Assembly: GCA_020073085.1 (NCBI GenBank)
Contig: JAIQFV010000005.1
Span: forward strand, 1 to 64,000
Direction: 5' to 3'
DNA: 64,000 bases
Origin: Terriglobia bacterium
GTDB lineage: Bacteria > Acidobacteriota > Terriglobia > JAIQFV01
The notes beneath the pieces were generated by a model that had not been told where the DNA came from, ran no database searches, and worked only from the letters and a program-made list of their open reading frames with translations. Made by a program: the position numbers and the translations under genes. Positions within the stretch are counted from its first letter, which is position 1; each line of letters begins with the position of its first letter. Positions 1 to 64,000 of this stretch are shown one piece after another.

Positions 1-120
1 AGAAGTTGACTGAAAATGCTGCAAAATGTGTTCACGGTTGAGCCTCCGAATGTGAATTTGCAATCTTCCGGACTGCGAATCCATCATACGTGATGGCTCA
101 ACCCCTTTCATTTTAAAAAG

Positions 121-744
121 CTAATTTGGACAAGAGTGCGATGGAATATAAGATTGGTTAAGTTGTTCACGAGCGGCCTTAAGTTGATCGGCTTCGACCT
201 TTGCCAGCGCCGCGTTCCTCTTATCGACCATTTCCTTCAAAGATGCGGTGTCGTTCTTGAGTTTCTCTACTTTTTCACCAAGAGCATCTGTACGGCCCGA
301 TAAACCATTAATCGCTTCCTTGCTTTCTTTGGTAGCCGCCACTGCCTGCTGTTTAACTTGAGCGTCATATCGAGACATAGCCCAGTCACCAAAACGATTG
401 CATCCAAGATACAGAGAAAGCGCTATAAGAACTAAAACAACAAACCTTGTGTGAATCGAAAGTTTCTTAATAAAACCGCATCTTGTAACCGTGATGAAGG
501 CAACAAACCAAGCGCCCATAAGTGAAACATAAACAATTATCCCAACCACCCCGGTTGCCACTAGCGGCACCCACAAAAAAGTAACGAGCAATGCAAATGC
601 TGGCGCGGAGATGAGCCTATATGCAAGTTGCAGAGCCCTCCCCGCAACATCCAACGTTTTGGGGTATTTTGATTCGATCTTGGAATGTAAGTCTTTGTCT
701 GCCTTGAGAAGCCAATCCGCAAGGCGATTACGCCAAATAGCCAT
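121..744 (-). CDS. Hypothetical membrane protein with C-terminal coiled coil
   Basis: I do not recognise this family. The 207-residue product has a charged N-terminus, three or four hydrophobic segments in roughly residues 45-125, and then a hydrophilic Lys/Glu/Ala-rich stretch (about 130-190) with heptad-like spacing typical of a coiled coil. It is therefore probably an inner-membrane protein with a coiled-coil tail. I chose the second ATG, three codons inside the longest frame, because an AAAGG-like ribosome site lies about nine bases upstream. It stands alone, followed upstream by minisatellite DNA. Function unknown. Confidence 0.6.
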   Translation of the reverse strand: MAIWRNRLADWLLKADKDLHSKIESKYPKTLDVAGRALQLAYRLISAPAFALLVTFLWVPLVATGVVGIIVYVSLMGAWFVAFITVTRCGFIKKLSIHTRFVVLVLIALSLYLGCNRFGDWAMSRYDAQVKQQAVAATKESKEAINGLSGRTDALGEKVEKLKNDTASLKEMVDKRNAALAKVEADQLKAAREQLNQSYIPSHSCPN

Positions 745-835
745 AGGGCACACCTTTCCCGAAAGCTGGGAAAGATTCTATCCACGTCTATGCCTTGCGT
801 AAAGTACATAATCGTGGGGAAGGTTTCAGGAACAG

Positions 836-1165
836 GTGTCGGGTGTCAGGTGCCGGGTGCCAGGTCGTAGGGAATAGGGGATAGGGGAAGGAAACCAGAA
901 GCCGGAGGCCAGAAGCCGGAAACCAGAGGCCGGAAACCAGAAGCCGGAGGCCAGAAGCCGGAGACCAGAAGCCGGAGACCAGAAGCCGGAAACCAGAAGC
1001 CGGAGGCCAGAGGTCGGAAACCAGAAGCCGGAGGCCAGAAGCCGGAGGCCAGAAGCCGGAAACCAGAGGCCGGAAACCAGAAGCCGGAGGCCAGAAGCCG
1101 GAGACCAGAAGCCGGAGACCAGAAGCCGGAGACCAGAAGCCGGAGGCCAGAAGTCGGAAGTCAGA
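836..1165. repeat. Minisatellite A, about 19 copies of a 14-bp unit
   Basis: From about 891 to 1160 the sequence is a tandem array of a 14-bp unit, ggaRRccagaRgcc, nearly free of T on the plus strand, with only purine transitions between copies. It is preceded (836-880) by a looser run of gtgtcgggtgtcaggtgc-like units of the same style. There are no unique spacers, so it is not a CRISPR array. No gene is supported here. Confidence 0.93.
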
Positions 1166-1189
1166 CCTGAAAAAAGGGGAATTGTAGGC

Positions 1190-1530
1190 TTTAAACTTTG
1201 AACCTTGAACTTGGAACTTTGAACTGGTTCTCTTGGACTTTGGACCTTGGACTTTGGACTATGTTTTTAAACTTTGAACCTTGAACTTGGAACTTTGAAC
1301 TGGTTCTCTTGGACTTTGGACTTTGGACCTTGGGCTTTGGACCTTGGACTGTGTTTTTAAACTTTGAACCTTGAACATGGAACTTTGAACTGGTTCTTTT
1401 GGACTTTGAACTGGTTCTTTTGGACTTTGGACTTTGGACTTTGGACTTTGGACCTTGGACCTTGGACTTTGGACCTTGGACTATGTTTTTAAACTTTGAA
1501 CCTTGAACTTGGAACTTGGAACTGGGTTTT
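1190..1530. repeat. Minisatellite B, compound ttggactttgga/ttgaacttggaa array
   Basis: This array is built from 7-bp to 12-bp units such as ggactttggac, ccttgaacttgg and aactggttctctt, organised in higher-order blocks that each restart with a tttttaaactttgaacc motif (near 1190, 1266, 1356 and 1488). It ends at the base before the stop codon of the lipoprotein gene at 1531. One strand is open for 133 codons, but the translation is a low-complexity Lys/Ser/Gln/Pro repeat and I do not regard it as a gene. The same unit recurs at 32724-32755 inside a coding sequence. Confidence 0.93.
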
Positions 1531-2316
1531 TCAGACCGTTTGGTGTGAACTCCGCGTGATCGAGATGCTCCCGTTAGTGGTGCGCAACTCAATCACAGGG
1601 CCGCCCTTTCCGAGTTTACCTTCCAGGGAATGTTTTCCCAGGACGCCCTGGGTGGTAATGGGAAAATCGGTACGGACAGAGCCATTGGTGGTATGAGCGG
1701 AGAGGTTGGCGTCGACATCGTCGGGCAGTGAAAGCTGCACCGACCCGTTGGTGGTGGACAGCCGGATGCCATCCCCCGCGTAACGCGTAAACGTGGCGGT
1801 AATCTTGCCGTTGGTGGTGGAGCCGCGCAGCGACCCGCCGATGTTTTCGGCCTTGATACTCCCGTTGGTGGTCCCCAACCGGATCTGCCCTTCGACGTCG
1901 CCGGCTTCGACATGGCCGTTGGTGCTTCTAAGATCCAACCCGATCTTCCGCGGGACGCGCAGGGTGTATTGAACTCCACCTCCAAACCCCATCCGATGCG
2001 GGTAGCGCGTCTCGATCCTCAAGTTATTTCCCGAGGTGTCGAAGACCACTTCCAGCCGGTTCAAGTTCTCTTCGGCATCGCGGTTGTCATACCCGTGCGC
2101 TGTTTTTATCGCAACAACCTCCACCTTGTCCTGGTCCCAGCCCTCCGCCGTGATTGAACCATTGGTGTTCTCGACCGTGATGCTGCCGCCCGATTTGATG
2201 TCAAACGTTTTTGAGATCTCCTGCCGCTTTTCAAACGCCCCCATTTCCGAGCAAGCGGACAAGGTCAGGCCTGCAACAAGCACCAGAGTCGCAAGGCAAA
2301 GATTCCGGCAGCGCAT
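1531..2316 (-). CDS. DUF4097-like beta-repeat lipoprotein
   Basis: A 261-residue protein with a lipoprotein signal peptide: two Arg, a hydrophobic core and an LSAC lipobox around residues 18-21, so the mature protein would be lipid-anchored at Cys. The remainder is made of about eight short beta repeats with the recurrent motif TTNGSI or TNGxV spaced 20-25 residues apart, characteristic of the DUF4097 putative adhesin fold, a right-handed beta structure. The function of such proteins is not established; cell-surface roles are assumed. I chose the ATG at 2316 over one 13 codons upstream because it has GAAAGGGG in front and begins a proper signal peptide. The stop codon abuts minisatellite B. 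Confidence 0.82.
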   Translation of the reverse strand: MRCRNLCLATLVLVAGLTLSACSEMGAFEKRQEISKTFDIKSGGSITVENTNGSITAEGWDQDKVEVVAIKTAHGYDNRDAEENLNRLEVVFDTSGNNLRIETRYPHRMGFGGGVQYTLRVPRKIGLDLRSTNGHVEAGDVEGQIRLGTTNGSIKAENIGGSLRGSTTNGKITATFTRYAGDGIRLSTTNGSVQLSLPDDVDANLSAHTTNGSVRTDFPITTQGVLGKHSLEGKLGKGGPVIELRTTNGSISITRSSHQTV

Positions 2317-2647
2317 AAGCTTCCCCTTTCGGAACATTTTTCGGCTTTCATTCATTGGATCCGGGAGGATTCATTGACTCTCTTGATTGAACCTCCAACA
2401 CGTAGACGGTCCGGCATGAATCATTCTAACCATAAGGACTTACGTGCGGGAGAGAAAAAAGTTCCCTTTTTCGAGTAACAAAGGATTGCCGCTGTCATCC
2501 GGGTTAGGTTGGGCGACGAGACGGGTCCCCCGACGCGGCAAATTTCTTCGCCCTCCCGAAGGTTGTAGCGCTATGATAGGGAAGGAGTCGGGCGATGATT
2601 CGTAAGCATTCGGGAGACACCTGGACATTTCATTCACGGGGAAGGCA
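2317..2647. other. Divergent intergenic region without a clear gene
   Basis: This 331-bp stretch separates the divergently transcribed lipoprotein and site-2 protease genes and must hold both promoters. Short open frames on the minus strand have no recognisable protein character. I see no convincing -35/-10 pair or hairpin. Confidence 0.4.
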
Positions 2648-3763
2648 ATGAAAAGCGCCAACATCCAACTCGGCAGGATTTACGGCATTCAGATCGGAGT
2701 TGACTACTCGTGGTTCGTCGTTTTTGTCCTCATTACCATGTCCCTGTCGACCCAATATGCAACCCTGCATCCGAAGTGGTCCCCGACGACCCATGTTCTG
2801 GTCGGCATTGTCACCAGTCTCCTCTTTTTTGTCACCGTGCTGTTGCACGAGATGGGGCACAGTGTGGTGGCGATTCAGAAAGGGATTCCGGTCCGTTCCA
2901 TCACACTGTTCATCTTCGGCGGGGTGGCGCAGATTGCCCGGGAGCCCAAGCGGGCGTTGGACGAATTCTGGATCGCGATTGCCGGCCCGGCGGTCAGTTT
3001 TGTTATTGCGGTGGCCTGTATGCTGGGCAGCGTCGCCCTCAAGCCGGTCAGCGAAGTGGCGACCGCCGTGCTGACCTGGCTCGGACAGATCAACCTCGTG
3101 CTGGCCGTTTTCAATTTGATTCCGGGATTTCCTCTCGACGGGGGTCGGATCCTCCGCGCCATCCTGTGGGGATGGAAAGGGGATTTCAAGTCGGCCACCC
3201 GGACGGCCTCCAGCGTCGGTCAATTTGTGGCCTATTCGTTTATCTTTGCCGGCGTCATCACCGCATTGCGGGGAAACTTTTTTAATGGGCTGTGGATAGG
3301 GTTTATCGGGTGGTTTCTTCTCAACGCGGCCCAGACCAGTTATCGGCATGCGGCGCTCAAGCAGTCGCTGGCCGGTTTGACGGTCAATGATGTGATGTCC
3401 ACGGATTGTCCGGTGGTTTCCGGGAGCATCCCGCTGAGTGACTTTGTTCACAATGAAGTGCTGAGAACCGGCCAGCGATGCTTTTTGGTGACCCAGTTTG
3501 ACAAGTTGGTGGGGATTATTACATTGCATGAAGTGAAGCAAATTGCTCAGTCGGAATGGAACTCTACCCCGGTGGCCTCGGCCATGCAGCCCCTCGACCA
3601 TCTTTATATGGTCCATCCTTCAGACCCGCTGGTCGGGATCCTGGAGAAAATGACCACGGAGGGGTTCAATCAATTACCTGTGGTTGAAGAGGGGAAATTG
3701 GTGGGGATCCTCGGTCGTGACAGATTGCTGCAGTTGATTCAAACCCGCCTGGAATTGGGATGA
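2648..3763 (+). CDS. Site-2 protease family (M50) metallopeptidase with CBS pair
   Basis: A 371-residue integral membrane zinc protease of the SpoIVFB/Rip-like branch. Zinc ligands are visible in HEMGH (residues 67-71, inside a hydrophobic segment) and in NLIPGFPLDGG (Asp at about 164). Further membrane segments follow to about residue 230, and the C-terminal 130 residues form two CBS domains, which in this subfamily bind adenine nucleotides and adjust activity. Such enzymes cleave transmembrane regulators or signal-peptide remnants within the bilayer; the substrate here cannot be read from context. The ATG follows GGGGAAGG. The gene converges on the aminotransferase with only eight bases between stop codons. 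Confidence 0.93.
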   Translation: MKSANIQLGRIYGIQIGVDYSWFVVFVLITMSLSTQYATLHPKWSPTTHVLVGIVTSLLFFVTVLLHEMGHSVVAIQKGIPVRSITLFIFGGVAQIAREPKRALDEFWIAIAGPAVSFVIAVACMLGSVALKPVSEVATAVLTWLGQINLVLAVFNLIPGFPLDGGRILRAILWGWKGDFKSATRTASSVGQFVAYSFIFAGVITALRGNFFNGLWIGFIGWFLLNAAQTSYRHAALKQSLAGLTVNDVMSTDCPVVSGSIPLSDFVHNEVLRTGQRCFLVTQFDKLVGIITLHEVKQIAQSEWNSTPVASAMQPLDHLYMVHPSDPLVGILEKMTTEGFNQLPVVEEGKLVGILGRDRLLQLIQTRLELG

Positions 3764-3771
3764 CCCCGGCC

Positions 3772-4644
3772 CTACGGCGCGCTGGATTCTCCCGCCGCTT
3801 TTCCATGGAGCACGTCTCGATAGCCCTCCATCAACCGCCTGGTCAGGGGACCGACCTTGCCTGTTCCGACCGGAATGTGATCAATTTCGACGACCGGCAG
3901 TACCTCCATCGTGGTGCTGGTCAGGAAAACCTCGGATGCGGCCTTGAGCTCGGAGACGGCGAGGTCCCGTTCCGCAGTCTTCACCAGACTTTTTCGGGCC
4001 AGCAAAAGAACCGCATCTCGAGTGATTCCCTTGAGGATCCGGTGATCCGCCCGCGGAGTGACGAGCTCATCGTTGAGGGCCACAAAAACATTGGTCGAAG
4101 TCCCTTCGGTCACCCAACTCTCCCGCACGAAGATGGCGTCTTCCACATGGGCTCGCCGCGCTTTTTCCCTGGCCAGCACATTGGGCAGGAGACCGGTCAG
4201 CTTGATATCGCACCGCGCCCACCTCTCGTCTTTCACGGTGATGGCTTTAATGCCGTTGGTCTGGACCGCCTCCTCGACCGGATGGAGTCGCCGTAAGACC
4301 ATGATGACCGTCGGGGTGATATCCGGGGGGATGGCGTGAGAACGGGGTGCCGCCCCTCGCGTGATTTGAACATAAAGAGTTGCATCCCGTTCATGGCTTT
4401 CAGCCAGCATCCGCTCAGCGATCCTCCTGAAATCTGAATCACTCATCGACACTTCGATCTCCACGGAGTGCAAACTCCGCCTCATTCGGTCCAGGTGCTC
4501 CTGAAACCCATAAAAACGGCCTTCGACCGCCCGAACCACTTCGTAGATCCCATCGCAGAACTGGAAGCCACGGTCCTCGATCGAGACCTTCGCAGAGCCG
4601 TATTCGACAAATTGCCCATTTATCCAGACAAGTGGTTGATTCAT
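3772..4644 (-). CDS. Class IV PLP aminotransferase (D-amino acid / branched-chain type)
   Basis: A 290-residue fold-type IV aminotransferase. The N-terminus matches D-amino-acid aminotransferases (WINGQFVEYGSAKVSIEDRGFQF), the catalytic Lys is in DIKLTGLLPN (about residue 148), and the cofactor region shows the EGTSTNVF signature near residue 190. It transfers amino groups between an amino acid and 2-oxoglutarate or pyruvate in the cytosol. The lack of branched-chain-specific motifs and the overall shape make a D-alanine-type enzyme more likely than IlvE, but specificity is not settled by sequence. I start at the ATG beginning MNQPL; a GGAGG lies rather far (15 bases) upstream, so a start a few codons earlier is possible. 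Confidence 0.87.
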   Translation of the reverse strand: MNQPLVWINGQFVEYGSAKVSIEDRGFQFCDGIYEVVRAVEGRFYGFQEHLDRMRRSLHSVEIEVSMSDSDFRRIAERMLAESHERDATLYVQITRGAAPRSHAIPPDITPTVIMVLRRLHPVEEAVQTNGIKAITVKDERWARCDIKLTGLLPNVLAREKARRAHVEDAIFVRESWVTEGTSTNVFVALNDELVTPRADHRILKGITRDAVLLLARKSLVKTAERDLAVSELKAASEVFLTSTTMEVLPVVEIDHIPVGTGKVGPLTRRLMEGYRDVLHGKAAGESSAP

Positions 4645-4831
4645 GAGGTCAGGGTTGACCCTCCTTTCCACCTCGATCCGGGCTGACCCGATTTGTGCCG
4701 TTGGGAACGACCCTTCCCGCCAATGTGCCGCGAACGGGTAGCGAGCAGACTAACGCCAGTGACGCCGTTGTGGCAAGGAATGCTTTTCGAAGGGCACCTC
4801 TAAAGGGTCTTGACAACCTCTAGGGTATCCC

Positions 4832-4860
4832 TTGACGAAACCAACTAGTTGTGGTAGAGT
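4832..4860 (+). promoter_or_regulatory. Sigma-70-type promoter for the lytic transglycosylase leader
   Basis: TTGACG (4832-4837) and TAGAGT (4855-4860) are separated by exactly 17 bases and face the secreted transglycosylase about 270 bases downstream. Transcription would produce a long leader containing a small hairpin (4907-4923) and a short ORF. Confidence 0.5.
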
Positions 4861-5026
4861 TTTGCGACTTTTACTCCTTATCAGTCTGAACGTAATTATA
4901 TTGTCAAGCTTGAAGAACAAGCTGCAATCGGTAGTCTATTTCCCGGGCGGCTGAATTCTTACCCTGGGGTTAAGTTAAAGGAATTTATCGTAGGCCGAAG
5001 GATACATCACAACAGGAGGAAAACTA

Positions 5027-5104
5027 ATGTTTACAGTAGCTTACGTCTCAGTTTCCGGCTTCATCAACCTCGCAGTGGGTACCTTCCGACCGAGAAGGAC
5101 TTAG
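5027..5104 (+). CDS. Possible 25-codon leader peptide before transglycosylase
   Basis: An ATG at 5027 is preceded by a strong Shine-Dalgarno site (AGGAGGAAAACTA) and opens a 25-codon frame ending in TAG at 5102-5104, 28 bases before the transglycosylase ATG. The peptide starts MFTVAYVSVSG and has a hydrophobic middle and basic end (RPRR). The ribosome site is stronger than that of many real genes in the window, suggesting translation, but conservation is untested. It may be a regulatory leader or simply a small protein. Confidence 0.4.
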   Translation: MFTVAYVSVSGFINLAVGTFRPRRT

Positions 5105-5132
5105 CCTCTCTTCACGAGTTTGGAGGTGCGCC

Positions 5133-5882
5133 ATGAAAATTAGAATCCACACCTCACAGCCAAAGAGGCTCAAGTCGATGGGAGTCAATCTCCTTCTTCC
5201 CGCTTGCGCCGTTCGACCTCGTCCTTTCTGGACGAAAAAGTTCCCTTCCCTCACCGCTCTTCTTACCCTTGCACTGGTTGCCACTCTGGCCTTGCCCCAG
5301 GTCTGTGTTGCACCGTTGCGCCTGGCCACAGCGCTTGTGGCAGGATCGCCCCAGGCCGCTCGGGCAGTCAACCTGGAGGTGCAGGTACATCGCATCTTCG
5401 AGCGTTTTCACATGCAGGTCGACGCTGCCTTGATCCATGAGATGGCCCTCGTGGGGACCTCGAACGATGTCGATCCACGCTTGATTGCCGCTGTCGTTGT
5501 CGCCGAATCAAGCGGAGACCCACTCGCCATTTCGAATCAGAATTCAATCGGGCTGATGCAGATCAATGCCAAGGTCTGGGCGAGAAAACTCAATTTTACC
5601 CGGAACAATCCCTTTGACCCTGCCACCAACCTTCGGATGGGGGTTGCGATCCTTCGAACATGTTTGGACGAATACCGGGGCCTGGATTCTGCCCTTGCTG
5701 CTTACGTGGGAGACCCTGAGTACACCAAAGAGGACACGGCGGCTTATGTTGACCGCGTCATTCGGATCTTTGAGAAGGCTTCGGGTGCCGCAGTCACCCG
5801 CAGTCCCGGCATGAGAGTGACCTCGAGGAAGGAAGCACTGCAGACAGCAGGAGGGGATCAGGTACAGCCGGGTGGTTTATAA
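5133..5882 (+). CDS. Secreted SLT-family lytic transglycosylase
   Basis: A 249-residue protein that cleaves the MurNAc-GlcNAc bond of peptidoglycan. The N-terminus is basic, with a hydrophobic stretch at about 40-62 and a likely signal cleavage before residue 80. The goose-lysozyme-like SLT domain covers about 100-215: catalytic Glu in VAESSGDP (about 125), GLMQI (140-144), NPFDPATNLRMG and ALAAYVGDP, where the last motif has Val in place of the usual Asn. The ATG has GGAGG seven bases upstream. The gene is transcribed alone, behind a promoter, a long leader and a short ORF, and is followed by a hairpin at 5907. Confidence 0.88.
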   Translation: MKIRIHTSQPKRLKSMGVNLLLPACAVRPRPFWTKKFPSLTALLTLALVATLALPQVCVAPLRLATALVAGSPQAARAVNLEVQVHRIFERFHMQVDAALIHEMALVGTSNDVDPRLIAAVVVAESSGDPLAISNQNSIGLMQINAKVWARKLNFTRNNPFDPATNLRMGVAILRTCLDEYRGLDSALAAYVGDPEYTKEDTAAYVDRVIRIFEKASGAAVTRSPGMRVTSRKEALQTAGGDQVQPGGL

Positions 5883-5906
5883 CCATTACAAAATGGAGTT
5901 GCGGTG

Positions 5907-5931
5907 GTGGACGAGAGCCCTTCTCGTCCAC
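5907..5931 (+). terminator. Hairpin after the transglycosylase gene
   Basis: GTGGACGAGA pairs perfectly with TCTCGTCCAC around a 5-base loop, 24 bases after the stop codon. The following T content is poor (ctcatcttgt), so termination may be weak or act as an RNA 3' end. Confidence 0.6.
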
Positions 5932-6044
5932 TCATCTTGTATGAAGGGGATGATGACGGAGTGGTCTAAGAGGTTGAGTTCGACCCGGTAAGGCCTCCGG
6001 CGCGATTGGAAACGAATCGTGGTCCCGCAAAGTGGAGGCCATCC

Positions 6045-6911
6045 TCAGTCCCGCCACAACGCGATCCCACCCCACAGGCCGGCCTCATTGCTTACTACTT
6101 TTGTGTTGGGGGGGAGCTTGACCGAAATGTGTTTTGAATTCCCGCCGCCGAGATAGAGTTTATCGTAGTTGAAAATCAACTGAAGTTCCTGGACGGCTTT
6201 CACGAGCCGTTTATTCCATTTCTTCTTTCCCGCCTTTTCAAGCGCTGCGTGGCTGAGCTTCTCCTCGTAAGTTTTCCCCTTGAGAAAGGGATGGTGTCCG
6301 AGTTCGAGATTAGGGACGAGCACTCCATCCACAAACAGGGCCGAACCGACACCGGTTCCGAGGGTGATGACCATCTCCACCCCGCGGCCCGTGATCACGC
6401 CGAAACCCTGGACGTCGGCATCATTGGAGATTCGAACCGGTCGGCGCAGCTTTTGGCGGAGTGTTTGTGCCAGATTGAAGTTCTTCCAGCGCGGCCCAAG
6501 GTTCGGAGCGGTAAACACAACCCCCTCCTTCACGACCCCCGGGAATCCCACCGACACACGGTTGAATTTCCCCTGCTTCTTAGCCAGTTTCTGGATTTCG
6601 GCCACCACGGCGGCCGGTGTGGCCGGCTGGGGGGTGGGGACCCGCGCACGTGAAGTCAGGCTCTTCCCTGCTTCATTCAGAACCTCTGCCTTAATACCGG
6701 TCCCGCCGACGTCGACCACCAGGGTTCGAAGCGGCTTCACGGCCGTCTTGGCGTGAGCGTCCTGGATTGGGACAAGGGGAGTTTCATCCGGAGCTGAGAG
6801 GGCCGCCGGGTTTTCGGGTTGTTCTTCAGCGGGGTCAACCGGACCGGCACTGAGGTCACCGGAGGGTGTCAGCACCACGGCAGCGTGATCTGCCTCGGGA
6901 TCATTTTCCAT
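6045..6911 (-). CDS. ROK-family / polyphosphate-glucokinase-like sugar kinase
   Basis: A 288-residue kinase of the ROK superfamily. After a roughly 60-residue acidic, Pro-rich extension unlike the usual N-terminus, the phosphate-1 loop VDVGGTGIKAEV appears, followed by VGFPGVV, the catalytic NDAD motif and the adenosine-side TLGTGVGSALF motif. The order and the ELGHHPF segment resemble polyphosphate/ATP glucokinases (PPGK), so glucose phosphorylation is likely, with polyphosphate as possible donor. The ATG is preceded by AAGGAG at nine bases. It lies 46 bases downstream of the fused E1 gene on the same strand and may be cotranscribed. Confidence 0.85.
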   Translation of the reverse strand: MENDPEADHAAVVLTPSGDLSAGPVDPAEEQPENPAALSAPDETPLVPIQDAHAKTAVKPLRTLVVDVGGTGIKAEVLNEAGKSLTSRARVPTPQPATPAAVVAEIQKLAKKQGKFNRVSVGFPGVVKEGVVFTAPNLGPRWKNFNLAQTLRQKLRRPVRISNDADVQGFGVITGRGVEMVITLGTGVGSALFVDGVLVPNLELGHHPFLKGKTYEEKLSHAALEKAGKKKWNKRLVKAVQELQLIFNYDKLYLGGGNSKHISVKLPPNTKVVSNEAGLWGGIALWRD

Positions 6912-6957
6912 CAGAATATACTCCTTCGGGTCGGACCAGCCGACGCGCGCACTCTTG

Positions 6958-8973
6958 TCAGTAGGAGAGAAGTTTCTTGATTCCGGCTCGCATGTCGTCA
7001 AGGGAAGGGAGGACCGCCGCCTCAAGATTAGGGGCAGCCGGTGCAAAGCAGTCCTTCGCTCCGAGTCGGATCACAGGTGCATCCAGGTGCTCGAAACAGT
7101 TCTCGGCAATTCGAGCAACCACCTCGGCGCCAAATCCCATCGTGAGCGTGTCTTCATGTCCCACAAGGACCCGGTTGGTTTTCCGGACACTGGAAAAGAC
7201 GAGTTCATCATCCATCGGGACGATGGAGCGAAGATCGATCACTTCAACTGAGATGTTCTGTTCTTCCAGTTCTTTGGCGGCCTCGAGGGCCAGGTACACG
7301 GTTGATCCCCAGGTGACGATTGTGAGATCCTTCCCCTCCCGACGAATCCGGCCTTTCCCAAAAGGGATCAGGTAGTCCGCGTTGGGCTCCAGGGTCTTCG
7401 CTTGAACACGGCGGTAGAGGCCCTTGTGTTCGAGGAAGATCACGGGATCCTCAGACCGGGCCGCCGTCTTGATAAGCCCCTTGGCGTCCTCGGCACAGCT
7501 GGGGTAAACCACATACCATCCCGGCGTATGGGAATACAGGGTTTCGACGCAGGTCGAATGCCAGGGACCTCCCTTGATGTATCCGCCACAGGCGACGCGG
7601 ATGACCACCGGACATTGCCATTCGTTATTGCTGCGCCAGCGAACCGTCGAAATCTCATTCCGGATTTGCATGAATGCCGGCCAGGAATAGTCGGCGAATT
7701 GAATCTCCACGATGGGTTTATAGCCATTCAAGGCCATCCCGCCTGCCACCCCGATGATGGAGGCTTCGGCCAGAGGGGCGTTTTCCACCCGTCCGGGAAA
7801 GGCGGTCGTCAAGCCACGCGTGACGCCAAACACGCCGCCCTTGGGATCGGCGATATCTTCTCCCCACATGACGATCTTGGGGTTTCGGGTCAACTCTTCG
7901 TGCAACCCCGTGTTGATTGCCGTCACCATATTCACCGGCTCGTCACTCACATAAACGGGAATTGTCTCTTCGGTCACAACAGGCTGGTCGCTGAAGATGT
8001 GTGCCATCACCCGGGACGGGTCCGGCAGGGGGGACTGGTCGGCGGCGTCGGCCTCCGCATTCACTTGTTGCTGGATTTCCGCGCGGATCGCGGTGAGTTC
8101 CTCCTCCGTCAGAATCTTATTTTTGAGGAGGTACTTTTCGGTCTGCAAAATCGGATCGCGTTCGACGAGCTGATCCAGTTCCTCGGCGCTACGGTACTTC
8201 TTCTGATCGTCCGAGGAGGAGTGAGGATCCATGCGGATGACCTGGGCTTCAATCAGCGCCGGCCCCCGGCCGGCTCGGATGCGCTCAATAACGGGCGGGA
8301 CCGTCTGGTACATCGGCTCGAACCACGTGCCATCCAGATCGAACGTGGGCATTCCAAATCCCCGGGCGACGCGATGAATCTCAGAAATCGTTTGAGTGTC
8401 CTGTGGGACACTGATGGCATACCCATTGTTCTGGATCACAAACAGGACCGGGAGTCGCTCTCTCGCCGCCCAGTTCAACGCCTCGAAAAATTCGCCTTCA
8501 CTGGTGGCGCCTTCCCCCGAGGAGACGTAGACGATGGCGTCTGAACCGTCCATGTGCAACGCCCTCGCCAGCCCGACGGCAGGCAAATATTGAGTTCCCG
8601 TGCAGGCGGTCTGAGAAACCAGGTGGAGGTCGCGAGAGGAAAAATGCTCCGGCATATTTCGTCCTTCGGAGCTCGGATCTCCCGCGCGTCCAAGCATTCC
8701 CAGGAAGATGTCCTTGATGGGCATCCCCAGACCGACTGCCACCGCCTTCTCCCGGTAGTAAGTGAAAAACCAGTCATGCCGGGGTTTGAGCAGCATCGTC
8801 ATCCCGATCTGAACCTTTTCATGCCCTCGCGTGGACGCATGAAAGGAGACCTTGCCCTGCCGCACAAAGATCTTCACGCGCTCCTCAATGTAGTTGACGG
8901 TGATCATCTTGCGATACAGTTCGAGGACCAAGGGTCGGGGGACGATTTCCGTGCTTTTCTCGATGACTTCCAT
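6958..8973 (-). CDS. Fused E1 alpha/beta 2-oxoacid dehydrogenase
   Basis: A 671-residue thiamine-diphosphate enzyme in which E1 alpha (about residues 1-320) and E1 beta (about 345-671) are joined in one chain. The alpha half shows the ThDP motif SGEGATSEGEFFEALN... ending in QNNGYAIS; the beta half shows GEDIADPKGGVFGVT, APLAEASIIG and RVLVGHEDTLTMGFGAEV. This fused form is typical of branched-chain 2-oxoacid dehydrogenase E1 components in several phyla; it decarboxylates the 2-oxoacid and acylates E2 lipoate. No E2 or E3 is adjacent; the nearest are at 50-56 kb. The ATG at 8973 follows GGGGAGGA at eight bases and is preferred to the ATG six codons earlier. Confidence 0.92.
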   Translation of the reverse strand: MEVIEKSTEIVPRPLVLELYRKMITVNYIEERVKIFVRQGKVSFHASTRGHEKVQIGMTMLLKPRHDWFFTYYREKAVAVGLGMPIKDIFLGMLGRAGDPSSEGRNMPEHFSSRDLHLVSQTACTGTQYLPAVGLARALHMDGSDAIVYVSSGEGATSEGEFFEALNWAARERLPVLFVIQNNGYAISVPQDTQTISEIHRVARGFGMPTFDLDGTWFEPMYQTVPPVIERIRAGRGPALIEAQVIRMDPHSSSDDQKKYRSAEELDQLVERDPILQTEKYLLKNKILTEEELTAIRAEIQQQVNAEADAADQSPLPDPSRVMAHIFSDQPVVTEETIPVYVSDEPVNMVTAINTGLHEELTRNPKIVMWGEDIADPKGGVFGVTRGLTTAFPGRVENAPLAEASIIGVAGGMALNGYKPIVEIQFADYSWPAFMQIRNEISTVRWRSNNEWQCPVVIRVACGGYIKGGPWHSTCVETLYSHTPGWYVVYPSCAEDAKGLIKTAARSEDPVIFLEHKGLYRRVQAKTLEPNADYLIPFGKGRIRREGKDLTIVTWGSTVYLALEAAKELEEQNISVEVIDLRSIVPMDDELVFSSVRKTNRVLVGHEDTLTMGFGAEVVARIAENCFEHLDAPVIRLGAKDCFAPAAPNLEAAVLPSLDDMRAGIKKLLSY

Positions 8974-9817
8974 TCGACGACTCCTCCCCATCAGGAAGAA
9001 AAGATCGCGATTGGCAATTTTTTCCTCCCGTGTCTGCCCGGGATTCCGCTTTCACTTAAAGCGTCGTTTGAAACAAATCCCTTTGAGTCTTCGTTACATT
9101 CCGTAATTTCGCACAAAAAATCGTTTCTGTCGAGAGGGGGCTCGGCTCGCCCGAACCTGGCAACCATGAGAGACACTTCGAGGAGCAAAGATAAGTTGAA
9201 TCTGAATTCCGAGGTTAAGGGCGGCAACTAAACGTTCGGCTCTTCGATTCAAATTGATTGGGATAGAATGTGGGAACCGAATCTTCCTCCGACATTGATC
9301 ATCGCCTTCAACCTCGGAATTCGGGTTGAATCGAGGAATAGAGGGGCTACAATCCCCAAGGACGCTGCATAGATAAAGTGAGAGCGGCTGAATTCAGTCG
9401 CTGATGGAATTATTTCGAGGTTTTGTATCGGTGATAAATTTAAAGATGGGCTGCGTTCGGAATGGGAGGAAGAACGAGCCCATCTATTGAATTAAATTCC
9501 CCCAAAAGAAAAAGGTGAGAATAAGTTTTCAAAGAGGTGTTACCAGTGCCTCCTGTATATCACTAACCGGGAAAGAATGCAAGGGGGTGATTTGAACTGT
9601 TTTTATACCCCCCCCGGATCACCGTTTTTTTAACCATTTCCGGGAGGGTGTGTTATCTTGACTGGAAGACATACGGGACAAGGGGTTTTGGCCAGGCAGG
9701 GGCGGGCCGGGAGCTCGTCCATGGGCTTTGGGGAGGTAGTTCGGCCGCAGACAGCACCATGAAACAATGCAGAGGGCAGGGAATGCTGGAAGAATACACC
9801 GAAAGGTCCATGTTTTC
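8974..9817. other. 844-bp intergenic region with an inverted repeat
   Basis: No convincing gene is present between the divergent E1 and aldo/keto reductase genes. An imperfect inverted repeat, gaattccgaggttaaggg at 9204-9221 and its near complement at 9305-9322, encloses about 83 bases. A run of T then C (ttttatacccccccc) lies near 9600 and T7 at 9625. Promoters for both flanking genes must be here but I cannot place them securely. Confidence 0.4.
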
Positions 9818-10831
9818 ATGAAAATGAGGCGAATGGGACGAACCGGGCTGATGGTCTCAGAGGTGTGCCTTGGAACCATGACGTTTGGCGCGCAATGTGA
9901 CGAGAAGACCTCCTTTGCGATTATGGACAAGGCTCGGGATTGGGGGATTAATTTCATTGACACGGCCGATATGTACCCTCTGCCCCCCACCCTCGAAACG
10001 GCGGGGCGCACCGAGGAGATCGTTGGAAAATGGCTCAAAGGCAAGCGCCCTCAATTCGTGGTCGCCACCAAATGCCGGTTTGCCATGGGGCCGGGGCCTA
10101 ACGACGTGGGGCTATCCCGTAAGCATATCTTCAATGCCATCGATGCCAGCCTGAGGCGGCTTCAATGTGATTACATCGATCTTTACCAGGTTCATGCGCC
10201 GGACCCCATGACCTCGATTGAAGAAACGCTCCGCGCTTTGGATGATCTAGTCCGCTCGGGGAAAGTCCGATACATTGGCTGTTCGAATTTCAGCGCGTGG
10301 GAACTGGCGAAGGCGCTCTGGACCAGCGAGCGGTTGAATCTGGCGCGCTTCGAATGCTTTCAACCGCGTTACAATTTGCTCTTTCGTGAGATTGAGGCCG
10401 AACTGCTGCCGATCTGCCGGGAGGAGCGACTGGGGGTGATTCCTTACAATCCCCTGGGGGGCGGGTTCCTCAGTGGAAAATACAAGAAGGGCCAGTCCCC
10501 GGTTGAGGGGACTCGTTTCACGCTGGGAAAGTCCGGCGAGATCTACCGCGAACGGTACTGGCACGACGCCCAGTTTGACTCGGTCAGCAGGCTTCAGGAT
10601 TTTCTGGAGAAGAAGAACAAGCCGTTGATTCATGCGGCCCTGGCGTGGGTGCTCGCTCAGGTGGGGATTACTTCAGCCATTGTCGGTGCCACTCGCCCCG
10701 AACAACTCGACCAGTCACTCCCCGGCGTCGACCTCGACCTGGACGCCGAAGATCTCGCCGCCTGTGATGCGGTGTGGTATCAGTTGCCCCGTGTCCGTCC
10801 CGGAGCGGGGTCTGTGAAACTGACTCGATGA
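9818..10831 (+). CDS. Aldo/keto reductase
   Basis: A 337-residue NADPH-dependent TIM-barrel oxidoreductase of the AKR superfamily. It begins MKMRRMGRTGLMVSEVCLGTMTFG, and the catalytic tetrad is visible: Asp and Tyr in FIDTADMYP, Lys in VVATKC, His in YQVHAPD. The NADPH motif GATRPEQLDQSL is near the C-terminus. Such enzymes reduce aldehydes or ketones; substrate is not predictable. Three in-frame ATGs lie within six codons; I chose the first (9818), with GAAAGG about 11 bases upstream, over an upstream ATG with an atypical extension. It is followed 28 bases later by the UPF0182 gene on the same strand. Confidence 0.92.
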   Translation: MKMRRMGRTGLMVSEVCLGTMTFGAQCDEKTSFAIMDKARDWGINFIDTADMYPLPPTLETAGRTEEIVGKWLKGKRPQFVVATKCRFAMGPGPNDVGLSRKHIFNAIDASLRRLQCDYIDLYQVHAPDPMTSIEETLRALDDLVRSGKVRYIGCSNFSAWELAKALWTSERLNLARFECFQPRYNLLFREIEAELLPICREERLGVIPYNPLGGGFLSGKYKKGQSPVEGTRFTLGKSGEIYRERYWHDAQFDSVSRLQDFLEKKNKPLIHAALAWVLAQVGITSAIVGATRPEQLDQSLPGVDLDLDAEDLAACDAVWYQLPRVRPGAGSVKLTR

Positions 10832-10859
10832 AACCCCGGATTCTTTGAAAGGAGCCTCC

Positions 10860-13607
10860 ATGCGATTCAGGGCCCGTTGGATCGTTTTGATTCTGTTTGT
10901 CCTCATTCTCTTCGTCATCCCCTTTTTTGAAACCGCTGTTCGTTTGGTTACGGATTGGTGGTGGTACCAGGAACTCGGGTACGGCATTGTCTTCGAACGA
11001 GAGCTGGCCACAAGTTTGATGTTAGGGGTGGCCTTCGGCGTCATTTTCTTCTTAAGCGTCTATTTGAATGTCTGGCTGGCGCGACATCACGCGGTGGGAG
11101 AAATCGATTTGGACAACCCGATCTGGAGGAACTTCCCTTACTATGAGGCACTGAAGACGCTCCTGACCCGATTCTTGTTTGTGGTCCTGGTTTTGCTCGC
11201 AGTCTTCTTTGGAGTGTGGGGAGCGAGTGAGTGGCAGGAATACTTGAGTTTCTCCAACGCAACGAGTTTCTCCATCCCCGACCCCCTCTTTCATCGGGAC
11301 ATTGGATTCTATGTTTTTCGCCTGCCCTTTTACCAATTCCTTCAGGCCTTTGCCATGGCCACGCTGGTCATTGCGTTCATCGTGTCCGCCCTGATCCATC
11401 TGATCCAGGGAGAGCTTTCCGTGGTGCGCCGCGGCGTGCGCTTGGAGCAGCGGATGCGTGCGCATTTGCTCTCCCTGCTCGCTCTCATCAGCATTTTGTT
11501 CGCTGTGAGTTACCAGTTCGATGCGTGGGGCCTGCTTTATTCGGCGCGCGGCGTGGTGTTCGGGGCCAGCTACACCGATGTGCATGCCGATCTTCCCCTG
11601 ATCCGTTTTCTGACAGGGGCTTCGGTGTTGACCTCCCTGCTGGCGGCCTTCCAGATCGCACGGCGGGGTTACAAGTTCCTTTTGACAGGGGTGGGGCTCA
11701 TTGTAGTGGGGATGCTTGGCCTGGCCTTCTATCCTGAACTGGTGCAGAAATTCGATGTCGTGCCAAACGAGATTAACAAGGAACGGCCCTACATACAGAA
11801 TGTCATTCAATACACCCGTCAGGCTTACGACATTCAAAACGTGGATGAACGCGAGTTTCCTGCCGAGGATAATCTGACGGCCAAAGATCTGAAGAAAAAC
11901 GATCTCACCATCAAGAATATCCGCTTGTGGGACCATCAGCCCCTGTTGGCTACCTATGCGCAATTGCAGGAAATCCGCACTTACTACGACTTTGTGGATG
12001 TCGATAACGACCGGTACACCGTCAACGGGGAATACCGGCAGGTCATGCTCAGCCCCCGGGAACTGGCCTCTGAGAATCTCCCGAGCCGGAATTGGATCAA
12101 CGAACACCTCACCTACACCCATGGGTACGGACTGTGCCTGGGTCCGGTCAATGTGGTCTCCGGCGAGGGACAGCCGGAGTTCTTTATTAAGAACATTCCT
12201 CCTGTTTCAAATATCAACATGACCGTGACCCGGCCCGAAATCTATTACGGGGAACTCTCCGGCAGTTATTGTTTCGTCAACACCACTTCTCCGGAGTTCG
12301 ATTACCCGTCCGGCGAAGAGAACACGTATACGAAATATGAAGGCAAGGGCGGGATTCAAATGAACGGAATCCTGAAAAAGATACTCTTTGCCCTCCGGTT
12401 CAAGGAAATCAAGTTCCTGCTGGCCAACGACATCACCCGGGACAGCCGCCTGATGTTTTACCGTCGAGTGGTCGAGCGGGTCGAAAAGGTGATTCCCATG
12501 GCCCGTGTGGACCGCAATCCTTACATGGTGATTGATAACGGGAGGTTGTACTGGATCATCGACGCCTACACTACAACGGCACAATATCCTTATTCGGAGC
12601 CCCGGCCGGAGGTGGGAAACTATATCCGCAACTCGATCAAGGCGGTGGTCGACGCCTACAACGGCGACGTCGAACTTTATGTCAGCACACCGGACGACCC
12701 TCTGATTCAGACGCAGATGAAAATCTTTCCGGGGGTATTTCATCCCCTCAACATGATGCCCCCCTCCCTGCAGGCTCACATCCGGGTTCCCGAATATATC
12801 TTCTCCGTCCAGGCTTCGCTCTATGCGACCTACCACATGACCGATCCGCAGGTGTTTTTTAACAAGGAGGATTTGTGGAAGATCCCGCGGCGTGTCGTCG
12901 GAGGGCAGGACCAACCCATGGAGCCCTACTACACCATCATGAAACTGGCGCTACCCCGGGAGGTGAGCCAGGCGGGCACTTTCCGCGGAGAGGAGGAATT
13001 CATCCTCATGGTCCCGTTCACGCCCTCCAAGAAGGACAACATGATCGCCTGGATGGCCGCGAGGTGTGACGCGCCCAATTATGGAAAGCTAGTGGTATAC
13101 AATTTCCCTAAGCAAAAACTGGTCTATGGCCCCCAGCAGATCGAGGTGCGCATCGATCAGGAAACAGAAATCTCAAAACAACTCACCCTGTGGAACCAGG
13201 GTGGCTCCACCGTCATCCGCGGGAGCCTCCTCGTCATCCCGATCGAGAAATCCCTGCTTTATATCCAGCCGCTTTATCTTTCCGCGGCACAGGGGGGGAA
13301 GATTCCCGAACTGAAACGGGTCATCGTGGCCTACGGGAACACGATTGCCATGGAAGAAAATCTGGAACTGGCCCTCGGCCGGATTTTCGGCGGCGCGCCT
13401 AAAGCGGAAGTGGCAGCGGCCGGCGCCGTGACGCCCCCTCCCGCAGCCCCGGCGCCCTCGTCCTTCAATCTGGATGCGGCCATCAAGGATGCCGCCGACG
13501 CTTACGAGCATGCACAACAGGCGTTGCGCAATGGCGATTGGACGGCCTATGGGCAGGAGATGAAGAAGCTGGAGTCAGCCTTGAAACGACTGAGCGAGAA
13601 GAAATAG
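10860..13607 (+). CDS. UPF0182 family large membrane protein
   Basis: A 915-residue protein of UPF0182. The first 300 residues contain about seven transmembrane helices with the family's WWWYQELGYGIVFE motif near residue 35; the remaining 600 residues form a large, presumably extracytoplasmic domain with conserved blocks such as WDHQPLLATYAQLQEIRTYY, DVDNDRY and LTYTHGYG. An Ala/Pro-rich linker and a short helical tail end the protein. The biochemical role of the family is unknown. The ATG at 10860 has GAAAGGAG six bases upstream; an in-frame TTG 15 bases earlier lacks one. Confidence 0.93.
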   Translation: MRFRARWIVLILFVLILFVIPFFETAVRLVTDWWWYQELGYGIVFERELATSLMLGVAFGVIFFLSVYLNVWLARHHAVGEIDLDNPIWRNFPYYEALKTLLTRFLFVVLVLLAVFFGVWGASEWQEYLSFSNATSFSIPDPLFHRDIGFYVFRLPFYQFLQAFAMATLVIAFIVSALIHLIQGELSVVRRGVRLEQRMRAHLLSLLALISILFAVSYQFDAWGLLYSARGVVFGASYTDVHADLPLIRFLTGASVLTSLLAAFQIARRGYKFLLTGVGLIVVGMLGLAFYPELVQKFDVVPNEINKERPYIQNVIQYTRQAYDIQNVDEREFPAEDNLTAKDLKKNDLTIKNIRLWDHQPLLATYAQLQEIRTYYDFVDVDNDRYTVNGEYRQVMLSPRELASENLPSRNWINEHLTYTHGYGLCLGPVNVVSGEGQPEFFIKNIPPVSNINMTVTRPEIYYGELSGSYCFVNTTSPEFDYPSGEENTYTKYEGKGGIQMNGILKKILFALRFKEIKFLLANDITRDSRLMFYRRVVERVEKVIPMARVDRNPYMVIDNGRLYWIIDAYTTTAQYPYSEPRPEVGNYIRNSIKAVVDAYNGDVELYVSTPDDPLIQTQMKIFPGVFHPLNMMPPSLQAHIRVPEYIFSVQASLYATYHMTDPQVFFNKEDLWKIPRRVVGGQDQPMEPYYTIMKLALPREVSQAGTFRGEEEFILMVPFTPSKKDNMIAWMAARCDAPNYGKLVVYNFPKQKLVYGPQQIEVRIDQETEISKQLTLWNQGGSTVIRGSLLVIPIEKSLLYIQPLYLSAAQGGKIPELKRVIVAYGNTIAMEENLELALGRIFGGAPKAEVAAAGAVTPPPAAPAPSSFNLDAAIKDAADAYEHAQQALRNGDWTAYGQEMKKLESALKRLSEKK

Positions 13608-13701
13608 TGGAACCTGCGCCTCAGTGTCCCTGCGGTTTACTGAATGTTTATTTGTGCAAGAAGACTGATCAAGGCACCATGGTTCGCTAAGTGAATTGCC
13701 T

Positions 13702-14508
13702 ATGGATTCGCTCCAGAAGAGACTGGCTGAGGCATCTGAGCTGATAAAGTCCTCCAAGTGGCTGGTGGCCTTTACCGGCGCGGGGATCTCCACCGAGAGC
13801 GGATTGGCCGACTTCCGAAGCCCCGGCGGCGTGTGGGATCGGCATCGGGTCGTCACGTTCCAGGAGTTTTTGAGGGATCATGAGGCCCGCGTTGCATACT
13901 GGACGATGAAAAGGGAGTTTTACAATGAATTTCGGAACGCAAAGCCCAATAAAGCGCATCTCGCGTTGGCGGAACTGGAAAGAACAGGGAAGCTGAAGGC
14001 CGTCATCACCCAAAACATCGATGGGCTTCACCAGGCCGCGGGCAGTGCGCCCGGGATTGTGATCGAGCTTCATGGAACCAACCGGAAGGCCCACTGCCTC
14101 GATTGCGGCACCGAATGGCCCTTCGAGGAAGTCCAGGTCAGACTGGAGGCCGGCGACCTCGATCCGAAATGCAAGCTGTGTGACGGGCTCATCAAGCCTT
14201 CCACGATTTCCTTCGGTCAGGCCATGCCTCAGGCGGAATTGACGCGGGCCTATGAGTGTGCGTCAAAGTGCGATCGGCTGCTCATGATCGGCTCCTCTTT
14301 ACAGGTGGCCCCTGCCTCTTCAATCCCTCCGTTGGCCCATGAATCGGGTGCAAAACTCATCTTCATCAACCGCACGAAAACCCCGTGGGACCAGATTGCC
14401 GCAGTCACCTTTCAAGAAAGTGCGGGGGAGGTGATGGACGCCCTGGTGGCGCGCTTCCGGGGGGACTCGCCGGGAGGAGGTCCGGCTCGTAACTGCGTCC
14501 GGTCGTAG
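13702..14508 (+). CDS. Sir2-type NAD-dependent protein deacylase (sirtuin)
   Basis: A 268-residue sirtuin that removes acetyl or longer acyl groups from lysine using NAD. The NAD-binding motif FTGAGISTESGLADFRS lies at residues 24-40, QNIDGLHQ with the core region at about 110, the catalytic His in ELHG at about 127, and the structural zinc site as two Cys pairs (CLDC and CKLC) at about 135-160. GSSLQVAP and FINR complete the Rossmann fold. The Arg/Tyr pair that marks class III desuccinylases is not evident, so a general deacetylase is likely. The start is not certain: the ATG at 13702 has only a weak ribosome site. Confidence 0.93.
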   Translation: MDSLQKRLAEASELIKSSKWLVAFTGAGISTESGLADFRSPGGVWDRHRVVTFQEFLRDHEARVAYWTMKREFYNEFRNAKPNKAHLALAELERTGKLKAVITQNIDGLHQAAGSAPGIVIELHGTNRKAHCLDCGTEWPFEEVQVRLEAGDLDPKCKLCDGLIKPSTISFGQAMPQAELTRAYECASKCDRLLMIGSSLQVAPASSIPPLAHESGAKLIFINRTKTPWDQIAAVTFQESAGEVMDALVARFRGDSPGGGPARNCVRS

Positions 14509-14519
14509 GAAGACATTCA

Positions 14520-14700
14520 ATTTCGGATTGCAGATTTCGGAATGCGGATTGCGCCCCGCAGGAGGCGCGGGGTTTGCGCTACGCTTCGAGATTGCGGAAT
14601 GGAAGTGCGCCCCCGCGTCCTCAAGTGTGGGCGTCAGTGGGCCCCCCGCGGCGCATGGCCCCACCCGAGCGAGATGGGGCTTTCGGGTCCTTGAATGCGG
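14520..14700. repeat. Degenerate text-like repeats and GC-rich hairpin DNA
   Basis: The start is a run of ttcggattgcagatttcgga-like units with a 10-13-bp period, followed by a small GC-rich hairpin (ccccgc/gcgggg at about 14560-14580) and further repeated sequence with inverted character. It lies between the convergent sirtuin and arrestin-like genes. No gene is supported. Confidence 0.6.
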
Positions 14701-14716
14701 GACGCGCAAGAGATCC

Positions 14717-15109
14717 TTATTGATGGGTGTAACTTCGAGATTCCAGCCGTTGGACCACAATCTCTCTCCCTGAAGGTGACACAACGATGTCCACTCGCGC
14801 TGCCTCGCGAGTCGGTTCAGCCACCAGCTCTAAAGCCCAGTTCAAAGTGATTAATGTGCCGGCAAAACTGTAAGGACCATCAGGGAGCACAAAGCGAAAT
14901 TCGCGGCGTCCCTCCGGCTCCGGGTTTTCGAAACGAATGTTCTCCACAATCCCGGTATCGGAAGTCCCTCTTCCCTTGGTGTACCAGAAGAGACGAAGCT
15001 CGAACGTCTTCAGGGACTGGTCAAGGTACCAGGAGACCGTTCCCGCCACCTCCTCACCCGGCAGAAACCGGGTCTTGTTATCTCGCGGTTGAATTGTGAG
15101 TGTGTTCAC
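14717..15109 (-). CDS. Small beta-rich arrestin-like protein
   Basis: A 130-residue protein with no signal peptide. Alternating beta-strand pattern, the motif FLPGEEVAGTVSW and the closing pattern PYSFAGTLITLNWALEL resemble the N-terminal arrestin/SpoOM-like beta-sandwich, but this is a fold-level impression rather than a firm family call. Its start overlaps the stop of the DUF3592 gene by a few bases, so the two are translationally coupled and probably work together. The gene product upstream also contains a similar C-terminal beta segment (FCIYLEGREEATYP), which suggests the pair are halves of one module. Confidence 0.65.
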   Translation of the reverse strand: MNTLTIQPRDNKTRFLPGEEVAGTVSWYLDQSLKTFELRLFWYTKGRGTSDTGIVENIRFENPEPEGRREFRFVLPDGPYSFAGTLITLNWALELVAEPTREAARVDIVVSPSGREIVVQRLESRSYTHQ

Positions 15110-16356
15110 TGGGAGGACCTCCCGGGGGAATTCATGGGCAGGACCGCGATGGGAAACTCTTCGTCAAGATCCGGCCAGCGTTCGATGTCTCCCCGCACAC
15201 ACAGCAACCAGACAATCTTATTATGGGCGCTTTCAAAGGAGGGGACCGTGTCTGGCGGGACCGTGATCCGGGCGGTTCCATGGGTCATGTATCCCGGGGT
15301 CTGCGTGTCGATGGCATCGATTCGGGCAAAGGCCTCCTTGTCGGTGTGGGTGGATTTGCCGCTTGGATAGGTAGCTTCCTCTCTGCCCTCGAGGTAAATG
15401 CAAAACCGCCGGATCCGGTCAGCTCGTCCGGTCACTTCCCATTCCAACTGGGCCGATCCTCCCAGCGGGATTGCGCCGGGGCTGACTGTAAGTTTCGGCC
15501 GGGGATTGAAAAGTGCCAGGAAGAAATAACCCACGCCCACGATCGTTCCCAGTCCCACGAGCACAAATGGAATCATGAAGAGCGTCAGAGACCAATCGGG
15601 TGATCCCCCACGCCATGTCTTCCATGCCTGGAAGATGAAAACCGAAATGATACCGTTCCAGAAAGCTGAGAAGAGAATGATCCCCAGCAGTTTTGCGATG
15701 GGCGATGCCTGGGGTTTGAGCGTCAAGGGTTCGGAAGAGGACGCCGGGCTGAGAGGACTGGATGCGGACGGGGTCTGAATTCGAACCTGTACAGAGCGAG
15801 ACAGCCAGGGCGTCTGAGGCGAGGCAGCGTTCCTCCTGTGCATACGGCGAACCGCGCAGGTTAAGCCCACTCCGCCAATCACCAGGAAAACCAGCGGTAT
15901 GAGTCCAAAATATAATTCTGAAGTAAACCCGCGCTCCAGAACGGCACTGCGAGGGTCGTCGGGGTCGACGAAACAGATGGCTTGCTGTCCCGGTCGATAG
16001 GATCGGACAATCTCCCACTTCTTCTCGAAGCCGCCGCTCGAGCCCTGGAAGAATTGGTAGCGGGTTGAAACATACTGGCGCCCCTCAACCCCGTAGGCGT
16101 ACCGGATGTCCACACTGTACGTGGTGCCGCCTTTGCTGCCGCGATGGCTTGCGACCCGACTCGATATCACCACGCACGGTGTTTCAATCCAACTCTTCGC
16201 TTTCACGACGTGGAGGATGGGGCCAATCAGGAGGACATAAGCGATCCCGCCCCCCACGAGAAGAAACATCCCGAACACGAAAATCTGGATTGAAGTTCCG
16301 GGATCTCGAAGGGCCTTCTCGGAAATGGATGTTTTCGGCGATTCGATGTTAGCCAT
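15106..16356 (-). CDS. DUF3592-domain membrane protein
   Basis: A 416-residue protein with transmembrane helices at about residues 25-47, 145-167, 220-240 and 255-280. Between the first two is a DUF3592 domain of extracytoplasmic beta structure (TPCVVISSRVASHRG ... YRPGQQAICFVDPDDPRSAVL), the canonical pattern of that family. A C-terminal beta domain follows from about 295 (VSPGAIPLGGSAQLEW), reminiscent of arrestin-like or Ig-like modules. Function is unknown. It overlaps the small beta-rich gene downstream, forming a two-gene operon. Confidence 0.8.
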   Translation of the reverse strand: MANIESPKTSISEKALRDPGTSIQIFVFGMFLLVGGGIAYVLLIGPILHVVKAKSWIETPCVVISSRVASHRGSKGGTTYSVDIRYAYGVEGRQYVSTRYQFFQGSSGGFEKKWEIVRSYRPGQQAICFVDPDDPRSAVLERGFTSELYFGLIPLVFLVIGGVGLTCAVRRMHRRNAASPQTPWLSRSVQVRIQTPSASSPLSPASSSEPLTLKPQASPIAKLLGIILFSAFWNGIISVFIFQAWKTWRGGSPDWSLTLFMIPFVLVGLGTIVGVGYFFLALFNPRPKLTVSPGAIPLGGSAQLEWEVTGRADRIRRFCIYLEGREEATYPSGKSTHTDKEAFARIDAIDTQTPGYMTHGTARITVPPDTVPSFESAHNKIVWLLCVRGDIERWPDLDEEFPIAVLPMNSPGRSSQ

Positions 16357-16751
16357 GCGTCAATCCTCAGTAGTCCCTCCATTCCGTTATTTGTGCTCTC
16401 CGGCCATTTTATCCTAATCCGGAACAGCCGGGACCTAAACCGGATTTTATTAGGAATCCAGGAACCCGGGGAATCGGTCGTCGATGGAAGGCCCGCCGCG
16501 GCGGGATCATCCCATTCTCTACCGATGAAAGGTTTTTAACTTCCTGTATTCCTGGCCTCCTAATGATAATTTCTTTTGCTCTTGTCGGCACAAATTCTAT
16601 TGATAATTTTCTAATCCTGACGTTTGTGAGATTGCCAGTCAGTAGGGATTCCTTAGAAACTTGAACCTGCATTCGGAATTCTTAATGAAGGCGAAGAGGG
16701 CAGGCGGCAGGCACCTCAGGGCATATCTGGTATCCGCCTCCACTTGACAGT

Positions 16752-16780
16752 TTGACAAGTAGATATCATTATGATATATA
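16752..16780 (+). promoter_or_regulatory. Strong sigma-70 promoter of the SPFH/RHH operon
   Basis: TTGACA (16752-16757) and TATATA (16775-16780) are spaced by 17 bases, a near-consensus promoter 26 bases before the SPFH start. A second TTGACA at 16744 sits just upstream. Symmetric operator repeats overlap the spacer and the -10 box. Confidence 0.75.
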
Positions 16781-16791
16781 TCTGATATCAT
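16762..16791. promoter_or_regulatory. Operator with alternating GATATCAT half-sites
   Basis: The octamer gatatcat occurs at 16762-16769 and again at 16784-16791, a 22-bp (two helical turn) spacing, with the inverted half-site atgatat at 16771-16777 between them. This makes two overlapping inverted repeats across the -10 box. Such an arrangement suits cooperative binding of ribbon-helix-helix dimers, and an RHH protein is encoded by the second gene of the operon; autoregulation is an inference. Confidence 0.6.
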
Positions 16792-16805
16792 TTCGAGGAG
16801 GAGCT

Positions 16806-17675
16806 ATGATTCAGGAAAAAGAGTATCGCGGGGTAACGGGATGGTTGATGCTTGCCATCCTTCTTTTGCTGCTCGGGTTCTTGATCTACGGGCTGATCGG
16901 TGAAGTGCCCAGGGGAGAAGTGGCCCTCATCCTGGCCTACACGGCCGGTTTGATCGTCGACGTCGTGCTTTTAGCCGGCCTCTTCATTGTCAACCCGAAC
17001 GAGGGGAAGGTCCTTCAACTCTTCGGGAGCTACAAGGGGACCGAAAAGATCCCGGGCCTTCGATGGGCCAACCCTTTTTACAGCAAGAGGCGGATCTCGC
17101 TGCGGGTCCGGAATTTTGAAAGCGGGCACCTCAAGGTTAACGACATCGAGGGCAACCCGATTGAAATTGCCGCGGTGGTGGTGTGGAAGGTTGTGGACTC
17201 GGCTGAAGCCTGCTTCGTGGTGGACAACTACGAGAATTATGTCCAGGTGCAGAGTGAGTCGGCGTTGCGGAATCTCGCGACAGCATACGCCTATGATTCC
17301 CACGACGAGAAACTGATGTCGCTCCGCGGGCAGACCAACGCCATTGCCGAACATTTGAAGCAGGAAATCCAGGACCGCCTGACGAAGGCCGGGGTGGAAG
17401 TCATCGAGGCGCGGATCAGCCATCTGGCCTATGCGCCGGAGATTGCCGCGGCCATGTTACAGCGCCAGCAGGCGGGCGCCATCATTGCCGCCCGTCAGCG
17501 CATTGTCGAAGGCGCCGTCAGCATGGTGGAGATGGCCCTGGATATGCTGGCCAAGCAGAAGATCGTGGAACTGGATGAAGAGCGCAAGGCCGCGATGGTC
17601 AGCAATTTGCTGGTGGTGTTGTGCAGCGAGCGCGGCACCCAGCCCGTCGTGAACACCGGATCGCTCTACCATTAA
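16806..17675 (+). CDS. SPFH/Band-7 (stomatin-like) membrane protein
   Basis: A 289-residue protein with two hydrophobic segments (about residues 11-30 and 38-60), then the Band-7 domain: [29 protein letters not shown], a beta-rich stretch [23 protein letters not shown], and the helical region ending [32 protein letters not shown]. Family members oligomerise in membrane microdomains and scaffold proteases or transporters. The C-terminal tail includes the conserved [14 protein letters not shown] block. The ATG follows GAGGAGGAG at four bases; upstream in-frame starts fall inside the promoter. The next gene begins five bases after the stop. Confidence 0.92.
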
Positions 17676-17680
17676 TCACC

Positions 17681-17875
17681 GTGGCCGAACGCAAATCATT
17701 TCTCTTGCGCATGGACCCGGCGGTGATGGCGGCTCTTGAGCGCTGGGCCGGCGACGAACTGCGCAGCCTCAACGGGCAGATTGAATACCTGTTGAGGCGG
17801 GCGCTTCAAAAGGGCGGCCGCCTGCCCGCTCCGGATGGACGACCCAAACGCCGTGAAGAGGGAAGACGCGGATGA
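17681..17875 (+). CDS. Small ribbon-helix-helix (Arc-like) protein
   Basis: A 64-residue protein starting at GTG five bases after the SPFH stop. The core KSFLLRMDPAVMAALERWA followed by DELRSLNGQIEYLLRRAL has the beta-strand plus two-helix pattern and Asn-Gly-Gln-Ile turn of Arc/MetJ-type DNA-binding proteins; a basic, Pro-rich tail follows. It probably represses its own operon through the symmetric operator at 16762-16791. Because of its size and pairing it could be mistaken for a toxin-antitoxin antitoxin, but its partner is a stomatin-like protein, not a toxin. Longer in-frame starts would run through the SPFH coding sequence and are less likely. Confidence 0.75.
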   Translation: MAERKSFLLRMDPAVMAALERWAGDELRSLNGQIEYLLRRALQKGGRLPAPDGRPKRREEGRRG

Positions 17876-17960
17876 GCCGTAAGACTTGAACACCCTGACG
17901 GCAGCCAGGATGATGTGAATGGCCGCCCCCGAGGATTGTACAATCTATCCAATTTGAGTA

Positions 17961-17989
17961 TTGCTGATCTGTATTAAATCGTATATAAT
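17961..17989 (+). promoter_or_regulatory. Promoter of the HTH-Mop regulator and modABC
   Basis: TTGCTG (17961-17966) and consensus TATAAT (17984-17989) are separated by 17 bases, about 48 bases before the regulator ATG. It likely drives the regulator and perhaps modABC. Confidence 0.6.
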
Positions 17990-18036
17990 CGGCGATCTGA
18001 TCGGTATCGAGGGCGCAGTCCTCTTTGGGAGGGGTC

Positions 18037-18441
18037 ATGGAGCTACTTAAACTTCAAGAGGCGGCCCAGCTCTTGAGCGTCAGCTATCCCACCCTGAAGC
18101 AATGGATTTATCGACACAAGCTCAAGTCCGTCCGGACGCCCGGCGGTCATCACCGTATTCCCCGGACCGAGATCGACCGGATCACGGGGAGCCGGCCGAG
18201 CTCGAAATCCGGGGGTCGCCGGCCGACGGGATTAAACGCCATCAGCGGGCGCAATAAGCTCCTGGGAACGGTCACCGACGTGGTGTTCGACGGACTGCTC
18301 GCGCAGGTCACCATCAACGTGGGGGGACAGCAAATCACCTCCATCATTACTCGAAATGCCTGTAGAGATCTGGGGCTGAAAAAGGGCGTCCGCGCGATTG
18401 CACTCATCAAAGCCACCGAAGTCATGGTAATCCGGGCTTGA
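18037..18441 (+). CDS. MerR-type HTH regulator fused to a molybdate-binding Mop domain
   Basis: A 134-residue one-component regulator. Residues 1-50 form an excisionase/MerR-like winged helix (LLKLQEAAQLLSVSYPTLKQWIYRHKLKSVRTPGGHHRIP), and residues 70-134 a single Mop/TOBE domain (NKLLGTVTDVVFDGLLAQVTINVGGQQITSIITRNACRDLGLKKGVRAIALIKATEVMV) that binds molybdate or tungstate. It should sense intracellular molybdate and control the adjacent modABC transporter. It differs from E. coli ModE in size and HTH type. The ATG follows GGGAGGGG; it lies 34 bases before modA. Confidence 0.9.
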   Translation: MELLKLQEAAQLLSVSYPTLKQWIYRHKLKSVRTPGGHHRIPRTEIDRITGSRPSSKSGGRRPTGLNAISGRNKLLGTVTDVVFDGLLAQVTINVGGQQITSIITRNACRDLGLKKGVRAIALIKATEVMVIRA

Positions 18442-18475
18442 ATTCATCCGTGTTCGTCACCCATCCCACTGGACC

Positions 18476-19327
18476 ATGAAAAGTACCGGCATCAAGCGGG
18501 CGGCTTCGCTCAGTCTACTGGTGATCTTGATCGTCGCGTTTTTCTGGGTGCGGGCCACACGTCAATTCAAGCCGGGTCATCAACGAAACGCCTCCTCCCT
18601 CAGCGTCTTTGCGGCGGCGTCGCTCAATGAAGCCTTCACCCAGCTCGCTGAAGTGTTCGAGGGTCAGAATCCCGGCCTGCGTGTTGAATTGAATTTTGCA
18701 GGATCGCAGCAACTCGCCTTGCAGATCGAGCAGGGCGCCCGGGGCGATGTTTTCGCGTCCGCAGACGAACGGTGGATGGAAACCATTCGCCGCCAGGGCT
18801 TGCTGGCATCGAGCCCGCAGGTTTTTGCGCACAACACGCTCATTGTAATCATCCCCCGGTCAAATCCGGCCCGCATCGTAAATCTTCAGGACCTGGCCCG
18901 GCCCGGTGTCAAGCTGGTCCTCGCCGCTGAATCCGTTCCGGCAGGACGTTACAGCCGGGAAGTCTTGAACAGGCTTTCTTCCCCGACCGGGTTCGGCCCT
19001 GGATATGCGCCGTCCGTGTTGAAGAACCTGGTCTCGAGTGAGGAGAATGTGAAAGAGGTTCTTGGCAAGATCCAACTGGGCGAAGCCGATGCCGGGATGG
19101 TGTACTCCTCTGACGTCACTCCCGTCAATGCTGAATGGGTCCGCACGCTGGAGATTCCCAAGGGCGCCAACGTCCAGGCCAGCTACCCGATCGCCCCTCT
19201 CAAATCCGCTTCAAACCCGCGGGCGGCCGGGAAGTTTATGGAACTGGTTTTCTCTCCGCTGGGACAGTCCATACTGCGCGAGCATCACTTGATGCCGACT
19301 AGCGAACCATTGAGGAGGACCCCATGA
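18476..19327 (+). CDS. modA: Molybdate ABC transporter, substrate-binding protein
   Basis: A 283-residue periplasmic binding protein with an N-terminal signal anchor (residues 8-25). The ModA pattern is clear: LSVFAAASLNEAFTQLAEVFE, NFAGSQQLALQIEQGARGDVFASAD with the Ser residues that ligate the oxyanion, NTLIVIIP, and EADAGMVYSSDV near the C-terminus. It captures molybdate (or tungstate) and delivers it to ModB. The mature protein has no lipobox Cys, so it is anchored by the signal segment or released. Its stop overlaps the modB start (ATGA), showing translational coupling. Confidence 0.94.
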   Translation: MKSTGIKRAASLSLLVILIVAFFWVRATRQFKPGHQRNASSLSVFAAASLNEAFTQLAEVFEGQNPGLRVELNFAGSQQLALQIEQGARGDVFASADERWMETIRRQGLLASSPQVFAHNTLIVIIPRSNPARIVNLQDLARPGVKLVLAAESVPAGRYSREVLNRLSSPTGFGPGYAPSVLKNLVSSEENVKEVLGKIQLGEADAGMVYSSDVTPVNAEWVRTLEIPKGANVQASYPIAPLKSASNPRAAGKFMELVFSPLGQSILREHHLMPTSEPLRRTP

Positions 19328-20154
19328 GTCATACGTCCGATGCTTTCGCTCTTTTCCGGCCCGGGCGCAAGGGGATGGGGATTTGGAGAGTTGCGGCAGT
19401 GCTTGCCTTGGTCCTCCTCCTCGTCCTGCTCGGACTTCCTCTCCTAAGTCTTCTCTTGCAGGTGCCTCCAGGCGAACTCTTGGCTCGCATGGGCGCGCCG
19501 GTTGTGATGACGGCATTGCGGCTCAGCCTGATTACCTCGGTCATCTCGGCGTTTGCCGTCGTTGCGCTGGGGCTTCCTGTGGCCCTATTGCTCGCCGCGA
19601 GAAAATTTCCCGGCAAACGCGTTCTGGAGGTAGTCATCAACCTGCCCATGGTTTTGCCGCCGACCGTCGCCGGATTAGGGCTCTTGCTCGCCTTCGGCCG
19701 CTCCGGTCTCGTTGGGCGGGTGCTGGCCTTCGCAGGGATAAGTATTCCATTCACTACGGTGGCGGTGGTTCTAGCTCAGACCTTTGTTGCGGCGCCGTTC
19801 TTCATAAACACAGCCCGCGCGGGATTTGAGTCCATCGAACCCAGATATCTGCAGGCCGCGGCGACCTTACGGGCGTCGCCGGTGTACGCATTCTTTCACG
19901 TGGTCCTCCCCTTAAGTTTTCATTCGCTGGTGGCTGGGGCAGCCATGAGCTGGGCGCGGGCCCTGGGGGAATTCGGGGCGACCATCACTTTTGCGGGCAA
20001 CATGCCGGGACGGACGCAGACCATGCCGCTCGCGGTCTATATCGCCCTTCAAACCGATGTGCAATCCGCCGTGGCGCTTTCTGTTATCCTACTGGCCGTT
20101 TCATTTGGACTCCTCTTCGTCCTCCGGACCATGGTTGTCAATCCGGGCAAGTGA
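19324..20154 (+). CDS. modB: Molybdate ABC transporter, permease
   Basis: A 276-residue inner-membrane permease with five or six transmembrane helices and the BPD_transp_1 signature EYxxA-like loop in RALGEFGATITFAGNMPGRTQTMPLAVYIAL, which contacts the ATPase. VLPPTVAGLGLLLAFG is the usual ModB motif. It forms the membrane channel of the ModABC importer. The start overlaps the modA stop by four bases, and modC follows after seven bases. Confidence 0.94.
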   Translation: MSHTSDAFALFRPGRKGMGIWRVAAVLALVLLLVLLGLPLLSLLLQVPPGELLARMGAPVVMTALRLSLITSVISAFAVVALGLPVALLLAARKFPGKRVLEVVINLPMVLPPTVAGLGLLLAFGRSGLVGRVLAFAGISIPFTTVAVVLAQTFVAAPFFINTARAGFESIEPRYLQAAATLRASPVYAFFHVVLPLSFHSLVAGAAMSWARALGEFGATITFAGNMPGRTQTMPLAVYIALQTDVQSAVALSVILLAVSFGLLFVLRTMVVNPGK

Positions 20155-20161
20155 GGAAGCA

Positions 20162-21235
20162 GTGCTGGTCGCCGAATTTTCAAAACAGCTGATCCCGTTC
20201 CAGGTCGAGGTTTCGCTCACGGCTGAACCCGGAAGCACCTTTGTATTGGTGGGGGAAAGCGGGGCGGGGAAGACCACGATCCTGAATGTCCTGGCGGGAC
20301 TCGTTCAGCCGGACCGAGGTCGAATTAGACTGGAAGATCTCGACCTTTTTCACAGTGAGCGCGGGATTGCCATGCCGGCGAACGAGCGGCCCATCGGGTA
20401 CGTGTTTCAAGATTATGTTTTGTTTCCTCACCTGTCTGTTTTTGAAAACGTGGCATTCGGGCTTCGGGCGCAGGGACGGGGCGAATCCCAAGTTCGCCGC
20501 GAGACCCGAGGGATCCTTGAACAGTTGGGCATTGATGACCTCGCCGCCAGAAAGCCGCGCGAGCTATCGGGCGGGCAGAGGCAGCGGACTGCGCTGGCTC
20601 GGTCGCTGGTGTTAAAGCCGCGCCTCCTGCTGCTGGACGAGCCGCTCTCCGCCATCGATCTCCAAACCCGGCGTGAGGTGAGGACCGAACTTCGCCGTAT
20701 CCTTGCCAATCTTCCTTGCGTCACTTTATTCGTGACGCACAGCCCGTTTGAAGCCATGGTGTTCGGGAATCAAGTGGGGGTGGTGGACCATGGTAAACTT
20801 ATCCAGGTGGGGGACCGCGATGAACTGCTCCGACGGCCACGCTCCCGCTACGTGGCGGAGATCATGGGGGTGAACCTTTTCAAGGGCCGGGTCAGCTCGC
20901 GAGACGCGACGGGTTTGGCTGAAGTTCAAACCCCCAATGGCGTTGTCCACACCCTCAGCGAGGTCCTCAGCGACGAGATCTTTATCACCGTCGATCCTCG
21001 GGAAATCACCTTGCACCCCCTCCCGCCTTCCGGCACGGCGCAGAATGTCTTTAACGGACCCATTCTCGAGATGGTCCCGGAGCCGCCGCAGGGCGAGCGT
21101 GTACGGATTGTGCTCGGCACCCAACCTCCCCTGGTCGCCGAAATTACCGCTCACTCGGTACACACCCTTGGCCTCCGGGAAGGCTTGAGCGTCTTCGCCA
21201 GTTTTAAGGCCACCGCGGCAAAATGCTACAATTGA
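20162..21235 (+). CDS. modC: Molybdate ABC transporter, ATP-binding protein
   Basis: A 357-residue ABC ATPase: Walker A GESGAGKTT (about residue 35), Q-loop in GYVFQDYVLFPHL, signature LSGGQRQR, Walker B LLLLDEPLS, and H-loop in FVTHSPFEA. The C-terminal third carries a Mop/TOBE domain (VNLFKGRVSS ... HTLGLREGLSVFASFKATA), as in ModC, where molybdate may regulate transport. I start at GTG 20162, seven bases after modB and preceded by GAGGAAGC; an upstream frame start lies inside modB. The downstream inverted repeat at 21265-21378 may mark the end of the transcript. Confidence 0.93.
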   Translation: MLVAEFSKQLIPFQVEVSLTAEPGSTFVLVGESGAGKTTILNVLAGLVQPDRGRIRLEDLDLFHSERGIAMPANERPIGYVFQDYVLFPHLSVFENVAFGLRAQGRGESQVRRETRGILEQLGIDDLAARKPRELSGGQRQRTALARSLVLKPRLLLLDEPLSAIDLQTRREVRTELRRILANLPCVTLFVTHSPFEAMVFGNQVGVVDHGKLIQVGDRDELLRRPRSRYVAEIMGVNLFKGRVSSRDATGLAEVQTPNGVVHTLSEVLSDEIFITVDPREITLHPLPPSGTAQNVFNGPILEMVPEPPQGERVRIVLGTQPPLVAEITAHSVHTLGLREGLSVFASFKATAAKCYN

Positions 21236-21264
21236 GCGGGCTGTTTAGCTCACACTTCACCCGT

Positions 21265-21378
21265 TTTGGAGTGCGGTCTGCCCTGCGGACCGCTTTGTGG
21301 AGTGGCAGAACGGGAGCGGTGGCCAGGGATACGGATTGGATTTTAGAAAGCGGTCCGCGGGGCGGACCGCACTCCAAA
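21265..21378. repeat. Inverted repeat pair with GC-rich 31-bp arms
   Basis: Left arm tttggagtgcggtctgccct... (21265-21296) and right arm (21347-21378) are reverse complements with few mismatches. Each arm itself folds into a small hairpin (gcggtcc/ggaccgc). About 50 bases separate the arms. The structure resembles a bacterial palindromic (REP/BIME-like) element; it lies between modC and the spermidine-synthase-like gene. Confidence 0.85.
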
Positions 21379-21451
21379 TGAGGGATCTGTGAAGGGGAAA
21401 ACAGCGGATTTGCCAAGGAAAAAGAATGTGACCCAAGGCTCGAGGGCGGAA

Positions 21452-22981
21452 ATGAGTGTTGCCCTGCGCCGGTTTCTATATGCGACGGCGGCGATTACCG
21501 GCGCGGCCGTTCTTATTATTGAGATCCTGGGAGCCAAGATCCTGGCGCCCTATGTGGGCACGTCCCACTTTGTATGGACGGCTCAGATTGCGGTTACCCT
21601 GGTGGCACTGTCGACGGGATACTACCTTGGCGGCTGGCTGGTGGATCGCTCAACCAAACTGGGGTACCTCTATAGCTGCATCTTAGCGGCTGCGGTCTAT
21701 CTCTGCCTGGTGGTGGTCATCTGTGGACCGGTGGCCTACTGGTGTCTTCAATTCAAGCTGGCATTGGGGGCCCTGCTGACCTCTGCCCTGCTCTTCCTGA
21801 TCCCGCTTACTTTGCTGGGAATGACTTGCCCGTTCCTTGTGCGCATTCTCGCGCAATCGCTCACCGGCGTGGGAGGGCAGGTCGGCCGCCTGTCTGCCAT
21901 CAGCACCCTGGGCAGCGTGGCGGGGACCCTTTTGATCGGTTACTTGTTGATCCCGTTTTTTCCCAATTCCGTCACCTTGTTGGCGACCGCAGGGGTATTA
22001 ATCGGTGTCGCCTTAGGATATTTTCTCATTTGGGGGAGACAGGAACGGATGGGAGGGCCGGTAGCCATTGCCGTTTTGATGGGAGTGACCCTCGGGGCCA
22101 TTGGCATTCTCAGAGAAAATGCAAGCCACCTCCCGGGCGTGGTCGAAATCTATCGGGCCAATTCCAATTTTGGCATCCTGCAGGTTTTTGAGCAGACAGA
22201 AACCAAGGGACGAATCTATCTCAACGATTACATGTACCAGGATGGCTACGATCCGGTCCATCAAAGGAGCCTGTTTGCGTTCACCTACATGCTTTACGGT
22301 TTGGCGCGGGCCTACAACGCCCAGGTCAAGGATGTCTTGTGCATCGGCATGGGCGTTGGGATCGTGCCGATGAAATTTGCCCGCGAGGGTGTCCGGGTGG
22401 ACGTCGTGGAAATCAACCCGGCCGTCGTTCCGATGTCAGTCCGGTTCTTTGACCTCGAGCCAGACAAATTCCACCTGGTCATTGCCGATGGCCGATACTT
22501 TCTGAATCGTACAACGCACCTTTATGACGCCGTCATCCTCGATGCATTTCTGGGGGATTCCTCTCCTTCTCATCTTATGACCCAGGAAGCCTTCAAAGCG
22601 GTCCGTCGCCACCTCAAACCCGGCGGCACCCTCGTGATGAATGCCTTTCACGAAGTCGGGACCGGTCAGGACTTTCAGACGGCGTCGCTCGAAAAAACCA
22701 TGAAATCCGTGTTTTCCCAGGTCCGAATTCACGGAGGAGAAGGCGGGAATGTCTACTTTGTCGCTGCCGACCGGATGGAGCTTGCGTTTGCGCATCCAAT
22801 GAACCTGGACGATGTGCATCCCGACGCCTTGGAGTCCGTCAAGACCGATATCAATCACACCCTCCAAACCAATTCTGCTCATGGTCGCATTCTGACCGAC
22901 GACTACAATCCCGTGGAATATTTTGATGCGGTCAACCGGGAGTTAATTCGTAAGAGATATGTTCTGTCGGTGAGACCTTAA
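21452..22981 (+). CDS. Membrane-fused spermidine synthase-like protein
   Basis: A 509-residue protein with about seven transmembrane helices in the first 215 residues (for example AVLIIEILGAKILAPYVGTSHFVWTAQIAVTLVALSTGYYLGG) and a methyltransferase-like spermidine synthase fold at about 240-490: DVLCIGMGVGIVP, VDVVEINPAV, ADGRYFL and DAVILDAFLGDSSPSHL. In true spermidine synthases the second Asp of the active site binds the aminopropyl acceptor; here the Asp cluster is partly kept, but substrate is uncertain. Such fused proteins are widespread and their reaction is not settled. The start is ambiguous: ATG 21452 is preferred, GTG 21389 would add 21 polar residues. Confidence 0.85.
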   Translation: MSVALRRFLYATAAITGAAVLIIEILGAKILAPYVGTSHFVWTAQIAVTLVALSTGYYLGGWLVDRSTKLGYLYSCILAAAVYLCLVVVICGPVAYWCLQFKLALGALLTSALLFLIPLTLLGMTCPFLVRILAQSLTGVGGQVGRLSAISTLGSVAGTLLIGYLLIPFFPNSVTLLATAGVLIGVALGYFLIWGRQERMGGPVAIAVLMGVTLGAIGILRENASHLPGVVEIYRANSNFGILQVFEQTETKGRIYLNDYMYQDGYDPVHQRSLFAFTYMLYGLARAYNAQVKDVLCIGMGVGIVPMKFAREGVRVDVVEINPAVVPMSVRFFDLEPDKFHLVIADGRYFLNRTTHLYDAVILDAFLGDSSPSHLMTQEAFKAVRRHLKPGGTLVMNAFHEVGTGQDFQTASLEKTMKSVFSQVRIHGGEGGNVYFVAADRMELAFAHPMNLDDVHPDALESVKTDINHTLQTNSAHGRILTDDYNPVEYFDAVNRELIRKRYVLSVRP

Positions 22982-23039
22982 GGATTGCACCACAGGGACG
23001 CCACGGCGCTAAGAATACGGGATCGCATTCGATGCAGAT

Positions 23040-23097
23040 GGGACGGACACCAATTGCAAAGGGTATCCAAGGTCCAAGTGAGTAAGGTGTCTGTCCC
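23040..23097. repeat. Inverted repeat gggacggacacc ... ggtgtctgtccc
   Basis: Twelve-base arms at 23040-23051 and 23086-23097, with one mismatch, enclose 34 bases that include ccaaggtccaag, a piece of the minisatellite-B style text. It lies between the convergent spermidine-synthase-like and HbpS-like genes and could end transcripts from both sides. Upstream bases 22984-23010 show a caccacagggacgcca-like repeat. Confidence 0.7.
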
Positions 23098-23103
23098 TAT
23101 TCA

Positions 23104-23592
23104 TTATTTCAAGGCGTCGGCACCCGGTTTGGCGCATTGACTGTCCTGATCACTGCTCCCTCCCGAAACACCAATGGCACCAACTATTTTGCCGTCCATG
23201 ATGAGCAGGAGCCCTCCTTCAACGGGTACCGCGCCCTCCAAGCCCAGGATGCGGAGCCCGGCGCCTCCTGCAACCAACGCGTCTTGAAACGCTTTGGTCG
23301 GGCGCTTGAACAGGGCCGCTGACCGCGCCTTGCTCAAGGCCACGTTGACGCTGCCGTTCTGAGTTCCATCCATTTTTTCGAAATAGACCAGGTTGCCGGC
23401 GGGATCAACGATTGCAGCCGCCATGGCCCAGTTGTTCTTGCGTGCTTCAGCCAACGCCGCCGCCGCCGCTTTCTTGGCGTTCTCCAGGCTGAGCGGCGTG
23501 CCATAGGGAATCGATAGTTGTGCCAGTACGGCGAAAGCAGATACCGCGAACATCAGCGTGAGCATGAGCTTATAGACAAGCTGAGGTGACAT
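23104..23592 (-). CDS. Secreted HbpS/GlcG-like (DUF336) protein
   Basis: A 162-residue protein with a signal peptide ending at about residue 24 (VSAFAVLAQ). The mature part matches the GlcG/HbpS family: LENAKKAAAAALAEARKNNWAMAAAIVDPAGNLVYFEKMDG, ALSKARSAALFKRPTKAF, and GGLLLIMDGKIVGAIGVSGGSSDQD. HbpS binds haem, while GlcG acts in glycolate metabolism genes; the ligand here is unknown. The export signal makes an extracytoplasmic sensing or binding role more likely. The ATG is preceded by GGGGAGGAG at five bases. Confidence 0.88.
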   Translation of the reverse strand: MSPQLVYKLMLTLMFAVSAFAVLAQLSIPYGTPLSLENAKKAAAAALAEARKNNWAMAAAIVDPAGNLVYFEKMDGTQNGSVNVALSKARSAALFKRPTKAFQDALVAGGAGLRILGLEGAVPVEGGLLLIMDGKIVGAIGVSGGSSDQDSQCAKPGADALK

Positions 23593-23759
23593 GGGAACTC
23601 CTCCCCTGGTCTTCAGACCTGGTTGGGACTTCGGTTTGGCGGCCAGCCCTTTGAATTACTCCATGTTCAGGCCATCCGGGCTGGATTCGATCCCGGGACT
23701 TTGCTTCATTCTCAACGTGGGCTACAGGATGAGAATACAAGAAATCGGTCGGCTTAGAT

Positions 23760-25772
23760 CTATTTTAAGTTCTCGTTAAACCATGCGATCGTTCGCTTCA
23801 TGATATCGAGGCGATGCTTGGGCTGGGCGATCTCATGGCCCTCGTTTTTGAATACCACTAACTGGGTCTTGACCCCCAGGGTTCTCAGAGCATGCCAAAA
23901 CTCGAAAGACTGGGGTGTGGGACACTCGACATCGCCATCCCCCACCAGCACCAGCGTTGGCGTCTTGACATTCTTAATGAAAGTAATGGGAGCGCTGCGA
24001 GCATAGATGGCGGGGTCGTCATAAACCGACGCGCCAAAGAATGGAATCATCCATTGATCGATTCCATTTTCTCCATAGTAGCTTTGCCAGTTCATAATCC
24101 CCGCTCCCGCCACGGCGGCGCGGAATCGGTTCGTCTGGGTGACGCCCCACATGGTCATGTACCCGCCATAGCTCCAGCCCCCAATCCCGACCCGTTCGGG
24201 ATCGATGGGGAGAGTTTTTGAAACCTCCTCCGCTCCGGCCAAAATATCCCGGAAGTCCCCATACCCAAAATCCTTCACATTGGCGCCTGTAAAATCCTCC
24301 CCGGCACCATAACTCCCGCGCGGATTGGGAAACAGCACGAAATACCCTTCACTGGAGAGGGCCGTGAAATCAAAAAAGGTGTCAGGCCAAGCCAGCCGGT
24401 GCATGTTCGATGGTCCCCCATGGACATACACCACGAGAGGATACTTTCGCTGAGGGTCGTAATCCCGCGGATAGAGCAACCAGCCTTGGACGGTCATTCC
24501 ATCGCTGGTCCAGTGAGTACTCTTGGCTTCCCCCCACATCGGTTTCAGGGAGTCATTGACGTGGGTGATCTGCTTCCAGGCTCCGACTTCGCCTGCCCAG
24601 ACCTCGGGAGGATGCTGGAGGGAACTGCGAATCACTGCTGATGCCTTCCCATTGCGGGCCAACGACGCACTCGTCCACCAATCGGAGGATGTGATCGTTT
24701 CGGCCCCTCGCCACAGCGTTGTGATCTGGTGTGTCGAAACGTCGACGCTCGCAATGCCGGTTTCTCCATCGACGTTTTCTTCATACAGGACCTGCTTGGA
24801 AGAGGGAAGCCAATGGAGGGAGCTGGCTGATGCCTTCATTCCGGGCGTGAGATTGACTAGACTACCCCCTTCCGCCGGAATCACGAAAACATCGCCTCCC
24901 GTTATACCCTGATCGCTCATCAATCCCCCGATAAAGGCGATGGCCTTTCCGTCCGGTGACCACCGTGGTACCGCAACCTGCAAAGGGGGCTTGAGAATTG
25001 ACTTTGTCTCCCCGTTGGCCGCGGCGATCGTATAGACTTGCGCTATCCACCAGTTATTGTCTCCATCGCCATGAGCAGCCGCCGTGACGAAGTTCTTTCC
25101 GTCCGGTGACCAATCGTATTCATACACGTACAGGTCAGGAGGCGAAATTTGCCGGAACCGGGCGGAGCCGACTTCCACTGTCGCAATGCGTTGCTCGAAG
25201 ATCTGATCCTCAATCACCCCTGAAACGGGTGGCTTGGCTTCTAACGGACCAGCCGACCGCGGCAGGTTTTCAGTAAAGAGGACGGCTATGGCCTTTCCGT
25301 CAGGCGACCAATGGGGGTCAACAAGCAGTCCTTTCACATGAGTCAATTGCCGAGCGGCTCCCCCTTCAGTCGGAACAACGTAGAGCTGAAATTGCCCCTT
25401 TCGTTCTTGATCTGATAGAAAGGCCAGCCGGTGGCCATCCGGCGACCAAGCCAGATCGTGTTCGCTATGAGGCATCGCGGGGTTTCCAGCTGTGATACGC
25501 CGTGGGGCCTCAGGTGAACTGAGGGCAGAAACATATATCGCCGTGTTCTCCGAAGGTTCGTGGTCTTTTCCGTGAAGTTTCTCGACCCATCCGAGGTACG
25601 CTCCATCAGGTGAAATCACAACTTCCTTGAAGGTCCTGACCTTGAACAAGGAATCCATTAGCCCGTCAATGGAAGACGCTTGGGGGTGGCGGGTTTGCGA
25701 AAGGACAGGCATCCCCAGGAACACGAACACCAAACAAGACAAGATCCCCCGAATTCTAAGTCCTCTTAACAT
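23760..25772 (-). CDS. Secreted S9-family prolyl oligopeptidase-like peptidase
   Basis: A 670-residue peptidase with a signal peptide (MLRGLRIRGILSCLVFVFLG, cut near residue 26). Residues 30-400 form the beta-propeller with repeated WSPDGK motifs (TolB/DPP-like blades), and residues 410-670 the alpha/beta-hydrolase catalytic domain: nucleophile Ser in IGGWSYGGYM (about 530), Asp in VGDGDVECP (about 614) and His in EGHEI (about 646). It would cleave peptides from the N-terminal side or at internal Pro, probably in the periplasm. I start at the ATG with CGAGGGAGAG ahead; an upstream ATG adds 44 residues of atypical sequence. Confidence 0.92.
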   Translation of the reverse strand: MLRGLRIRGILSCLVFVFLGMPVLSQTRHPQASSIDGLMDSLFKVRTFKEVVISPDGAYLGWVEKLHGKDHEPSENTAIYVSALSSPEAPRRITAGNPAMPHSEHDLAWSPDGHRLAFLSDQERKGQFQLYVVPTEGGAARQLTHVKGLLVDPHWSPDGKAIAVLFTENLPRSAGPLEAKPPVSGVIEDQIFEQRIATVEVGSARFRQISPPDLYVYEYDWSPDGKNFVTAAAHGDGDNNWWIAQVYTIAAANGETKSILKPPLQVAVPRWSPDGKAIAFIGGLMSDQGITGGDVFVIPAEGGSLVNLTPGMKASASSLHWLPSSKQVLYEENVDGETGIASVDVSTHQITTLWRGAETITSSDWWTSASLARNGKASAVIRSSLQHPPEVWAGEVGAWKQITHVNDSLKPMWGEAKSTHWTSDGMTVQGWLLYPRDYDPQRKYPLVVYVHGGPSNMHRLAWPDTFFDFTALSSEGYFVLFPNPRGSYGAGEDFTGANVKDFGYGDFRDILAGAEEVSKTLPIDPERVGIGGWSYGGYMTMWGVTQTNRFRAAVAGAGIMNWQSYYGENGIDQWMIPFFGASVYDDPAIYARSAPITFIKNVKTPTLVLVGDGDVECPTPQSFEFWHALRTLGVKTQLVVFKNEGHEIAQPKHRLDIMKRTIAWFNENLK

Positions 25773-26560
25773 ATATACTCTCCCTCGAAATGTCCTGCGC
25801 GATGCTCTTGAGCGATTGATTGGAGCGACTGCAGAGTACAGATAAGATTCATGATTCCGGGCCACTGAGAAGCCTTGGTAAGGGCCATCCAACTTGAATC
25901 CCAAAATTCAACTGGAAGACAAATCGAGTTGAACACGGTCTCGATTCAAGGAGATGCGCCATGAATCCTTGAGTCTCGCTGTCAGATTTTTGAGCCCTTG
26001 ACTAACACGGATTTATGGCGCGACCGGCACTCGACTCCTACACCCTGTGGTTGGGTAGGTTCATACCGGCCAATTGTTTAACGAAGGCTCCGAGTATACC
26101 TCGCGAAAAAAGGGGAGGCAAGCTTCGTGAGGAGAATTATTCGAAAAGTGCTTCATTTATTCTTCCATAAATCAGGCAGAAGAATGCCCAAGCGCGGTAA
26201 TTGAGATGAAGCGTGAAGTTTATGTGGCGAGGGCAAGTCCTAATCTTGATAGGGGGGACGCGAAGAAAGTTCGGTCATTTCAGACGATTCGTACAATTCC
26301 CTGTCACCTTGTATTATTATGAATCACTCTGCCATCCTGGGTATTTTCGGCGTGGCGTGCTAATCAATTCAAAATCAATTATATAGATAATCTTATTCAT
26401 GCTGGCCAACAACGTGCTCAGTCATAGGTGTCTCGGGTCTATGAAATGCAAGAGAAGCAGGAATAGAGCGGGAACGAAAACGGATTCATACAGTGAAAGT
26501 CTCCGGGCCTAAATGATTAGAGCGGATCGGTAATTCCGAAGGGCAAAAACGGAGGTAGTC
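25773..26560. other. 788-bp intergenic region, no gene recognised
   Basis: This divergent spacer is locally AT-rich near 26360-26400 and has no open frame with protein character. It must contain the promoters of the S9 peptidase (minus strand) and the anti-sigma-like gene (plus strand), but I could not place them with confidence. Confidence 0.35.
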
Positions 26561-26944
26561 ATGAACATCAGCGAGATTTCCGAAGAAACGATCGAAAGAT
26601 TCCTGCTCGAAGAGCTATCCGAAACAGAGAATGAGCAGGTTATGTGGCGCACGATTTCCAACCGGGACTTTCTGGAACGACTAAGCGCCAAAGAAGACGA
26701 TATGATTAAGAGCTATCTGGTCGGAGATCTCACAGCCCAGGAAGAAGTCCGATTCGAAAAGATTTACCTTTACCATCCCCGTCGCCGGGAGCGGCTCGAG
26801 TTCCTTCAGACAGAGTTGAGAGCCTATGAAGCAGGCATGGAAAAAGAGCTGGCGGCTGAACAGCCCGCGCGCGATGTAGAGATGGTTCTGGTTCCAGTAA
26901 AACCCAAAAGAAAGATTCAACTGAAAACGAAAAGGTTGAATTAA
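26561..26944 (+). CDS. Anti-sigma-like helical cytoplasmic protein (truncated form)
   Basis: A 127-residue protein whose first 90 residues match a pattern common in acidobacterial proteins: EETIERFLLEELSE ... DFLERLSAKEDDMIKSYLVGDLTAQEEVRFEKIYLYHPRRRERLEFLQTELRAYE. In larger relatives this module is the N-terminal cytoplasmic domain in front of a transmembrane helix and a CHAT, FecR-like or TPR region, and is thought to bind sigma factors. Here the protein ends after a basic tail with no membrane helix, so it may be a free binding partner or a truncated remnant. GGAGGTAGTC precedes the ATG, and a strong terminator follows. Confidence 0.75.
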   Translation: MNISEISEETIERFLLEELSETENEQVMWRTISNRDFLERLSAKEDDMIKSYLVGDLTAQEEVRFEKIYLYHPRRRERLEFLQTELRAYEAGMEKELAAEQPARDVEMVLVPVKPKRKIQLKTKRLN

Positions 26945-26989
26945 GGATTCATTCAAAGAGGTCTGTCAACTCCTGATATGGGCAAACTC

Positions 26990-27021
26990 GGGCACGGTCG
27001 CAAGACGGTGCCCATTTTTTT
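26990..27021 (+). terminator. Rho-independent terminator of the anti-sigma-like gene
   Basis: GGGCACGGTC and GACGGTGCCC form a stem with one mismatch around a GCAA loop, followed by A and seven T residues (27015-27021). Confidence 0.88.
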
Positions 27022-27159
27022 GAACTTCAAGGAGTGATATGGTCTTCTGAGTATCGGAAGGCGATACTCTCCGCTCCCCCGAATGACCTCTGCTTCCTAT
27101 TTTCCATTTGAAGACTTGTCTATAATGGGCCGGGTTCGAACGTCCGATGTCCCATGGTC

Positions 27160-27603
27160 TTATCTTCCCTCCAATTCCATGCCTTTTATGGGTACGTCCC
27201 AATGGGCCTCGAGGATCGCAAACCGCCTTTGCTCCTCCCGGGTATAGGTATCCTGGTCCGGGAACAGCTGCCTTTTCAATGCGTCTTCGTCAAACGGCTC
27301 ATTGGCCATCGCAGCATTCTTGAAAACGATGGTTACGCGGTAATCCCAGCGCCCGTCCTCAGTGGCGTGATAACGCGGTTGGTCCATGGAGACTTTGAGT
27401 AGCCGTCCCATGACCACTTGCTTCATAAGGACCGGGTAGTGGTTCTTCTTGAAGAGCTGAAGAAATTCGTCTGCATATCCCCACTTGGCCTTGTAATAAT
27501 ACTCGACGACGAACGGTCTGTCAGCGCTCGAAGAGGGGGTTTGGGCCAGAGCGACCAGCGCGCTTATCCCCATCAGAAAGACTGTAATCACGACTCGCAC
27601 CAT
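27160..27603 (-). CDS. Secreted hypothetical protein
   Basis: A 147-residue protein with a clear signal peptide (MVRVVITVFLMGISALVALAQ, cut after residue 21). The mature part is a single alpha+beta domain with YYYKAKWGYADEFLQLFKKNHYPVLM, and WDYRVTIVFKN, which gives the impression of a ferredoxin-like dimeric alpha/beta-barrel, but the family is not recognised with certainty. The ATG has GAGGAGGAA at six bases. It is monocistronic and converges on the anti-sigma-like gene. Confidence 0.75.
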   Translation of the reverse strand: MVRVVITVFLMGISALVALAQTPSSSADRPFVVEYYYKAKWGYADEFLQLFKKNHYPVLMKQVVMGRLLKVSMDQPRYHATEDGRWDYRVTIVFKNAAMANEPFDEDALKRQLFPDQDTYTREEQRRFAILEAHWDVPIKGMELEGR

Positions 27604-27988
27604 ATCGATTCCTCCTCACCCTTCAGGCAGAAAATGAAGGTTGTGCCCGAGTTTTTCGGAACAAGATTACCGTGAGAAGGAATTGAGGCCAAGCGGAAAA
27701 ACGAGTGATCGAAATCCTGAGGGAATGCCTTCAACGCGATTGAGGGGTGAGCATTGTCCATCAAACAAGATAAATTCCAACAGACATCGACAGATGCCAA
27801 TGCTTCCAGCATGGCCGGCGCTTTCTTTTCTTCATCGGGGCGTGGATCGCCTTGACAAACCCGTGAAGACGGCGTAGATTCTCGTTTTCCGAACATGGTT
27901 TTCATGTCATTGAACATGCCCACCGCGCCGTTCGTGAATACTCCTGTTGTCGGGGAGCGTGGGTGCAAGTGTATGTGCGCCGTTCACT

Positions 27989-28056
27989 GGAGCGGTTGGG
28001 GAGGTGCGGTAACGTAATAAATCGCAGCCTACTCAAGGAGATTTCAAGGCCGCTCC
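27989..28056 (+). promoter_or_regulatory. Candidate antiterminator pairing upstream of the attenuator
   Basis: GGAGCGG at 27989-27995 is the exact complement of CCGCTCC at 28050-28056, which is the 5' arm of the terminator. Pairing of the two would prevent the terminator from forming. The small hairpin at 28005-28026 lies between. This is the expected layout of a transcription attenuator or riboswitch expression platform; no known ligand class was recognised. Confidence 0.5.
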
Positions 28057-28075
28057 GGATGAGCGGCCTTTTTTT
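28046..28075 (+). terminator. Perfect intrinsic terminator 11 bases before the ATP-grasp start
   Basis: AAGGCCGCTC and GAGCGGCCTT are perfectly complementary around a five-base loop, and seven T residues follow (28069-28075). Because it immediately precedes the start codon of the next gene on the same strand, it is better read as an attenuator than as the end of an upstream transcript; the closest upstream gene points the other way. Confidence 0.85.
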
Positions 28076-28085
28076 ATGGAGAATA

Positions 28086-29048
28086 ATGATGACCAAACTC
28101 AAACGGCCCATTGCCATCTATCACGAACATCCCGATTGGTTTCGACCCCTTTTTGAGGAATTCGACCGCCGGGGAACTCCGTATATCCGGATAGACGCTC
28201 GCCAGCACCAGTTCGACGTTGCTTCGCGGGACGGCGAGTACTCATTGTTTTTCAATCGGATGAGTCCTTCGGCCTACACCCGGGGGAACGGTCACGGGAT
28301 TTTTTACACCCTCAATTTCCTCGCTCACCTCGAACGGTTAGGGGTCAGGGTGGTGAACGGCTACAGGGCCTTTACCGTGGAGACCTCTAAGGCGCAACAA
28401 CTTTCCCTGCTCGAATCGCTGGGTCTTACTTATCCGCGAGCGCGGGTGATCAATCATCCAGCCGAAGCGGCGCAAGCTGCCGAGGGCCTGCGTTTCCCGG
28501 TGGTGGTGAAGCCCAACCTGGGCGGAAGCGGTGCCGGCATTGTCCGTTTTGACCGCTTCGAGGACCTCTCCCGCGCGGCGGTGGAAGGTCGGCTGGCATT
28601 GGGACTCGATCAGACCGCCCTGGTGCAGGAATATATTCCAGCGCGAGGAGGGTTCATTACCCGGGTTGAGGTTCTGGGGGGGAAGTATCTCTATGCCATT
28701 AAGGTTTACTTCACCGGTGACAGTTTCAACCTCTGCCCCGCCGACATCTGCCAGACGACGGAGGGGGTGGAACTCGCGCGCTCCGCGTGTCCGGTGGATG
28801 CCCCCAAGAACAAGATGAAGGTGGAAGCGGTCACGCCGCCGCGGGAGGTGATCGAAGCCGTGGAGCGGATCATGCAAACCGCCGGGATAGAGGTGGGGGG
28901 CGTCGAATATATCGTCGACGACCGCGACGGGAAGCTGCTCTATTACGACATCAACGCCCTGTCAAACTTCGTTGCCGATGGACCGCACGTTGTTGGATTC
29001 AATCCATACGCGCGCCTGGCCGACTTCTTGGAAACGGAGGCCCGCTGA
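28086..29048 (+). CDS. RimK/glutathione-synthetase-like ATP-grasp ligase
   Basis: A 320-residue ATP-grasp enzyme. After a Rossmann-like N-terminus (RPIAIYHEHPDWFRPLFEEFDRRG) come the ATP-grasp central motifs: FPVVVKPNLGGSGAGIVRF (nucleotide-binding lysine and Gly-rich loop, about residues 138-156), LVQEYIPA, and a C-terminal metal site in VEYIVDDRDGKLLYYDINALSNF. It should ligate a carboxylate to an amine or thiol with ATP; the partner substrate is unknown. Two adjacent ATGs (28086 and 28089) follow GGAGAATA. The frame is open further upstream through the terminator, but that stretch is the leader. The stop overlaps the next start (TGATG). Confidence 0.88.
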   Translation: MMTKLKRPIAIYHEHPDWFRPLFEEFDRRGTPYIRIDARQHQFDVASRDGEYSLFFNRMSPSAYTRGNGHGIFYTLNFLAHLERLGVRVVNGYRAFTVETSKAQQLSLLESLGLTYPRARVINHPAEAAQAAEGLRFPVVVKPNLGGSGAGIVRFDRFEDLSRAAVEGRLALGLDQTALVQEYIPARGGFITRVEVLGGKYLYAIKVYFTGDSFNLCPADICQTTEGVELARSACPVDAPKNKMKVEAVTPPREVIEAVERIMQTAGIEVGGVEYIVDDRDGKLLYYDINALSNFVADGPHVVGFNPYARLADFLETEAR

Positions 29049-30130
29049 TGCGTTACGGATATTGGCTTCCAGTGTTTGGCGGTTGGCTGCGGAACGTCGA
29101 GGACGAGGGGATGGAACCGACGTGGGAGTACAACAGCCGGCTGGCGAGGCGCAGCGAGGAGATCGGGTTCGACCTCACCTTGATCGCTGAACTGAATCTG
29201 AATGATATTAAGGGGATTCACGCTCCTGCCCTCGACGCCTGGTCGACGGCGGCCGCGCTGGCCGCGGTGACCCGGAGGCTGGAATTGATGGTCGCGGTCC
29301 GCCCCACTTTCCATCTGCCCGCGCTGCTGGCCAAGCAGGCGGCAAACATCGACCGCATCAGCGGCGGCCGCCTTTCACTCAATGTGGTCTCTTCATGGTG
29401 GGCGGATGAAGCGAGACAGTACGGGGTTCACTTTGAGCAGCATGATGATCGCTATGCGCGAACCGCGGAGTGGCTTCAAGTGTTGAACGGCGTATGGAGC
29501 CGTGACCATTTTTCATTCACGGGCAAATACTATCGGGTCGAGGACACGGTGTTGCAGCCCAAGCCCGTTTCACGCCCACGCCCCACCCTCTATGCGGGCG
29601 GCGAGTCTGAAGCCGCAAAGGAGCTGATCGCCGGGGAGTGCGATGCCTACGTCATGCACGGGGATCCCCCGGAGCGGATCGCACACAAGATCGCCGACCT
29701 TTCGTCGCGCCGCATGCGAATGAATTTGCCTCGTATGAAGTTCGGGGTGGCCGCCTATGCCATCGTGCGGGATACGGAAGAGGAAGCGCGGCAGGAACTG
29801 CGTCGGATCACTGACGTGAAGCAGAGTGCTGCCGGGTATGGGAACTACCAAGAGTGGCTGGCAGGGACCCAACTGGAGCAGAAGGTTTCTTTGGAGGATT
29901 ATTCGGTGTCGAACCGGGGCCTGCGGTCGGGTTTGGTGGGGACGGCCGAGCAAGTCCGGATGAGAATCGCGGAGTTCGAGGCAGCGGGCGTGGATCTGTT
30001 GCTGCTGCAATTCAGCCCGCAACTGGAAGAGATGGAACGCTTCGCCGAGACCGTCATTTCTCGTGGAAGTTCCTTAAGCCATGAGAGGGCGACCCTTGAT
30101 AACACATGGCAGGCAAGCATGGGGAGCTAA
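29048..30130 (+). CDS. LLM-class flavin-dependent monooxygenase
   Basis: A 360-residue bacterial-luciferase-like enzyme. N-terminus MRYGYWLPVFGGWLRNVEDEG, then LELMVAVRPTFHLPALLAKQAANIDRISGGRLSLNVVSSWWADEARQYG, the hallmark of alkanesulfonate and dimethylsulfone monooxygenases (SsuD/SfnG type) that bind FMNH2 supplied by a separate reductase. GGESEAAKELIAGECDAYVMHGD matches the flavin phosphate region. It oxidises a small organosulfur or similar substrate; no flavin reductase or transporter lies nearby. The start overlaps the ATP-grasp stop (TGATG), so the pair is translationally coupled and probably catalyses linked steps. Confidence 0.9.
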   Translation: MRYGYWLPVFGGWLRNVEDEGMEPTWEYNSRLARRSEEIGFDLTLIAELNLNDIKGIHAPALDAWSTAAALAAVTRRLELMVAVRPTFHLPALLAKQAANIDRISGGRLSLNVVSSWWADEARQYGVHFEQHDDRYARTAEWLQVLNGVWSRDHFSFTGKYYRVEDTVLQPKPVSRPRPTLYAGGESEAAKELIAGECDAYVMHGDPPERIAHKIADLSSRRMRMNLPRMKFGVAAYAIVRDTEEEARQELRRITDVKQSAAGYGNYQEWLAGTQLEQKVSLEDYSVSNRGLRSGLVGTAEQVRMRIAEFEAAGVDLLLLQFSPQLEEMERFAETVISRGSSLSHERATLDNTWQASMGS

Positions 30131-30239
30131 TACGGGAAATAGCATGCCAAATGGACAGGGGATCAGGAAGGCAAGTCGCCCTCCAGGACCATCTCTGGAT
30201 CTCAAGCGGGGGCAACCGAGCTAAAGACTGAACAATCCG

Positions 30240-31391
30240 CTAATGCTTTTCTGTTGCTTCAGCCATCAGCCCTTCCAGCCACACGTCTTGATCCATGATG
30301 CGAGTTTTCCATCTCGGCCGCAGTCGGTCGAGCAAAAAGGCCTGCGCCATGCCCGAGTAATAAAAACGGATATCTCCTTGCCGGGCGGACTGCATCCGCA
30401 TGTTCATGAGTTCTTTCGACCATTGACCGGGAAAAGTCTTGTACTTCTGAAAATCGGGATCGACAGACAATTCCGGCAGCGGTACGTAATCCCGGTTCAA
30501 AGACGCCTCGCGCCAGACCGCCAATTCGATGTACTTGGCAAGGCCCTCCAACCACTCCATGTGGCGCTCATAGTTCATCATCGAGACGTCCAACCCGTGC
30601 CGCTGGCGCCTTTCGCGTCGCGCGGCCAGGAACTCTCGGGCCAGGCTGGCCTCTTCCTCGTCCGAACTTGCATTCACCGCCCGGGCCAAGAGCGTCAGCT
30701 CCAATTTCCATGATTTCTGCAACTCGGAATTCTCCCACGGATAGTTCGTCTCAACCCGATACGCCTTCCTCGCCTCGGCAAAACGGTCCGGAGCCATCCC
30801 TGCCTGGAAGGCGTGAAAGGATTCGTGCAGCAGGATCGCAATATGGAAGTCAGAGCTATTGAGGTTGAACAGTCGCATGGGCAGACGGTAAGGAAACACC
30901 GGCTTCAGGAATCCCGGGATGTGATCCCGCAAGTTGTTCGCAAAGGATATCTGCATCCACTCCTTGGTGGGCAGGCTCGCTGCCCAGCGATTGCCGATCG
31001 GTACGGCAAAGGCCACGCTCTCCGGATTGTGAATTCGATAATAGGGATTTCCCAGGAAAGTGTCCCCGGAAACCTGTTCCCAGCCGGGAGGTGGATTGGG
31101 ATCACCCACGAGGAAACCATATTGCTCGTTGCGGGAGAGAAAGGGGATCTCCGCCCGGCCCCAATCCGGCCAGAGAGATTCGCCGACAGTCTGTTTCAGG
31201 TGGAGCGCCTCCGCAAGAAATGACTTCTCCTGTGGGTCGAGGCGATCAATGAACCTGGAGTGAGCAGGAAGCCCCCGATTGCTCAGGAACGACACGCCCG
31301 CGGCAGCGAGAATCAGGATGAACAGAATGAGTATGCCAGTCCTTAGTATCCGTCGGATCTTGCCCAAGATGTCCCTCCCTGCGGTATCCAT
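30240..31391 (-). CDS. Putative membrane-anchored zinc-metallopeptidase-like protein
   Basis: A 383-residue protein of no family I can name. A hydrophobic segment near residues 17-40 would anchor it in the inner membrane with the rest outside. ILLHESFHAFQ (about residue 190) is a HExxH zinc site, and ENSELQKSWKLE plus HMEWLEGLAKYIELAVW downstream supply a possible third ligand Glu, the layout of gluzincins. A TTG at 31367 preceded by GGGAGGG at five bases is an alternative start; it would remove only the N-terminal eight residues. Whether it is an active peptidase is unknown. Confidence 0.7.
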   Translation of the reverse strand: MDTAGRDILGKIRRILRTGILILFILILAAAGVSFLSNRGLPAHSRFIDRLDPQEKSFLAEALHLKQTVGESLWPDWGRAEIPFLSRNEQYGFLVGDPNPPPGWEQVSGDTFLGNPYYRIHNPESVAFAVPIGNRWAASLPTKEWMQISFANNLRDHIPGFLKPVFPYRLPMRLFNLNSSDFHIAILLHESFHAFQAGMAPDRFAEARKAYRVETNYPWENSELQKSWKLELTLLARAVNASSDEEEASLAREFLAARRERRQRHGLDVSMMNYERHMEWLEGLAKYIELAVWREASLNRDYVPLPELSVDPDFQKYKTFPGQWSKELMNMRMQSARQGDIRFYYSGMAQAFLLDRLRPRWKTRIMDQDVWLEGLMAEATEKH

Positions 31392-31414
31392 GAAAGGCCA
31401 CAAAGGATTACTGA

Positions 31415-32221
31415 CTACCTCTGAGCCAGTGCCGACATAAACCCCCCGGATCCCAGCAAGGATTGGCCTCCATCACAAACGTACACGGCCCCGGTGATGT
31501 AAGCGGCAGCGTCGGAGCACAGAAACAAGGCCAGATCGGCAATTTCGTCTTTGGTTCCAAAGCGCTGAAGGGGGATCGTTCGACTGAGCTTCTGTTTGAT
31601 TTCTTCCGTGGGACTCAACCGGCGCATCCCTTCGGTATCGGCAATGGGTCCCGGGGCGATCGAGTTGACGCGCACCCCCGCTTTTCCCCACTCAATCGCC
31701 AGCGTCCGGGTCAGCATGTCCACTCCCGCCTTGGCGGCGCAGACATGCGATTGCATGGCAACAGGAATGAACGCATGGGTGGCGGAAATGCTGACGATCG
31801 AGGCGCCGGGTTTCCTCAAATGCTCATACGCGGCGCGGCAGGTGTTGAATGTTCCAAGCAGGTCGATGTCAATCACCGATTTGAAGCCGTTGGAAGACAT
31901 GCCGAGGGACAGGGCAGGAAAATTCCCCGCCGCGCCACAGAGCAGGATATCAATTTCGCCAAAGTCGTCACGGGCTTTTTTCAGCGCGGATTCGAGGGCC
32001 GGGTAATCGCGCACGTCGGCGGCATACCCCGACGCGATTCCTCCCTGGGCTTTAATGGAGGCAGAAGCCTGATCGAGTTTGTCCCGGGTACGTCCCAGCA
32101 GGGCGACCTTGGCGCCGTGTTCCGCAAATCGTTCCGCAATGCGGAGGTTGATGCCGCTGCCTCCGCCGGTTACAAATGCCACCTTGCCTTTCAGTAGATG
32201 ATCTCGAAAAGTACTGGCCAT
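31415..32221 (-). CDS. SDR oxidoreductase resembling 2,4-dienoyl-CoA reductase
   Basis: A 268-residue short-chain dehydrogenase with the NAD(P) motif VTGGGSGINLRIAERFAEHGAKVALLGRT (about residues 14-42), CGAAGNFPALSLGMSSNGF, and the catalytic Ser in VSISATHAFIP. The usual YxxxK is replaced: the Lys is kept in SHVCAAKAGVDMLTRTLAIEWG, but the Tyr position is not. This matches peroxisomal-type 2,4-dienoyl-CoA reductases, which lack that Tyr, and the following APGPIADTEGMRRLSP fits as well. It would reduce 2,4-dienoyl-CoA with NADPH in unsaturated fatty acid oxidation. CAGGAG precedes the ATG; an ATG 18 codons upstream lacks such a site. Confidence 0.85.
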   Translation of the reverse strand: MASTFRDHLLKGKVAFVTGGGSGINLRIAERFAEHGAKVALLGRTRDKLDQASASIKAQGGIASGYAADVRDYPALESALKKARDDFGEIDILLCGAAGNFPALSLGMSSNGFKSVIDIDLLGTFNTCRAAYEHLRKPGASIVSISATHAFIPVAMQSHVCAAKAGVDMLTRTLAIEWGKAGVRVNSIAPGPIADTEGMRRLSPTEEIKQKLSRTIPLQRFGTKDEIADLALFLCSDAAAYITGAVYVCDGGQSLLGSGGFMSALAQR

Positions 32222-32309
32222 GGGGAGTGCTCCTGAGGGGCTTGAGATTTGATTCGGCAGAAGGCGGTTCGACAAGGGGCTATGCTAACATGATTAATAC
32301 TCAAGAAAG

Positions 32310-32456
32310 GGTGGAATTACACCGGGGAGACGCAGAGGGGTTACCTACGCATTGTCGCGGTCGGTCCGATGGCTGAGACCGTCGTGTCCTAAGGCGTGGC
32401 AATGCCAGGCGGCTAATTCTGAATTTCTCTGCGGACTCCGCGCCTCCGCGTTGAGA
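32310..32456. repeat. Text-like gagacgcagagg repeat remnants
   Basis: The spacer downstream of the alpha-2-macroglobulin gene carries acaccggggagacgcagagg (about 32318-32338) and its rough complement ctctgcggactccgcgcctc (about 32428-32448), forming an imperfect inverted repeat of a type seen also near 13605-13640 and 22984-23010. No gene is supported. Confidence 0.5.
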
Positions 32457-35400
32457 TCATTTGCTCTCTTCTTTTCGGTCTACGACCGTGATCCGGACCT
32501 CGCTGCCATTGGTCCGGATCTCGGGTACGTACATCGCGTACCCGAGCGTCGGCAAGGCATGGAATTTTCCCGGCGCCTCTGCCCGCAAATCGTACCGGAT
32601 CTCCCAGATCCCCTGGGGCAGCTTGTCAATGAACAGTGCTACCTTGCGATCGCGCAGCTCCTGATACACCCAGCGCGACCGGCCGGTATAAGAAGATTCA
32701 GATTGAAGAGATGAACCCTCTCCGACTTTGGACTTTGGACCTTGGACTTTGGACTGTTCTTCTAGGGCGCCGGCCTTCAACTCCTTCGCATATATCGGCT
32801 CCCCACTTCGAACTTGAACGGCCTCCAGACCCGCGGGCTTGAGGTCTTCAAAGACAAGATACTCATAGTTGTTCTTCGCTTCAATGGTTAGGACGGTCTG
32901 CACCCGATCGCCGCTGGTGACCGATTCCCCGTCATTGAGGGGTTGCCGGTCGTACACATAGCCTTTCAAGAGCGTGGGATGTCCCACCAGTTTGTAATAT
33001 TGGCGGCGAACAAAGATTTCGTTGCCGGCGGCGGGAATGGGCTCTTCGAGGCTGAAATAGCGGGTCTGAACGGAAAAATAGAGGGGGCTGTTTCCGCTCT
33101 TCCGCTTGATGCGAATTTCGTTGGCCCCGTCGACAAGGTCCTTTGCATCCACCGGGAATTGAGACGGGGCGGTCAGGGCGTCGTCCGGGGTGATTTGTTT
33201 GGTGGCGATCATGTGACCGTTAACGGAAAGCTCGTATTCGACTTCGGGATGCAGCTCCCCGCTGGATCTCAAATAATCGGTGAGTGAAAGAATCGTGATG
33301 GCGGTGTCGCGTGTGCTATTCCACTGCGCGCCCCTGCGATTCTTGATCAGCCAGTTGGTCACCGGCTCCACGAGCTTGTTCTGCGGATCGATGGCCAGCA
33401 GCGCTCGCAAGGCGAAAGAGGTGGCTTCGACGCCCCCGTCGGACCACCGCCAGTAAATCCCATCCTCTCCCCAATGGGCCGTGGGGATGACGCCTTTTTC
33501 AGAGTCCTGGCCGCCTTTTTGGATGATGGAAAGATCCGGCCGGGTATCAATCTTGACGCCATTCTCAAGGTTGCGGATTAACGTTTTAGCTTGATCTGTG
33601 TAACCCAGATGGTTGGCGCTCAGGGCCAACAACGACCGGGTGTAGGCGTTGAGCGGGTCGCGGTTCTTCCAGAGATTGTCGAAGGCCTTGGAAACCGGAG
33701 AGGCGATCTTGGAGAGTTTCATGGAATGATAGTAGGTCGATACCGCATGCAGCATCCACGCCTGGAGATCATAGTTGTTTTCCTGCTCGACGAGGGTTTT
33801 CTGCAAATAGTCGACGCCACGATCCAGCACCTCCGGTTTTAACTTAATGCCGGCGTCGCGGGCGAGGGTCAGGCCCCACACGATATAGGCGGTCATAAAT
33901 GGATCGGTGTCGCCGTCCTTCCACCAACCCCAGCCGCCATCCGAGTGCTGAAAATCATAGAGACGCTTCAAGCTTTGCTGGGTGACGTCATCCAGAAGCT
34001 GGAGGTCATTCGAGCCGCGGGGGTGAGTCTGTGCGGCAAATTCCTGCTCGACCCCTCCGAACACTTTACCCATGACCAATTCAGGCCGCAGTCCCAGATC
34101 CTTCAAGGTCTTTGCCACGACCACGGCGGGAAGGAACCGGCTCATGGTTTGTTCCGTACAGCCGTACGGATAGTCGATGAGGTAGGGAAGGGCATCGAGC
34201 ATGGTAACCGCCATGCTGGGGGCCACCTGAACGGTCATCACTGTGGATTCCGGTTTGCGGTCTTTGGGTACGTCGAGCTTGACGGTGATCTCATCCCCGC
34301 GCATCTTGCCGGACTTCGCAATGAATTTCTCAATGCCGTGCTCATAAATAGGGAAGGATTTTTCCATTGCATCGGCATAAGCCCCGCCGCGTCCCGTGAC
34401 TTTGAGCTTGGCTTCACCGGGCTTTTGGACGGACACAATCCAGTCGGCCCTCGCCTCGCCGTTGGCAGGAATTTGAACCGGTGCCTGCTCACCCTTGACG
34501 GGAGAACCCTTGACGACGATGCCTGTCACGACAAGGCCCTGGGCATCGAGAGATGGGGTGACCGTCATAGGTTTATCGGTATTGTTATTCATCACAGCAG
34601 AGATGGTGACCTGATCACCCACAAGGAAGAACCGAGGTGCCTGCAAGCGCACAATCAAGGGCTGCTGCGTTCTAGTCGTCGACGAGGCAATGCCGAACTG
34701 GTTCGCCTCGCTCTCGACGCGCGCAGTGGCCTTCCAGGCGGTTAAGGAATCAGGGAACTTCACTTTGACGGTCGCCTTGCCATCTTTGTCGGTCACCACG
34801 TCGGGTTGCCAAAAGACCGTGGCCCGGAAATCAGTCCGGACTTGGACGGCGGGTTCCACTCCGGGCGTACCAGGCGGGGGAGGCGGTGGGGGTGGTGGCG
34901 CAGCAGAAGGTGTTTTTAGAGCCCCTTCAGCCAATTGGACAAGGTTTGTAACTTTAGAAGCAGCCCCCATGGATTCGAAGACCATGACTTTGTCTCCGGC
35001 CTGCATCCTTCCATTCTTCGAAACCAACCCGCCAATGACTCCGCCAAGCCTCCCACCGCCAACGCCGCCTCCCATCCCGGTACCGAATTCAGCTTTAAAT
35101 TTGTCGAGTCTATCCTCCGCCAGCTGGCGCTCATCCACCAGTTCTTTGTCGGGGCCTTCGACCAGCTTCGTAAAGCTTTTTTGGTTAAACGTGCTTTCAT
35201 TTTGAATACGGTTGTATCGTTTGGTCCCGTAGAAGAACTGGCGCGGATCTCCCGCATAATCCTGTTGAATGTAGTAAACCGATTCATCGACCAGCCCCAA
35301 CCCCACCTCGGCAGCGATGGGTTTCCCATCAAAAGTCCGGGTGGTGACGACGAGGGTGCCTTCCTCGCGCGGCTGGTACTGCTCGCGATCGGCCTTCACG

Positions 35401-38400
35401 TCGACGGTGAGAAACTGTTGCACCGGCGGGATGACGATCTGTTTGGTGTCGAGAGAAATTTCTCCTTCATTCACCATCGTGGCGCTGAGGAAGATATTCG
35501 GCACGTGCCTTTCTTCGATGGGGATTTCGAGAAGTTTTGCCGTCCCGGTCACATGGACCAACTGGTAGCTGTACAGATCATCTCCTTCAATACTGAAAAG
35601 AACATAGCGGTTATTGGTGGGCACATTCAACAGAATGGGCGCCCTCTGTCCAACCTGAAAGGTATCTTTATCTGCAATGATCTCGACCCCGCCGTGGCGA
35701 TAGCCGAGCTCCGTGGTCGAGTCCTTGCACACCCACACCGTGGTTTGGGCCTTAATCGGAGACCCGTCTTTATCCCTGCTGCTCCAGGCGATCTGATAGT
35801 AGCCGTCGCGGGCTGGCGTAAACGTGAGTTCCGCCTTGCCCTCCGCATCTGTCTTAACAGTCTGTTTCAGGATGTCCTCATGCTGGTAGCCGCGAAACTT
35901 CAGCCGCCACGACCTGCCGCCCGAGCCGGGCGGGGGAGGGAAGAAAGGCCACTTCCGGCGCTGAATAGTCAACTCGTCCCCTTTGACTTCCTTTCCCGTG
36001 GGATCAATCCAGATTTCGTACCAGTAATCCCTCGTAACTTTCACCGTGCCTTCGACCTCGACTGGCTGCTCATTAGCGTCGAGGGCCTTCACATCGACGG
36101 TGACTTTGTCCTGCGGGCGATAGAGGTTGTGTTGGGCATGGGGATACACGTAGTACCGCTGCCGGGTAACGCGGACCGTGCCGCTACCTTCGATTTCGCG
36201 GCGGGAGGCGTCGGTGACGCGCGCTTCGATGAAATATTCATAATCCTGCTGGTCCCCGCGCGGTGTGTCAAAGGTGAGTGAGGCCTTGCCAGAGGCATCG
36301 GTCTTGATGGTCTCGCGCTTGATCACCTGACCTTGCCGGCCTCCATAGTACTGGGATCGTCCGGTCATATCCTCGTAATACCAGGGAAAATCGTGGGGGG
36401 GATTCCACCCGTGGTAAAACAGGTTCTGGTGGACGAGCACTTCAACCGAGGCATCGCTGACCGGGCCGCCGAAGTAATAATCCGCCTGGATGTTGACTTC
36501 GACCGACTCACCGATACGGAATGATTTCTTCTTCCCGTTCTCTTCCGGTGTTTGGACGCTGACCTTGAATTCCGGGAGCTTATATTCCTCCAGCCGGAAC
36601 AGGTTGGCCGATCCGACCTGGTGCCTTCGCCCTTCGTCCCAGAAGGTCACACGGTAAACGCCCAAAGGCATGGCCTCGGTCAGCTCCAGCGATCCCCAGG
36701 CGCTCCCGAAGGTATTGAGGGTGATTTTGCCTTCCTTCACCTTGGCCCCGCGGGCGTCAGTGATCTGGAATTCAAGGGTTTGGTTGGCGGGCGTCGAATA
36801 GACAGAGCCGTTGTAACGGCGTGCGATGAGTTTCCAATGAGCATCTTCTTTGGGACGGTATGCAGGGCGGTCGGTAAACACATAGACCCGCCAGGGTTGG
36901 TCCTGCCGCCCGTAAGAATAGGAATTGCCCAGGCTGAAGGCCTGCCGGTCACTGATGATGGCGCTGACGAAGAGTTGGAGATTGTCGTGATTCCTCGTCA
37001 TATCAAAGACCGCAATCCCATCGGCATTCGTTGGTTTAGCGAATTTCTTGCTGATCCACATGCGGTTTTGATAATCGTACGAGTTTTCCCACAGGGTCAC
37101 GTTGGCTTCCGCGATGGGAGCGCCGTCGAGTGCGCTGCAGAAATAGACGAGCGCTTGCTTGCCGGTCGTCTTCAACACCAGGGAAGTGTCCGTGACTAGA
37201 ATCAAGTCGCGGACACTCATCGCCCCTCCTGCCGCCTTAAGAATGTAAGCTCCCACTGGGAGTTTGGTTTCCAGACGGACCAGCTCAGAGCCAGGTCGAT
37301 AGTCTCCCTTGTCCCGGGTCTCTTTGGACCATGATTTCAGGGGCTGATGCGCGTCCAGGTTGATCGACTCAATCCATCCTCGGACCCACTGGCCGCTGAC
37401 CATCTCAACATCGCGCGTAAGATCCACTTTATAAAGTTTGAATTCAATCGTTTTGACATTGCGCCAGTTCAGGTTGAACTGGATCTCTGAGCCGGGAAGG
37501 AAGAAATTTGAAACAAAAACGCCAACACTTGGGTTCGTGATACTTTTAATCTGCTGCGTCGCTGGCTCGAAGTAACGCGATTCGCCCTTCTGGTATTCAC
37601 TGACGAGCCGCCGGTACAATTCCAATGCTCGGACATAGTCTGGTTCGTTTCTTTCCTGGCCCTCTTCATCTACTGCGACGCGGCCGTTGTTTTCGAGCCA
37701 CTGGGCGTATTGAAACAGCGCATCGTCATACCAATCGTTGGATCTTCCTGCTTGAATAGCCCCCTCAAATTCTTCAGGAATCCGGCGCCGCTGATTCGTG
37801 TCGGCGGCCTGCGAGCGAAGCGTCATGGCCAGCAGATAGTGCGCCTGAGCCTTGTCATCCGCGGTCTTGGCGATCTTGAGGGCATTTTCCAGGACATCAA
37901 GGGGCACGTTTAGACCGTAATTGCCATACGAATAGTAACGGCCGACTAAGGAGGGCCGTGTCATTTTCCAGACCAATTTCAGATAGCGATTTCGCGCGGT
38001 CTCAATGTCCGCGGAGCCTGCCCACCAGTCCAACGCCTGCTGATAGTGCGGCCAGGCCTGTCCCCAGTCGGATAGGTTAGGTCGAGTCCACCAGAAATCC
38101 CCCAGGGATTCCTGCACTTCGGCCCACACCAAGTCCCGATCCTCGGGGCGTTGAATGTCGCGCACGAGCACTTCAAGTTGATGACGTGCTTGATCGAGCT
38201 TGGTCGTGTCGGCGGTTTGGGTGGCCGCCTGCGAGCGCCATAGCGTGTCCGCCAGGCGGAAGTCGACCCATCGCTTCTGGGACGAAGAGAGATATGACGC
38301 ACTCGCCTGAACATAGCGCTCATAGGCCCGCGCGTATGAGCCCTCAGCGTATGAGGATTCGGCGTCACTTTTCAGCTTTTCGTAGTCGGGGGTCTGAGCG

Positions 38401-38462
38401 TAGAGCGAAATCAGGCCAAGAGTCAGCGCAAACAGCAGAACGAATGTCGTGAAGGGTTTCAT
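32457..38462 (-). CDS. Alpha-2-macroglobulin family protein with thioester motif
   Basis: A 2001-residue secreted giant. A signal peptide (residues 1-22) is followed by an alpha-helical TPR-like region to about 290, then a series of macroglobulin beta domains including MG2 (VYVFTDRPAYRPKEDAHWK near 535-555) and a Pro-rich bait-like stretch with nine consecutive Pro near 1185. The alpha-2-macroglobulin signature and the thioester YPYGCTEQTMSRFLP (about 1430-1440) precede the alpha-toroid (to about 1760) and a C-terminal receptor-like domain. Such proteins trap or inhibit proteases entering the periplasm. A copy of the ttggactttgga repeat has entered the gene near residues 1903-1913. No PBP1C gene adjoins. 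Confidence 0.93.
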   Translation of the reverse strand: MKPFTTFVLLFALTLGLISLYAQTPDYEKLKSDAESSYAEGSYARAYERYVQASASYLSSSQKRWVDFRLADTLWRSQAATQTADTTKLDQARHQLEVLVRDIQRPEDRDLVWAEVQESLGDFWWTRPNLSDWGQAWPHYQQALDWWAGSADIETARNRYLKLVWKMTRPSLVGRYYSYGNYGLNVPLDVLENALKIAKTADDKAQAHYLLAMTLRSQAADTNQRRRIPEEFEGAIQAGRSNDWYDDALFQYAQWLENNGRVAVDEEGQERNEPDYVRALELYRRLVSEYQKGESRYFEPATQQIKSITNPSVGVFVSNFFLPGSEIQFNLNWRNVKTIEFKLYKVDLTRDVEMVSGQWVRGWIESINLDAHQPLKSWSKETRDKGDYRPGSELVRLETKLPVGAYILKAAGGAMSVRDLILVTDTSLVLKTTGKQALVYFCSALDGAPIAEANVTLWENSYDYQNRMWISKKFAKPTNADGIAVFDMTRNHDNLQLFVSAIISDRQAFSLGNSYSYGRQDQPWRVYVFTDRPAYRPKEDAHWKLIARRYNGSVYSTPANQTLEFQITDARGAKVKEGKITLNTFGSAWGSLELTEAMPLGVYRVTFWDEGRRHQVGSANLFRLEEYKLPEFKVSVQTPEENGKKKSFRIGESVEVNIQADYYFGGPVSDASVEVLVHQNLFYHGWNPPHDFPWYYEDMTGRSQYYGGRQGQVIKRETIKTDASGKASLTFDTPRGDQQDYEYFIEARVTDASRREIEGSGTVRVTRQRYYVYPHAQHNLYRPQDKVTVDVKALDANEQPVEVEGTVKVTRDYWYEIWIDPTGKEVKGDELTIQRRKWPFFPPPPGSGGRSWRLKFRGYQHEDILKQTVKTDAEGKAELTFTPARDGYYQIAWSSRDKDGSPIKAQTTVWVCKDSTTELGYRHGGVEIIADKDTFQVGQRAPILLNVPTNNRYVLFSIEGDDLYSYQLVHVTGTAKLLEIPIEERHVPNIFLSATMVNEGEISLDTKQIVIPPVQQFLTVDVKADREQYQPREEGTLVVTTRTFDGKPIAAEVGLGLVDESVYYIQQDYAGDPRQFFYGTKRYNRIQNESTFNQKSFTKLVEGPDKELVDERQLAEDRLDKFKAEFGTGMGGGVGGGRLGGVIGGLVSKNGRMQAGDKVMVFESMGAASKVTNLVQLAEGALKTPSAAPPPPPPPPPGTPGVEPAVQVRTDFRATVFWQPDVVTDKDGKATVKVKFPDSLTAWKATARVESEANQFGIASSTTRTQQPLIVRLQAPRFFLVGDQVTISAVMNNNTDKPMTVTPSLDAQGLVVTGIVVKGSPVKGEQAPVQIPANGEARADWIVSVQKPGEAKLKVTGRGGAYADAMEKSFPIYEHGIEKFIAKSGKMRGDEITVKLDVPKDRKPESTVMTVQVAPSMAVTMLDALPYLIDYPYGCTEQTMSRFLPAVVVAKTLKDLGLRPELVMGKVFGGVEQEFAAQTHPRGSNDLQLLDDVTQQSLKRLYDFQHSDGGWGWWKDGDTDPFMTAYIVWGLTLARDAGIKLKPEVLDRGVDYLQKTLVEQENNYDLQAWMLHAVSTYYHSMKLSKIASPVSKAFDNLWKNRDPLNAYTRSLLALSANHLGYTDQAKTLIRNLENGVKIDTRPDLSIIQKGGQDSEKGVIPTAHWGEDGIYWRWSDGGVEATSFALRALLAIDPQNKLVEPVTNWLIKNRRGAQWNSTRDTAITILSLTDYLRSSGELHPEVEYELSVNGHMIATKQITPDDALTAPSQFPVDAKDLVDGANEIRIKRKSGNSPLYFSVQTRYFSLEEPIPAAGNEIFVRRQYYKLVGHPTLLKGYVYDRQPLNDGESVTSGDRVQTVLTIEAKNNYEYLVFEDLKPAGLEAVQVRSGEPIYAKELKAGALEEQSKVQGPKSKVGEGSSLQSESSYTGRSRWVYQELRDRKVALFIDKLPQGIWEIRYDLRAEAPGKFHALPTLGYAMYVPEIRTNGSEVRITVVDRKEESK
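32724..32755. repeat. Minisatellite-B unit inserted in the alpha-2-macroglobulin gene
   Basis: The bases gactttggactttggacct and the following ggactttggact reproduce the unit of the array at 1190-1530. They encode SKVQGPKSKV in frame with the host protein, between a conserved beta domain and VYQELRDRKVALFIDKLPQG. The insertion keeps the reading frame. Confidence 0.85.
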
Positions 38463-38649
38463 CGCGGCCTCGCAAGTGGCAGAAAAGGGGAGTTCTTAAA
38501 TCAGAATTCACGGACCTTATGGGTACAGAACATGGGCCCCGGTGCCTCTGCCCGGTCTACCGATTTTTGGAAAGACGGGTAATTCTTTCTAAATACCGTC
38601 AACACTGCCTACTGTCTCTTTAGATGCATTTGCGCCCCAAAAGTTCCCG

Positions 38650-38679
38650 AACAAAATAAAAGGGCTAGAGTAAGCCCTT
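38650..38679 (-). terminator. Intrinsic terminator of the four-helix-bundle gene
   Basis: On the minus strand AAGGGCT pairs with AGCCCTT around a six-base loop, and TTATTTTG follows, 18 bases after the stop codon at 38698. Confidence 0.75.
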
Positions 38680-38697
38680 CTCTCGCTCGAGATCACC

Positions 38698-39177
38698 TCA
38701 AACTTTTTGATGTTGGACCCTTTTGAGCTCCTCCATGAAGGAGTTGATCTCGCGCTGGCGGTCAAACTTCTGTTTGCTTTGGGATGACAAATACCGTTGG
38801 CCCTTAATATTGGAGTTTTGAAGACTGTCAGCAGAAGCACGAAGCTGCCTTGAGATTGATTCCGACAACGATGTGAGATCTGAGATTTCAGTTTTGAGAT
38901 GGGTGAAGGCTGCAAGGCGGTCCATTAAGCAGAGCATAGACCGGACCTCGCCAGCGGAGCCGCGGGCAACATAAAGAAATGTTAAAAGCTCCTGAGTCGT
39001 CCCTCGCTCGAATCCTTCTGCAATGTTATTCGAAACGGACAGGGCCGCTCGCTCAATTTGGCTCCTCAAGTCTCCATACGGCTTCTGGTGATCGACTTCA
39101 AATATCAGGAAAGCCTTCTTGGCCAAATTAATTGCCGATTCCCACACGGGTAGGCCTTCAAACCGCTTGTATTTCAT
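38698..39177 (-). CDS. Four-helix-bundle protein (23S rRNA intervening-sequence family)
   Basis: A 159-residue protein of the S23 / 23S rRNA-IVP family: KRFEGLPVWESAINLAKKAFLIFE ... YGDLRSQIERAALSVSNNIAEGFERGTTQELLTFLYVARGSAGEVRSMLCLMDRL. It folds as a four-helix bundle that forms pentamers; the cellular role is unknown despite the historical name, and it is not inside an rRNA here. The last 50 residues form an extra Gln/Ser/Lys-rich tail. The ATG at 39177 has AAGGA upstream. A text-like gagatctgagatttcag segment falls in its third helix (38871-38903). Confidence 0.88.
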   Translation of the reverse strand: MKYKRFEGLPVWESAINLAKKAFLIFEVDHQKPYGDLRSQIERAALSVSNNIAEGFERGTTQELLTFLYVARGSAGEVRSMLCLMDRLAAFTHLKTEISDLTSLSESISRQLRASADSLQNSNIKGQRYLSSQSKQKFDRQREINSFMEELKRVQHQKV

Positions 39178-39262
39178 GATGATTCCTTGGAGTCCTTCTG
39201 CGGGGGAGGAGTTGGACTTCTGTTGTTCCTTCGCTTGCGATTTGATTATCGAACATGAATTG

Positions 39263-40180
39263 CTAATTGCCAAACAAATGTCTCTTGAACCAAGCCACCG
39301 TCCGTTGAATGACCTCGTTCTCCCAAGTAATCGAGGTATAGGTATGGTTGGCGCCTCCAATAATGACCTTTTCTTTGACAGCTGCCCCTGCCGAACTGAG
39401 AAATTCCTCCGCATCGGAGAGAGGAACCACCTCGTCCTTTCCAGGCTGAAGGATGAGGGTGGGTCCTTTGAAGGCGGTGAGGGCGGCGAGAGGATTGACC
39501 TTGAGCATATCTTCAAGGAACCGGGTTGATACCTCGCGGGCGTCATACTCCAAGTTGCCCTGCGCGCTGGGGATCGCTTTCCCTGATCTCACAATCGCCC
39601 TGCGAAGGCGTTCCGTGTGAGCCACCGCGCTCCACAAGACCAACGCCCGGGCCTGCACCGGGCTGGCTATGCTTGCGGCGACGGTCCCTCCGAGCGAGAG
39701 GCCGGCCAGCCCGATGCGGTCAGTGGCGATCCCTTTTTGCGCTCGAAGGAACGTCACTGCGTCCTCGGCATCAGCGATCTCGCCCTGCAAGGTCATGTCT
39801 CTGAATGTTCCTTCGGATTCTCCCGACCCGTAAAAGTCAAACCGCAGGGCAGCCATGCCTGCCTGTTGGAGGGCCCGGGCGCACTTGACAAAGATCCAGT
39901 GAGACTCGATACGGTCTCCCGTGAATCCATGAAAGAACACGACACCGGGAACAGGTCCGATGCTCTTCACATCGGGCCAATGAATCATTCCGCGTAACCA
40001 CTTTCCATCGCGATTCTTGAATTGCACCACGGTTTCCATGGGAGGGCGGTTCCTTTCGCTCTGTTTCATATCGGCCTTCGGTTTATTGGGTGTGGCGGTC
40101 TTGTGCAGCTGAGCATGAACGGGGTGCGCTATCATCCAGGCAAACAGAAGGAATAAAGAAGAAGGCCCTTTTATCCGCAT
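39263..40180 (-). CDS. Secreted alpha/beta-hydrolase
   Basis: A 305-residue hydrolase with a signal peptide cut near residue 24 (AWMIAHPVHAQ). The core shows the oxyanion segment FFHGFTGDR, the nucleophile elbow GLSLGG (Ser about residue 168), the acid region ILQPGKDEVVPLSD and a C-terminal His in GANHTYTSI, so all three triad residues are present. It resembles serine aminopeptidase / dienelactone-type hydrolases acting on esters or peptides in the periplasm; substrate unknown. The ATG follows GGAGAAG at five bases. It precedes the four-helix-bundle gene by 85 bases. Confidence 0.88.
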   Translation of the reverse strand: MRIKGPSSLFLLFAWMIAHPVHAQLHKTATPNKPKADMKQSERNRPPMETVVQFKNRDGKWLRGMIHWPDVKSIGPVPGVVFFHGFTGDRIESHWIFVKCARALQQAGMAALRFDFYGSGESEGTFRDMTLQGEIADAEDAVTFLRAQKGIATDRIGLAGLSLGGTVAASIASPVQARALVLWSAVAHTERLRRAIVRSGKAIPSAQGNLEYDAREVSTRFLEDMLKVNPLAALTAFKGPTLILQPGKDEVVPLSDAEEFLSSAGAAVKEKVIIGGANHTYTSITWENEVIQRTVAWFKRHLFGN

Positions 40181-40324
40181 TTGACTTCTCCACTCAGGCA
40201 TCGGTCGTCGGATTTCTTTAGCGGCAGCATCATACGGGTTCGAGGCAGGTTTGAGCCGGACCAGGAATTGCGAAAGACCACAGGTCGGCGAATCGCCTCG
40301 GGCTTTTTCCGATCCGTTATTAAA

Positions 40325-41629
40325 CTATTGTGCCTGCCCGCTTTTCCGAAGAGGAGGCAGGGTATCCTTTCCCGTTATCAGGCGCGCAGCCCGATTCTGC
40401 GTGAAATAATTCCAGGCCCACTGTACGAAGACGAGGAGCCGGTTCTCGAATTCCACAATATACATGAGGTGAACGAAGAGCCAGGTCAGCCACGCAAAGT
40501 ATCCGGAAAAACGGACGCGGCCAAAATCGGCGACGGCTGCTGCCCGGCCAATCGTGGCCAAACTGCCCTTGTCCCTGTAAACAAAGGGGGGCATCGTCTT
40601 GCCTTGGAGTCGGCGCGCGATCACCTTGGCCACGTAACGCCCCTGCTGCATCGCAACGGGTGCAACCCCGGGCAACGGTTTTCCGGTTTGATGACTGAAG
40701 TTGGCGAGGTCCCCGATGACAAAGATTTCCGGATGACCTTTTATGGTGAGGTCGGGTTCGACCACCACCCGACCCACCCTGTCAAGTGAGGCACTCGTGG
40801 CTGATGCGATCTTGCGGCCCAGGGGGGATGCGGCGACGCCTGCGGCCCAGAGGACAGTGCGTGTGGGGATCTTTCTTTCCTCGTTGCCGCACCGAATCTG
40901 GACCGAATCCTCATCAATTCCTGTGACGACGGCGTTGGTTTGAACCGTCACGCCCAAACCCGCCAGGGAGCGCACGGCATCCGAGGACAGACCGGCCGGA
41001 TAAGTGGGCAGGATGCGGTCATTCCCCTCGAGCAGGAGGATCCGCGCATCAGCGGGATTAATGGATCGGAATTCATGCTTGAGTGTATCGTTGGCGATTT
41101 CTCCCAGGGCGCCCGCCAGTTCGACGCCGGTGGGCCCACCCCCCACGACGACAAACGTCAGGCGGGACCGGATTTTTTCCGGATCTGACTCTCGCTCGGC
41201 TTCTTCAAACGCCAACAGGATGCGTTTCCGGATCTCTGTGGCGTCCTCGATCGTCTTCAAGGCCGGCGCGACAGCCTCCCATTGCGGGTTGCCGAAGTAA
41301 TGATGTTGGGCGCCGGTTGCAACAACGAGGGTGTCGTAAGGAACATCTCCCTTGCGAAGCAGGACGCGATGCCCGGCGGCATCGACGTCGATCACTTCAT
41401 CCAGTAACACACGCACATTTCTCTGACGCTTGAGGATGCCGCGCAACGGTGTCGCAATGTTCGCAGGGGACAGTCCTCCGGTCGCCACTTGATACAGGAG
41501 CGGTTGAAACAGGTGGAAGTTGCGCCGGTCAATCAACGTGACTTGCACGGATGCGCGCTTCAGCGATTGCGCGGCAAGGAGGCCGCCAAACCCACCCCCG
41601 ATGAGGACAACGTGATGTAGATTCTCCAT
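40325..41629 (-). CDS. ndh: Type II NADH:quinone oxidoreductase (NDH-2)
   Basis: A 434-residue FAD enzyme that oxidises NADH and reduces quinone at the inner membrane without pumping protons. FAD-binding GGGFGG (residues 11-16), NADH-binding VVGGGPTGVELAGALGE (about 163-180), the quinone-site motif VAPVAMQQGRYVAKVI (about 325-340), and FVIGDLA near 300 are all present. The C-terminal amphipathic helices (WLTWLFVHLMYIVEFENRLLVFVQWAW) mediate membrane attachment. It is monocistronic; a 14-bp palindrome and a GC-rich hairpin lie in its upstream region. It is a low-energy-yield entry point to the respiratory chain. Confidence 0.94.
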   Translation of the reverse strand: MENLHHVVLIGGGFGGLLAAQSLKRASVQVTLIDRRNFHLFQPLLYQVATGGLSPANIATPLRGILKRQRNVRVLLDEVIDVDAAGHRVLLRKGDVPYDTLVVATGAQHHYFGNPQWEAVAPALKTIEDATEIRKRILLAFEEAERESDPEKIRSRLTFVVVGGGPTGVELAGALGEIANDTLKHEFRSINPADARILLLEGNDRILPTYPAGLSSDAVRSLAGLGVTVQTNAVVTGIDEDSVQIRCGNEERKIPTRTVLWAAGVAASPLGRKIASATSASLDRVGRVVVEPDLTIKGHPEIFVIGDLANFSHQTGKPLPGVAPVAMQQGRYVAKVIARRLQGKTMPPFVYRDKGSLATIGRAAAVADFGRVRFSGYFAWLTWLFVHLMYIVEFENRLLVFVQWAWNYFTQNRAARLITGKDTLPPLRKSGQAQ

Positions 41630-41674
41630 CGGACTTCATCCTAGTCCCAGAACCCCGAGCGTGTATGGACGGGT

Positions 41675-41694
41675 GGGGGAGAAGAGTCTCCCCC
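41675..41694. promoter_or_regulatory. Hairpin in the ndh leader region
   Basis: GGGGGAGA and TCTCCCCC pair perfectly around AGAG, 45 bases upstream of the ndh ATG. The C-run continues past the stem. It could act in the ndh mRNA leader or be chance in GC-rich sequence. Confidence 0.45.
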
Positions 41695-41705
41695 CCCGCC
41701 TTGAA

Positions 41706-41719
41706 TTGGGCATGCCCAA
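41706..41719. promoter_or_regulatory. 14-bp palindrome upstream of ndh
   Basis: TTGGGCATGCCCAA is a perfect palindrome about 77-90 bases upstream of the ndh start, in a position where a transcriptional regulator could act. No regulator is identified. Confidence 0.45.
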
Positions 41720-41812
41720 CTCTAACATGAAGGCTGGAGATTATCGAAGCGGATCGGCGGATGCAATGAGTGTCAGAGGGACAAAACGGGGAAGAAACAT
41801 CTTAAAATTCAA

Positions 41813-41850
41813 AGAGCGGTCCAAGGGACAGAACAGCCCTGGACCGCTCT
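41813..41850 (-). terminator. Terminator hairpin of the helical-repeat protein gene
   Basis: AGAGCGGTCCA and TGGACCGCTCT pair perfectly, extended by AGGG/CCCT inside, with a short loop; on the minus strand TTGAATTTT follows. It lies 37 bases after the stop codon at 41887. Confidence 0.7.
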
Positions 41851-41886
41851 CGAAGGATTCTCAGTTGCCCGGTACGATCCCTGTTA

Positions 41887-43782
41887 TTAATTCAGCACGA
41901 TCCGGATACCGGGAGAATCCAACTTTCCGTCGTTCAGAATAAAATCCGCGATGTTGATCATCGTCAACAGCTTCATCTTCTTGTCGCTGATTTGATCGGC
42001 ACGGGAGATCGCCTCATCAATGTTCAGCTTGGAAAGGCTGGTGATGAGCTGTTGAATCAATTGATTGGACCGGCGAAACTCCGGGGACAGCCGGCTCGCG
42101 AAGGGCTGCGTCGAGGGGGAGTTTGACTCTTGTTCGATGACTTTATCCACCAAAGGGAAGGCTTCGGTCAAGAGGGCCTTGGCGCGATCCCGGTCAAAAT
42201 TGAAATAGCCATCCGCCAAATAGCCGTACAAGGAGGCGCGGTCGTACGGGTCGGTAATCTTTTCAGCGGCGGTGTATGCATCCCCAAGCAAGCTCTTTCC
42301 TTTTTCGGGATCGGTTTTGTAGATCACTCCGGCAACCCGGGCCAGGGCTTTGGCGCGATCAGTCGGAGATTCCAGCTGAGTGATCGTATTCATCGCTGCC
42401 TGAGGATTATTTTGGGCTATTTGGACAGCCTTCTCGGTCTGCATCTGGGACTGAAGCTGTGATGCGATCCGATTGGCGTCCACGGGGGCCTGCCCGGAAT
42501 TCCCGCCGACTCGTACAACCGTCACTCTCTGGTCGGAGGTCGAAGCCGGGGCTCCAGCACTGGGATTCTTGTCTCCCGTCGAGGGGGTTCCAGCCAGGAC
42601 CGTCTTTTGAACCTGCCCGCCCTCTTCCCCCTGGGCCAGCGCGTTGCCGACAGCGTCGCCAGGCGGGTCCGCATCGTTGCCGATCGGGAAAATTCCATTG
42701 GGGTTCTTGGAGATTTGCGCCCGGTATTTCGAATACTGTTCTTCCAGGGCCTTCGCCCGCTCGGGGTCCAGGCGTCGCATCATCGCGACCGCTTGAACGG
42801 CAGCATACTCACGGATACTACTAATGCTCGTCTTGCCCTGTTCATTGACGCTGGTAAAGGTAAAAGAGACCGTGTCTTCCTGCTGTTTCTTCTCGAGACC
42901 GTCAATGGCCTGGATGATGAGATCGAGGGCCTTGGCCGACAGGCTTCGATTCAGGTCAAACAGCCGTCCCGTCAAGTCGACAAAGCTCTGCACCTGGAGA
43001 AGATCCTGGCCGGGTTTTTCAAATTGATGGATGGCTTCCAGGAACAACTGCTCCGATCGGTCGGGGCGGGATTTCCTCAGAGCGGTGGCGACGGGCGCCA
43101 GAAAGCCGGGTTCGAAATTTCCTTCCGTCACCTGCTGCTCCACAATTTCGAAAGCCCGGTCAGGGGATTTGCTGGCCATCTGGGCAGCCACGAAGCTTAA
43201 GGCGTTGTTTCGCAGGTTCATCATGGGCCGGGGCTGATCACCGGTCGGATAGACGCGGTCCATTCGCAAGGCCATCTGAAGTGCCTTTTCGAGATCGAGA
43301 GAGGACACCATCGACACAATCTGGAATTGCCGGGTGAGTTTCCTCCGCACCGCATCCTCCGTCTGAACTTCAAGCGTGGAATCAAACGCCTGTTGGAAGA
43401 CGTAGAGGGCACGGTCCTTGCTGATCTTGCGCATGGATTGAGCGATGCGAGTCAAAGCCTCCCCCTTGGTCTCCGGGTCAGCTCCGAGGGCCTCCTGATA
43501 GGTTCTGTTCAAAAGCTCCTCCGCCCTTTTCTTGGCTGCTTCCGCGGATTCGGTCTTTGCGGTTGAAGGACGGGTTCCTCCCTTGCCGGCGGTTGTCGTG
43601 GGAGAGCTTTGCGAGGCCGCCTCTCCTTTTCCTTGGACTAGTGGCGGTGTCTTCTTTTGTTGCTGCTGTGGTTCAGTCTTCTCCGAAGGGCTCTGAGAGA
43701 AGGACATGGCAGGGAAGCACATCAGGGCGGCGACGCCGCTCGAAATCACTGATGTCATTAAAAGTCTTCTTAGGGACGGCAT
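41887..43782 (-). CDS. Large secreted helical-repeat protein, function unknown
   Basis: A 631-residue protein with a signal peptide (residues 1-30, MPSLRRLLMTSVISSGVAALM ... SFSQS). A Gln/Pro/Thr-rich linker (about 31-85) precedes long all-helical stretches with repeating patterns such as DLEKALQMALRMDRVYPTG, SPDRAFEIVEQQVTEGNFEPGFLAPVATAL and DRAKALLTEAFPLVDKVIEQESN, suggesting TPR/HEAT-like superhelices. A second low-complexity linker lies near 395-445. I do not recognise the family; the arrangement and secretion suit a periplasmic scaffold. The gene ends at a strong hairpin, and its start lies 75 bases downstream of the sortilin-like gene on the same strand. Confidence 0.8.
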   Translation of the reverse strand: MPSLRRLLMTSVISSGVAALMCFPAMSFSQSPSEKTEPQQQQKKTPPLVQGKGEAASQSSPTTTAGKGGTRPSTAKTESAEAAKKRAEELLNRTYQEALGADPETKGEALTRIAQSMRKISKDRALYVFQQAFDSTLEVQTEDAVRRKLTRQFQIVSMVSSLDLEKALQMALRMDRVYPTGDQPRPMMNLRNNALSFVAAQMASKSPDRAFEIVEQQVTEGNFEPGFLAPVATALRKSRPDRSEQLFLEAIHQFEKPGQDLLQVQSFVDLTGRLFDLNRSLSAKALDLIIQAIDGLEKKQQEDTVSFTFTSVNEQGKTSISSIREYAAVQAVAMMRRLDPERAKALEEQYSKYRAQISKNPNGIFPIGNDADPPGDAVGNALAQGEEGGQVQKTVLAGTPSTGDKNPSAGAPASTSDQRVTVVRVGGNSGQAPVDANRIASQLQSQMQTEKAVQIAQNNPQAAMNTITQLESPTDRAKALARVAGVIYKTDPEKGKSLLGDAYTAAEKITDPYDRASLYGYLADGYFNFDRDRAKALLTEAFPLVDKVIEQESNSPSTQPFASRLSPEFRRSNQLIQQLITSLSKLNIDEAISRADQISDKKMKLLTMINIADFILNDGKLDSPGIRIVLN

Positions 43783-43856
43783 AGGATCCTCTCCTTAACG
43801 TAGGTATGCTGCCGATTGGACGCAAGAAGAGAGGAGAAAGTCTTGGAAATCTTTAA

Positions 43857-46800
43857 TTACCTCTGGATCTCCTTCCACTCCGGGATTCTTCCCGGGGTCC
43901 AGGGAGCCCCTGCGGCTTCCATCGCCTTTTCCAATTTGGCCACGTCCAATTCGATCAGCGTCCGCAGCTTCGCCAGTTCCGCGGCAAACTCTTCGCCCGC
44001 GATGTGATAACCATCGATCTGCGTCTGGGTGGGCCGCGAAGTGGACATTCGCTGGTCGCCCACAATCCCGCTGACGCGCTCGGAAATTGACGGGGGAACG
44101 TTTTCATTCCGAGCCGCGAGGATCGTGTCGCCCCGCAAGGACCGCAGAATCAACTCGAGCCGCGAGTCGATGGAATTGGCGTCCTCAATCATGGACTTTG
44201 TGTCGGCGGGGGTATTCTGCAATGCGCGCTTGATCGCGGTGAGACGCGATTTCAGATTGTTGGAGGCTTCAATCGACCCCGAAACGGCGCGCTGGAGGTT
44301 TGCCACCTTCCTCTGAAACTCAACCAGAGCAGCTCGATCCGCGGGAATCATCGCCTCCGTTCCTGGAACAATCACTTTGAAACTCTGAGGGCCGGCCAAA
44401 GTTGAGAAAACGCCATTGACCCGTTGGGCCAATGAGACCTGGTATTCACCGGGCATCACCAGAGGTCCTGCGGGGCCTCCGCCGAAGAGTTCCTCCTCAG
44501 CGCTGGGCCTCTGCTCTCGCGGCGGCGTGGGCGCGGGATAGCGCAAGTCCCAGGTCACGCGGTGGAATCCGGCGGTAACGGGTCCCGTAAGGGTACGAAC
44601 TGCCTTTCCGGAGGCGTCCATCACCGTCAGAATGACACGCGGAGGCTCCTCAAGCTCTTCGGCTCGAAGCTCGTCCGGTGAAGGGTAGGGGACGGTTGAA
44701 CCCTTCTTCATTGCTGACTTTTCGGCCGCCTGGCGCTTCTCCTTTGTGGATTTCAGAGAGTCCTTCAAGTAATAAGTAAGCGTGGCTCCGAAAAGCGGGT
44801 TGTCGGCCGTGTAGAAGGATTCGCCTTGAAATGATTTTCCCCGGCCGCCGAGAGGCTGTGAGGGGATGTACATCAAGGTCTCCTTTACTGGGAACAAGGA
44901 TGCATTCTGTTTTACCGTTTCCAGCTTGAGCCCGCGCAGGGGGGTGAGGTCATCAAGAATGTAGAAGCCCCGGCCGAAGGTCGCCACCACCAGGTCGCCC
45001 TCCCGTTTTTGGATCACCAGGTCGCGGACCGCAATGACGGGCAACCCTCCTTTCAACTGAATCCATTTCTGTCCTCCATCGATGGTGAAGAACAGGCCGA
45101 ACTCAGTGCCCGCGAATAAGAGGTTGGGATTCGCCGTATCCTCCGCAATGGCCAGCACAGGTCCATTCGCGGGCAGATTGCCGCTGATGGAAGTCCAACT
45201 TTTCCCGGTGTCAGTGCTCTTCAGGACATACGGGGCAAAGTCATTGTTCTTGTGATTCTCAAACGCGGCGTAAACGGTATTCACGTCGTGTTGTGAGGCC
45301 AGCAGGCGGCTGACGTAGGTCATGTCCGGAACACCGGGGAATTTCTCGATCTTTCTCCAATTGGAGCCTCCGTCCTCGGAGACCTGAACCAGACCGTCGT
45401 CAGTGCCGACATAAAGCAGACCTTCCTTCTTGGGTGACTCTGCGAGGGCAACAATGTTGCCGTAGAAGGACGTGGAAGCGTTCTTCGCGACCGCATCCGG
45501 CCCCCACACCTTCCCCATTACCGGCAACTTGTTTCGATCGATCTGACGGGTCAGGTCCGGACTCACGGCCTTCCAGGTATCCCCGCGGTCGTCACTGCGG
45601 AAGAGCTTGTTCGCGGCAAAATAAACACGGGTATGGGAGTGGGGGCTGACAATCAGGGGGGAATCCCAGTTCCATCTCAGCGAGGGCTCCCCCTTCCCGG
45701 GTTGTGGTTGAATCCCCATCCGCTCCCCGGTGCGTTTATTGAAGCGGGCCAGACCGCCATATTGCGACTCGGCATAGATGGTGTTGGGGTCCTCGGGATC
45801 GACCTGGGAGCGGAAGCCGTCACCTCCCTGCGTGACGAACCAATCGGCATTGGTAATGCCCGACGCGCTGAAGGTGCGGGAGGGTCCGCCCAACGAGTAA
45901 TTGTCCTGCGTTCCGCCATAGACATTGTAGAATGGGGTGGCATTGTCCACCGCGACGTCATAAAACTGGGTGATGGGGAGATTGTTCTTGAACGCCCACG
46001 TGGCGCCGCGGTCAAAGCTTTCGTAGATCCCGCCATCGCAACCCACCAGGTAGTAATCGGTATCATCCGGATCAATCCACATCACGTGGCTGTCGACGTG
46101 TTTCGCCCGCTCTCCCAGTCGCCGGAGGGTTTTTCCGCCGTCATCAGAAACCATGATGAAGACGTTCATCAGGTAGATGCGATCCGTGTTCTCCGGGTCC
46201 ACGTAAATCTGGCTGTAATACATGGCGGTGCTGTCGTAATCATTCCGTTTTTCCCAGGTTGCGCCTTGGTCCTCGGACCGGTAAATACCACCCTTCTTGT
46301 TGGCGGCTTCGATGATGGCGTAGAGGACATCCGGATGGGTTCGTGAAAGGGCGAGTCCAATGCGACCCATTTCTTCGGTCGGCAATCCGGATTTCAATTT
46401 AGTCCAGTTGGCCCCTGCGTCCGCGGATCGGTAGATGGCACTCTCGGGCCCCCCGTCAATCATTGTGAACACATGGCGCCGGCGCTGGTAGGCCGCCGCG
46501 AAGAGGATGTCCGGATTTCTTGGATCCATGACGATGTCAGTGACGCCGGTATTCTCGCTGATGGAGAGGATGTTTTTCCAGGTCTTGCCGCCGTCGATAG
46601 TCTTGAAGAGTCCCCGGTCGCCTCCCGGGCCCCACAGGGGTCCCTGGGCGGCCACGTACACGGTATCCGTATTGCGCGGATCGATGACGATGCGCCCGAT
46701 GTGCTCGGATTTCTTCAACCCCACATTTTTCCAACTTCGCCCGCCATCCTCGGAACGATAAACACCATCCCCGTATCCCACGCTCCGCTGGCTGTTGCTT

Positions 46801-47189
46801 TCTCCAGTGCCTACCCACACCATGGAAGGGTTTTTCGGGTCGAGCACAACAGTGCCGATGGAATAGGAGCCCTGGCCATCGAAGACCGGGGTCCACGTCG
46901 TTCCCGCATTCACGGTCTTCCAGACTCCCCCGGAAGCGGAGGCGACAAAGTAATGGGAGCGATTGCTCCCGTCGACCGCAAAATCAACCACCCGGCCCGA
47001 CGTTGTCGCCGGACCAATCGACCGGAGCTTTAAACCACTGAAGGTTGTCGCCGAGAACGGATCAGACGGCTTGCCCTCCTCGGACGCGCCCGGCTCGGTG
47101 ACAGGTTTCTCTTGCTGAGCAAAAGCCACGAGGCTTGTGACAAGAACCATAAGACCCAGGATGAGCAGCAAACGATGTGACATTCTCAC
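43857..47189 (-). CDS. Sortilin/VPS10-like secreted beta-propeller protein
   Basis: A 1110-residue protein with a signal peptide (cut near residue 25, VAFAQQ). Residues 50-760 contain many BNR/Asp-box motifs (for example SEDGGRSWKNV, TIDGGKTWKNI, SDDGGKTLRRL, STDTGKSWTSI), characteristic of the sortilin/VPS10-type propeller fold and glycosyl-hydrolase-like families; the C-terminal part carries a beta domain followed by a coiled-coil tail. Proteins of this type abound in Acidobacteria and are thought to bind or cleave glycans or peptides at the surface; activity is not shown. The GTG at 47189 is preferred as start because AAGGAGG sits eight bases upstream; an ATG two codons later is possible. 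Confidence 0.88.
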   Translation of the reverse strand: MRMSHRLLLILGLMVLVTSLVAFAQQEKPVTEPGASEEGKPSDPFSATTFSGLKLRSIGPATTSGRVVDFAVDGSNRSHYFVASASGGVWKTVNAGTTWTPVFDGQGSYSIGTVVLDPKNPSMVWVGTGESNSQRSVGYGDGVYRSEDGGRSWKNVGLKKSEHIGRIVIDPRNTDTVYVAAQGPLWGPGGDRGLFKTIDGGKTWKNILSISENTGVTDIVMDPRNPDILFAAAYQRRRHVFTMIDGGPESAIYRSADAGANWTKLKSGLPTEEMGRIGLALSRTHPDVLYAIIEAANKKGGIYRSEDQGATWEKRNDYDSTAMYYSQIYVDPENTDRIYLMNVFIMVSDDGGKTLRRLGERAKHVDSHVMWIDPDDTDYYLVGCDGGIYESFDRGATWAFKNNLPITQFYDVAVDNATPFYNVYGGTQDNYSLGGPSRTFSASGITNADWFVTQGGDGFRSQVDPEDPNTIYAESQYGGLARFNKRTGERMGIQPQPGKGEPSLRWNWDSPLIVSPHSHTRVYFAANKLFRSDDRGDTWKAVSPDLTRQIDRNKLPVMGKVWGPDAVAKNASTSFYGNIVALAESPKKEGLLYVGTDDGLVQVSEDGGSNWRKIEKFPGVPDMTYVSRLLASQHDVNTVYAAFENHKNNDFAPYVLKSTDTGKSWTSISGNLPANGPVLAIAEDTANPNLLFAGTEFGLFFTIDGGQKWIQLKGGLPVIAVRDLVIQKREGDLVVATFGRGFYILDDLTPLRGLKLETVKQNASLFPVKETLMYIPSQPLGGRGKSFQGESFYTADNPLFGATLTYYLKDSLKSTKEKRQAAEKSAMKKGSTVPYPSPDELRAEELEEPPRVILTVMDASGKAVRTLTGPVTAGFHRVTWDLRYPAPTPPREQRPSAEEELFGGGPAGPLVMPGEYQVSLAQRVNGVFSTLAGPQSFKVIVPGTEAMIPADRAALVEFQRKVANLQRAVSGSIEASNNLKSRLTAIKRALQNTPADTKSMIEDANSIDSRLELILRSLRGDTILAARNENVPPSISERVSGIVGDQRMSTSRPTQTQIDGYHIAGEEFAAELAKLRTLIELDVAKLEKAMEAAGAPWTPGRIPEWKEIQR

Positions 47190-47481
47190 GTTCCTATCCT
47201 CCTTGATTTGGGACGTTGCATTCCAGGGATCGAATCAATGAACATACGCATCTCACCAACAGCGCGCCGGAAGATGGCAGGGGTTCCCCAACGGAACCCG
47301 GGAACCACGATGGATCAGAAGAACGGAATGGGCGTGACGGTCCTTGCGATTGAGGCTCCCTCTTCGCCGGGCGGAACCCGTCGCCGGTGGAACAGCGAGG
47401 AGGACGCTCTTTTTGCTTTAGGATCTGGCCCGGGGCTGCAGTCATTTGCAAAATCAGAGAATTAGTCGATAATGCTCAACC

Positions 47482-47581
47482 GGAAGTGGATTGGGTCTGG
47501 TGATCCGCCTGGTCTTCAAAACCAGTGGGACGCTGTCTTACAGCAGGGTTCGGTGGGTTCGATTCCCACACACTTCCGCCA
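47482..47581 (+). tRNA. selC: tRNA-Sec (UCA anticodon)
   Basis: A 100-nt tRNA with the features of bacterial tRNA-Sec: anticodon stem CTGGT/ACCAG with loop CTTCAAA (anticodon TCA), a six-pair D stem around TGGT, a long variable arm, T arm GTGGG-TTCGATT-CCCAC, an extended acceptor (GGAAGTGG with ACACTTCC, the eighth pair being a G-A mismatch) and an encoded CCA. It carries selenocysteine to UGA codons with SelB. It stands alone, with no selA/selB/selD visible in the window, and a text-like repeat begins four bases after it. Confidence 0.95.
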
Positions 47582-47584
47582 TTT

Positions 47585-47651
47585 AGAGCAAATTCCAAAT
47601 TCCAGAATCCAAATTCCAAATAAAAACCAAGGTTCAAATTCCAAACAATCT
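47585..47651. repeat. Text-like caaattccaaattccagaat repeat after selC
   Basis: Six imperfect tandem copies of an 8-15-base unit related to aaattccaaattccag follow the tRNA. The same style of unit makes up minisatellite B. It lies in the convergent spacer between selC and the phosphate transporter gene. Confidence 0.85.
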
Positions 47652-47761
47652 ACGAGCCCTCCTTTGGTTCGAAGGATCATTTTGCCCTTCGGAGAGGGGT
47701 GTGCTTGGACGAGAATGGATAAAGAGACCCAGGAGCTCAGCAAGCAAGGTGCAAGGTTCAT

Positions 47762-48781
47762 TCAGATCTTGATGAACAGGCGCAAAAAGTGATACGTGGT
47801 GGCAGCGATCAGAGCCGAGGCTGGGATAGTCAGCAGCCATGCCCAGACGATTCGCGTAGCGACACCCCACCGTACGGCCGAGAGTCTCTGTGTCGCGCCC
47901 ACACCCATGATGGCCCCCGTGATGGTATGCGTTGTGGAGACGGGGATCCCGAGGTAGGAGTTTCCGAACAAAGTCAGGGCAGCGGCGGTTTCCGCACAGA
48001 ACCCGCCGACGGGTTTCAGCTTGGTGATCTTGGAACCCATCGTCTTCACAATGCGCCATCCTCCGGAGAGCGTTCCCAGGGCAATCGCGGCATGGCAAGC
48101 GAGAATCATCCACAGGGTGACGTGAACATCGCTCGGGGCATTTCCGATGGACCGCTGGTACGTGAACACAAGGATGGCGATGATGCCCATGGTCTTTTGC
48201 GCGTCGTTCCCTCCATGCCCAAGACTGTAAAGCCCCGCCGAGACCAACTGCAATTTTCGAAAATACTTGTCAACGCGGCCGGGGATGGACCGGTGCAAGA
48301 TCCACGCCATGCCGACCATCAACAGGAATCCCACCACTAAACCAATCACGGGGGAGATGAACATCGAAACGATGGTCTTGGTCCATCCGTGATAGATGAT
48401 GGCTCTAAAGCCGACCTGCGAGATCGCGGCGCCCGCATATCCCCCGATCAAGGCATGGGAGGAACTGGTGGGCAGGCCGTAATACCAGGTGATGATGTCC
48501 CAGGCGATGGCCCCCACCAATCCGGCCAACAGCACGTACTCATTGACCGCATCGGGAACAATGAGCCCCTTCCCGATGGTTTTCGCGACATTCAGAGGAA
48601 AGAAAAAGGCGGCAATGAAATTGAAGAAGGCGGCCCACAACACCGCCAGCCCGGGGGTCAAAACGCGCGTGGACACCACGGTCGCGATGGAATTGGCGGC
48701 ATCATGAAAGCCGTTGAAGAAGTCGAAGATGAGCGCGACGACAATGATCCCGATGACGAGCAGGAGCATGGGGTTAAGCAT
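47762..48781 (-). CDS. Low-affinity inorganic phosphate transporter (Pit family)
   Basis: A 339-residue PiT-family permease with about 10 transmembrane helices and the duplicated family signature: FDFFNGFHDAANSIATVVSTR (about residues 20-40) and LYSLGHGGNDAQKTMGII (about 190-205), the Asn-Asp-Ala motifs that bind phosphate. It takes up phosphate as a metal-phosphate complex with protons or cations. Its start overlaps the stop of the DUF47 gene by eight bases, so the two are cotranscribed. Gene names vary; pit is used in E. coli. Confidence 0.94.
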   Translation of the reverse strand: MLNPMLLLVIGIIVVALIFDFFNGFHDAANSIATVVSTRVLTPGLAVLWAAFFNFIAAFFFPLNVAKTIGKGLIVPDAVNEYVLLAGLVGAIAWDIITWYYGLPTSSSHALIGGYAGAAISQVGFRAIIYHGWTKTIVSMFISPVIGLVVGFLLMVGMAWILHRSIPGRVDKYFRKLQLVSAGLYSLGHGGNDAQKTMGIIAILVFTYQRSIGNAPSDVHVTLWMILACHAAIALGTLSGGWRIVKTMGSKITKLKPVGGFCAETAAALTLFGNSYLGIPVSTTHTITGAIMGVGATQRLSAVRWGVATRIVWAWLLTIPASALIAATTYHFLRLFIKI

Positions 48782-49388
48782 TCTTTACGACCACGCCTTC
48801 GATGACATTGGCGACATCCTCGCAGCGGTCGATGGCCCCTTCCAGGACTTCGTAGATCTCCTTCCACTTGATGATATAAATGGGATCGTTGTGATCGTCA
48901 AAGAGCCGCGCAATGGCGATGCGGCTGATCCGGTCGCCCTCGTTCTCCAGACGATTGATCTCGATGCAGTGTTCAATGATGTGGTCATGCTTCTCGAGAA
49001 CAGCAAGCGCCTGGACAAGGACGTGGGTGGCCGTGTGAATGAGTTCCGCCAGCCGCACCGAATCCTCAGTGGGCTTTTCAATCTTATATATGAGCATGCG
49101 GCTGGAGACCGCATCGATCATATCCAGCACATCATCGAGCTTGCTCGCCAGTTCGTGAATGTCCTCGCGGTCAATGGGGGTAATAAAGGTTTTGTTCAGT
49201 CGCGTGAACAAGTCGTGGGTCATCTGGTCGCCGAGGTGTTCGATGTCCTTGATGGATCGGACCCGTTCGGCCACGTTGTCGTACCGGACCAAAAGCTCCA
49301 CGAGCTGTTGCGAGGCCCGCTCAATGTTTTTCGCCATATCCACGAACAATTCGAAAAACTTGGCCTCACGGGGTAGGATTCTTAACAT
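48774..49388 (-). CDS. DUF47/PhoU-like Pit accessory protein
   Basis: A 204-residue all-helical cytoplasmic protein of the DUF47 family, distantly related to PhoU. It shows metal-binding acidic/His-rich segments: IKDIEHLGDQMTHDLFTRLNKTFITPIDREDIHELASKLDDVLDMIDAV, and RLENEGDRISRIAIARLFDD. Members pair with Pit transporters and are thought to regulate them. GGGAG precedes the ATG, and its stop overlaps the transporter start. It is the first gene of a two-gene operon. Confidence 0.9.
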   Translation of the reverse strand: MLRILPREAKFFELFVDMAKNIERASQQLVELLVRYDNVAERVRSIKDIEHLGDQMTHDLFTRLNKTFITPIDREDIHELASKLDDVLDMIDAVSSRMLIYKIEKPTEDSVRLAELIHTATHVLVQALAVLEKHDHIIEHCIEINRLENEGDRISRIAIARLFDDHNDPIYIIKWKEIYEVLEGAIDRCEDVANVIEGVVVKNA

Positions 49389-49615
49389 GCAACTCCCTCT
49401 TTTCAGGTTTAGACAGGATGAGCACTACACGCCGACAGGAGAAAAATTCCATCCACTATCTCAAAAAACTCAGGCGTTGACAAGCGGGAAGAGGCCGGCA
49501 ATCCGCGGAGACCTTGAGGGCAGGATAGGGAGCAAAGTCATGCCGGGCCAACGATCTCTCAGAGACGCAGGCACAGGCTACAAACACCGGGTCTCGGCCC
49601 CCCGCGACGGGCCTT

Positions 49616-50512
49616 TCAGCGAACCGAGGAACCGGTCAAAGCCACCACTTGCGTCTCAGCATGGTAGGAACTGCGGACGAGAGGACCGGCTTCGACGTGC
49701 GGAATCCCCATCGACTCGCCCAGAAATTTCAGCTCGCGGAATTCCTCCGGTGGATAGAACCTTTGCACCGGAGCGTGCTCCCGGGTGGGCTGGAGATACT
49801 GTCCCAGGGTCAGAATGTTCACCTGGATGGACTGAAGGGCCTTCATGACCTCGATCAGTTCTTCCCGGGATTCCCCGAGCCCCACCATGACGCTGGATTT
49901 CGTCAGCGACTGAGGTGAGAGGCGCTTGGCCTCTGCCAGTAGTTGGGTGGACCAGGCAAACCGGGCCCCGGGTCGAATGGTCCGGTAGAGTCGCGGCACC
50001 GTCTCGACATTGTGTGCAAACACATCGGGGCTGGCTTCAAGCACCGTACGCAGGGAATCGACAGAGCCATGAAAGTCGGGGGTCAAGACTTCGATTCGGG
50101 TTTCAGGCTGGCTCGCTCGAATCCGCCGGATCGTTTCCGCAAAAATAAAGGCGCCTTGATCCGGCAGGTCATCCCGGTCAACGGAGGTGATGACTGCATG
50201 CCGGATATTTAAGGTCTTGACAGCCTCCGCAACCCGGCGGGGTTCATCCAAATCGTACTCCTTCGGCAATCCGGTCTTCACCGCGCAGAAGCGGCAAGCG
50301 CGGGTGCACACTTCCCCCAGAATCATGAACGTGGCAGTCCGCTTTCCCCAACATTCCGAGATGTTGGGACAGCGCGCCTCTTCACACACGGTGTGGAGGT
50401 TCTTTTCCCGTGCCAGCCGTTTGATCTCAAAGTAGCCCTTACTGTTCGGGAGGCGGACCTTGAGCCAGGCAGGACGGTGGGGCTTGTTTTCAGATTCAGA
50501 GGATAGAGGCAT
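49616..50512 (-). CDS. lipA: Lipoyl synthase
   Basis: A 298-residue radical SAM enzyme that inserts two sulfur atoms into protein-bound octanoyl chains. Two [4Fe-4S] sites are evident: Cys43, 48 and 54 (CEEARCPNISEC) for the auxiliary cluster and Cys69, 73 and 76 (CTRACRFC) for the radical SAM cluster; the C-terminal GPLVRSSYHA contributes the Ser ligand. It closes the lipoate pathway for the E2 encoded just upstream (97 bases). The ATG follows a usable GAGG-like site. Its place at the end of this operon ties cofactor synthesis to complex production. Confidence 0.95.
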   Translation of the reverse strand: MPLSSESENKPHRPAWLKVRLPNSKGYFEIKRLAREKNLHTVCEEARCPNISECWGKRTATFMILGEVCTRACRFCAVKTGLPKEYDLDEPRRVAEAVKTLNIRHAVITSVDRDDLPDQGAFIFAETIRRIRASQPETRIEVLTPDFHGSVDSLRTVLEASPDVFAHNVETVPRLYRTIRPGARFAWSTQLLAEAKRLSPQSLTKSSVMVGLGESREELIEVMKALQSIQVNILTLGQYLQPTREHAPVQRFYPPEEFRELKFLGESMGIPHVEAGPLVRSSYHAETQVVALTGSSVR

Positions 50513-50608
50513 GAGAGTTTCGTTTCATGCGGCATCGCCAATCCACGGCCGGTTTTAGAGCAGACTGCTCAAACGGTATTCTACAACGATCTTCGGCCAG
50601 GGGGTGCA

Positions 50609-51958
50609 CTAAAGACTCTTCCAGTTTTCCAGCCGTTTCTTGAGGGCGGCCATGAACTGGTCCGCCACGGCGCCATCGACCACGCGGTGGTCAAAAGAGA
50701 GGCTGAGGATGACCATGGAGCGGATGGCAATGGCGTCGTCTTCGATCACCACCGGTCTCCTGGTGATCGATCCGACCCCGAGGATAGCCACCTGCGGCTG
50801 ATTGATGATGGGGGTGCCGAACAGGCTTCCGAAGATCCCCGGATTGGTGATTGTAAACGTCCCGTTCTGAACCTCTTCCGGCTTGAGCTTCTTGGTTCGC
50901 GCACGCTCCGCCAGATCCGCCAGCGTCTTGGCCACGCCCACAAAGCTCTTATCTTCGGCATTCTTGATGACCGGTACGATCAGTCCCCAGTCGAGGGCGA
51001 CGGCAATCCCCACGTTGATGTCCTTCTTGTAAACAATGTTGCTCCCCTCAACCGAGGAATTCAGGATGGGGAATTCTCTCAACGTATCGGTCACCGCTTT
51101 CGCCAGAAACGCGGTAAACGTGAGCTTCACCCCGTTAGTGCGCTGGAAGTTCTCTTGCTCCCGTTCGCGGAGTTTCACGATGTTGGTGACGTCGACTTCG
51201 AACACGGTGTTCACATGGGCCGAGGTGCGCTTGCTCGTCACCATGTGTTCGGAGATCTGCTTGCGCATGGGCGACATCGGTTCAATCGTGACACGGCTGC
51301 CGGGAGGAAACGGCGCGGTGGGGGCAGGGGGTGGAGGGGCTTGGGCCTGTGGCACTCCGGTTGGCCGGGCGGCTGCAGGGGGTGGAACCGCTGGTTTCAC
51401 CGGGGGAGTCAATGGAGCAGGGGGCGGCGCTGCTCGAGGAACGATTTTCACGCCCGCGCTCGACAGGTAGTTCTCAATGTCCTGCTTCGTGATGCGATTT
51501 CCCAGTCCCGTTCCCTGAATCTTACCGAGATCGATCTGGTACTCTCTTGCCATTTTTCGGACGAGGGGGGACGACCGGATGTCTCCCAGCCCCGTGGTCG
51601 GGGGCTCGGCTTCCTTCGCCAGCGCAGGTGGAGCAGGGGCCGGAGGGCTCGCGGGAGGCTTCGAAAGCGGAGGCGGCGTCGGCACAGTCTCCGGGGCGGG
51701 AGCCGATGCCGAAGCCGTCCCTTCACCATCCAACTCCGCGACGACAGTATTCACCTGAACGGTTTGTCCCTCGGGGACCAGGATTTTCGTCAGAATGCCT
51801 GCGGCCGGTGAGGGAATCTCAGAATCGACCTTATCGGTTGAAATTTCAAAGAGCGGCTCGTCGCGCTTCACCGCCTCGCCCACTTTCTTGAGCCATCGGG
51901 TGACGGTCCCTTCAAAAATCGACTCTCCCATCTGCGGCATGATGACATTGGTGGCCAT
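50609..51958 (-). CDS. E2 dihydrolipoamide acyltransferase
   Basis: A 449-residue E2 with one lipoyl domain (residues 1-80, attachment Lys in ISTDKVDSEIP at about 43), a Pro/Ala-rich linker, a peripheral-subunit-binding domain (SSPLVRKMAREYQIDLGKIQGTGLGNRITKQDIENYL, about 125-160), a second Pro-rich linker, and the catalytic domain to the end with FDHRVVDGA (His and Asp near 420). It passes acyl groups from E1-bound thiamine to CoA. The lipoyl sequence is of the branched-chain/2-oxoglutarate style; which 2-oxoacid is used is not certain. The ATG at 51958 has GAAAGAGGAG upstream. Confidence 0.94.
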   Translation of the reverse strand: MATNVIMPQMGESIFEGTVTRWLKKVGEAVKRDEPLFEISTDKVDSEIPSPAAGILTKILVPEGQTVQVNTVVAELDGEGTASASAPAPETVPTPPPLSKPPASPPAPAPPALAKEAEPPTTGLGDIRSSPLVRKMAREYQIDLGKIQGTGLGNRITKQDIENYLSSAGVKIVPRAAPPPAPLTPPVKPAVPPPAAARPTGVPQAQAPPPPAPTAPFPPGSRVTIEPMSPMRKQISEHMVTSKRTSAHVNTVFEVDVTNIVKLREREQENFQRTNGVKLTFTAFLAKAVTDTLREFPILNSSVEGSNIVYKKDINVGIAVALDWGLIVPVIKNAEDKSFVGVAKTLADLAERARTKKLKPEEVQNGTFTITNPGIFGSLFGTPIINQPQVAILGVGSITRRPVVIEDDAIAIRSMVILSLSFDHRVVDGAVADQFMAALKKRLENWKSL

Positions 51959-52032
51959 GAAAAAACTCCTCTTTCTCCCAGGGTACCGAACCCAACGGTG
52001 AGGCCTTTTGGAAGGCCGATACGCCCTCCCAT

Positions 52033-53007
52033 TCAATACGCAGCGAGCCTTCGAGCTGCGTCCACGACCTGTCCCACACCGGGTAGGTAAGCTTCCTCCA
52101 ACGGAGGAGAATAGGGAACAGGCGAATCGGGGGCGGTGATGCGAACGAGCGGACCATCGAGGTATTCAAATGCCTTCTCTGAGATGATGGATGCCAATTC
52201 AGCTCCCAGTCCCAAGGTCCGGGTGTCTTCGTGCAAGAGGATAATCTTGTTCGTCTTCCTCACAGAGTTCAAGATGCAATCTTCGTCGAGGGGGGACAAT
52301 GTGCGCAAGTCGATGACTTCGACATCAATCTCCTCTTGCTCAAGCTGTCGGGAAGCTTCCAGTGCCACATAGAGCATGGCGCCATACGTGAAGATCGAAA
52401 GATGTTTCCCTTCCCGGGCGACCCGCGCCTTTCCCAGAGGAACCACATAGTCTCCCTCCGGGATCTCCTCCTTAATCCGCCGGTAGAGGAATTTATGCTC
52501 AAAAAAAATGACGGGATTGTTGTCCCGGATGGCCGCCTTGATCAATCCCTTGGCGTCGTAGGCGGTTGCCGGCTGCACCACTTTCAGGCCGGGGGTATGG
52601 ACAAAGAAGGCTTCCGGATTTTGTGAATGATAGGGTCCGCCATGGACGCCACCGCCCGAAGGGCCGCGAATGACGAGGGGTACGGCCTGTCCCCACCGAA
52701 AATGCATCTTGGCGGCATAGTTCACAATTTGGTTAAAGGCGCATGAAATGAAATCCATGAACTGCATTTCCAGGACCGGCCGCATTCCCATGACGGCGGC
52801 TCCAATCCCGGCTCCCACGATGGCCTCTTCGGAAATGGGGGTGTCAATGACGCGCTTCTCACCAAAATGATCGAGCATTCCTGCCGTCACCTTGAATGCC
52901 CCTCCATAACTGCCGATGTCCTCCCCCATAAGAAAAACACTGGGATCGCGTTCCATTTCCTCCCACAAACCCTGACGAATTGCTTCCAGATAGGTCGTCG
53001 TTGCCAA
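52033..53007 (-). CDS. E1 beta subunit of a 2-oxoacid dehydrogenase
   Basis: A 324-residue subunit: GEDIGSYGGAFKVT, DTPISEEAIVGAGIGAAVMG, HGGPYHSQNPEAFFVHTPGLKVVQPATAYDAKGLIKAAI and ILLHEDTRTLGLGAEL, the standard transketolase-like E1 beta pattern that completes the ThDP site with the alpha subunit. It starts at TTG (MATTTYLEAIRQ); no ATG fits. GAGG lies 8 bases upstream. It pairs with the E1 alpha gene 482 bases upstream, with one small gene between. Confidence 0.93.
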   Translation of the reverse strand: MATTTYLEAIRQGLWEEMERDPSVFLMGEDIGSYGGAFKVTAGMLDHFGEKRVIDTPISEEAIVGAGIGAAVMGMRPVLEMQFMDFISCAFNQIVNYAAKMHFRWGQAVPLVIRGPSGGGVHGGPYHSQNPEAFFVHTPGLKVVQPATAYDAKGLIKAAIRDNNPVIFFEHKFLYRRIKEEIPEGDYVVPLGKARVAREGKHLSIFTYGAMLYVALEASRQLEQEEIDVEVIDLRTLSPLDEDCILNSVRKTNKIILLHEDTRTLGLGAELASIISEKAFEYLDGPLVRITAPDSPVPYSPPLEEAYLPGVGQVVDAARRLAAY

Positions 53008-53210
53008 GCCAGTACCTCGAATCTAAAAGGAAAAAAGTCCAAGAAGGACTGTTAGCTTCACTCACGCACCCTCAGGGTCCCGCGCGGTTGTCTCACCACC
53101 ACGGGCTCGGCTTCGGGTGGGCCCGGAGCCGTCCGGCTCGTCCCGGGGCGGCAGTCAAACCTCCGCCTTGAAGGCATGGGGAACCGGATCCGGTTTGATG
53201 ATCCAGAATG

Positions 53211-53477
53211 CTACGGTCTCTCCTCGTCGTTCTCACTATCTTCCGTCAGATCTGATTCCATCTCGATCTGGGCTTCGACCTCTTCCAGCTGTCGGGCCAG
53301 GTCGTCGCGATGTACCATCTCTTCCAAGGCCAGCCGGTCGTAGATATCCTTTTCGTACTTCCTCTTTGTCGCCTTGGATGCCGCCACGTAGAAATCATGA
53401 GACGCTTTTTCCCTCTCGACCGCCTGTTTCAGGATCTCAGCTTGTGCCTTGAGTTCAAGAACCTTCGGGGAATCCAT
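53211..53477 (-). CDS. Small coiled-coil / ferritin-like-stub protein in the E1 operon
   Basis: An 88-residue, charged, fully helical protein: LELKAQAEILKQAVEREKASHDFYVAASKAT ... LALEEMVHRDDLARQLEEVEAQI, ending in an acidic tail. The pattern EKASHDFYVAAS and EEMVHRD resembles the first two helices of rubrerythrin/ferritin-like proteins, with Glu and His in the metal-ligand positions, but the chain is too short for a full four-helix bundle unless it dimerises. Its start is 11 bases after the E1 alpha stop and a GAGG lies eight bases upstream. Why it sits between E1 alpha and E1 beta is unknown. Confidence 0.75.
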   Translation of the reverse strand: MDSPKVLELKAQAEILKQAVEREKASHDFYVAASKATKRKYEKDIYDRLALEEMVHRDDLARQLEEVEAQIEMESDLTEDSENDEERP

Positions 53478-53488
53478 AGTGTCAGCCT

Positions 53489-54490
53489 CTAATCCGCATA
53501 CACCCCCGGCAACGCCGTCCCGCGCGGGGCGGGTTCTGGTAAGGGACTGGATTCTGCAAATGCCACTTCGGCGTCCAACTCGCGAGTGATTCGGTCGATG
53601 ATAGTTTGTTGTTCAGCCCGGGTCATAATGCCGTTATCGAAGAGGTATCGTTCAAAGCGGAGAATAGGATCTTTCTTCTTCCAGAACTCAAGAAGCTCCG
53701 ACGGGACATACTTGGCATCGTCGTGTTCAGCGTGTCCTCTCATGCGGAAGGTCATGCATTCGATCAGGGCAGGGCCTCCACCCTCCCGCGCCCGCTCGAC
53801 CGCGGCCTTTGTCGTGCTGTAAACCTCCAGCACATCATTTCCATCGATGGTGGCGCCCAGAATTCCATAAGCCTGGGCAAAGTCAGAGATTCGAGTGTTC
53901 TTCATCTGACTGGTTACAGGAGTCGAGTAGGCGAACTGGTTGTTCTCAACAATGACGACAAGAGGAAGGTTCTTCACCGCAGCGAAGTTCAAGCCTTCGT
54001 GGAAGTCCCCCACCCGCGTCCCGCCGTCCCCGATATAAGTCAGGGCAACCCGATTTTCACCCCGCAGGGTGGAGCTCAGGGCGATTCCCGCCATGACGGG
54101 AATGAGAGCGCCCAACATGGAAATGCAGGCCATGACGCCCCGGTTGAGGTCCCCGAAATGAAGGTTGCAGTCCCTCCCTCCAGTGGGTCCCGAGGAACGG
54201 GCCATATATTGACAGAAGAGATCCCTGGGTTTGAATCCGCGCACCAGGGTAGAACCCAGGTTCCGAATCATGGGGCCAAGCACATCCTGCTTCTCCAGCG
54301 CGTAGGCTGTAGCCACCGAGATTCCTTCCTGTCCGAGACTGGAATAAAGTCCTCCTACGACTTTACCCTGGCGGTATAGGTTCGCCAGCCTTTCATCGAC
54401 GCTGCGGTTGAGCCGCAGGAAATAATAAAGCTCATGAAGCCTATCGTTCGGAAGGATCTGCTTCCCGATTGAATCCGTTTTGGATTTCAA
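53489..54490 (-). CDS. E1 alpha subunit of a 2-oxoacid dehydrogenase
   Basis: A 333-residue alpha subunit with GLYSSLGQEGISVATAYALEKQDV, RGFKPRDLFCQYMARSSGPTGGRDCNLHFGD and the ThDP-binding run YIGDGGTRVGDFHEGLNFAAVKNLPLVVIVENNQFAYSTP (GDG ... NN). Together with E1 beta it decarboxylates a 2-oxoacid, pyruvate or branched-chain, and reductively acylates E2. AAGGG lies seven bases before the ATG. It is the second gene of the lpd-E1-E2-lipA operon. Confidence 0.93.
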   Translation of the reverse strand: MKSKTDSIGKQILPNDRLHELYYFLRLNRSVDERLANLYRQGKVVGGLYSSLGQEGISVATAYALEKQDVLGPMIRNLGSTLVRGFKPRDLFCQYMARSSGPTGGRDCNLHFGDLNRGVMACISMLGALIPVMAGIALSSTLRGENRVALTYIGDGGTRVGDFHEGLNFAAVKNLPLVVIVENNQFAYSTPVTSQMKNTRISDFAQAYGILGATIDGNDVLEVYSTTKAAVERAREGGGPALIECMTFRMRGHAEHDDAKYVPSELLEFWKKKDPILRFERYLFDNGIMTRAEQQTIIDRITRELDAEVAFAESSPLPEPAPRGTALPGVYAD

Positions 54491-54640
54491 TACCCTTTTT
54501 GACCGTGGATAGGCCGCTTTTCGAGATCCTGTTTCAGAGCGTTTTCGAGAAATAGCCCTCTCCCATCAGCTGTGATGTTGCTCTCTATCAGTTGCTCATG
54601 ACGAAGCGGTCGCTTGAAATGAATTATAACAAGCTTTCCA

Positions 54641-56035
54641 TCAAATATGAATCGGCAAGTCAAAGGCTGCGTGCGCTGCTTCCCCCACCGCTTCGGAAAC
54701 CGTGGGGTGCGCATGGATGGTTTGGGCCAGATCCTCGGCGGTGGCTTCCAGATTGATGGCCACGCAGGCCTCCGCAATGAGATCCGTGGCGTGCGGGCCG
54801 ATGATTTGCACTCCCAGAATTTCGCCAAATTTTTGGTCCGAGACGATCTTCACAAAACCTTCCGACTCCCCCAAAATGCCGGCCTTGCCGTTGGCCTGGA
54901 AAGGGAACCGGCCGATCTTCGGATGGTAGCCTCGGGCGGCGGCTTCCTTTTCCGTCAGGCCCACGCTGGCCACCTCCGGGTCACAATAGGTGCAGTTGGG
55001 GCACAGGTCATAATTGAGAGGGCGGGGATGACGTCCCGCGATATGTTCCACCGCCACATGGGCTTCAGCAAAGGCCAGGTGTGCCAGTTGCTGCCGGGGA
55101 ATGATGTCCCCAATCGCATAGACGGTGGGGAGGCTGGTTTGCATGAAGTCGTTCACCGGGACAAGGCCGCGCTCGGTTTGAATGCCGAGCTTTTCAAGCC
55201 CAATGCCCGCGGTGTTCGGGGAGCGTCCGACCGCAATCAATATTTTCTCGGCATGGATCGACGAGGACTTTCCGTCCACGCTGTTTTTGACTGTGGCGCA
55301 CACGCCGTCCTTCTTGACATCCAGTTTCTCGAGCGCGGTCTTGGTCATGACCACGATCCCCTGCTTTCGAAAACTCCTTTCCAGTTCGGCGGAAACCTCT
55401 TGATCCTCGAGCGGCAGCATCTGTGGCAACATTTCGACCAGCGTGATCTTGCTCCCAAACCGAGCGTAGATCGAGCCGAACTCCACGCCCACGGCGCCGC
55501 ACCCGATGATAAGCAGGGAATTAGGAACCGTGTCGAGCTCCAAGGCTTCGTTGTTGGTGATGACATGCTTGCCATCGACCTTGATGTTCGGGAAGGTCTT
55601 CGGCTCCGATCCGGTCGCCAGAATGATGCGCCGGCCTTCCAGGGTCTTCTCTTCACCCGAGTCGGACCGGACGCGGACGGAAGTGGGGGACTCGAGGGTC
55701 CCGAACCCGCGGAAAGTCTCGACCTTATTTTTTCGCAGAAGAAATTCCACGCCCTTGGCGTTCTTCAGGACAATTTTGTTCTTCCGCTGCTGGACCACCT
55801 TCAAATCGAGGGTCAAGTCTTTGTACGTGATCCCGAATTCCTTGGCTCGGAGAAATTGCTGGTAGAGCTTGGCGTTGAAGAGCAGGGCCTTGGTGGGGAT
55901 GCACCCGCGCAAAAGGCAGGTGCCCCCGAATCGATCATCCTTCTCGACGAGCGCGACCTTCAAGCCTAACTGTCCGGCGCGAATGCCGGCCACGTAGCCG
56001 CCCGGGCCACTTCCAATGATGATGACGTCGTACAC
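54641..56035 (-). CDS. lpd: Dihydrolipoyl dehydrogenase (E3)
   Basis: A 464-residue FAD disulfide oxidoreductase: FAD motif IIGSGPGGYVAGIRAGQLG (residues 7-25), redox-active disulfide Cys40-Cys45 in GGTCLLRGCIPTK, NAD motif IIGCGAVGVEFGSIYARFG (about 178-196), and the dimer-interface catalytic His-Glu in IHAHPTVSEAVGEA near the C-terminus. It reoxidises E2 lipoate with NAD. It starts at GTG with GGAGG nine bases ahead. It is the first gene of the operon; a 150-base gap separates it from E1 alpha. Confidence 0.95.
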   Translation of the reverse strand: MYDVIIIGSGPGGYVAGIRAGQLGLKVALVEKDDRFGGTCLLRGCIPTKALLFNAKLYQQFLRAKEFGITYKDLTLDLKVVQQRKNKIVLKNAKGVEFLLRKNKVETFRGFGTLESPTSVRVRSDSGEEKTLEGRRIILATGSEPKTFPNIKVDGKHVITNNEALELDTVPNSLLIIGCGAVGVEFGSIYARFGSKITLVEMLPQMLPLEDQEVSAELERSFRKQGIVVMTKTALEKLDVKKDGVCATVKNSVDGKSSSIHAEKILIAVGRSPNTAGIGLEKLGIQTERGLVPVNDFMQTSLPTVYAIGDIIPRQQLAHLAFAEAHVAVEHIAGRHPRPLNYDLCPNCTYCDPEVASVGLTEKEAAARGYHPKIGRFPFQANGKAGILGESEGFVKIVSDQKFGEILGVQIIGPHATDLIAEACVAINLEATAEDLAQTIHAHPTVSEAVGEAAHAAFDLPIHI

Positions 56036-56130
56036 GCTGAGAGTCCTCCGGCAGAATTAGGGTGTGCCTCTAATTCCTGTTCTTGGAAATGTGAAGACTG
56101 AATCGCCCGCGATTATAGCACAAGGCGGCG

Positions 56131-56517
56131 CTACTGGAGCTTGTCCGCCAGGGCCGCTTTGACTTCCTCGCTGGCATTAAAGATTCCGCGCACCCGCACC
56201 GATTCGATGACCTCGCAGGCCAGGGCGGGGGGGATGTCCTTCGAGAGATTCAGCGCCCCCATGACGGTCAACTTCAGCTTCTTGTGCTTGGCCTTGAGCC
56301 TTTCGAACCTGGCACGATCATAAACCACCACCCCGACGAGAAACGAATACAGGGAGACCGCCTGTTGAACCTCGTCCGTGTGTTTTTCGAGCTGTGACCG
56401 GATCGCCGTGCGGATGAAATCGGTACGATTGGAATAGTGCCCCTGTTCCACCAGCAAGTCAATCTTGCCGAGGTCCACCGGGCTCATGTTAATAGTGATC
56501 TTTTCGCTGTCCGCCAT
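56131..56517 (-). CDS. CopG-type ribbon-helix-helix regulator
   Basis: A 128-residue DNA-binding protein. Residues 1-45 form the ribbon-helix-helix domain (EKITINMSPVDLGKIDLLVEQGHYSNRTDFIRTAIRSQL), like CopG or the NikR N-terminus; the remaining helices and a beta-segment (FLVGVVVYDRARFERLKAKHKKLKLTVMGALNLSKD) are a dimer or effector domain I cannot assign. It lacks the NikR nickel ligands. It lies downstream of two palindromic operators and is divergent from mlaEFD, so it probably regulates itself and possibly the lipid transporter. Confidence 0.85.
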   Translation of the reverse strand: MADSEKITINMSPVDLGKIDLLVEQGHYSNRTDFIRTAIRSQLEKHTDEVQQAVSLYSFLVGVVVYDRARFERLKAKHKKLKLTVMGALNLSKDIPPALACEVIESVRVRGIFNASEEVKAALADKLQ

Positions 56518-56530
56518 ATCATCTCCTTGC

Positions 56531-56544
56531 CATCCATATGGATG
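56531..56544. promoter_or_regulatory. Operator palindrome CATCCATATGGATG
   Basis: A perfect 14-bp palindrome just upstream of the CopG-type start. A further ATATGG follows. A ribbon-helix-helix dimer of dimers would fit; the regulator gene is adjacent. Confidence 0.7.
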
Positions 56545-56602
56545 GTATATGGAATATTATCAGGAGGTCTTGGGGCATGTCAAGAAAAAAACATCCATCA
56601 GC

Positions 56603-56616
56603 CATCTATATGGATG
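56603..56616. promoter_or_regulatory. Second operator, CATCTATATGGATG
   Basis: A near-copy of the first operator (one mismatch in the symmetry), 72 bases further upstream, with an additional half-site acatcca at 56591-56597 facing tggatgt at 56611-56617. Confidence 0.65.
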
Positions 56617-56893
56617 TTATTCGGATGCTTCATCCGGTGAAGTTGCGGGGGTTCCTTTCGCCCAGCGTTAACCGGTTTTAGGGCCGACGGCACCCACCCC
56701 GCGATGGCCCCTGGAGTTGGGAATAGGCTGCCGGCCATGGGTCCCCAGGTGGGCTCAACGGGTGGGCCGGCGTTGGGCTGTGAGACGCGGTGCCGCCGGC
56801 GCCAGATGCGACCTGTCTCCATTTTATGCCGCGACAACCTCCCAGGCTCCGGGGGGTACAAGGGGTGGAGATGTGCTGAAAGACCACAAGGGT

Positions 56894-56923
56894 TTGACAC
56901 GCCAAAATCCATCTGTTTAAATA
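56894..56923 (+). promoter_or_regulatory. Promoter of the mla operon
   Basis: TTGACA at 56894-56899 is followed by TTAAAT (56917-56922) after 17 bases or TAAATA (56918-56923) after 18. It points toward mlaE and would give a leader of about 66 bases. Confidence 0.6.
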
Positions 56924-56939
56924 GGCCCCGATAGATCCG

Positions 56940-56999
56940 ATGCCGTGCACGCCGCCAACCGAGAAGAGGGCGAATAAAGCCGTCTTATCCTTCATATGA
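56940..56999 (+). CDS. Possible 19-residue leader ORF coupled to mlaE
   Basis: ATG at 56940 opens 19 codons (MPCTPPTEKRANK...) that end in TGA overlapping the mlaE ATG as ATGA. mlaE itself has no visible Shine-Dalgarno sequence, so ribosomes may arrive by reinitiation after this leader. The leader's own ribosome site is weak, so this is tentative. Confidence 0.3.
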   Translation: MPCTPPTEKRANKAVLSFI

Positions 57000-57778
57000 G
57001 AGATTTGTTGGACCTGATCTTTGAGGCTGTGCTCAACGCGGTTCTTGAGGTTCAGGAATATACCCTTCACTGCTATCGCGCCTTCACCAACCTGTTCCAC
57101 CGCCCGCATTATTTGCAGGAAACCCTGGTCCAGATGGACATTATCGGGGTCGGGTCGCTGACCATCATCTGTCTGACAGGATTCTTTACCGGGGCGGTGT
57201 TGGCCATGCAATCGGCCAAGAGCCTGCAATCCTTCGGGGCGGTCGGTTTGACAGGCCAGCTGGTCGCCGTCTCCCTGGTGAGAGAGTTGGGGCCGGTCCT
57301 GAGCGCGCTGATGATGGCGGGCCGCAACAGTTCAGGGATGGCCTCGGAGATTGGATCCATGGTCGTCAGCGACCAGATCCTTGCGATGCGGGCCCTCGGC
57401 ACCGATCCCAGCAAGAAGCTTGTGACCCCGCGCCTGGTGGCTACCGTGACCATGCTGCCGCTGTTGACGGCGGTCTGTGATTTTATTGGAATATTTGGCG
57501 GCTATATTGTGTCCCGGTTCTTGCTCCACATCTCGTCGGCGCTCTATTGGTCCACGGTTTATCATAATTTGACTTACAACGATCTGCTGGAAGGCCTGTT
57601 GAAACCTTTTGTGTTTGGAGCGATTGTTGCAACGGTCGGTTGCTACTGTGGAATCCGGACTTACGGAGGCACCCAGGGAGTGGGACGGAGCACGACCCAG
57701 GCGGTCGTGGCCGCTTCCATTCTGATTCTTGCGGTCGACGCGGTTTTGACCCGGATCGCCCTGGTGTTTTTCCGATGA
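56996..57778 (+). CDS. mlaE: MlaE-type phospholipid transporter permease
   Basis: A 260-residue inner-membrane permease of the MlaE/YrbE family with five or six helices and the family block FTGAVLAMQSAKSLQSFGAVGLTGQLVAVSLVRELGPVLSALMMAGRNSSGMASEIGSM. It forms the membrane core of the MCE lipid-transport complex with MlaF and MlaD, maintaining outer-membrane lipid asymmetry. The N-terminal 40 residues are a cytosolic helix. It lacks a clear ribosome site and may depend on a leader ORF. It overlaps mlaF by four bases (ATGA). Confidence 0.93.
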   Translation: MRDLLDLIFEAVLNAVLEVQEYTLHCYRAFTNLFHRPHYLQETLVQMDIIGVGSLTIICLTGFFTGAVLAMQSAKSLQSFGAVGLTGQLVAVSLVRELGPVLSALMMAGRNSSGMASEIGSMVVSDQILAMRALGTDPSKKLVTPRLVATVTMLPLLTAVCDFIGIFGGYIVSRFLLHISSALYWSTVYHNLTYNDLLEGLLKPFVFGAIVATVGCYCGIRTYGGTQGVGRSTTQAVVAASILILAVDAVLTRIALVFFR

Positions 57779-58626
57779 CGTCACCTTCCCCATTCCGCAT
57801 CGAGGCGCCCGCAACCGAAGCGGTCATTGAAGTGAGGGAGGTGGGTCTTTCCTTTGAGGATTTTCGAGTCCTGGACAGGGTATCCTTCGTCGTCAAAGAA
57901 GGGGAGACCAAGATCATTCTGGGGGAGAGTGGATCCGGCAAGACGGTCCTCATCAAACTGATTGCCGGGTTGATTCGCCCGGACGAGGGGCGGATTTTTG
58001 TTAATCGTCAGGAAATTACGGCGCTCAGTGAAGACAAACTCATGCCCATCCGGAAGAACATCGGGATTGTTTTTCAAGAGACAGCGCTCTTCGATTCCTT
58101 GACTGTGCTGGAGAATGTCGCATATCGATTGCATGAAGAAGGAGGACAGGGGGAAGGAGAGATCGAACAACAGGTGCGCGAAGTGTTGGGATTTGTCGGG
58201 CTTGAAGATGTCATTCATCTGATGCCGTCCGACCTCTCGGGCGGGATGCGGCGACGGGTCGCCCTGGCACGGGCCTTGATCACCAAGCCGAAAATCATTC
58301 TCTATGATGAGCCGACCGCGGGCCTGGACCCGCTGACCGGTCGGACCATTGTGGAAATGATCTTGAAGTTGCGAGACCGGGAAGGCGTGACCTCAGTTTT
58401 TGTGACGCACCGTTTGACCGATGCCTTTACGCTTGCCAGCGAGCGGGTAGTGGCGGCAGGAGGCGAGATTGGCTTTGACACCGTCGATTTACGAAGTCCA
58501 CAATCTCTCGATCTGCATACTTCCTTCATTGTTTTGAAGGACGGAAGGATCGCATTCGAAGGGAACGAAAGGGAACTGTTGCAGGCCAAACAGACTCATC
58601 CCTTCATCCGGCAATTTTTGTCGTGA
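57775..58626 (+). CDS. mlaF: MlaF-type ABC transporter ATPase
   Basis: A 283-residue ABC ATPase: Walker A GESGSGKTV (about residue 50), Q-loop VFQETALFDSL, signature LSGGMRRR, Walker B IILYDEPTAGLDP and H-loop in FVTHRLTD. It powers MlaE-driven lipid movement. The start at 57775 overlaps the mlaE stop. A 45-residue C-terminal extension (SLDLHTSFIVLKDGRIAFEGNERELLQAKQ) follows the core, as is common in MlaF. Confidence 0.94.
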   Translation: MTSPSPFRIEAPATEAVIEVREVGLSFEDFRVLDRVSFVVKEGETKIILGESGSGKTVLIKLIAGLIRPDEGRIFVNRQEITALSEDKLMPIRKNIGIVFQETALFDSLTVLENVAYRLHEEGGQGEGEIEQQVREVLGFVGLEDVIHLMPSDLSGGMRRRVALARALITKPKIILYDEPTAGLDPLTGRTIVEMILKLRDREGVTSVFVTHRLTDAFTLASERVVAAGGEIGFDTVDLRSPQSLDLHTSFIVLKDGRIAFEGNERELLQAKQTHPFIRQFLS

Positions 58627-58707
58627 TGGCTCGTTTGGGTCGTCCGGGTGAGAGCGAAATGCTGAATCCCCGAACGGAGGGCGTGCTCGAGAAGTTAAGG
58701 AGATCCC

Positions 58708-59781
58708 ATGGCTCAATCCAGAAAAGTGACATTGTCAGAGGTGCGGGTCGGGATGCTTGTGGTGGTGAGTTTTGCCATCCTGGTCGTCGCAATTTTCTTC
58801 ATTAGCGGCAAAGGGGGCGTCTTCACCTCACGGTTCCACGTAAAAACGTACCTGCCCGCCGCCTCGGGACTGAAGGAAGGCGCCCCCGTGTGGCTGGCGG
58901 GTGTGGAGGTCGGGAAGGTCGACCGGGTGGCAATTTCCACTAACCAGGATCCGCTCCGGGCGGTTGAAATTTCGATGTCGATCAGAAATGATTATGAAAA
59001 GGACATCCGCACCGATTCGAAAGCCCGTCTGGGTTCCATTGGCCTCTTGGGGGACAAGTACATCGAACTTACCCGTGGGATGAGAGGAACGCCTGTCGGG
59101 GAAGGCGGGACCGTCGAAGGATCGGAGGAGGCAGACATCAAGAAACTGGTCGAATCGTCAAACGATTTGCTGGCGAACCTGGATGTCCTCAGTGATAAAG
59201 TCAAATCGATCACTGAAAAAATCGACAAGGGGGAGGGATCGGTGGGTAAATTTATCAATGACCCGACCCTGTACAACAATGTCTCCCACACCGTCCAGGT
59301 GGCCTCTGACCTCATGGACCAGATGAAGCGGGGCCAGGGCTCGATTGGCAAACTCCTGGTCGACACGGAGTTGTACGACCATTTTAATGTGGCGGCGGAG
59401 AAGTTAAACCGGATCGCGGATCGTTTGGAGGCGGGGCAGGGTACGATTGGGAAGCTCTTGAAGGACGAGACGCTTTACAACAACCTGAATGAGACCGTCG
59501 GGAAGTCAAAAACAATCGTCGGTCGGATCGAGAAGGGAGAGGGGACCCTCGGGAAATTGACGACAGAGCAGGAACTCTATAACAAGATGAATCATGCCCT
59601 CGACCGGATCACCGCCCTTGCCGACAAGATTGACCGGGGTGACGGGACTGTCGGACGGCTGATGAACGACAAGGAGTTGTACAACAACCTGAATGCCGCC
59701 TCGGCGGAGGTCGTCAAGTTGATTTATGACTTCCGTAAGAATCCGAAACGCTTCCTTACCATTAAGGTCAGGATCTTCTAA
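58708..59781 (+). CDS. mlaD: MlaD-type MCE protein with five 34-residue repeats
   Basis: A 357-residue periplasmic MCE protein: one transmembrane segment (about residues 13-33), MCE domain (YLPAASGLKEGAPVWLAGVEVGKVDRV ... GLLGDKYIELTRG, about 45-125), then a C-terminal tail of five repeats starting at residues 174, 208, 242, 276 and 310, each (R/K/A)G(E/Q/D)G(S/T)xGKLxxDxxLYNN, exactly 34 residues apart. MCE proteins form hexameric rings carrying lipids; long tails build tubes or contact partners. It is 81 bases after mlaF; a GGAG site precedes the ATG. Confidence 0.93.
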   Translation: MAQSRKVTLSEVRVGMLVVVSFAILVVAIFFISGKGGVFTSRFHVKTYLPAASGLKEGAPVWLAGVEVGKVDRVAISTNQDPLRAVEISMSIRNDYEKDIRTDSKARLGSIGLLGDKYIELTRGMRGTPVGEGGTVEGSEEADIKKLVESSNDLLANLDVLSDKVKSITEKIDKGEGSVGKFINDPTLYNNVSHTVQVASDLMDQMKRGQGSIGKLLVDTELYDHFNVAAEKLNRIADRLEAGQGTIGKLLKDETLYNNLNETVGKSKTIVGRIEKGEGTLGKLTTEQELYNKMNHALDRITALADKIDRGDGTVGRLMNDKELYNNLNAASAEVVKLIYDFRKNPKRFLTIKVRIF

Positions 59782-59864
59782 ATCCGCTCCTGACTTTGTT
59801 TTCCGTTGACATTGTCTTCGCTCTCGATAATAATTTTTGAACGTTTCCTAAAGAAAGCTTTCCC

Positions 59865-61670
59865 ATGGCAACCAGCGACGAGATCATTATCAAATTCAAG
59901 GACGAGATCCTAGGCAACTTGTCCTCGCAGAATCAGTCCGTCAGGGACCGCATTGGAACACTTCGGGCCCAGTTTCTGGAGAGCATGAACCAGCTCGAAA
60001 ATGAGGTCAATGCGGCTGCCTCCCCTCTGGCGGAGCGGTTGGAACAGAGAATCCATGAAACTTTTGATTCGTTCTTAGATTCGACTGAACGCCTGAGTCA
60101 GCAACAAGCCACTTGGAATGAAGAGATTACAAAACTCAAGGGTGAGGTTGAACAACTCCAGGGGGAAATCAACAATCTGCGTCAGGAGAAGGGTGAATGG
60201 ACGGAACAGGTCTCTCGATTCAATGAAGAGATTGCAAACACGAAGTCGCAGGTTGAGCATCAGGAGGGCGAGAACAGTAACCTGAGGCTTGAAAAGACCC
60301 AGTTGGCCGAACAGATTGCCGGGTTGAATGAAGAGGCGACGAAGCTGAGAGAAGAGATCGAGCTTCAGGAGAGCGGAAAGACCAGTCTGCGCATTGAGAT
60401 AGGGCAGCTGACCGAACAGATCTTTCGGTTGAATGAGGAGACGGGCAGGCTCAAAGGGGCTGCCGAACAATTTGAAGGAGAGAAAAATAGTCTTCATTCG
60501 GAAAAGGCCCAACTAACGGAACAGATCTCGAAGCTCTCGCAAGAGTTGTCTGAGAAGAACGAGCATGTGGGCCGCCTGACTGAGGAGCGGAAGCAACTGG
60601 ATCAGCGGGTAACTACTCTGGTGGAGGAGCAGACGAAGGAAAGGTCAATTGCAGCCCAAAGCCCTCACCTCCTGTTGCAGCGATTGGTGGCCGCCCTGGA
60701 TCAGATCGAAGGGAAGAAATCGCAGGTCGATATCCTGACCGCCTTTCTGGACGAAGCGGCCCAGTTTTCGGCGCGGGTGGCCTTGTTTGTGGGAAAGGGT
60801 GATTTGTTTTTGGGTTGGCGGTCCAAGGGTTTTTCTTCTGATGCCTTTTCAGATCAGGACATAAAGACGGTTCACTTCTCTTTCGAAAACGAGACGATCC
60901 TACGGCAGACCTTTGAGGAGAAGCGCGCCATTCAAGGCAATCTGCTTTCTCATCGAGACAACGGCCTGCTCCTGGAGCGTCTTGGAGCGCCCTTAACCGA
61001 CTCCTTTGCGGCTGTTCCCCTCGTCGTAAAAGGAAAGTCAACGGCAGTCCTGTATGCGGACGGGGGGACGCAGCCCGACGGCACTTTCGATGTGGCGGCC
61101 CTCGAGCTGTTGGTTCGTCTGGTGGCCCTCTCGATCGAGCTATTGGCCTATCGAGCCCGGGTTGTAGCGCCCACACGGCAAGAAGTCCGGGCCGGAGAGC
61201 CTGCAGGGGAGGGTGCGCCTGTCTCCCCGGCGGCTGAGGCACGACCCGCTGCCGCGCCACCGCTAATTCCGAGGGTTCCTCCTTCAATTCAGGAATTTCA
61301 GACACCCGAGCCCGAACTGCCACCCGCGGCCGAGCAGCCGCTACCCGCCGCCGCGACAGTTCCTTCGGACAGCGAGCAAGAACTCAAGCTCCACAACGAT
61401 GCCAAACGATTTGCGCGTCTCCTCGTCTCAGAAATCAAGCTTTACAATGAGCAGAAAGTGCAGGCAGGACGCAAGAGCCGCGATCTTTACGACCGGCTAA
61501 AGGAAGACATAGACCGCAGCCGCGAAATGTACATGAAGCGTGTGTCCCCGTTGGTATCGAGCAAGGTCGATTACTTTCATGACGAGTTGGTGCGCACGCT
61601 CGGCGAAAATGACCCGGGTGCTCTGGGCAGCGATTGCCCCGGACCCATGATCGGGGCGGCGGCGGAATAA
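59865..61670 (+). CDS. Coiled-coil protein with GAF domain after mlaD
   Basis: A 601-residue cytoplasmic protein without signal peptide. Residues 1-80 are helical; then four 35-residue (five-heptad) repeats start near residues 111, 146, 181 and 216, each with the motif QLTEQIxxLNEE, giving a long coiled coil to about 265. A GAF-like domain follows (about 270-430: LLQRLVAALDQIEGKKSQVDIL ... SFAAVPLVVKGKSTAVLYADGG), then a Pro/Ala linker and a conserved helical tail (ELKLHNDAKRFARLLVSEIKLYNEQKV ... SPLVSSKVDYFHDEL). The family is not named. It follows mlaD by 83 bases and may belong to the operon. Confidence 0.83.
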   Translation: MATSDEIIIKFKDEILGNLSSQNQSVRDRIGTLRAQFLESMNQLENEVNAAASPLAERLEQRIHETFDSFLDSTERLSQQQATWNEEITKLKGEVEQLQGEINNLRQEKGEWTEQVSRFNEEIANTKSQVEHQEGENSNLRLEKTQLAEQIAGLNEEATKLREEIELQESGKTSLRIEIGQLTEQIFRLNEETGRLKGAAEQFEGEKNSLHSEKAQLTEQISKLSQELSEKNEHVGRLTEERKQLDQRVTTLVEEQTKERSIAAQSPHLLLQRLVAALDQIEGKKSQVDILTAFLDEAAQFSARVALFVGKGDLFLGWRSKGFSSDAFSDQDIKTVHFSFENETILRQTFEEKRAIQGNLLSHRDNGLLLERLGAPLTDSFAAVPLVVKGKSTAVLYADGGTQPDGTFDVAALELLVRLVALSIELLAYRARVVAPTRQEVRAGEPAGEGAPVSPAAEARPAAAPPLIPRVPPSIQEFQTPEPELPPAAEQPLPAAATVPSDSEQELKLHNDAKRFARLLVSEIKLYNEQKVQAGRKSRDLYDRLKEDIDRSREMYMKRVSPLVSSKVDYFHDELVRTLGENDPGALGSDCPGPMIGAAAE

Positions 61671-61708
61671 ATTTTTGCGGGGAGAAGTCTGAGATCGATC
61701 GAAAGAAT

Positions 61709-64000
61709 TTGAATGTCAAGCAATCCTCGGGACTAGACGGCGGGCGCGTCGTTTGTTTTCCTGCCCTTCTGCATCATTCCTCCTGGTTGAATCGTGCGGT
61801 CGTCCTTCTTGTGTGCCTGCTTTCCCTTCCCGTTGTTGGATGGGGTCCGGGAAGTTGGGCCGCCCCGTCACCCCAATCCGAATCATTAGAGACCCTGGCC
61901 AAACAACTGGCGGCAACAGGGGCTCCCTCGGTGGCGCACCAGCTCGCCCTGATCTCCCAGCAGTCAGAAGATCCTGAGGCTGCGGCGCTAGCTTCCTTTG
62001 TCCTGGGTTATTCTGCATACCAGAACGGCGATTTCAAAGCAGCGGCCGGGTTCTTTGCCCATCCCAATCTTAACAATCTCATTATTGCAGATTATTCCGT
62101 ACTATTCCTGGCGCGGAGTCAGCATCGACTGAAGTCTTATGCCGCCGCCATCACCACACTTGAGAATTTTTCGAGCCGATTTCAAACCAGCCGTTTGGTG
62201 ATCGATGCCAACATCGAACGCTGTCAGGTTTGGAATGAGAATGGCGAGTCTGGTCGTTGCGTTCAGCTGCTGCAGTCGCTTCCTAATCTGGAGACTACGC
62301 CTCGGCTCATGCTTGTCTTGGCCCAAGCACATGATTCGGGCTCAAACTGGAGTGCAGAAGCCGGCCTCTTGCAACGAATCGCCTATGAGTATCCATTGAG
62401 TCCGGAAGCTCCGCAAGCCAGGGACATGCTCCAAACCCTTCGCCGCCTTCACGCGACGTCGGTTGCTATGCCCTTGGCGGCCGCCGTGTTGGCTCGGGCA
62501 GAGACTTTTTATGGTCAGAAGCGATATAAAGAGTCCCTCTCTGACTATCAGAGTCTCCTCATTTCCGGAAAGAAATCAAGCCAGCGCTTGTCAACAGAAG
62601 AGCGGGCCTACCTTGGGTTGAAAATAGGCGAGTGCCTGTTGCGTCTCGGACGCCTTCGAGAAGCTGGAAATGCGGTGGCCAAGGCGACTCCGCTGGCGGG
62701 GGAGAAAGAGGCCGAACGACAATATACCGCGGCGGAGCTAAAAAGAAAGAAATCGGCACGATCCTCGGAGGACTTTGAACGAGCCGTCATTCAGCTTGAA
62801 GAAAAGTTTCCCTCCAGCCCTTGGACAGAGGCGGGCATCTTCTCGCTGGGGAATTACTTCCTCGTTCATCATGACCGTCCCCGCGCCACAGTCGAGTTTG
62901 AGAAGATTGTCCAGCGATTTCCCAAGGGCAGAAATGCTTCGGAGTGCCTCTTCCGGGTGGCCTGGAGTGCCTACTTGAGACGAGACTATCCCGCTGCGCA
63001 GGCGGCCTTCAAGAGTTTTGTGGGGCTTTATCCGGATTCCAGCCGGGCGGGTCCGGCCCTTTATTGGATAGGACGAATCGCCGAGATGTCGAATCCCCAG
63101 GAAGCTGCAGGCTATCTGGCTGAGGTGAGCCGGGCATTTGGGGAAAATGTCTATGCTCAATCGGCTCGCGGGCGGCTGTCCAAATTGCGCCTCCGTGAAG
63201 ACGAGGAAAAACTGGAACCGGCGCTACCTAATCTCAAGCCAAAGATTTCCCTGGAGGACCCTGCGCCAGCGGAGATGGCGACAAGCGATTCCTTGAAGCG
63301 TGCCGATGTATTCAGGAAGCTCTCTCTGCTGGACCTGGCGGCCCGGGAACTGCGCACCCTTCTTGACCGAACCCGCTCGGTCGAAGCCACCAAGGAACTT
63401 GCCGGAATTTATTTGACTCGTCAGAACTATGGCGCCGCCATGGCGACGGTGAGACAGGCCTTCCCCGAATACTACCGGGCTTCACTGGACCAGCTGCCCG
63501 TGGAGTTGTGGCAAGCGCTCTTCCCGCTGCCTTATTGGTCCACCATCCGTGCCGAAGCACAACGGAAAGGCGTGGATCCCTATCTCGTGGCAGCACTCAT
63601 CCGGCAGGAGTCAGCGTTCGATACGGATGCTAAATCCCATGCAAATGCGCAGGGGTTAATGCAGTTGTTGCCGCGGGAGGCGCGAAGATATGCAAAGAAG
63701 GAGAAGCTCTCTCGTTGGCGCCCTAAAAACATCTACACTCCCGAAATCAATATCCGGTTGGGTGTGGCCTATCTGGTAGACACCCTGCACCGTTTCAACG
63801 GGAGATTAGAGCTGGCACTGGCCGCTTACAATGCGGGCGATGACCGGGTGATCGCTTGGACGCAGGAACAGTCAATGGCGGGAATGGCAGAAGATCCCAT
63901 GGAGTTCATTGAGAGTATTCCGTTTACTGAGACCCGGGATTATGTTCAAATCCTCCTGCGCAATCTCAATTATTACAAAAAAATCTATCCCCAGAACGGG
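61709..64000 (+). CDS. Slt70-like soluble lytic transglycosylase (partial at window end)
   Basis: An open frame of 764 codons that runs to the end of the window without a stop, so the 3' end is missing. A hydrophobic signal (RAVVLLVCLLSLPVVGWG) lies about 35 residues in. The next 550 residues are alpha-helical TPR/superhelix sequence (for example AEAPQARDMLQTLRRLHATSV, ARAETFYGQKRYKESLSDYQSLL). The SLT catalytic domain starts near residue 615: GVDPYLVAALIRQESAFD with catalytic Glu, AQGLMQLLP, IRLGVAYL and LALAAYNAGDDRVI. It cleaves peptidoglycan glycosidic bonds in the periplasm. The start is uncertain: TTG 61709 is used, but GTG and other starts downstream are possible; no strong ribosome site was seen. 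Confidence 0.85.
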   Translation, partial: MNVKQSSGLDGGRVVCFPALLHHSSWLNRAVVLLVCLLSLPVVGWGPGSWAAPSPQSESLETLAKQLAATGAPSVAHQLALISQQSEDPEAAALASFVLGYSAYQNGDFKAAAGFFAHPNLNNLIIADYSVLFLARSQHRLKSYAAAITTLENFSSRFQTSRLVIDANIERCQVWNENGESGRCVQLLQSLPNLETTPRLMLVLAQAHDSGSNWSAEAGLLQRIAYEYPLSPEAPQARDMLQTLRRLHATSVAMPLAAAVLARAETFYGQKRYKESLSDYQSLLISGKKSSQRLSTEERAYLGLKIGECLLRLGRLREAGNAVAKATPLAGEKEAERQYTAAELKRKKSARSSEDFERAVIQLEEKFPSSPWTEAGIFSLGNYFLVHHDRPRATVEFEKIVQRFPKGRNASECLFRVAWSAYLRRDYPAAQAAFKSFVGLYPDSSRAGPALYWIGRIAEMSNPQEAAGYLAEVSRAFGENVYAQSARGRLSKLRLREDEEKLEPALPNLKPKISLEDPAPAEMATSDSLKRADVFRKLSLLDLAARELRTLLDRTRSVEATKELAGIYLTRQNYGAAMATVRQAFPEYYRASLDQLPVELWQALFPLPYWSTIRAEAQRKGVDPYLVAALIRQESAFDTDAKSHANAQGLMQLLPREARRYAKKEKLSRWRPKNIYTPEINIRLGVAYLVDTLHRFNGRLELALAAYNAGDDRVIAWTQEQSMAGMAEDPMEFIESIPFTETRDYVQILLRNLNYYKKIYPQNG

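Follow-up and report, generated by a model that had tools for sequence, protein, structure and literature searches.

The ATP-grasp/monooxygenase operon found in the 64,000-nucleotide stretch of Terriglobia DNA analysed here (the window) stands behind an intrinsic terminator and an upstream segment complementary to it, which raises the question of what decides whether transcription enters the two genes. An earlier note on this DNA read the layout as a metabolite-controlled leader and left the pathway of the enzymes unidentified. In our assessment, the leader is very likely a cysteinyl-tRNA sensor that works by ribosome-mediated transcription attenuation, and the operon would belong to a cysteine/sulfur regulon, with enzymes that probably release assimilable sulfur.

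The first gene (28089 to 29048, with an alternative ATG at 28086; all features described here lie on the + strand) is predicted to encode an ATP-grasp ligase with a RimK/LysX-like fold. Its product meets the PF08443 cut-off, its AlphaFold model (pLDDT 89) has its best PDB matches in LysX/ArgX (TM to target, 0.83-0.86), and among 34 homologues the glycine loop, E273, D287, N289, C216, and C221 are invariant, with a CPADIC motif that is invariant or nearly so. The likeness to LysX/ArgX and RimK therefore concerns the fold and the ATP-grasp catalytic pattern; unlike these enzymes, the protein has the CPADIC motif and a monooxygenase partner, shares only ~20% identity with them, and scores below the RimK-family cut-off (TIGR00768, 61.3 against 143.4 bits). 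The second gene (29048 to 30130) is assigned to the FMN-dependent luciferase-like monooxygenases of the SfnG/SsuD group through TIGR04021 and PDB matches (3rao, E 1e-132; 8vw6, 6e-103; 8t0u [SfnG], 6e-56). SfnG, a dimethylsulfone monooxygenase, and SsuD, an alkanesulfonate monooxygenase, belong to the same luciferase-like two-component FMN group and are its best characterised relatives. Unlike them, it scores below both NCBIfam cut-offs (260.7 against 382.95 bits for SfnG TIGR04021 and 190.8 against 518.2 bits for SsuD TIGR03565) and has H, A, and Y at the positions of SsuD W196, R226, and H228, which we take to be active-site residues. The ATP-grasp start at ATG 28086/28089 and the TGATG overlap of the genes (29046-29050) are as first described. 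A GTG-started ORF (27963-29048), which would extend the ATP-grasp frame through the terminator, was judged spurious because homologous proteins begin at 28086/28089.

Close homologues of the ATP-grasp protein occur in Acidobacteriota, Planctomycetota, Bacteroidota, Gemmatimonadota, Armatimonadota, and others, and the gene pair is conserved over at least five phyla. In neighbourhood clustering, the monooxygenase gene was nearby in 69 loci, compared with 77 for the ATP-grasp gene, and no conserved neighbour besides the two enzymes was found. Therefore, the genomic context yields no further pathway partner.

The terminator (AAGGCCGCTC-CGGAT-GAGCGGCCTT, 28046-28070, with a T tract to 28075) has a perfect 10-bp stem and a 5-nt loop, as had been claimed, and is the top-scoring of 11 terminator-like sites in 14 kb, a number that is itself not above chance (15.1 expected from shuffles). 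Upstream, GGAGCGG (27989-27995) is indeed the exact complement of CCGCTCC (28050-28056) and would serve as the antiterminator arm, in the geometry of most relatives. Within the final 45 nt of the leader ORF described below, a 7-nt complement is only mildly unusual when taken singly (shuffle p = 0.033); the match is weak by itself and convincing because it is conserved. A small hairpin, GGTGCG...CGCAGCC, lies between the end of the ORF and the terminator (28003-28029); it is present here and in the sister species (L003) and absent from more distant leaders. The literal pattern GAGCGG...CCGCTC...GAGCGG occurs once in the genome, other copies of the switch having other sequences.

What the terminator and its complement are coupled to appears to be a short ORF. 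A sigma-70-type promoter (TTGACA-17-TAGATT, 27852-27880), found by consensus scan and kept in the sister species, predicts a transcription start near 27887 and a 5' UTR of ~17 nt ahead of a leader-peptide ORF of 37 codons (27904-28017; MSLNMPTAPFVNTPVVGERGCKCMCAVHWSGWGGAVT), which ends in tandem stops, TAA TAA, and has Cys-rich counterparts at homologous positions in relatives. Of 30 leaders, 17 have TTGAC[ATC] no more than 150 nt ahead of their first Cys codon, where ~10% would be expected. No Shine-Dalgarno sequence is visible ahead of ATG 27904, a codon that is kept in the sister species; the ATG at 27895 is not. The putative regulatory codons read Cys-Lys-Cys-Met-Cys (27964-27978, Cys at 27964, 27970, and 27976) and are supported by the Cys enrichment upstream of homologues. 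They lie directly 5' of the antiterminator arm, which starts 10 nt past the last Cys codon and 26 nt ahead of the stop, inside the ORF. With three Cys codons, this leader ORF has fewer than most of its relatives. Both the promoter and the ORF had been overlooked in the first reading.

The earlier note had suggested a search for the same gene pair with a conserved leader, and the leader with both pairings does recur in related genomes. Upstream of the pair, short ORFs carry Cys runs such as MCMCMCCC, ACMCCCC, and CACFCCC; examples from Acidobacteriota and Gemmatimonadota are VCACMCMCSCTCRATSGRGGPSV, SMAMCMCMCCCARERNGGLSFS, ACMCCCCREGRTPSGAIV, MCACFCCCTPSNERTVVYVT, and MMMCCCCMCQSAHGGAGACAS. Counted over 95 non-redundant loci of gene-pair homologues, at least four Cys per 10 residues were found at 20 loci and at least five at 14 loci, compared with 0.67 and 0.03, respectively, in dinucleotide shuffles; among 563 control upstream regions, 1.6% had four or more. 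Methionine makes up 13% of the residues inside these runs, compared with ~2% in ordinary proteins, which suggests that methionine supply might be sensed too. Many pairs, namely, those of Planctomycetota, most Bacteroidota, and part of the Acidobacteriota, have no detectable Cys leader; therefore, the enzymes are not coupled to the switch in every lineage.

Nearly all Acidobacteriota leaders have an intrinsic terminator with a U tract after the ORF, and the complement of its 5' arm is usually inside the ORF. The order is the same throughout: Cys run, copy of the terminator 3' arm, stop codon, and terminator, with the arm copy typically beginning 5-12 nt past the last Cys codon and 24-28 nt ahead of the stop, and the terminator beginning 19-39 nt past the stop. 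Ahead of the gene pair, the Acidobacteriota terminator is conserved (GGCCGCTC...GAGCGGCC), while the Gemmatimonadota have CCTCCGATCC... or CCCCCTCTCCC..., and in one of their leaders (L066) the ORF contains an exact 8-nt terminator partner, GGGAGAGG. The longest perfect complement to the leader's own terminator averaged 6.31 nt over 32 leaders, compared with 4.55 nt for shuffled ORF ends (highest replicate mean, 5.03 nt), and a complement of at least 6 nt was found in 76% of cases against the own terminator but in 25% against the terminators of other families. The arm copy thus changes along with the terminator, and the alternative pairing is kept over sequence change. In some leaders, among them L070, L071, and L077 of the Gemmatimonadota, the arm complement is 5 nt, which is singly not above chance. 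When 299 genomes of the class were searched with a covariance model derived from 11 leaders, 14 of the 15 best matches stood ahead of an ATP-grasp homologue, and 11 of these were outside the training set. This conservation bears out the claim of mutually exclusive terminator and antiterminator structures, i.e., a transcription attenuator.

The same layout, with unrelated terminator sequences, precedes known sulfur genes across Acidobacteriota. Among PAPS-reductase/CysD-family loci of relatives, it lies ahead of TSUP transporter-cysD-cysN (L113), TSUP-cysH (L118 and L135), cysH (L129), and cysDN (L140), and the model search added one TSUP gene with a leader (L154); the gene names at these loci were read from the sequences and a PF01507 search. 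At NirA-type (sulfite/nitrite) reductase loci across the class, a Cys ORF with a terminator was found in 17 of 28 (e.g., MAMCCCCGVAVPTCGG and MKNCCQMMCCPCACSAMCHMTPISGQRNFRT). The genome studied here has such a second switch: its NirA-type reductase gene, followed by the siroheme genes (the cysG N-terminal part and the cobA/cysG C-terminal part), is preceded by MHPLFQRCSCPATPCCWGHEAMAMCCWSPLQRADAVGHCGGER, the arm copy CTTCAAAGGGC, and the terminator GCCCTTCGAAG...CTTCGAAGGGC, and the Cys ORF and terminator of this operon are kept in the sister genus. In the 1.69 Mb (29%) of the genome that were scanned blind, 525 short ORFs had at least three Cys per 10 residues, and only three of these had a terminator and an arm copy: that of the present operon, that of the reductase operon, and one at a doubtful place.

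The ORF with its Cys codons, the arm copy, the terminator, their conservation, and the architecture common to sulfur genes can all be read in the sequences themselves: clustered Cys codons in a leader ORF, an intrinsic terminator between this ORF and the first gene, and an exclusive alternative pairing are all present. At the cysDN, cysH, and NirA-type reductase/siroheme loci, such leaders stand before genes for the supply of this amino acid; for the enzymes of the present operon, a role of that kind is predicted. The most fitting candidate for the sensor is a ribosome that translates a cysteine-rich leader peptide, and the switch would operate as follows. RNA polymerase would start near 27887, and a ribosome would translate the 37-codon leader ORF. 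(i) When charged tRNA-Cys is plentiful, the ribosome would pass CKCMC and cover GGAGCGG, the covered arm could not pair, the terminator at 28046-28075 would form, and the operon would be off. (ii) When cysteine is short, the ribosome would stall on the Cys codons, leaving GGAGCGG free to pair with the 5' arm of the terminator, and transcription would run into the ATP-grasp and monooxygenase genes, turning the operon on.

Stalling and the direction of the response are inferred from biology and from the position of the codons. When the full-length RNA was folded at equilibrium with the ribosome footprint masked, the terminator usually won at any ribosome position, and in the leader RNA of this operon without a ribosome the antiterminator was favoured; the direction is therefore not proved by thermodynamics alone. 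When the terminator 3' arm was left out, the mean probability of the antiterminator was 0.69 with the ribosome on the first Cys codon and 0.51 with the ribosome at the stop. This snapshot fits the model better, yet the result is partly built in, since a ribosome on the arm masks the arm by definition.

Four other explanations were weighed against ribosome-mediated transcription attenuation. The first would keep the Cys leader but let it act on translation or Rho-dependent termination, in the style of mycobacterial poly-Cys leaders and with the hairpin as a secondary feature. Hymenobacteraceae copies, which end in poly-Cys with no terminator seen, would fit it, as would the Cys leader peptides without terminators predicted in Actinobacteria, including mycobacterial cys leaders (PMC1262725), and PMC13236596, which cites mycobacterial poly-Cys attenuators, gives their mode as translation attenuation. 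However, the U-tract terminator of nearly all Acidobacteriota leaders, with its 5' arm copied in the ORF, makes this explanation very unlikely for the present operon.

A metabolite-binding riboswitch with an aptamer in 27890-28045, the earlier proposal, could draw on the terminator and alternative pairing, which are real, on the small hairpin between them, and on the folding of the leader, which is better than that of shuffles (z = -2.3). However, Rfam covariance models gave no match in the leader (the sole match in the window is a tRNA-Sec elsewhere), in line with the remark that no known riboswitch class fits it, and no conserved aptamer-like core was found. From the translated Cys-codon run to the terminator, the arm copy alone is conserved, the small hairpin being limited to the sister species, and the Cys-codon run recurs ahead of other sulfur genes with unrelated RNA sequence. 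A ligand-binding RNA is thus highly unlikely. The terminator, arm, and hairpin of the earlier description stand; the sensor it assumed is wrong, or at least the Cys-codon ORF at 27904-28017 was missed.

It is likewise highly improbable that the 37-residue ORF is a RiPP precursor and the two enzymes its maturases. The small ORF does lie immediately ahead of the gene pair and has a Cys-rich tail, and the ATP-grasp fold is near those of PsnB and LysX, whose substrates are peptides or carrier proteins. However, Cys ORFs of this kind also stand ahead of cysDN, cysH, and NirA-type reductase genes, where there is no maturase, and most enzyme pairs outside Acidobacteriota and Gemmatimonadota have no such ORF. 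Furthermore, a conserved N-terminal recognition region was not found: ORF lengths and N-termini are unrelated between genomes, and even the sister species changes 6 of the first 12 codons non-synonymously while keeping the Cys part identical. Finally, an unregulated leader, in which the terminator always ends a small transcript and the upstream complement is accidental, would be compatible with the modest single-locus statistics given above but has next to no chance of being correct given conservation in tens of genomes and across different terminator sequences.

Compared with known systems, the proposed ribosome-mediated attenuator resembles the classical ones (trp, his, leu, and ilv), which likewise have a short ORF with end-product codons, an alternative pairing, and an intrinsic terminator before the operon. 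Unlike in these, the codons here are for cysteine, the antiterminator arm is part of the ORF, after the Cys codons and before the stop, and the switch is found in Acidobacteriota and Gemmatimonadota. Mycobacterial poly-Cys leaders share a Cys-run ORF ahead of cysteine-biosynthesis operons, and those reportedly described by Canestrari in 2020 are leaderless ORFs; the present leader differs from that group in its intrinsic terminator and its predicted 5' UTR and does not belong to it. The uORFC-8-2 motif of Rhodobacterales cysS also has an intrinsic terminator together with a uORF that contains tandem Cys codons and was read by its authors as Cys-tRNA attenuation (PMC8632094). Unlike that motif, which has two Cys codons at positions 14-15, precedes cysS, and is limited to Rhodobacterales, the leaders described here have longer Cys(+Met) runs ahead of assimilatory sulfur genes and the ATP-grasp/monooxygenase pair and fall outside it. 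In the literature searched, such a regulon is not described; an earlier mention of Acidobacteriota Cys leaders is possible in a 2010 comparative survey of attenuation by Lopatovskaya, cited in PMC4833913. The mechanism class is therefore known, while the phylum, regulon, and gene pair appear to be new.

Since the same switch precedes sulfur-assimilation genes, including the NirA-type reductase operon of this genome, we infer that the ATP-grasp/SfnG-like pair is in a cysteine-supply regulon. Regulon membership thus narrows the pathway, previously called unidentified, to sulfur/cysteine supply. The two enzymes probably act on an organosulfur compound and set free sulfur that the cell can assimilate, as sulfite or a related species. 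The NirA-type reductase and several cysK homologues are present in this genome, and neither the PAPS-reductase/CysD family nor the ATP-sulfurylase family was found in it. With no gene for sulfate activation or APS/PAPS reduction found, the monooxygenase may supply sulfite; a sulfite-releasing flavoenzyme would close the gap and explain the control in common with the reductase. The ligase might, as a guess, mask an amine or acid group so that the oxidation can follow, a part that N-acetylation plays in other organosulfur pathways. Among genomes, there is no clear link between the pair and the absence of sulfate activation (PF01507 absent in 5 of 16 strong carriers and in 23 of 101 genomes, counted by hand), and the pair is also found in genomes with a sulfate pathway; therefore, it is not merely a replacement of that pathway.

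Acidobacteria attenuators were described in 2010 as almost without assigned function (PMC2965389), and a whole set of them now has a proposed one, the sensing of cysteine through ribosomes that stall ahead of sulfur genes. Tentatively, and with somewhat less than even confidence, we suggest that Acidobacteriota and part of the Gemmatimonadota control their assimilatory sulfur regulon for the most part through attenuation at leader peptides with cysteine(+methionine) codons, and that the ATP-grasp/luciferase-like pair is an undescribed sulfur-scavenging pathway in which the ligase joins or masks a sulfur compound and the flavoenzyme then breaks its C-S bond, supplying the reductase and CysK. 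For this genus, in which a sulfate-activating enzyme was not found, the pair may be a main route to cysteine sulfur. A widespread uncharacterised gene pair thereby gains a physiological setting and a short list of testable organosulfur substrates, and, because recognition of the element does not depend on conservation of its RNA sequence, it could serve to delimit the cysteine regulon of soil bacteria that have not been cultured.

In the window genome (G000), a second Cys-codon attenuator lies upstream of the NirA-type reductase and siroheme genes (L183, G000:C2:188700-192500). The third match of the blind scan, on the minus strand at G000:C1:394434, is a 27-aa ORF with the C-terminal end CTGCC and a weak GC-rich hairpin, and is probably due to chance. 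In a different family (L270, genome G003), MYTPLCCGAGCCSCS-stop was seen 5' of a NirA-type reductase, followed by an inverted repeat CCTCCGGG...CCCGGAGG. Across the whole of G000 (98.7% complete), neither PF01507 (PAPS reductase/CysD) nor PF01747 (ATP sulfurylase) had a match, and a same-genus genome likewise had none for PF01507.

Elsewhere in the window are a selenocysteine tRNA gene at 47482-47577 (RF01852, 71.9 bits) and, at 27160-27603 on the minus strand, a small secreted-type protein without a Pfam match. Its relatives are located close to the ATP-grasp/monooxygenase pair both in the sister species (L003) and in two Chitinophagaceae genomes (L060 and L072).

At five Hymenobacteraceae copies of the gene pair (L013, L028, L030, L032, L037), short ORFs about 270 nt upstream carry three to seven Cys codons immediately 5' of the stop; no clear terminator was seen at these ORFs, where Cys leader control may take another form.

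In the leader peptides of L004, L006, L007, L010, L070, L071, and L146, Met codons are interspersed among the Cys codons, as they are in the NirA-type reductase leaders (mixed runs include MCMCMC, MMMCCCCMC, and MAMCC). This codon mixing suggests that the leaders may sense both sulfur amino acids jointly.
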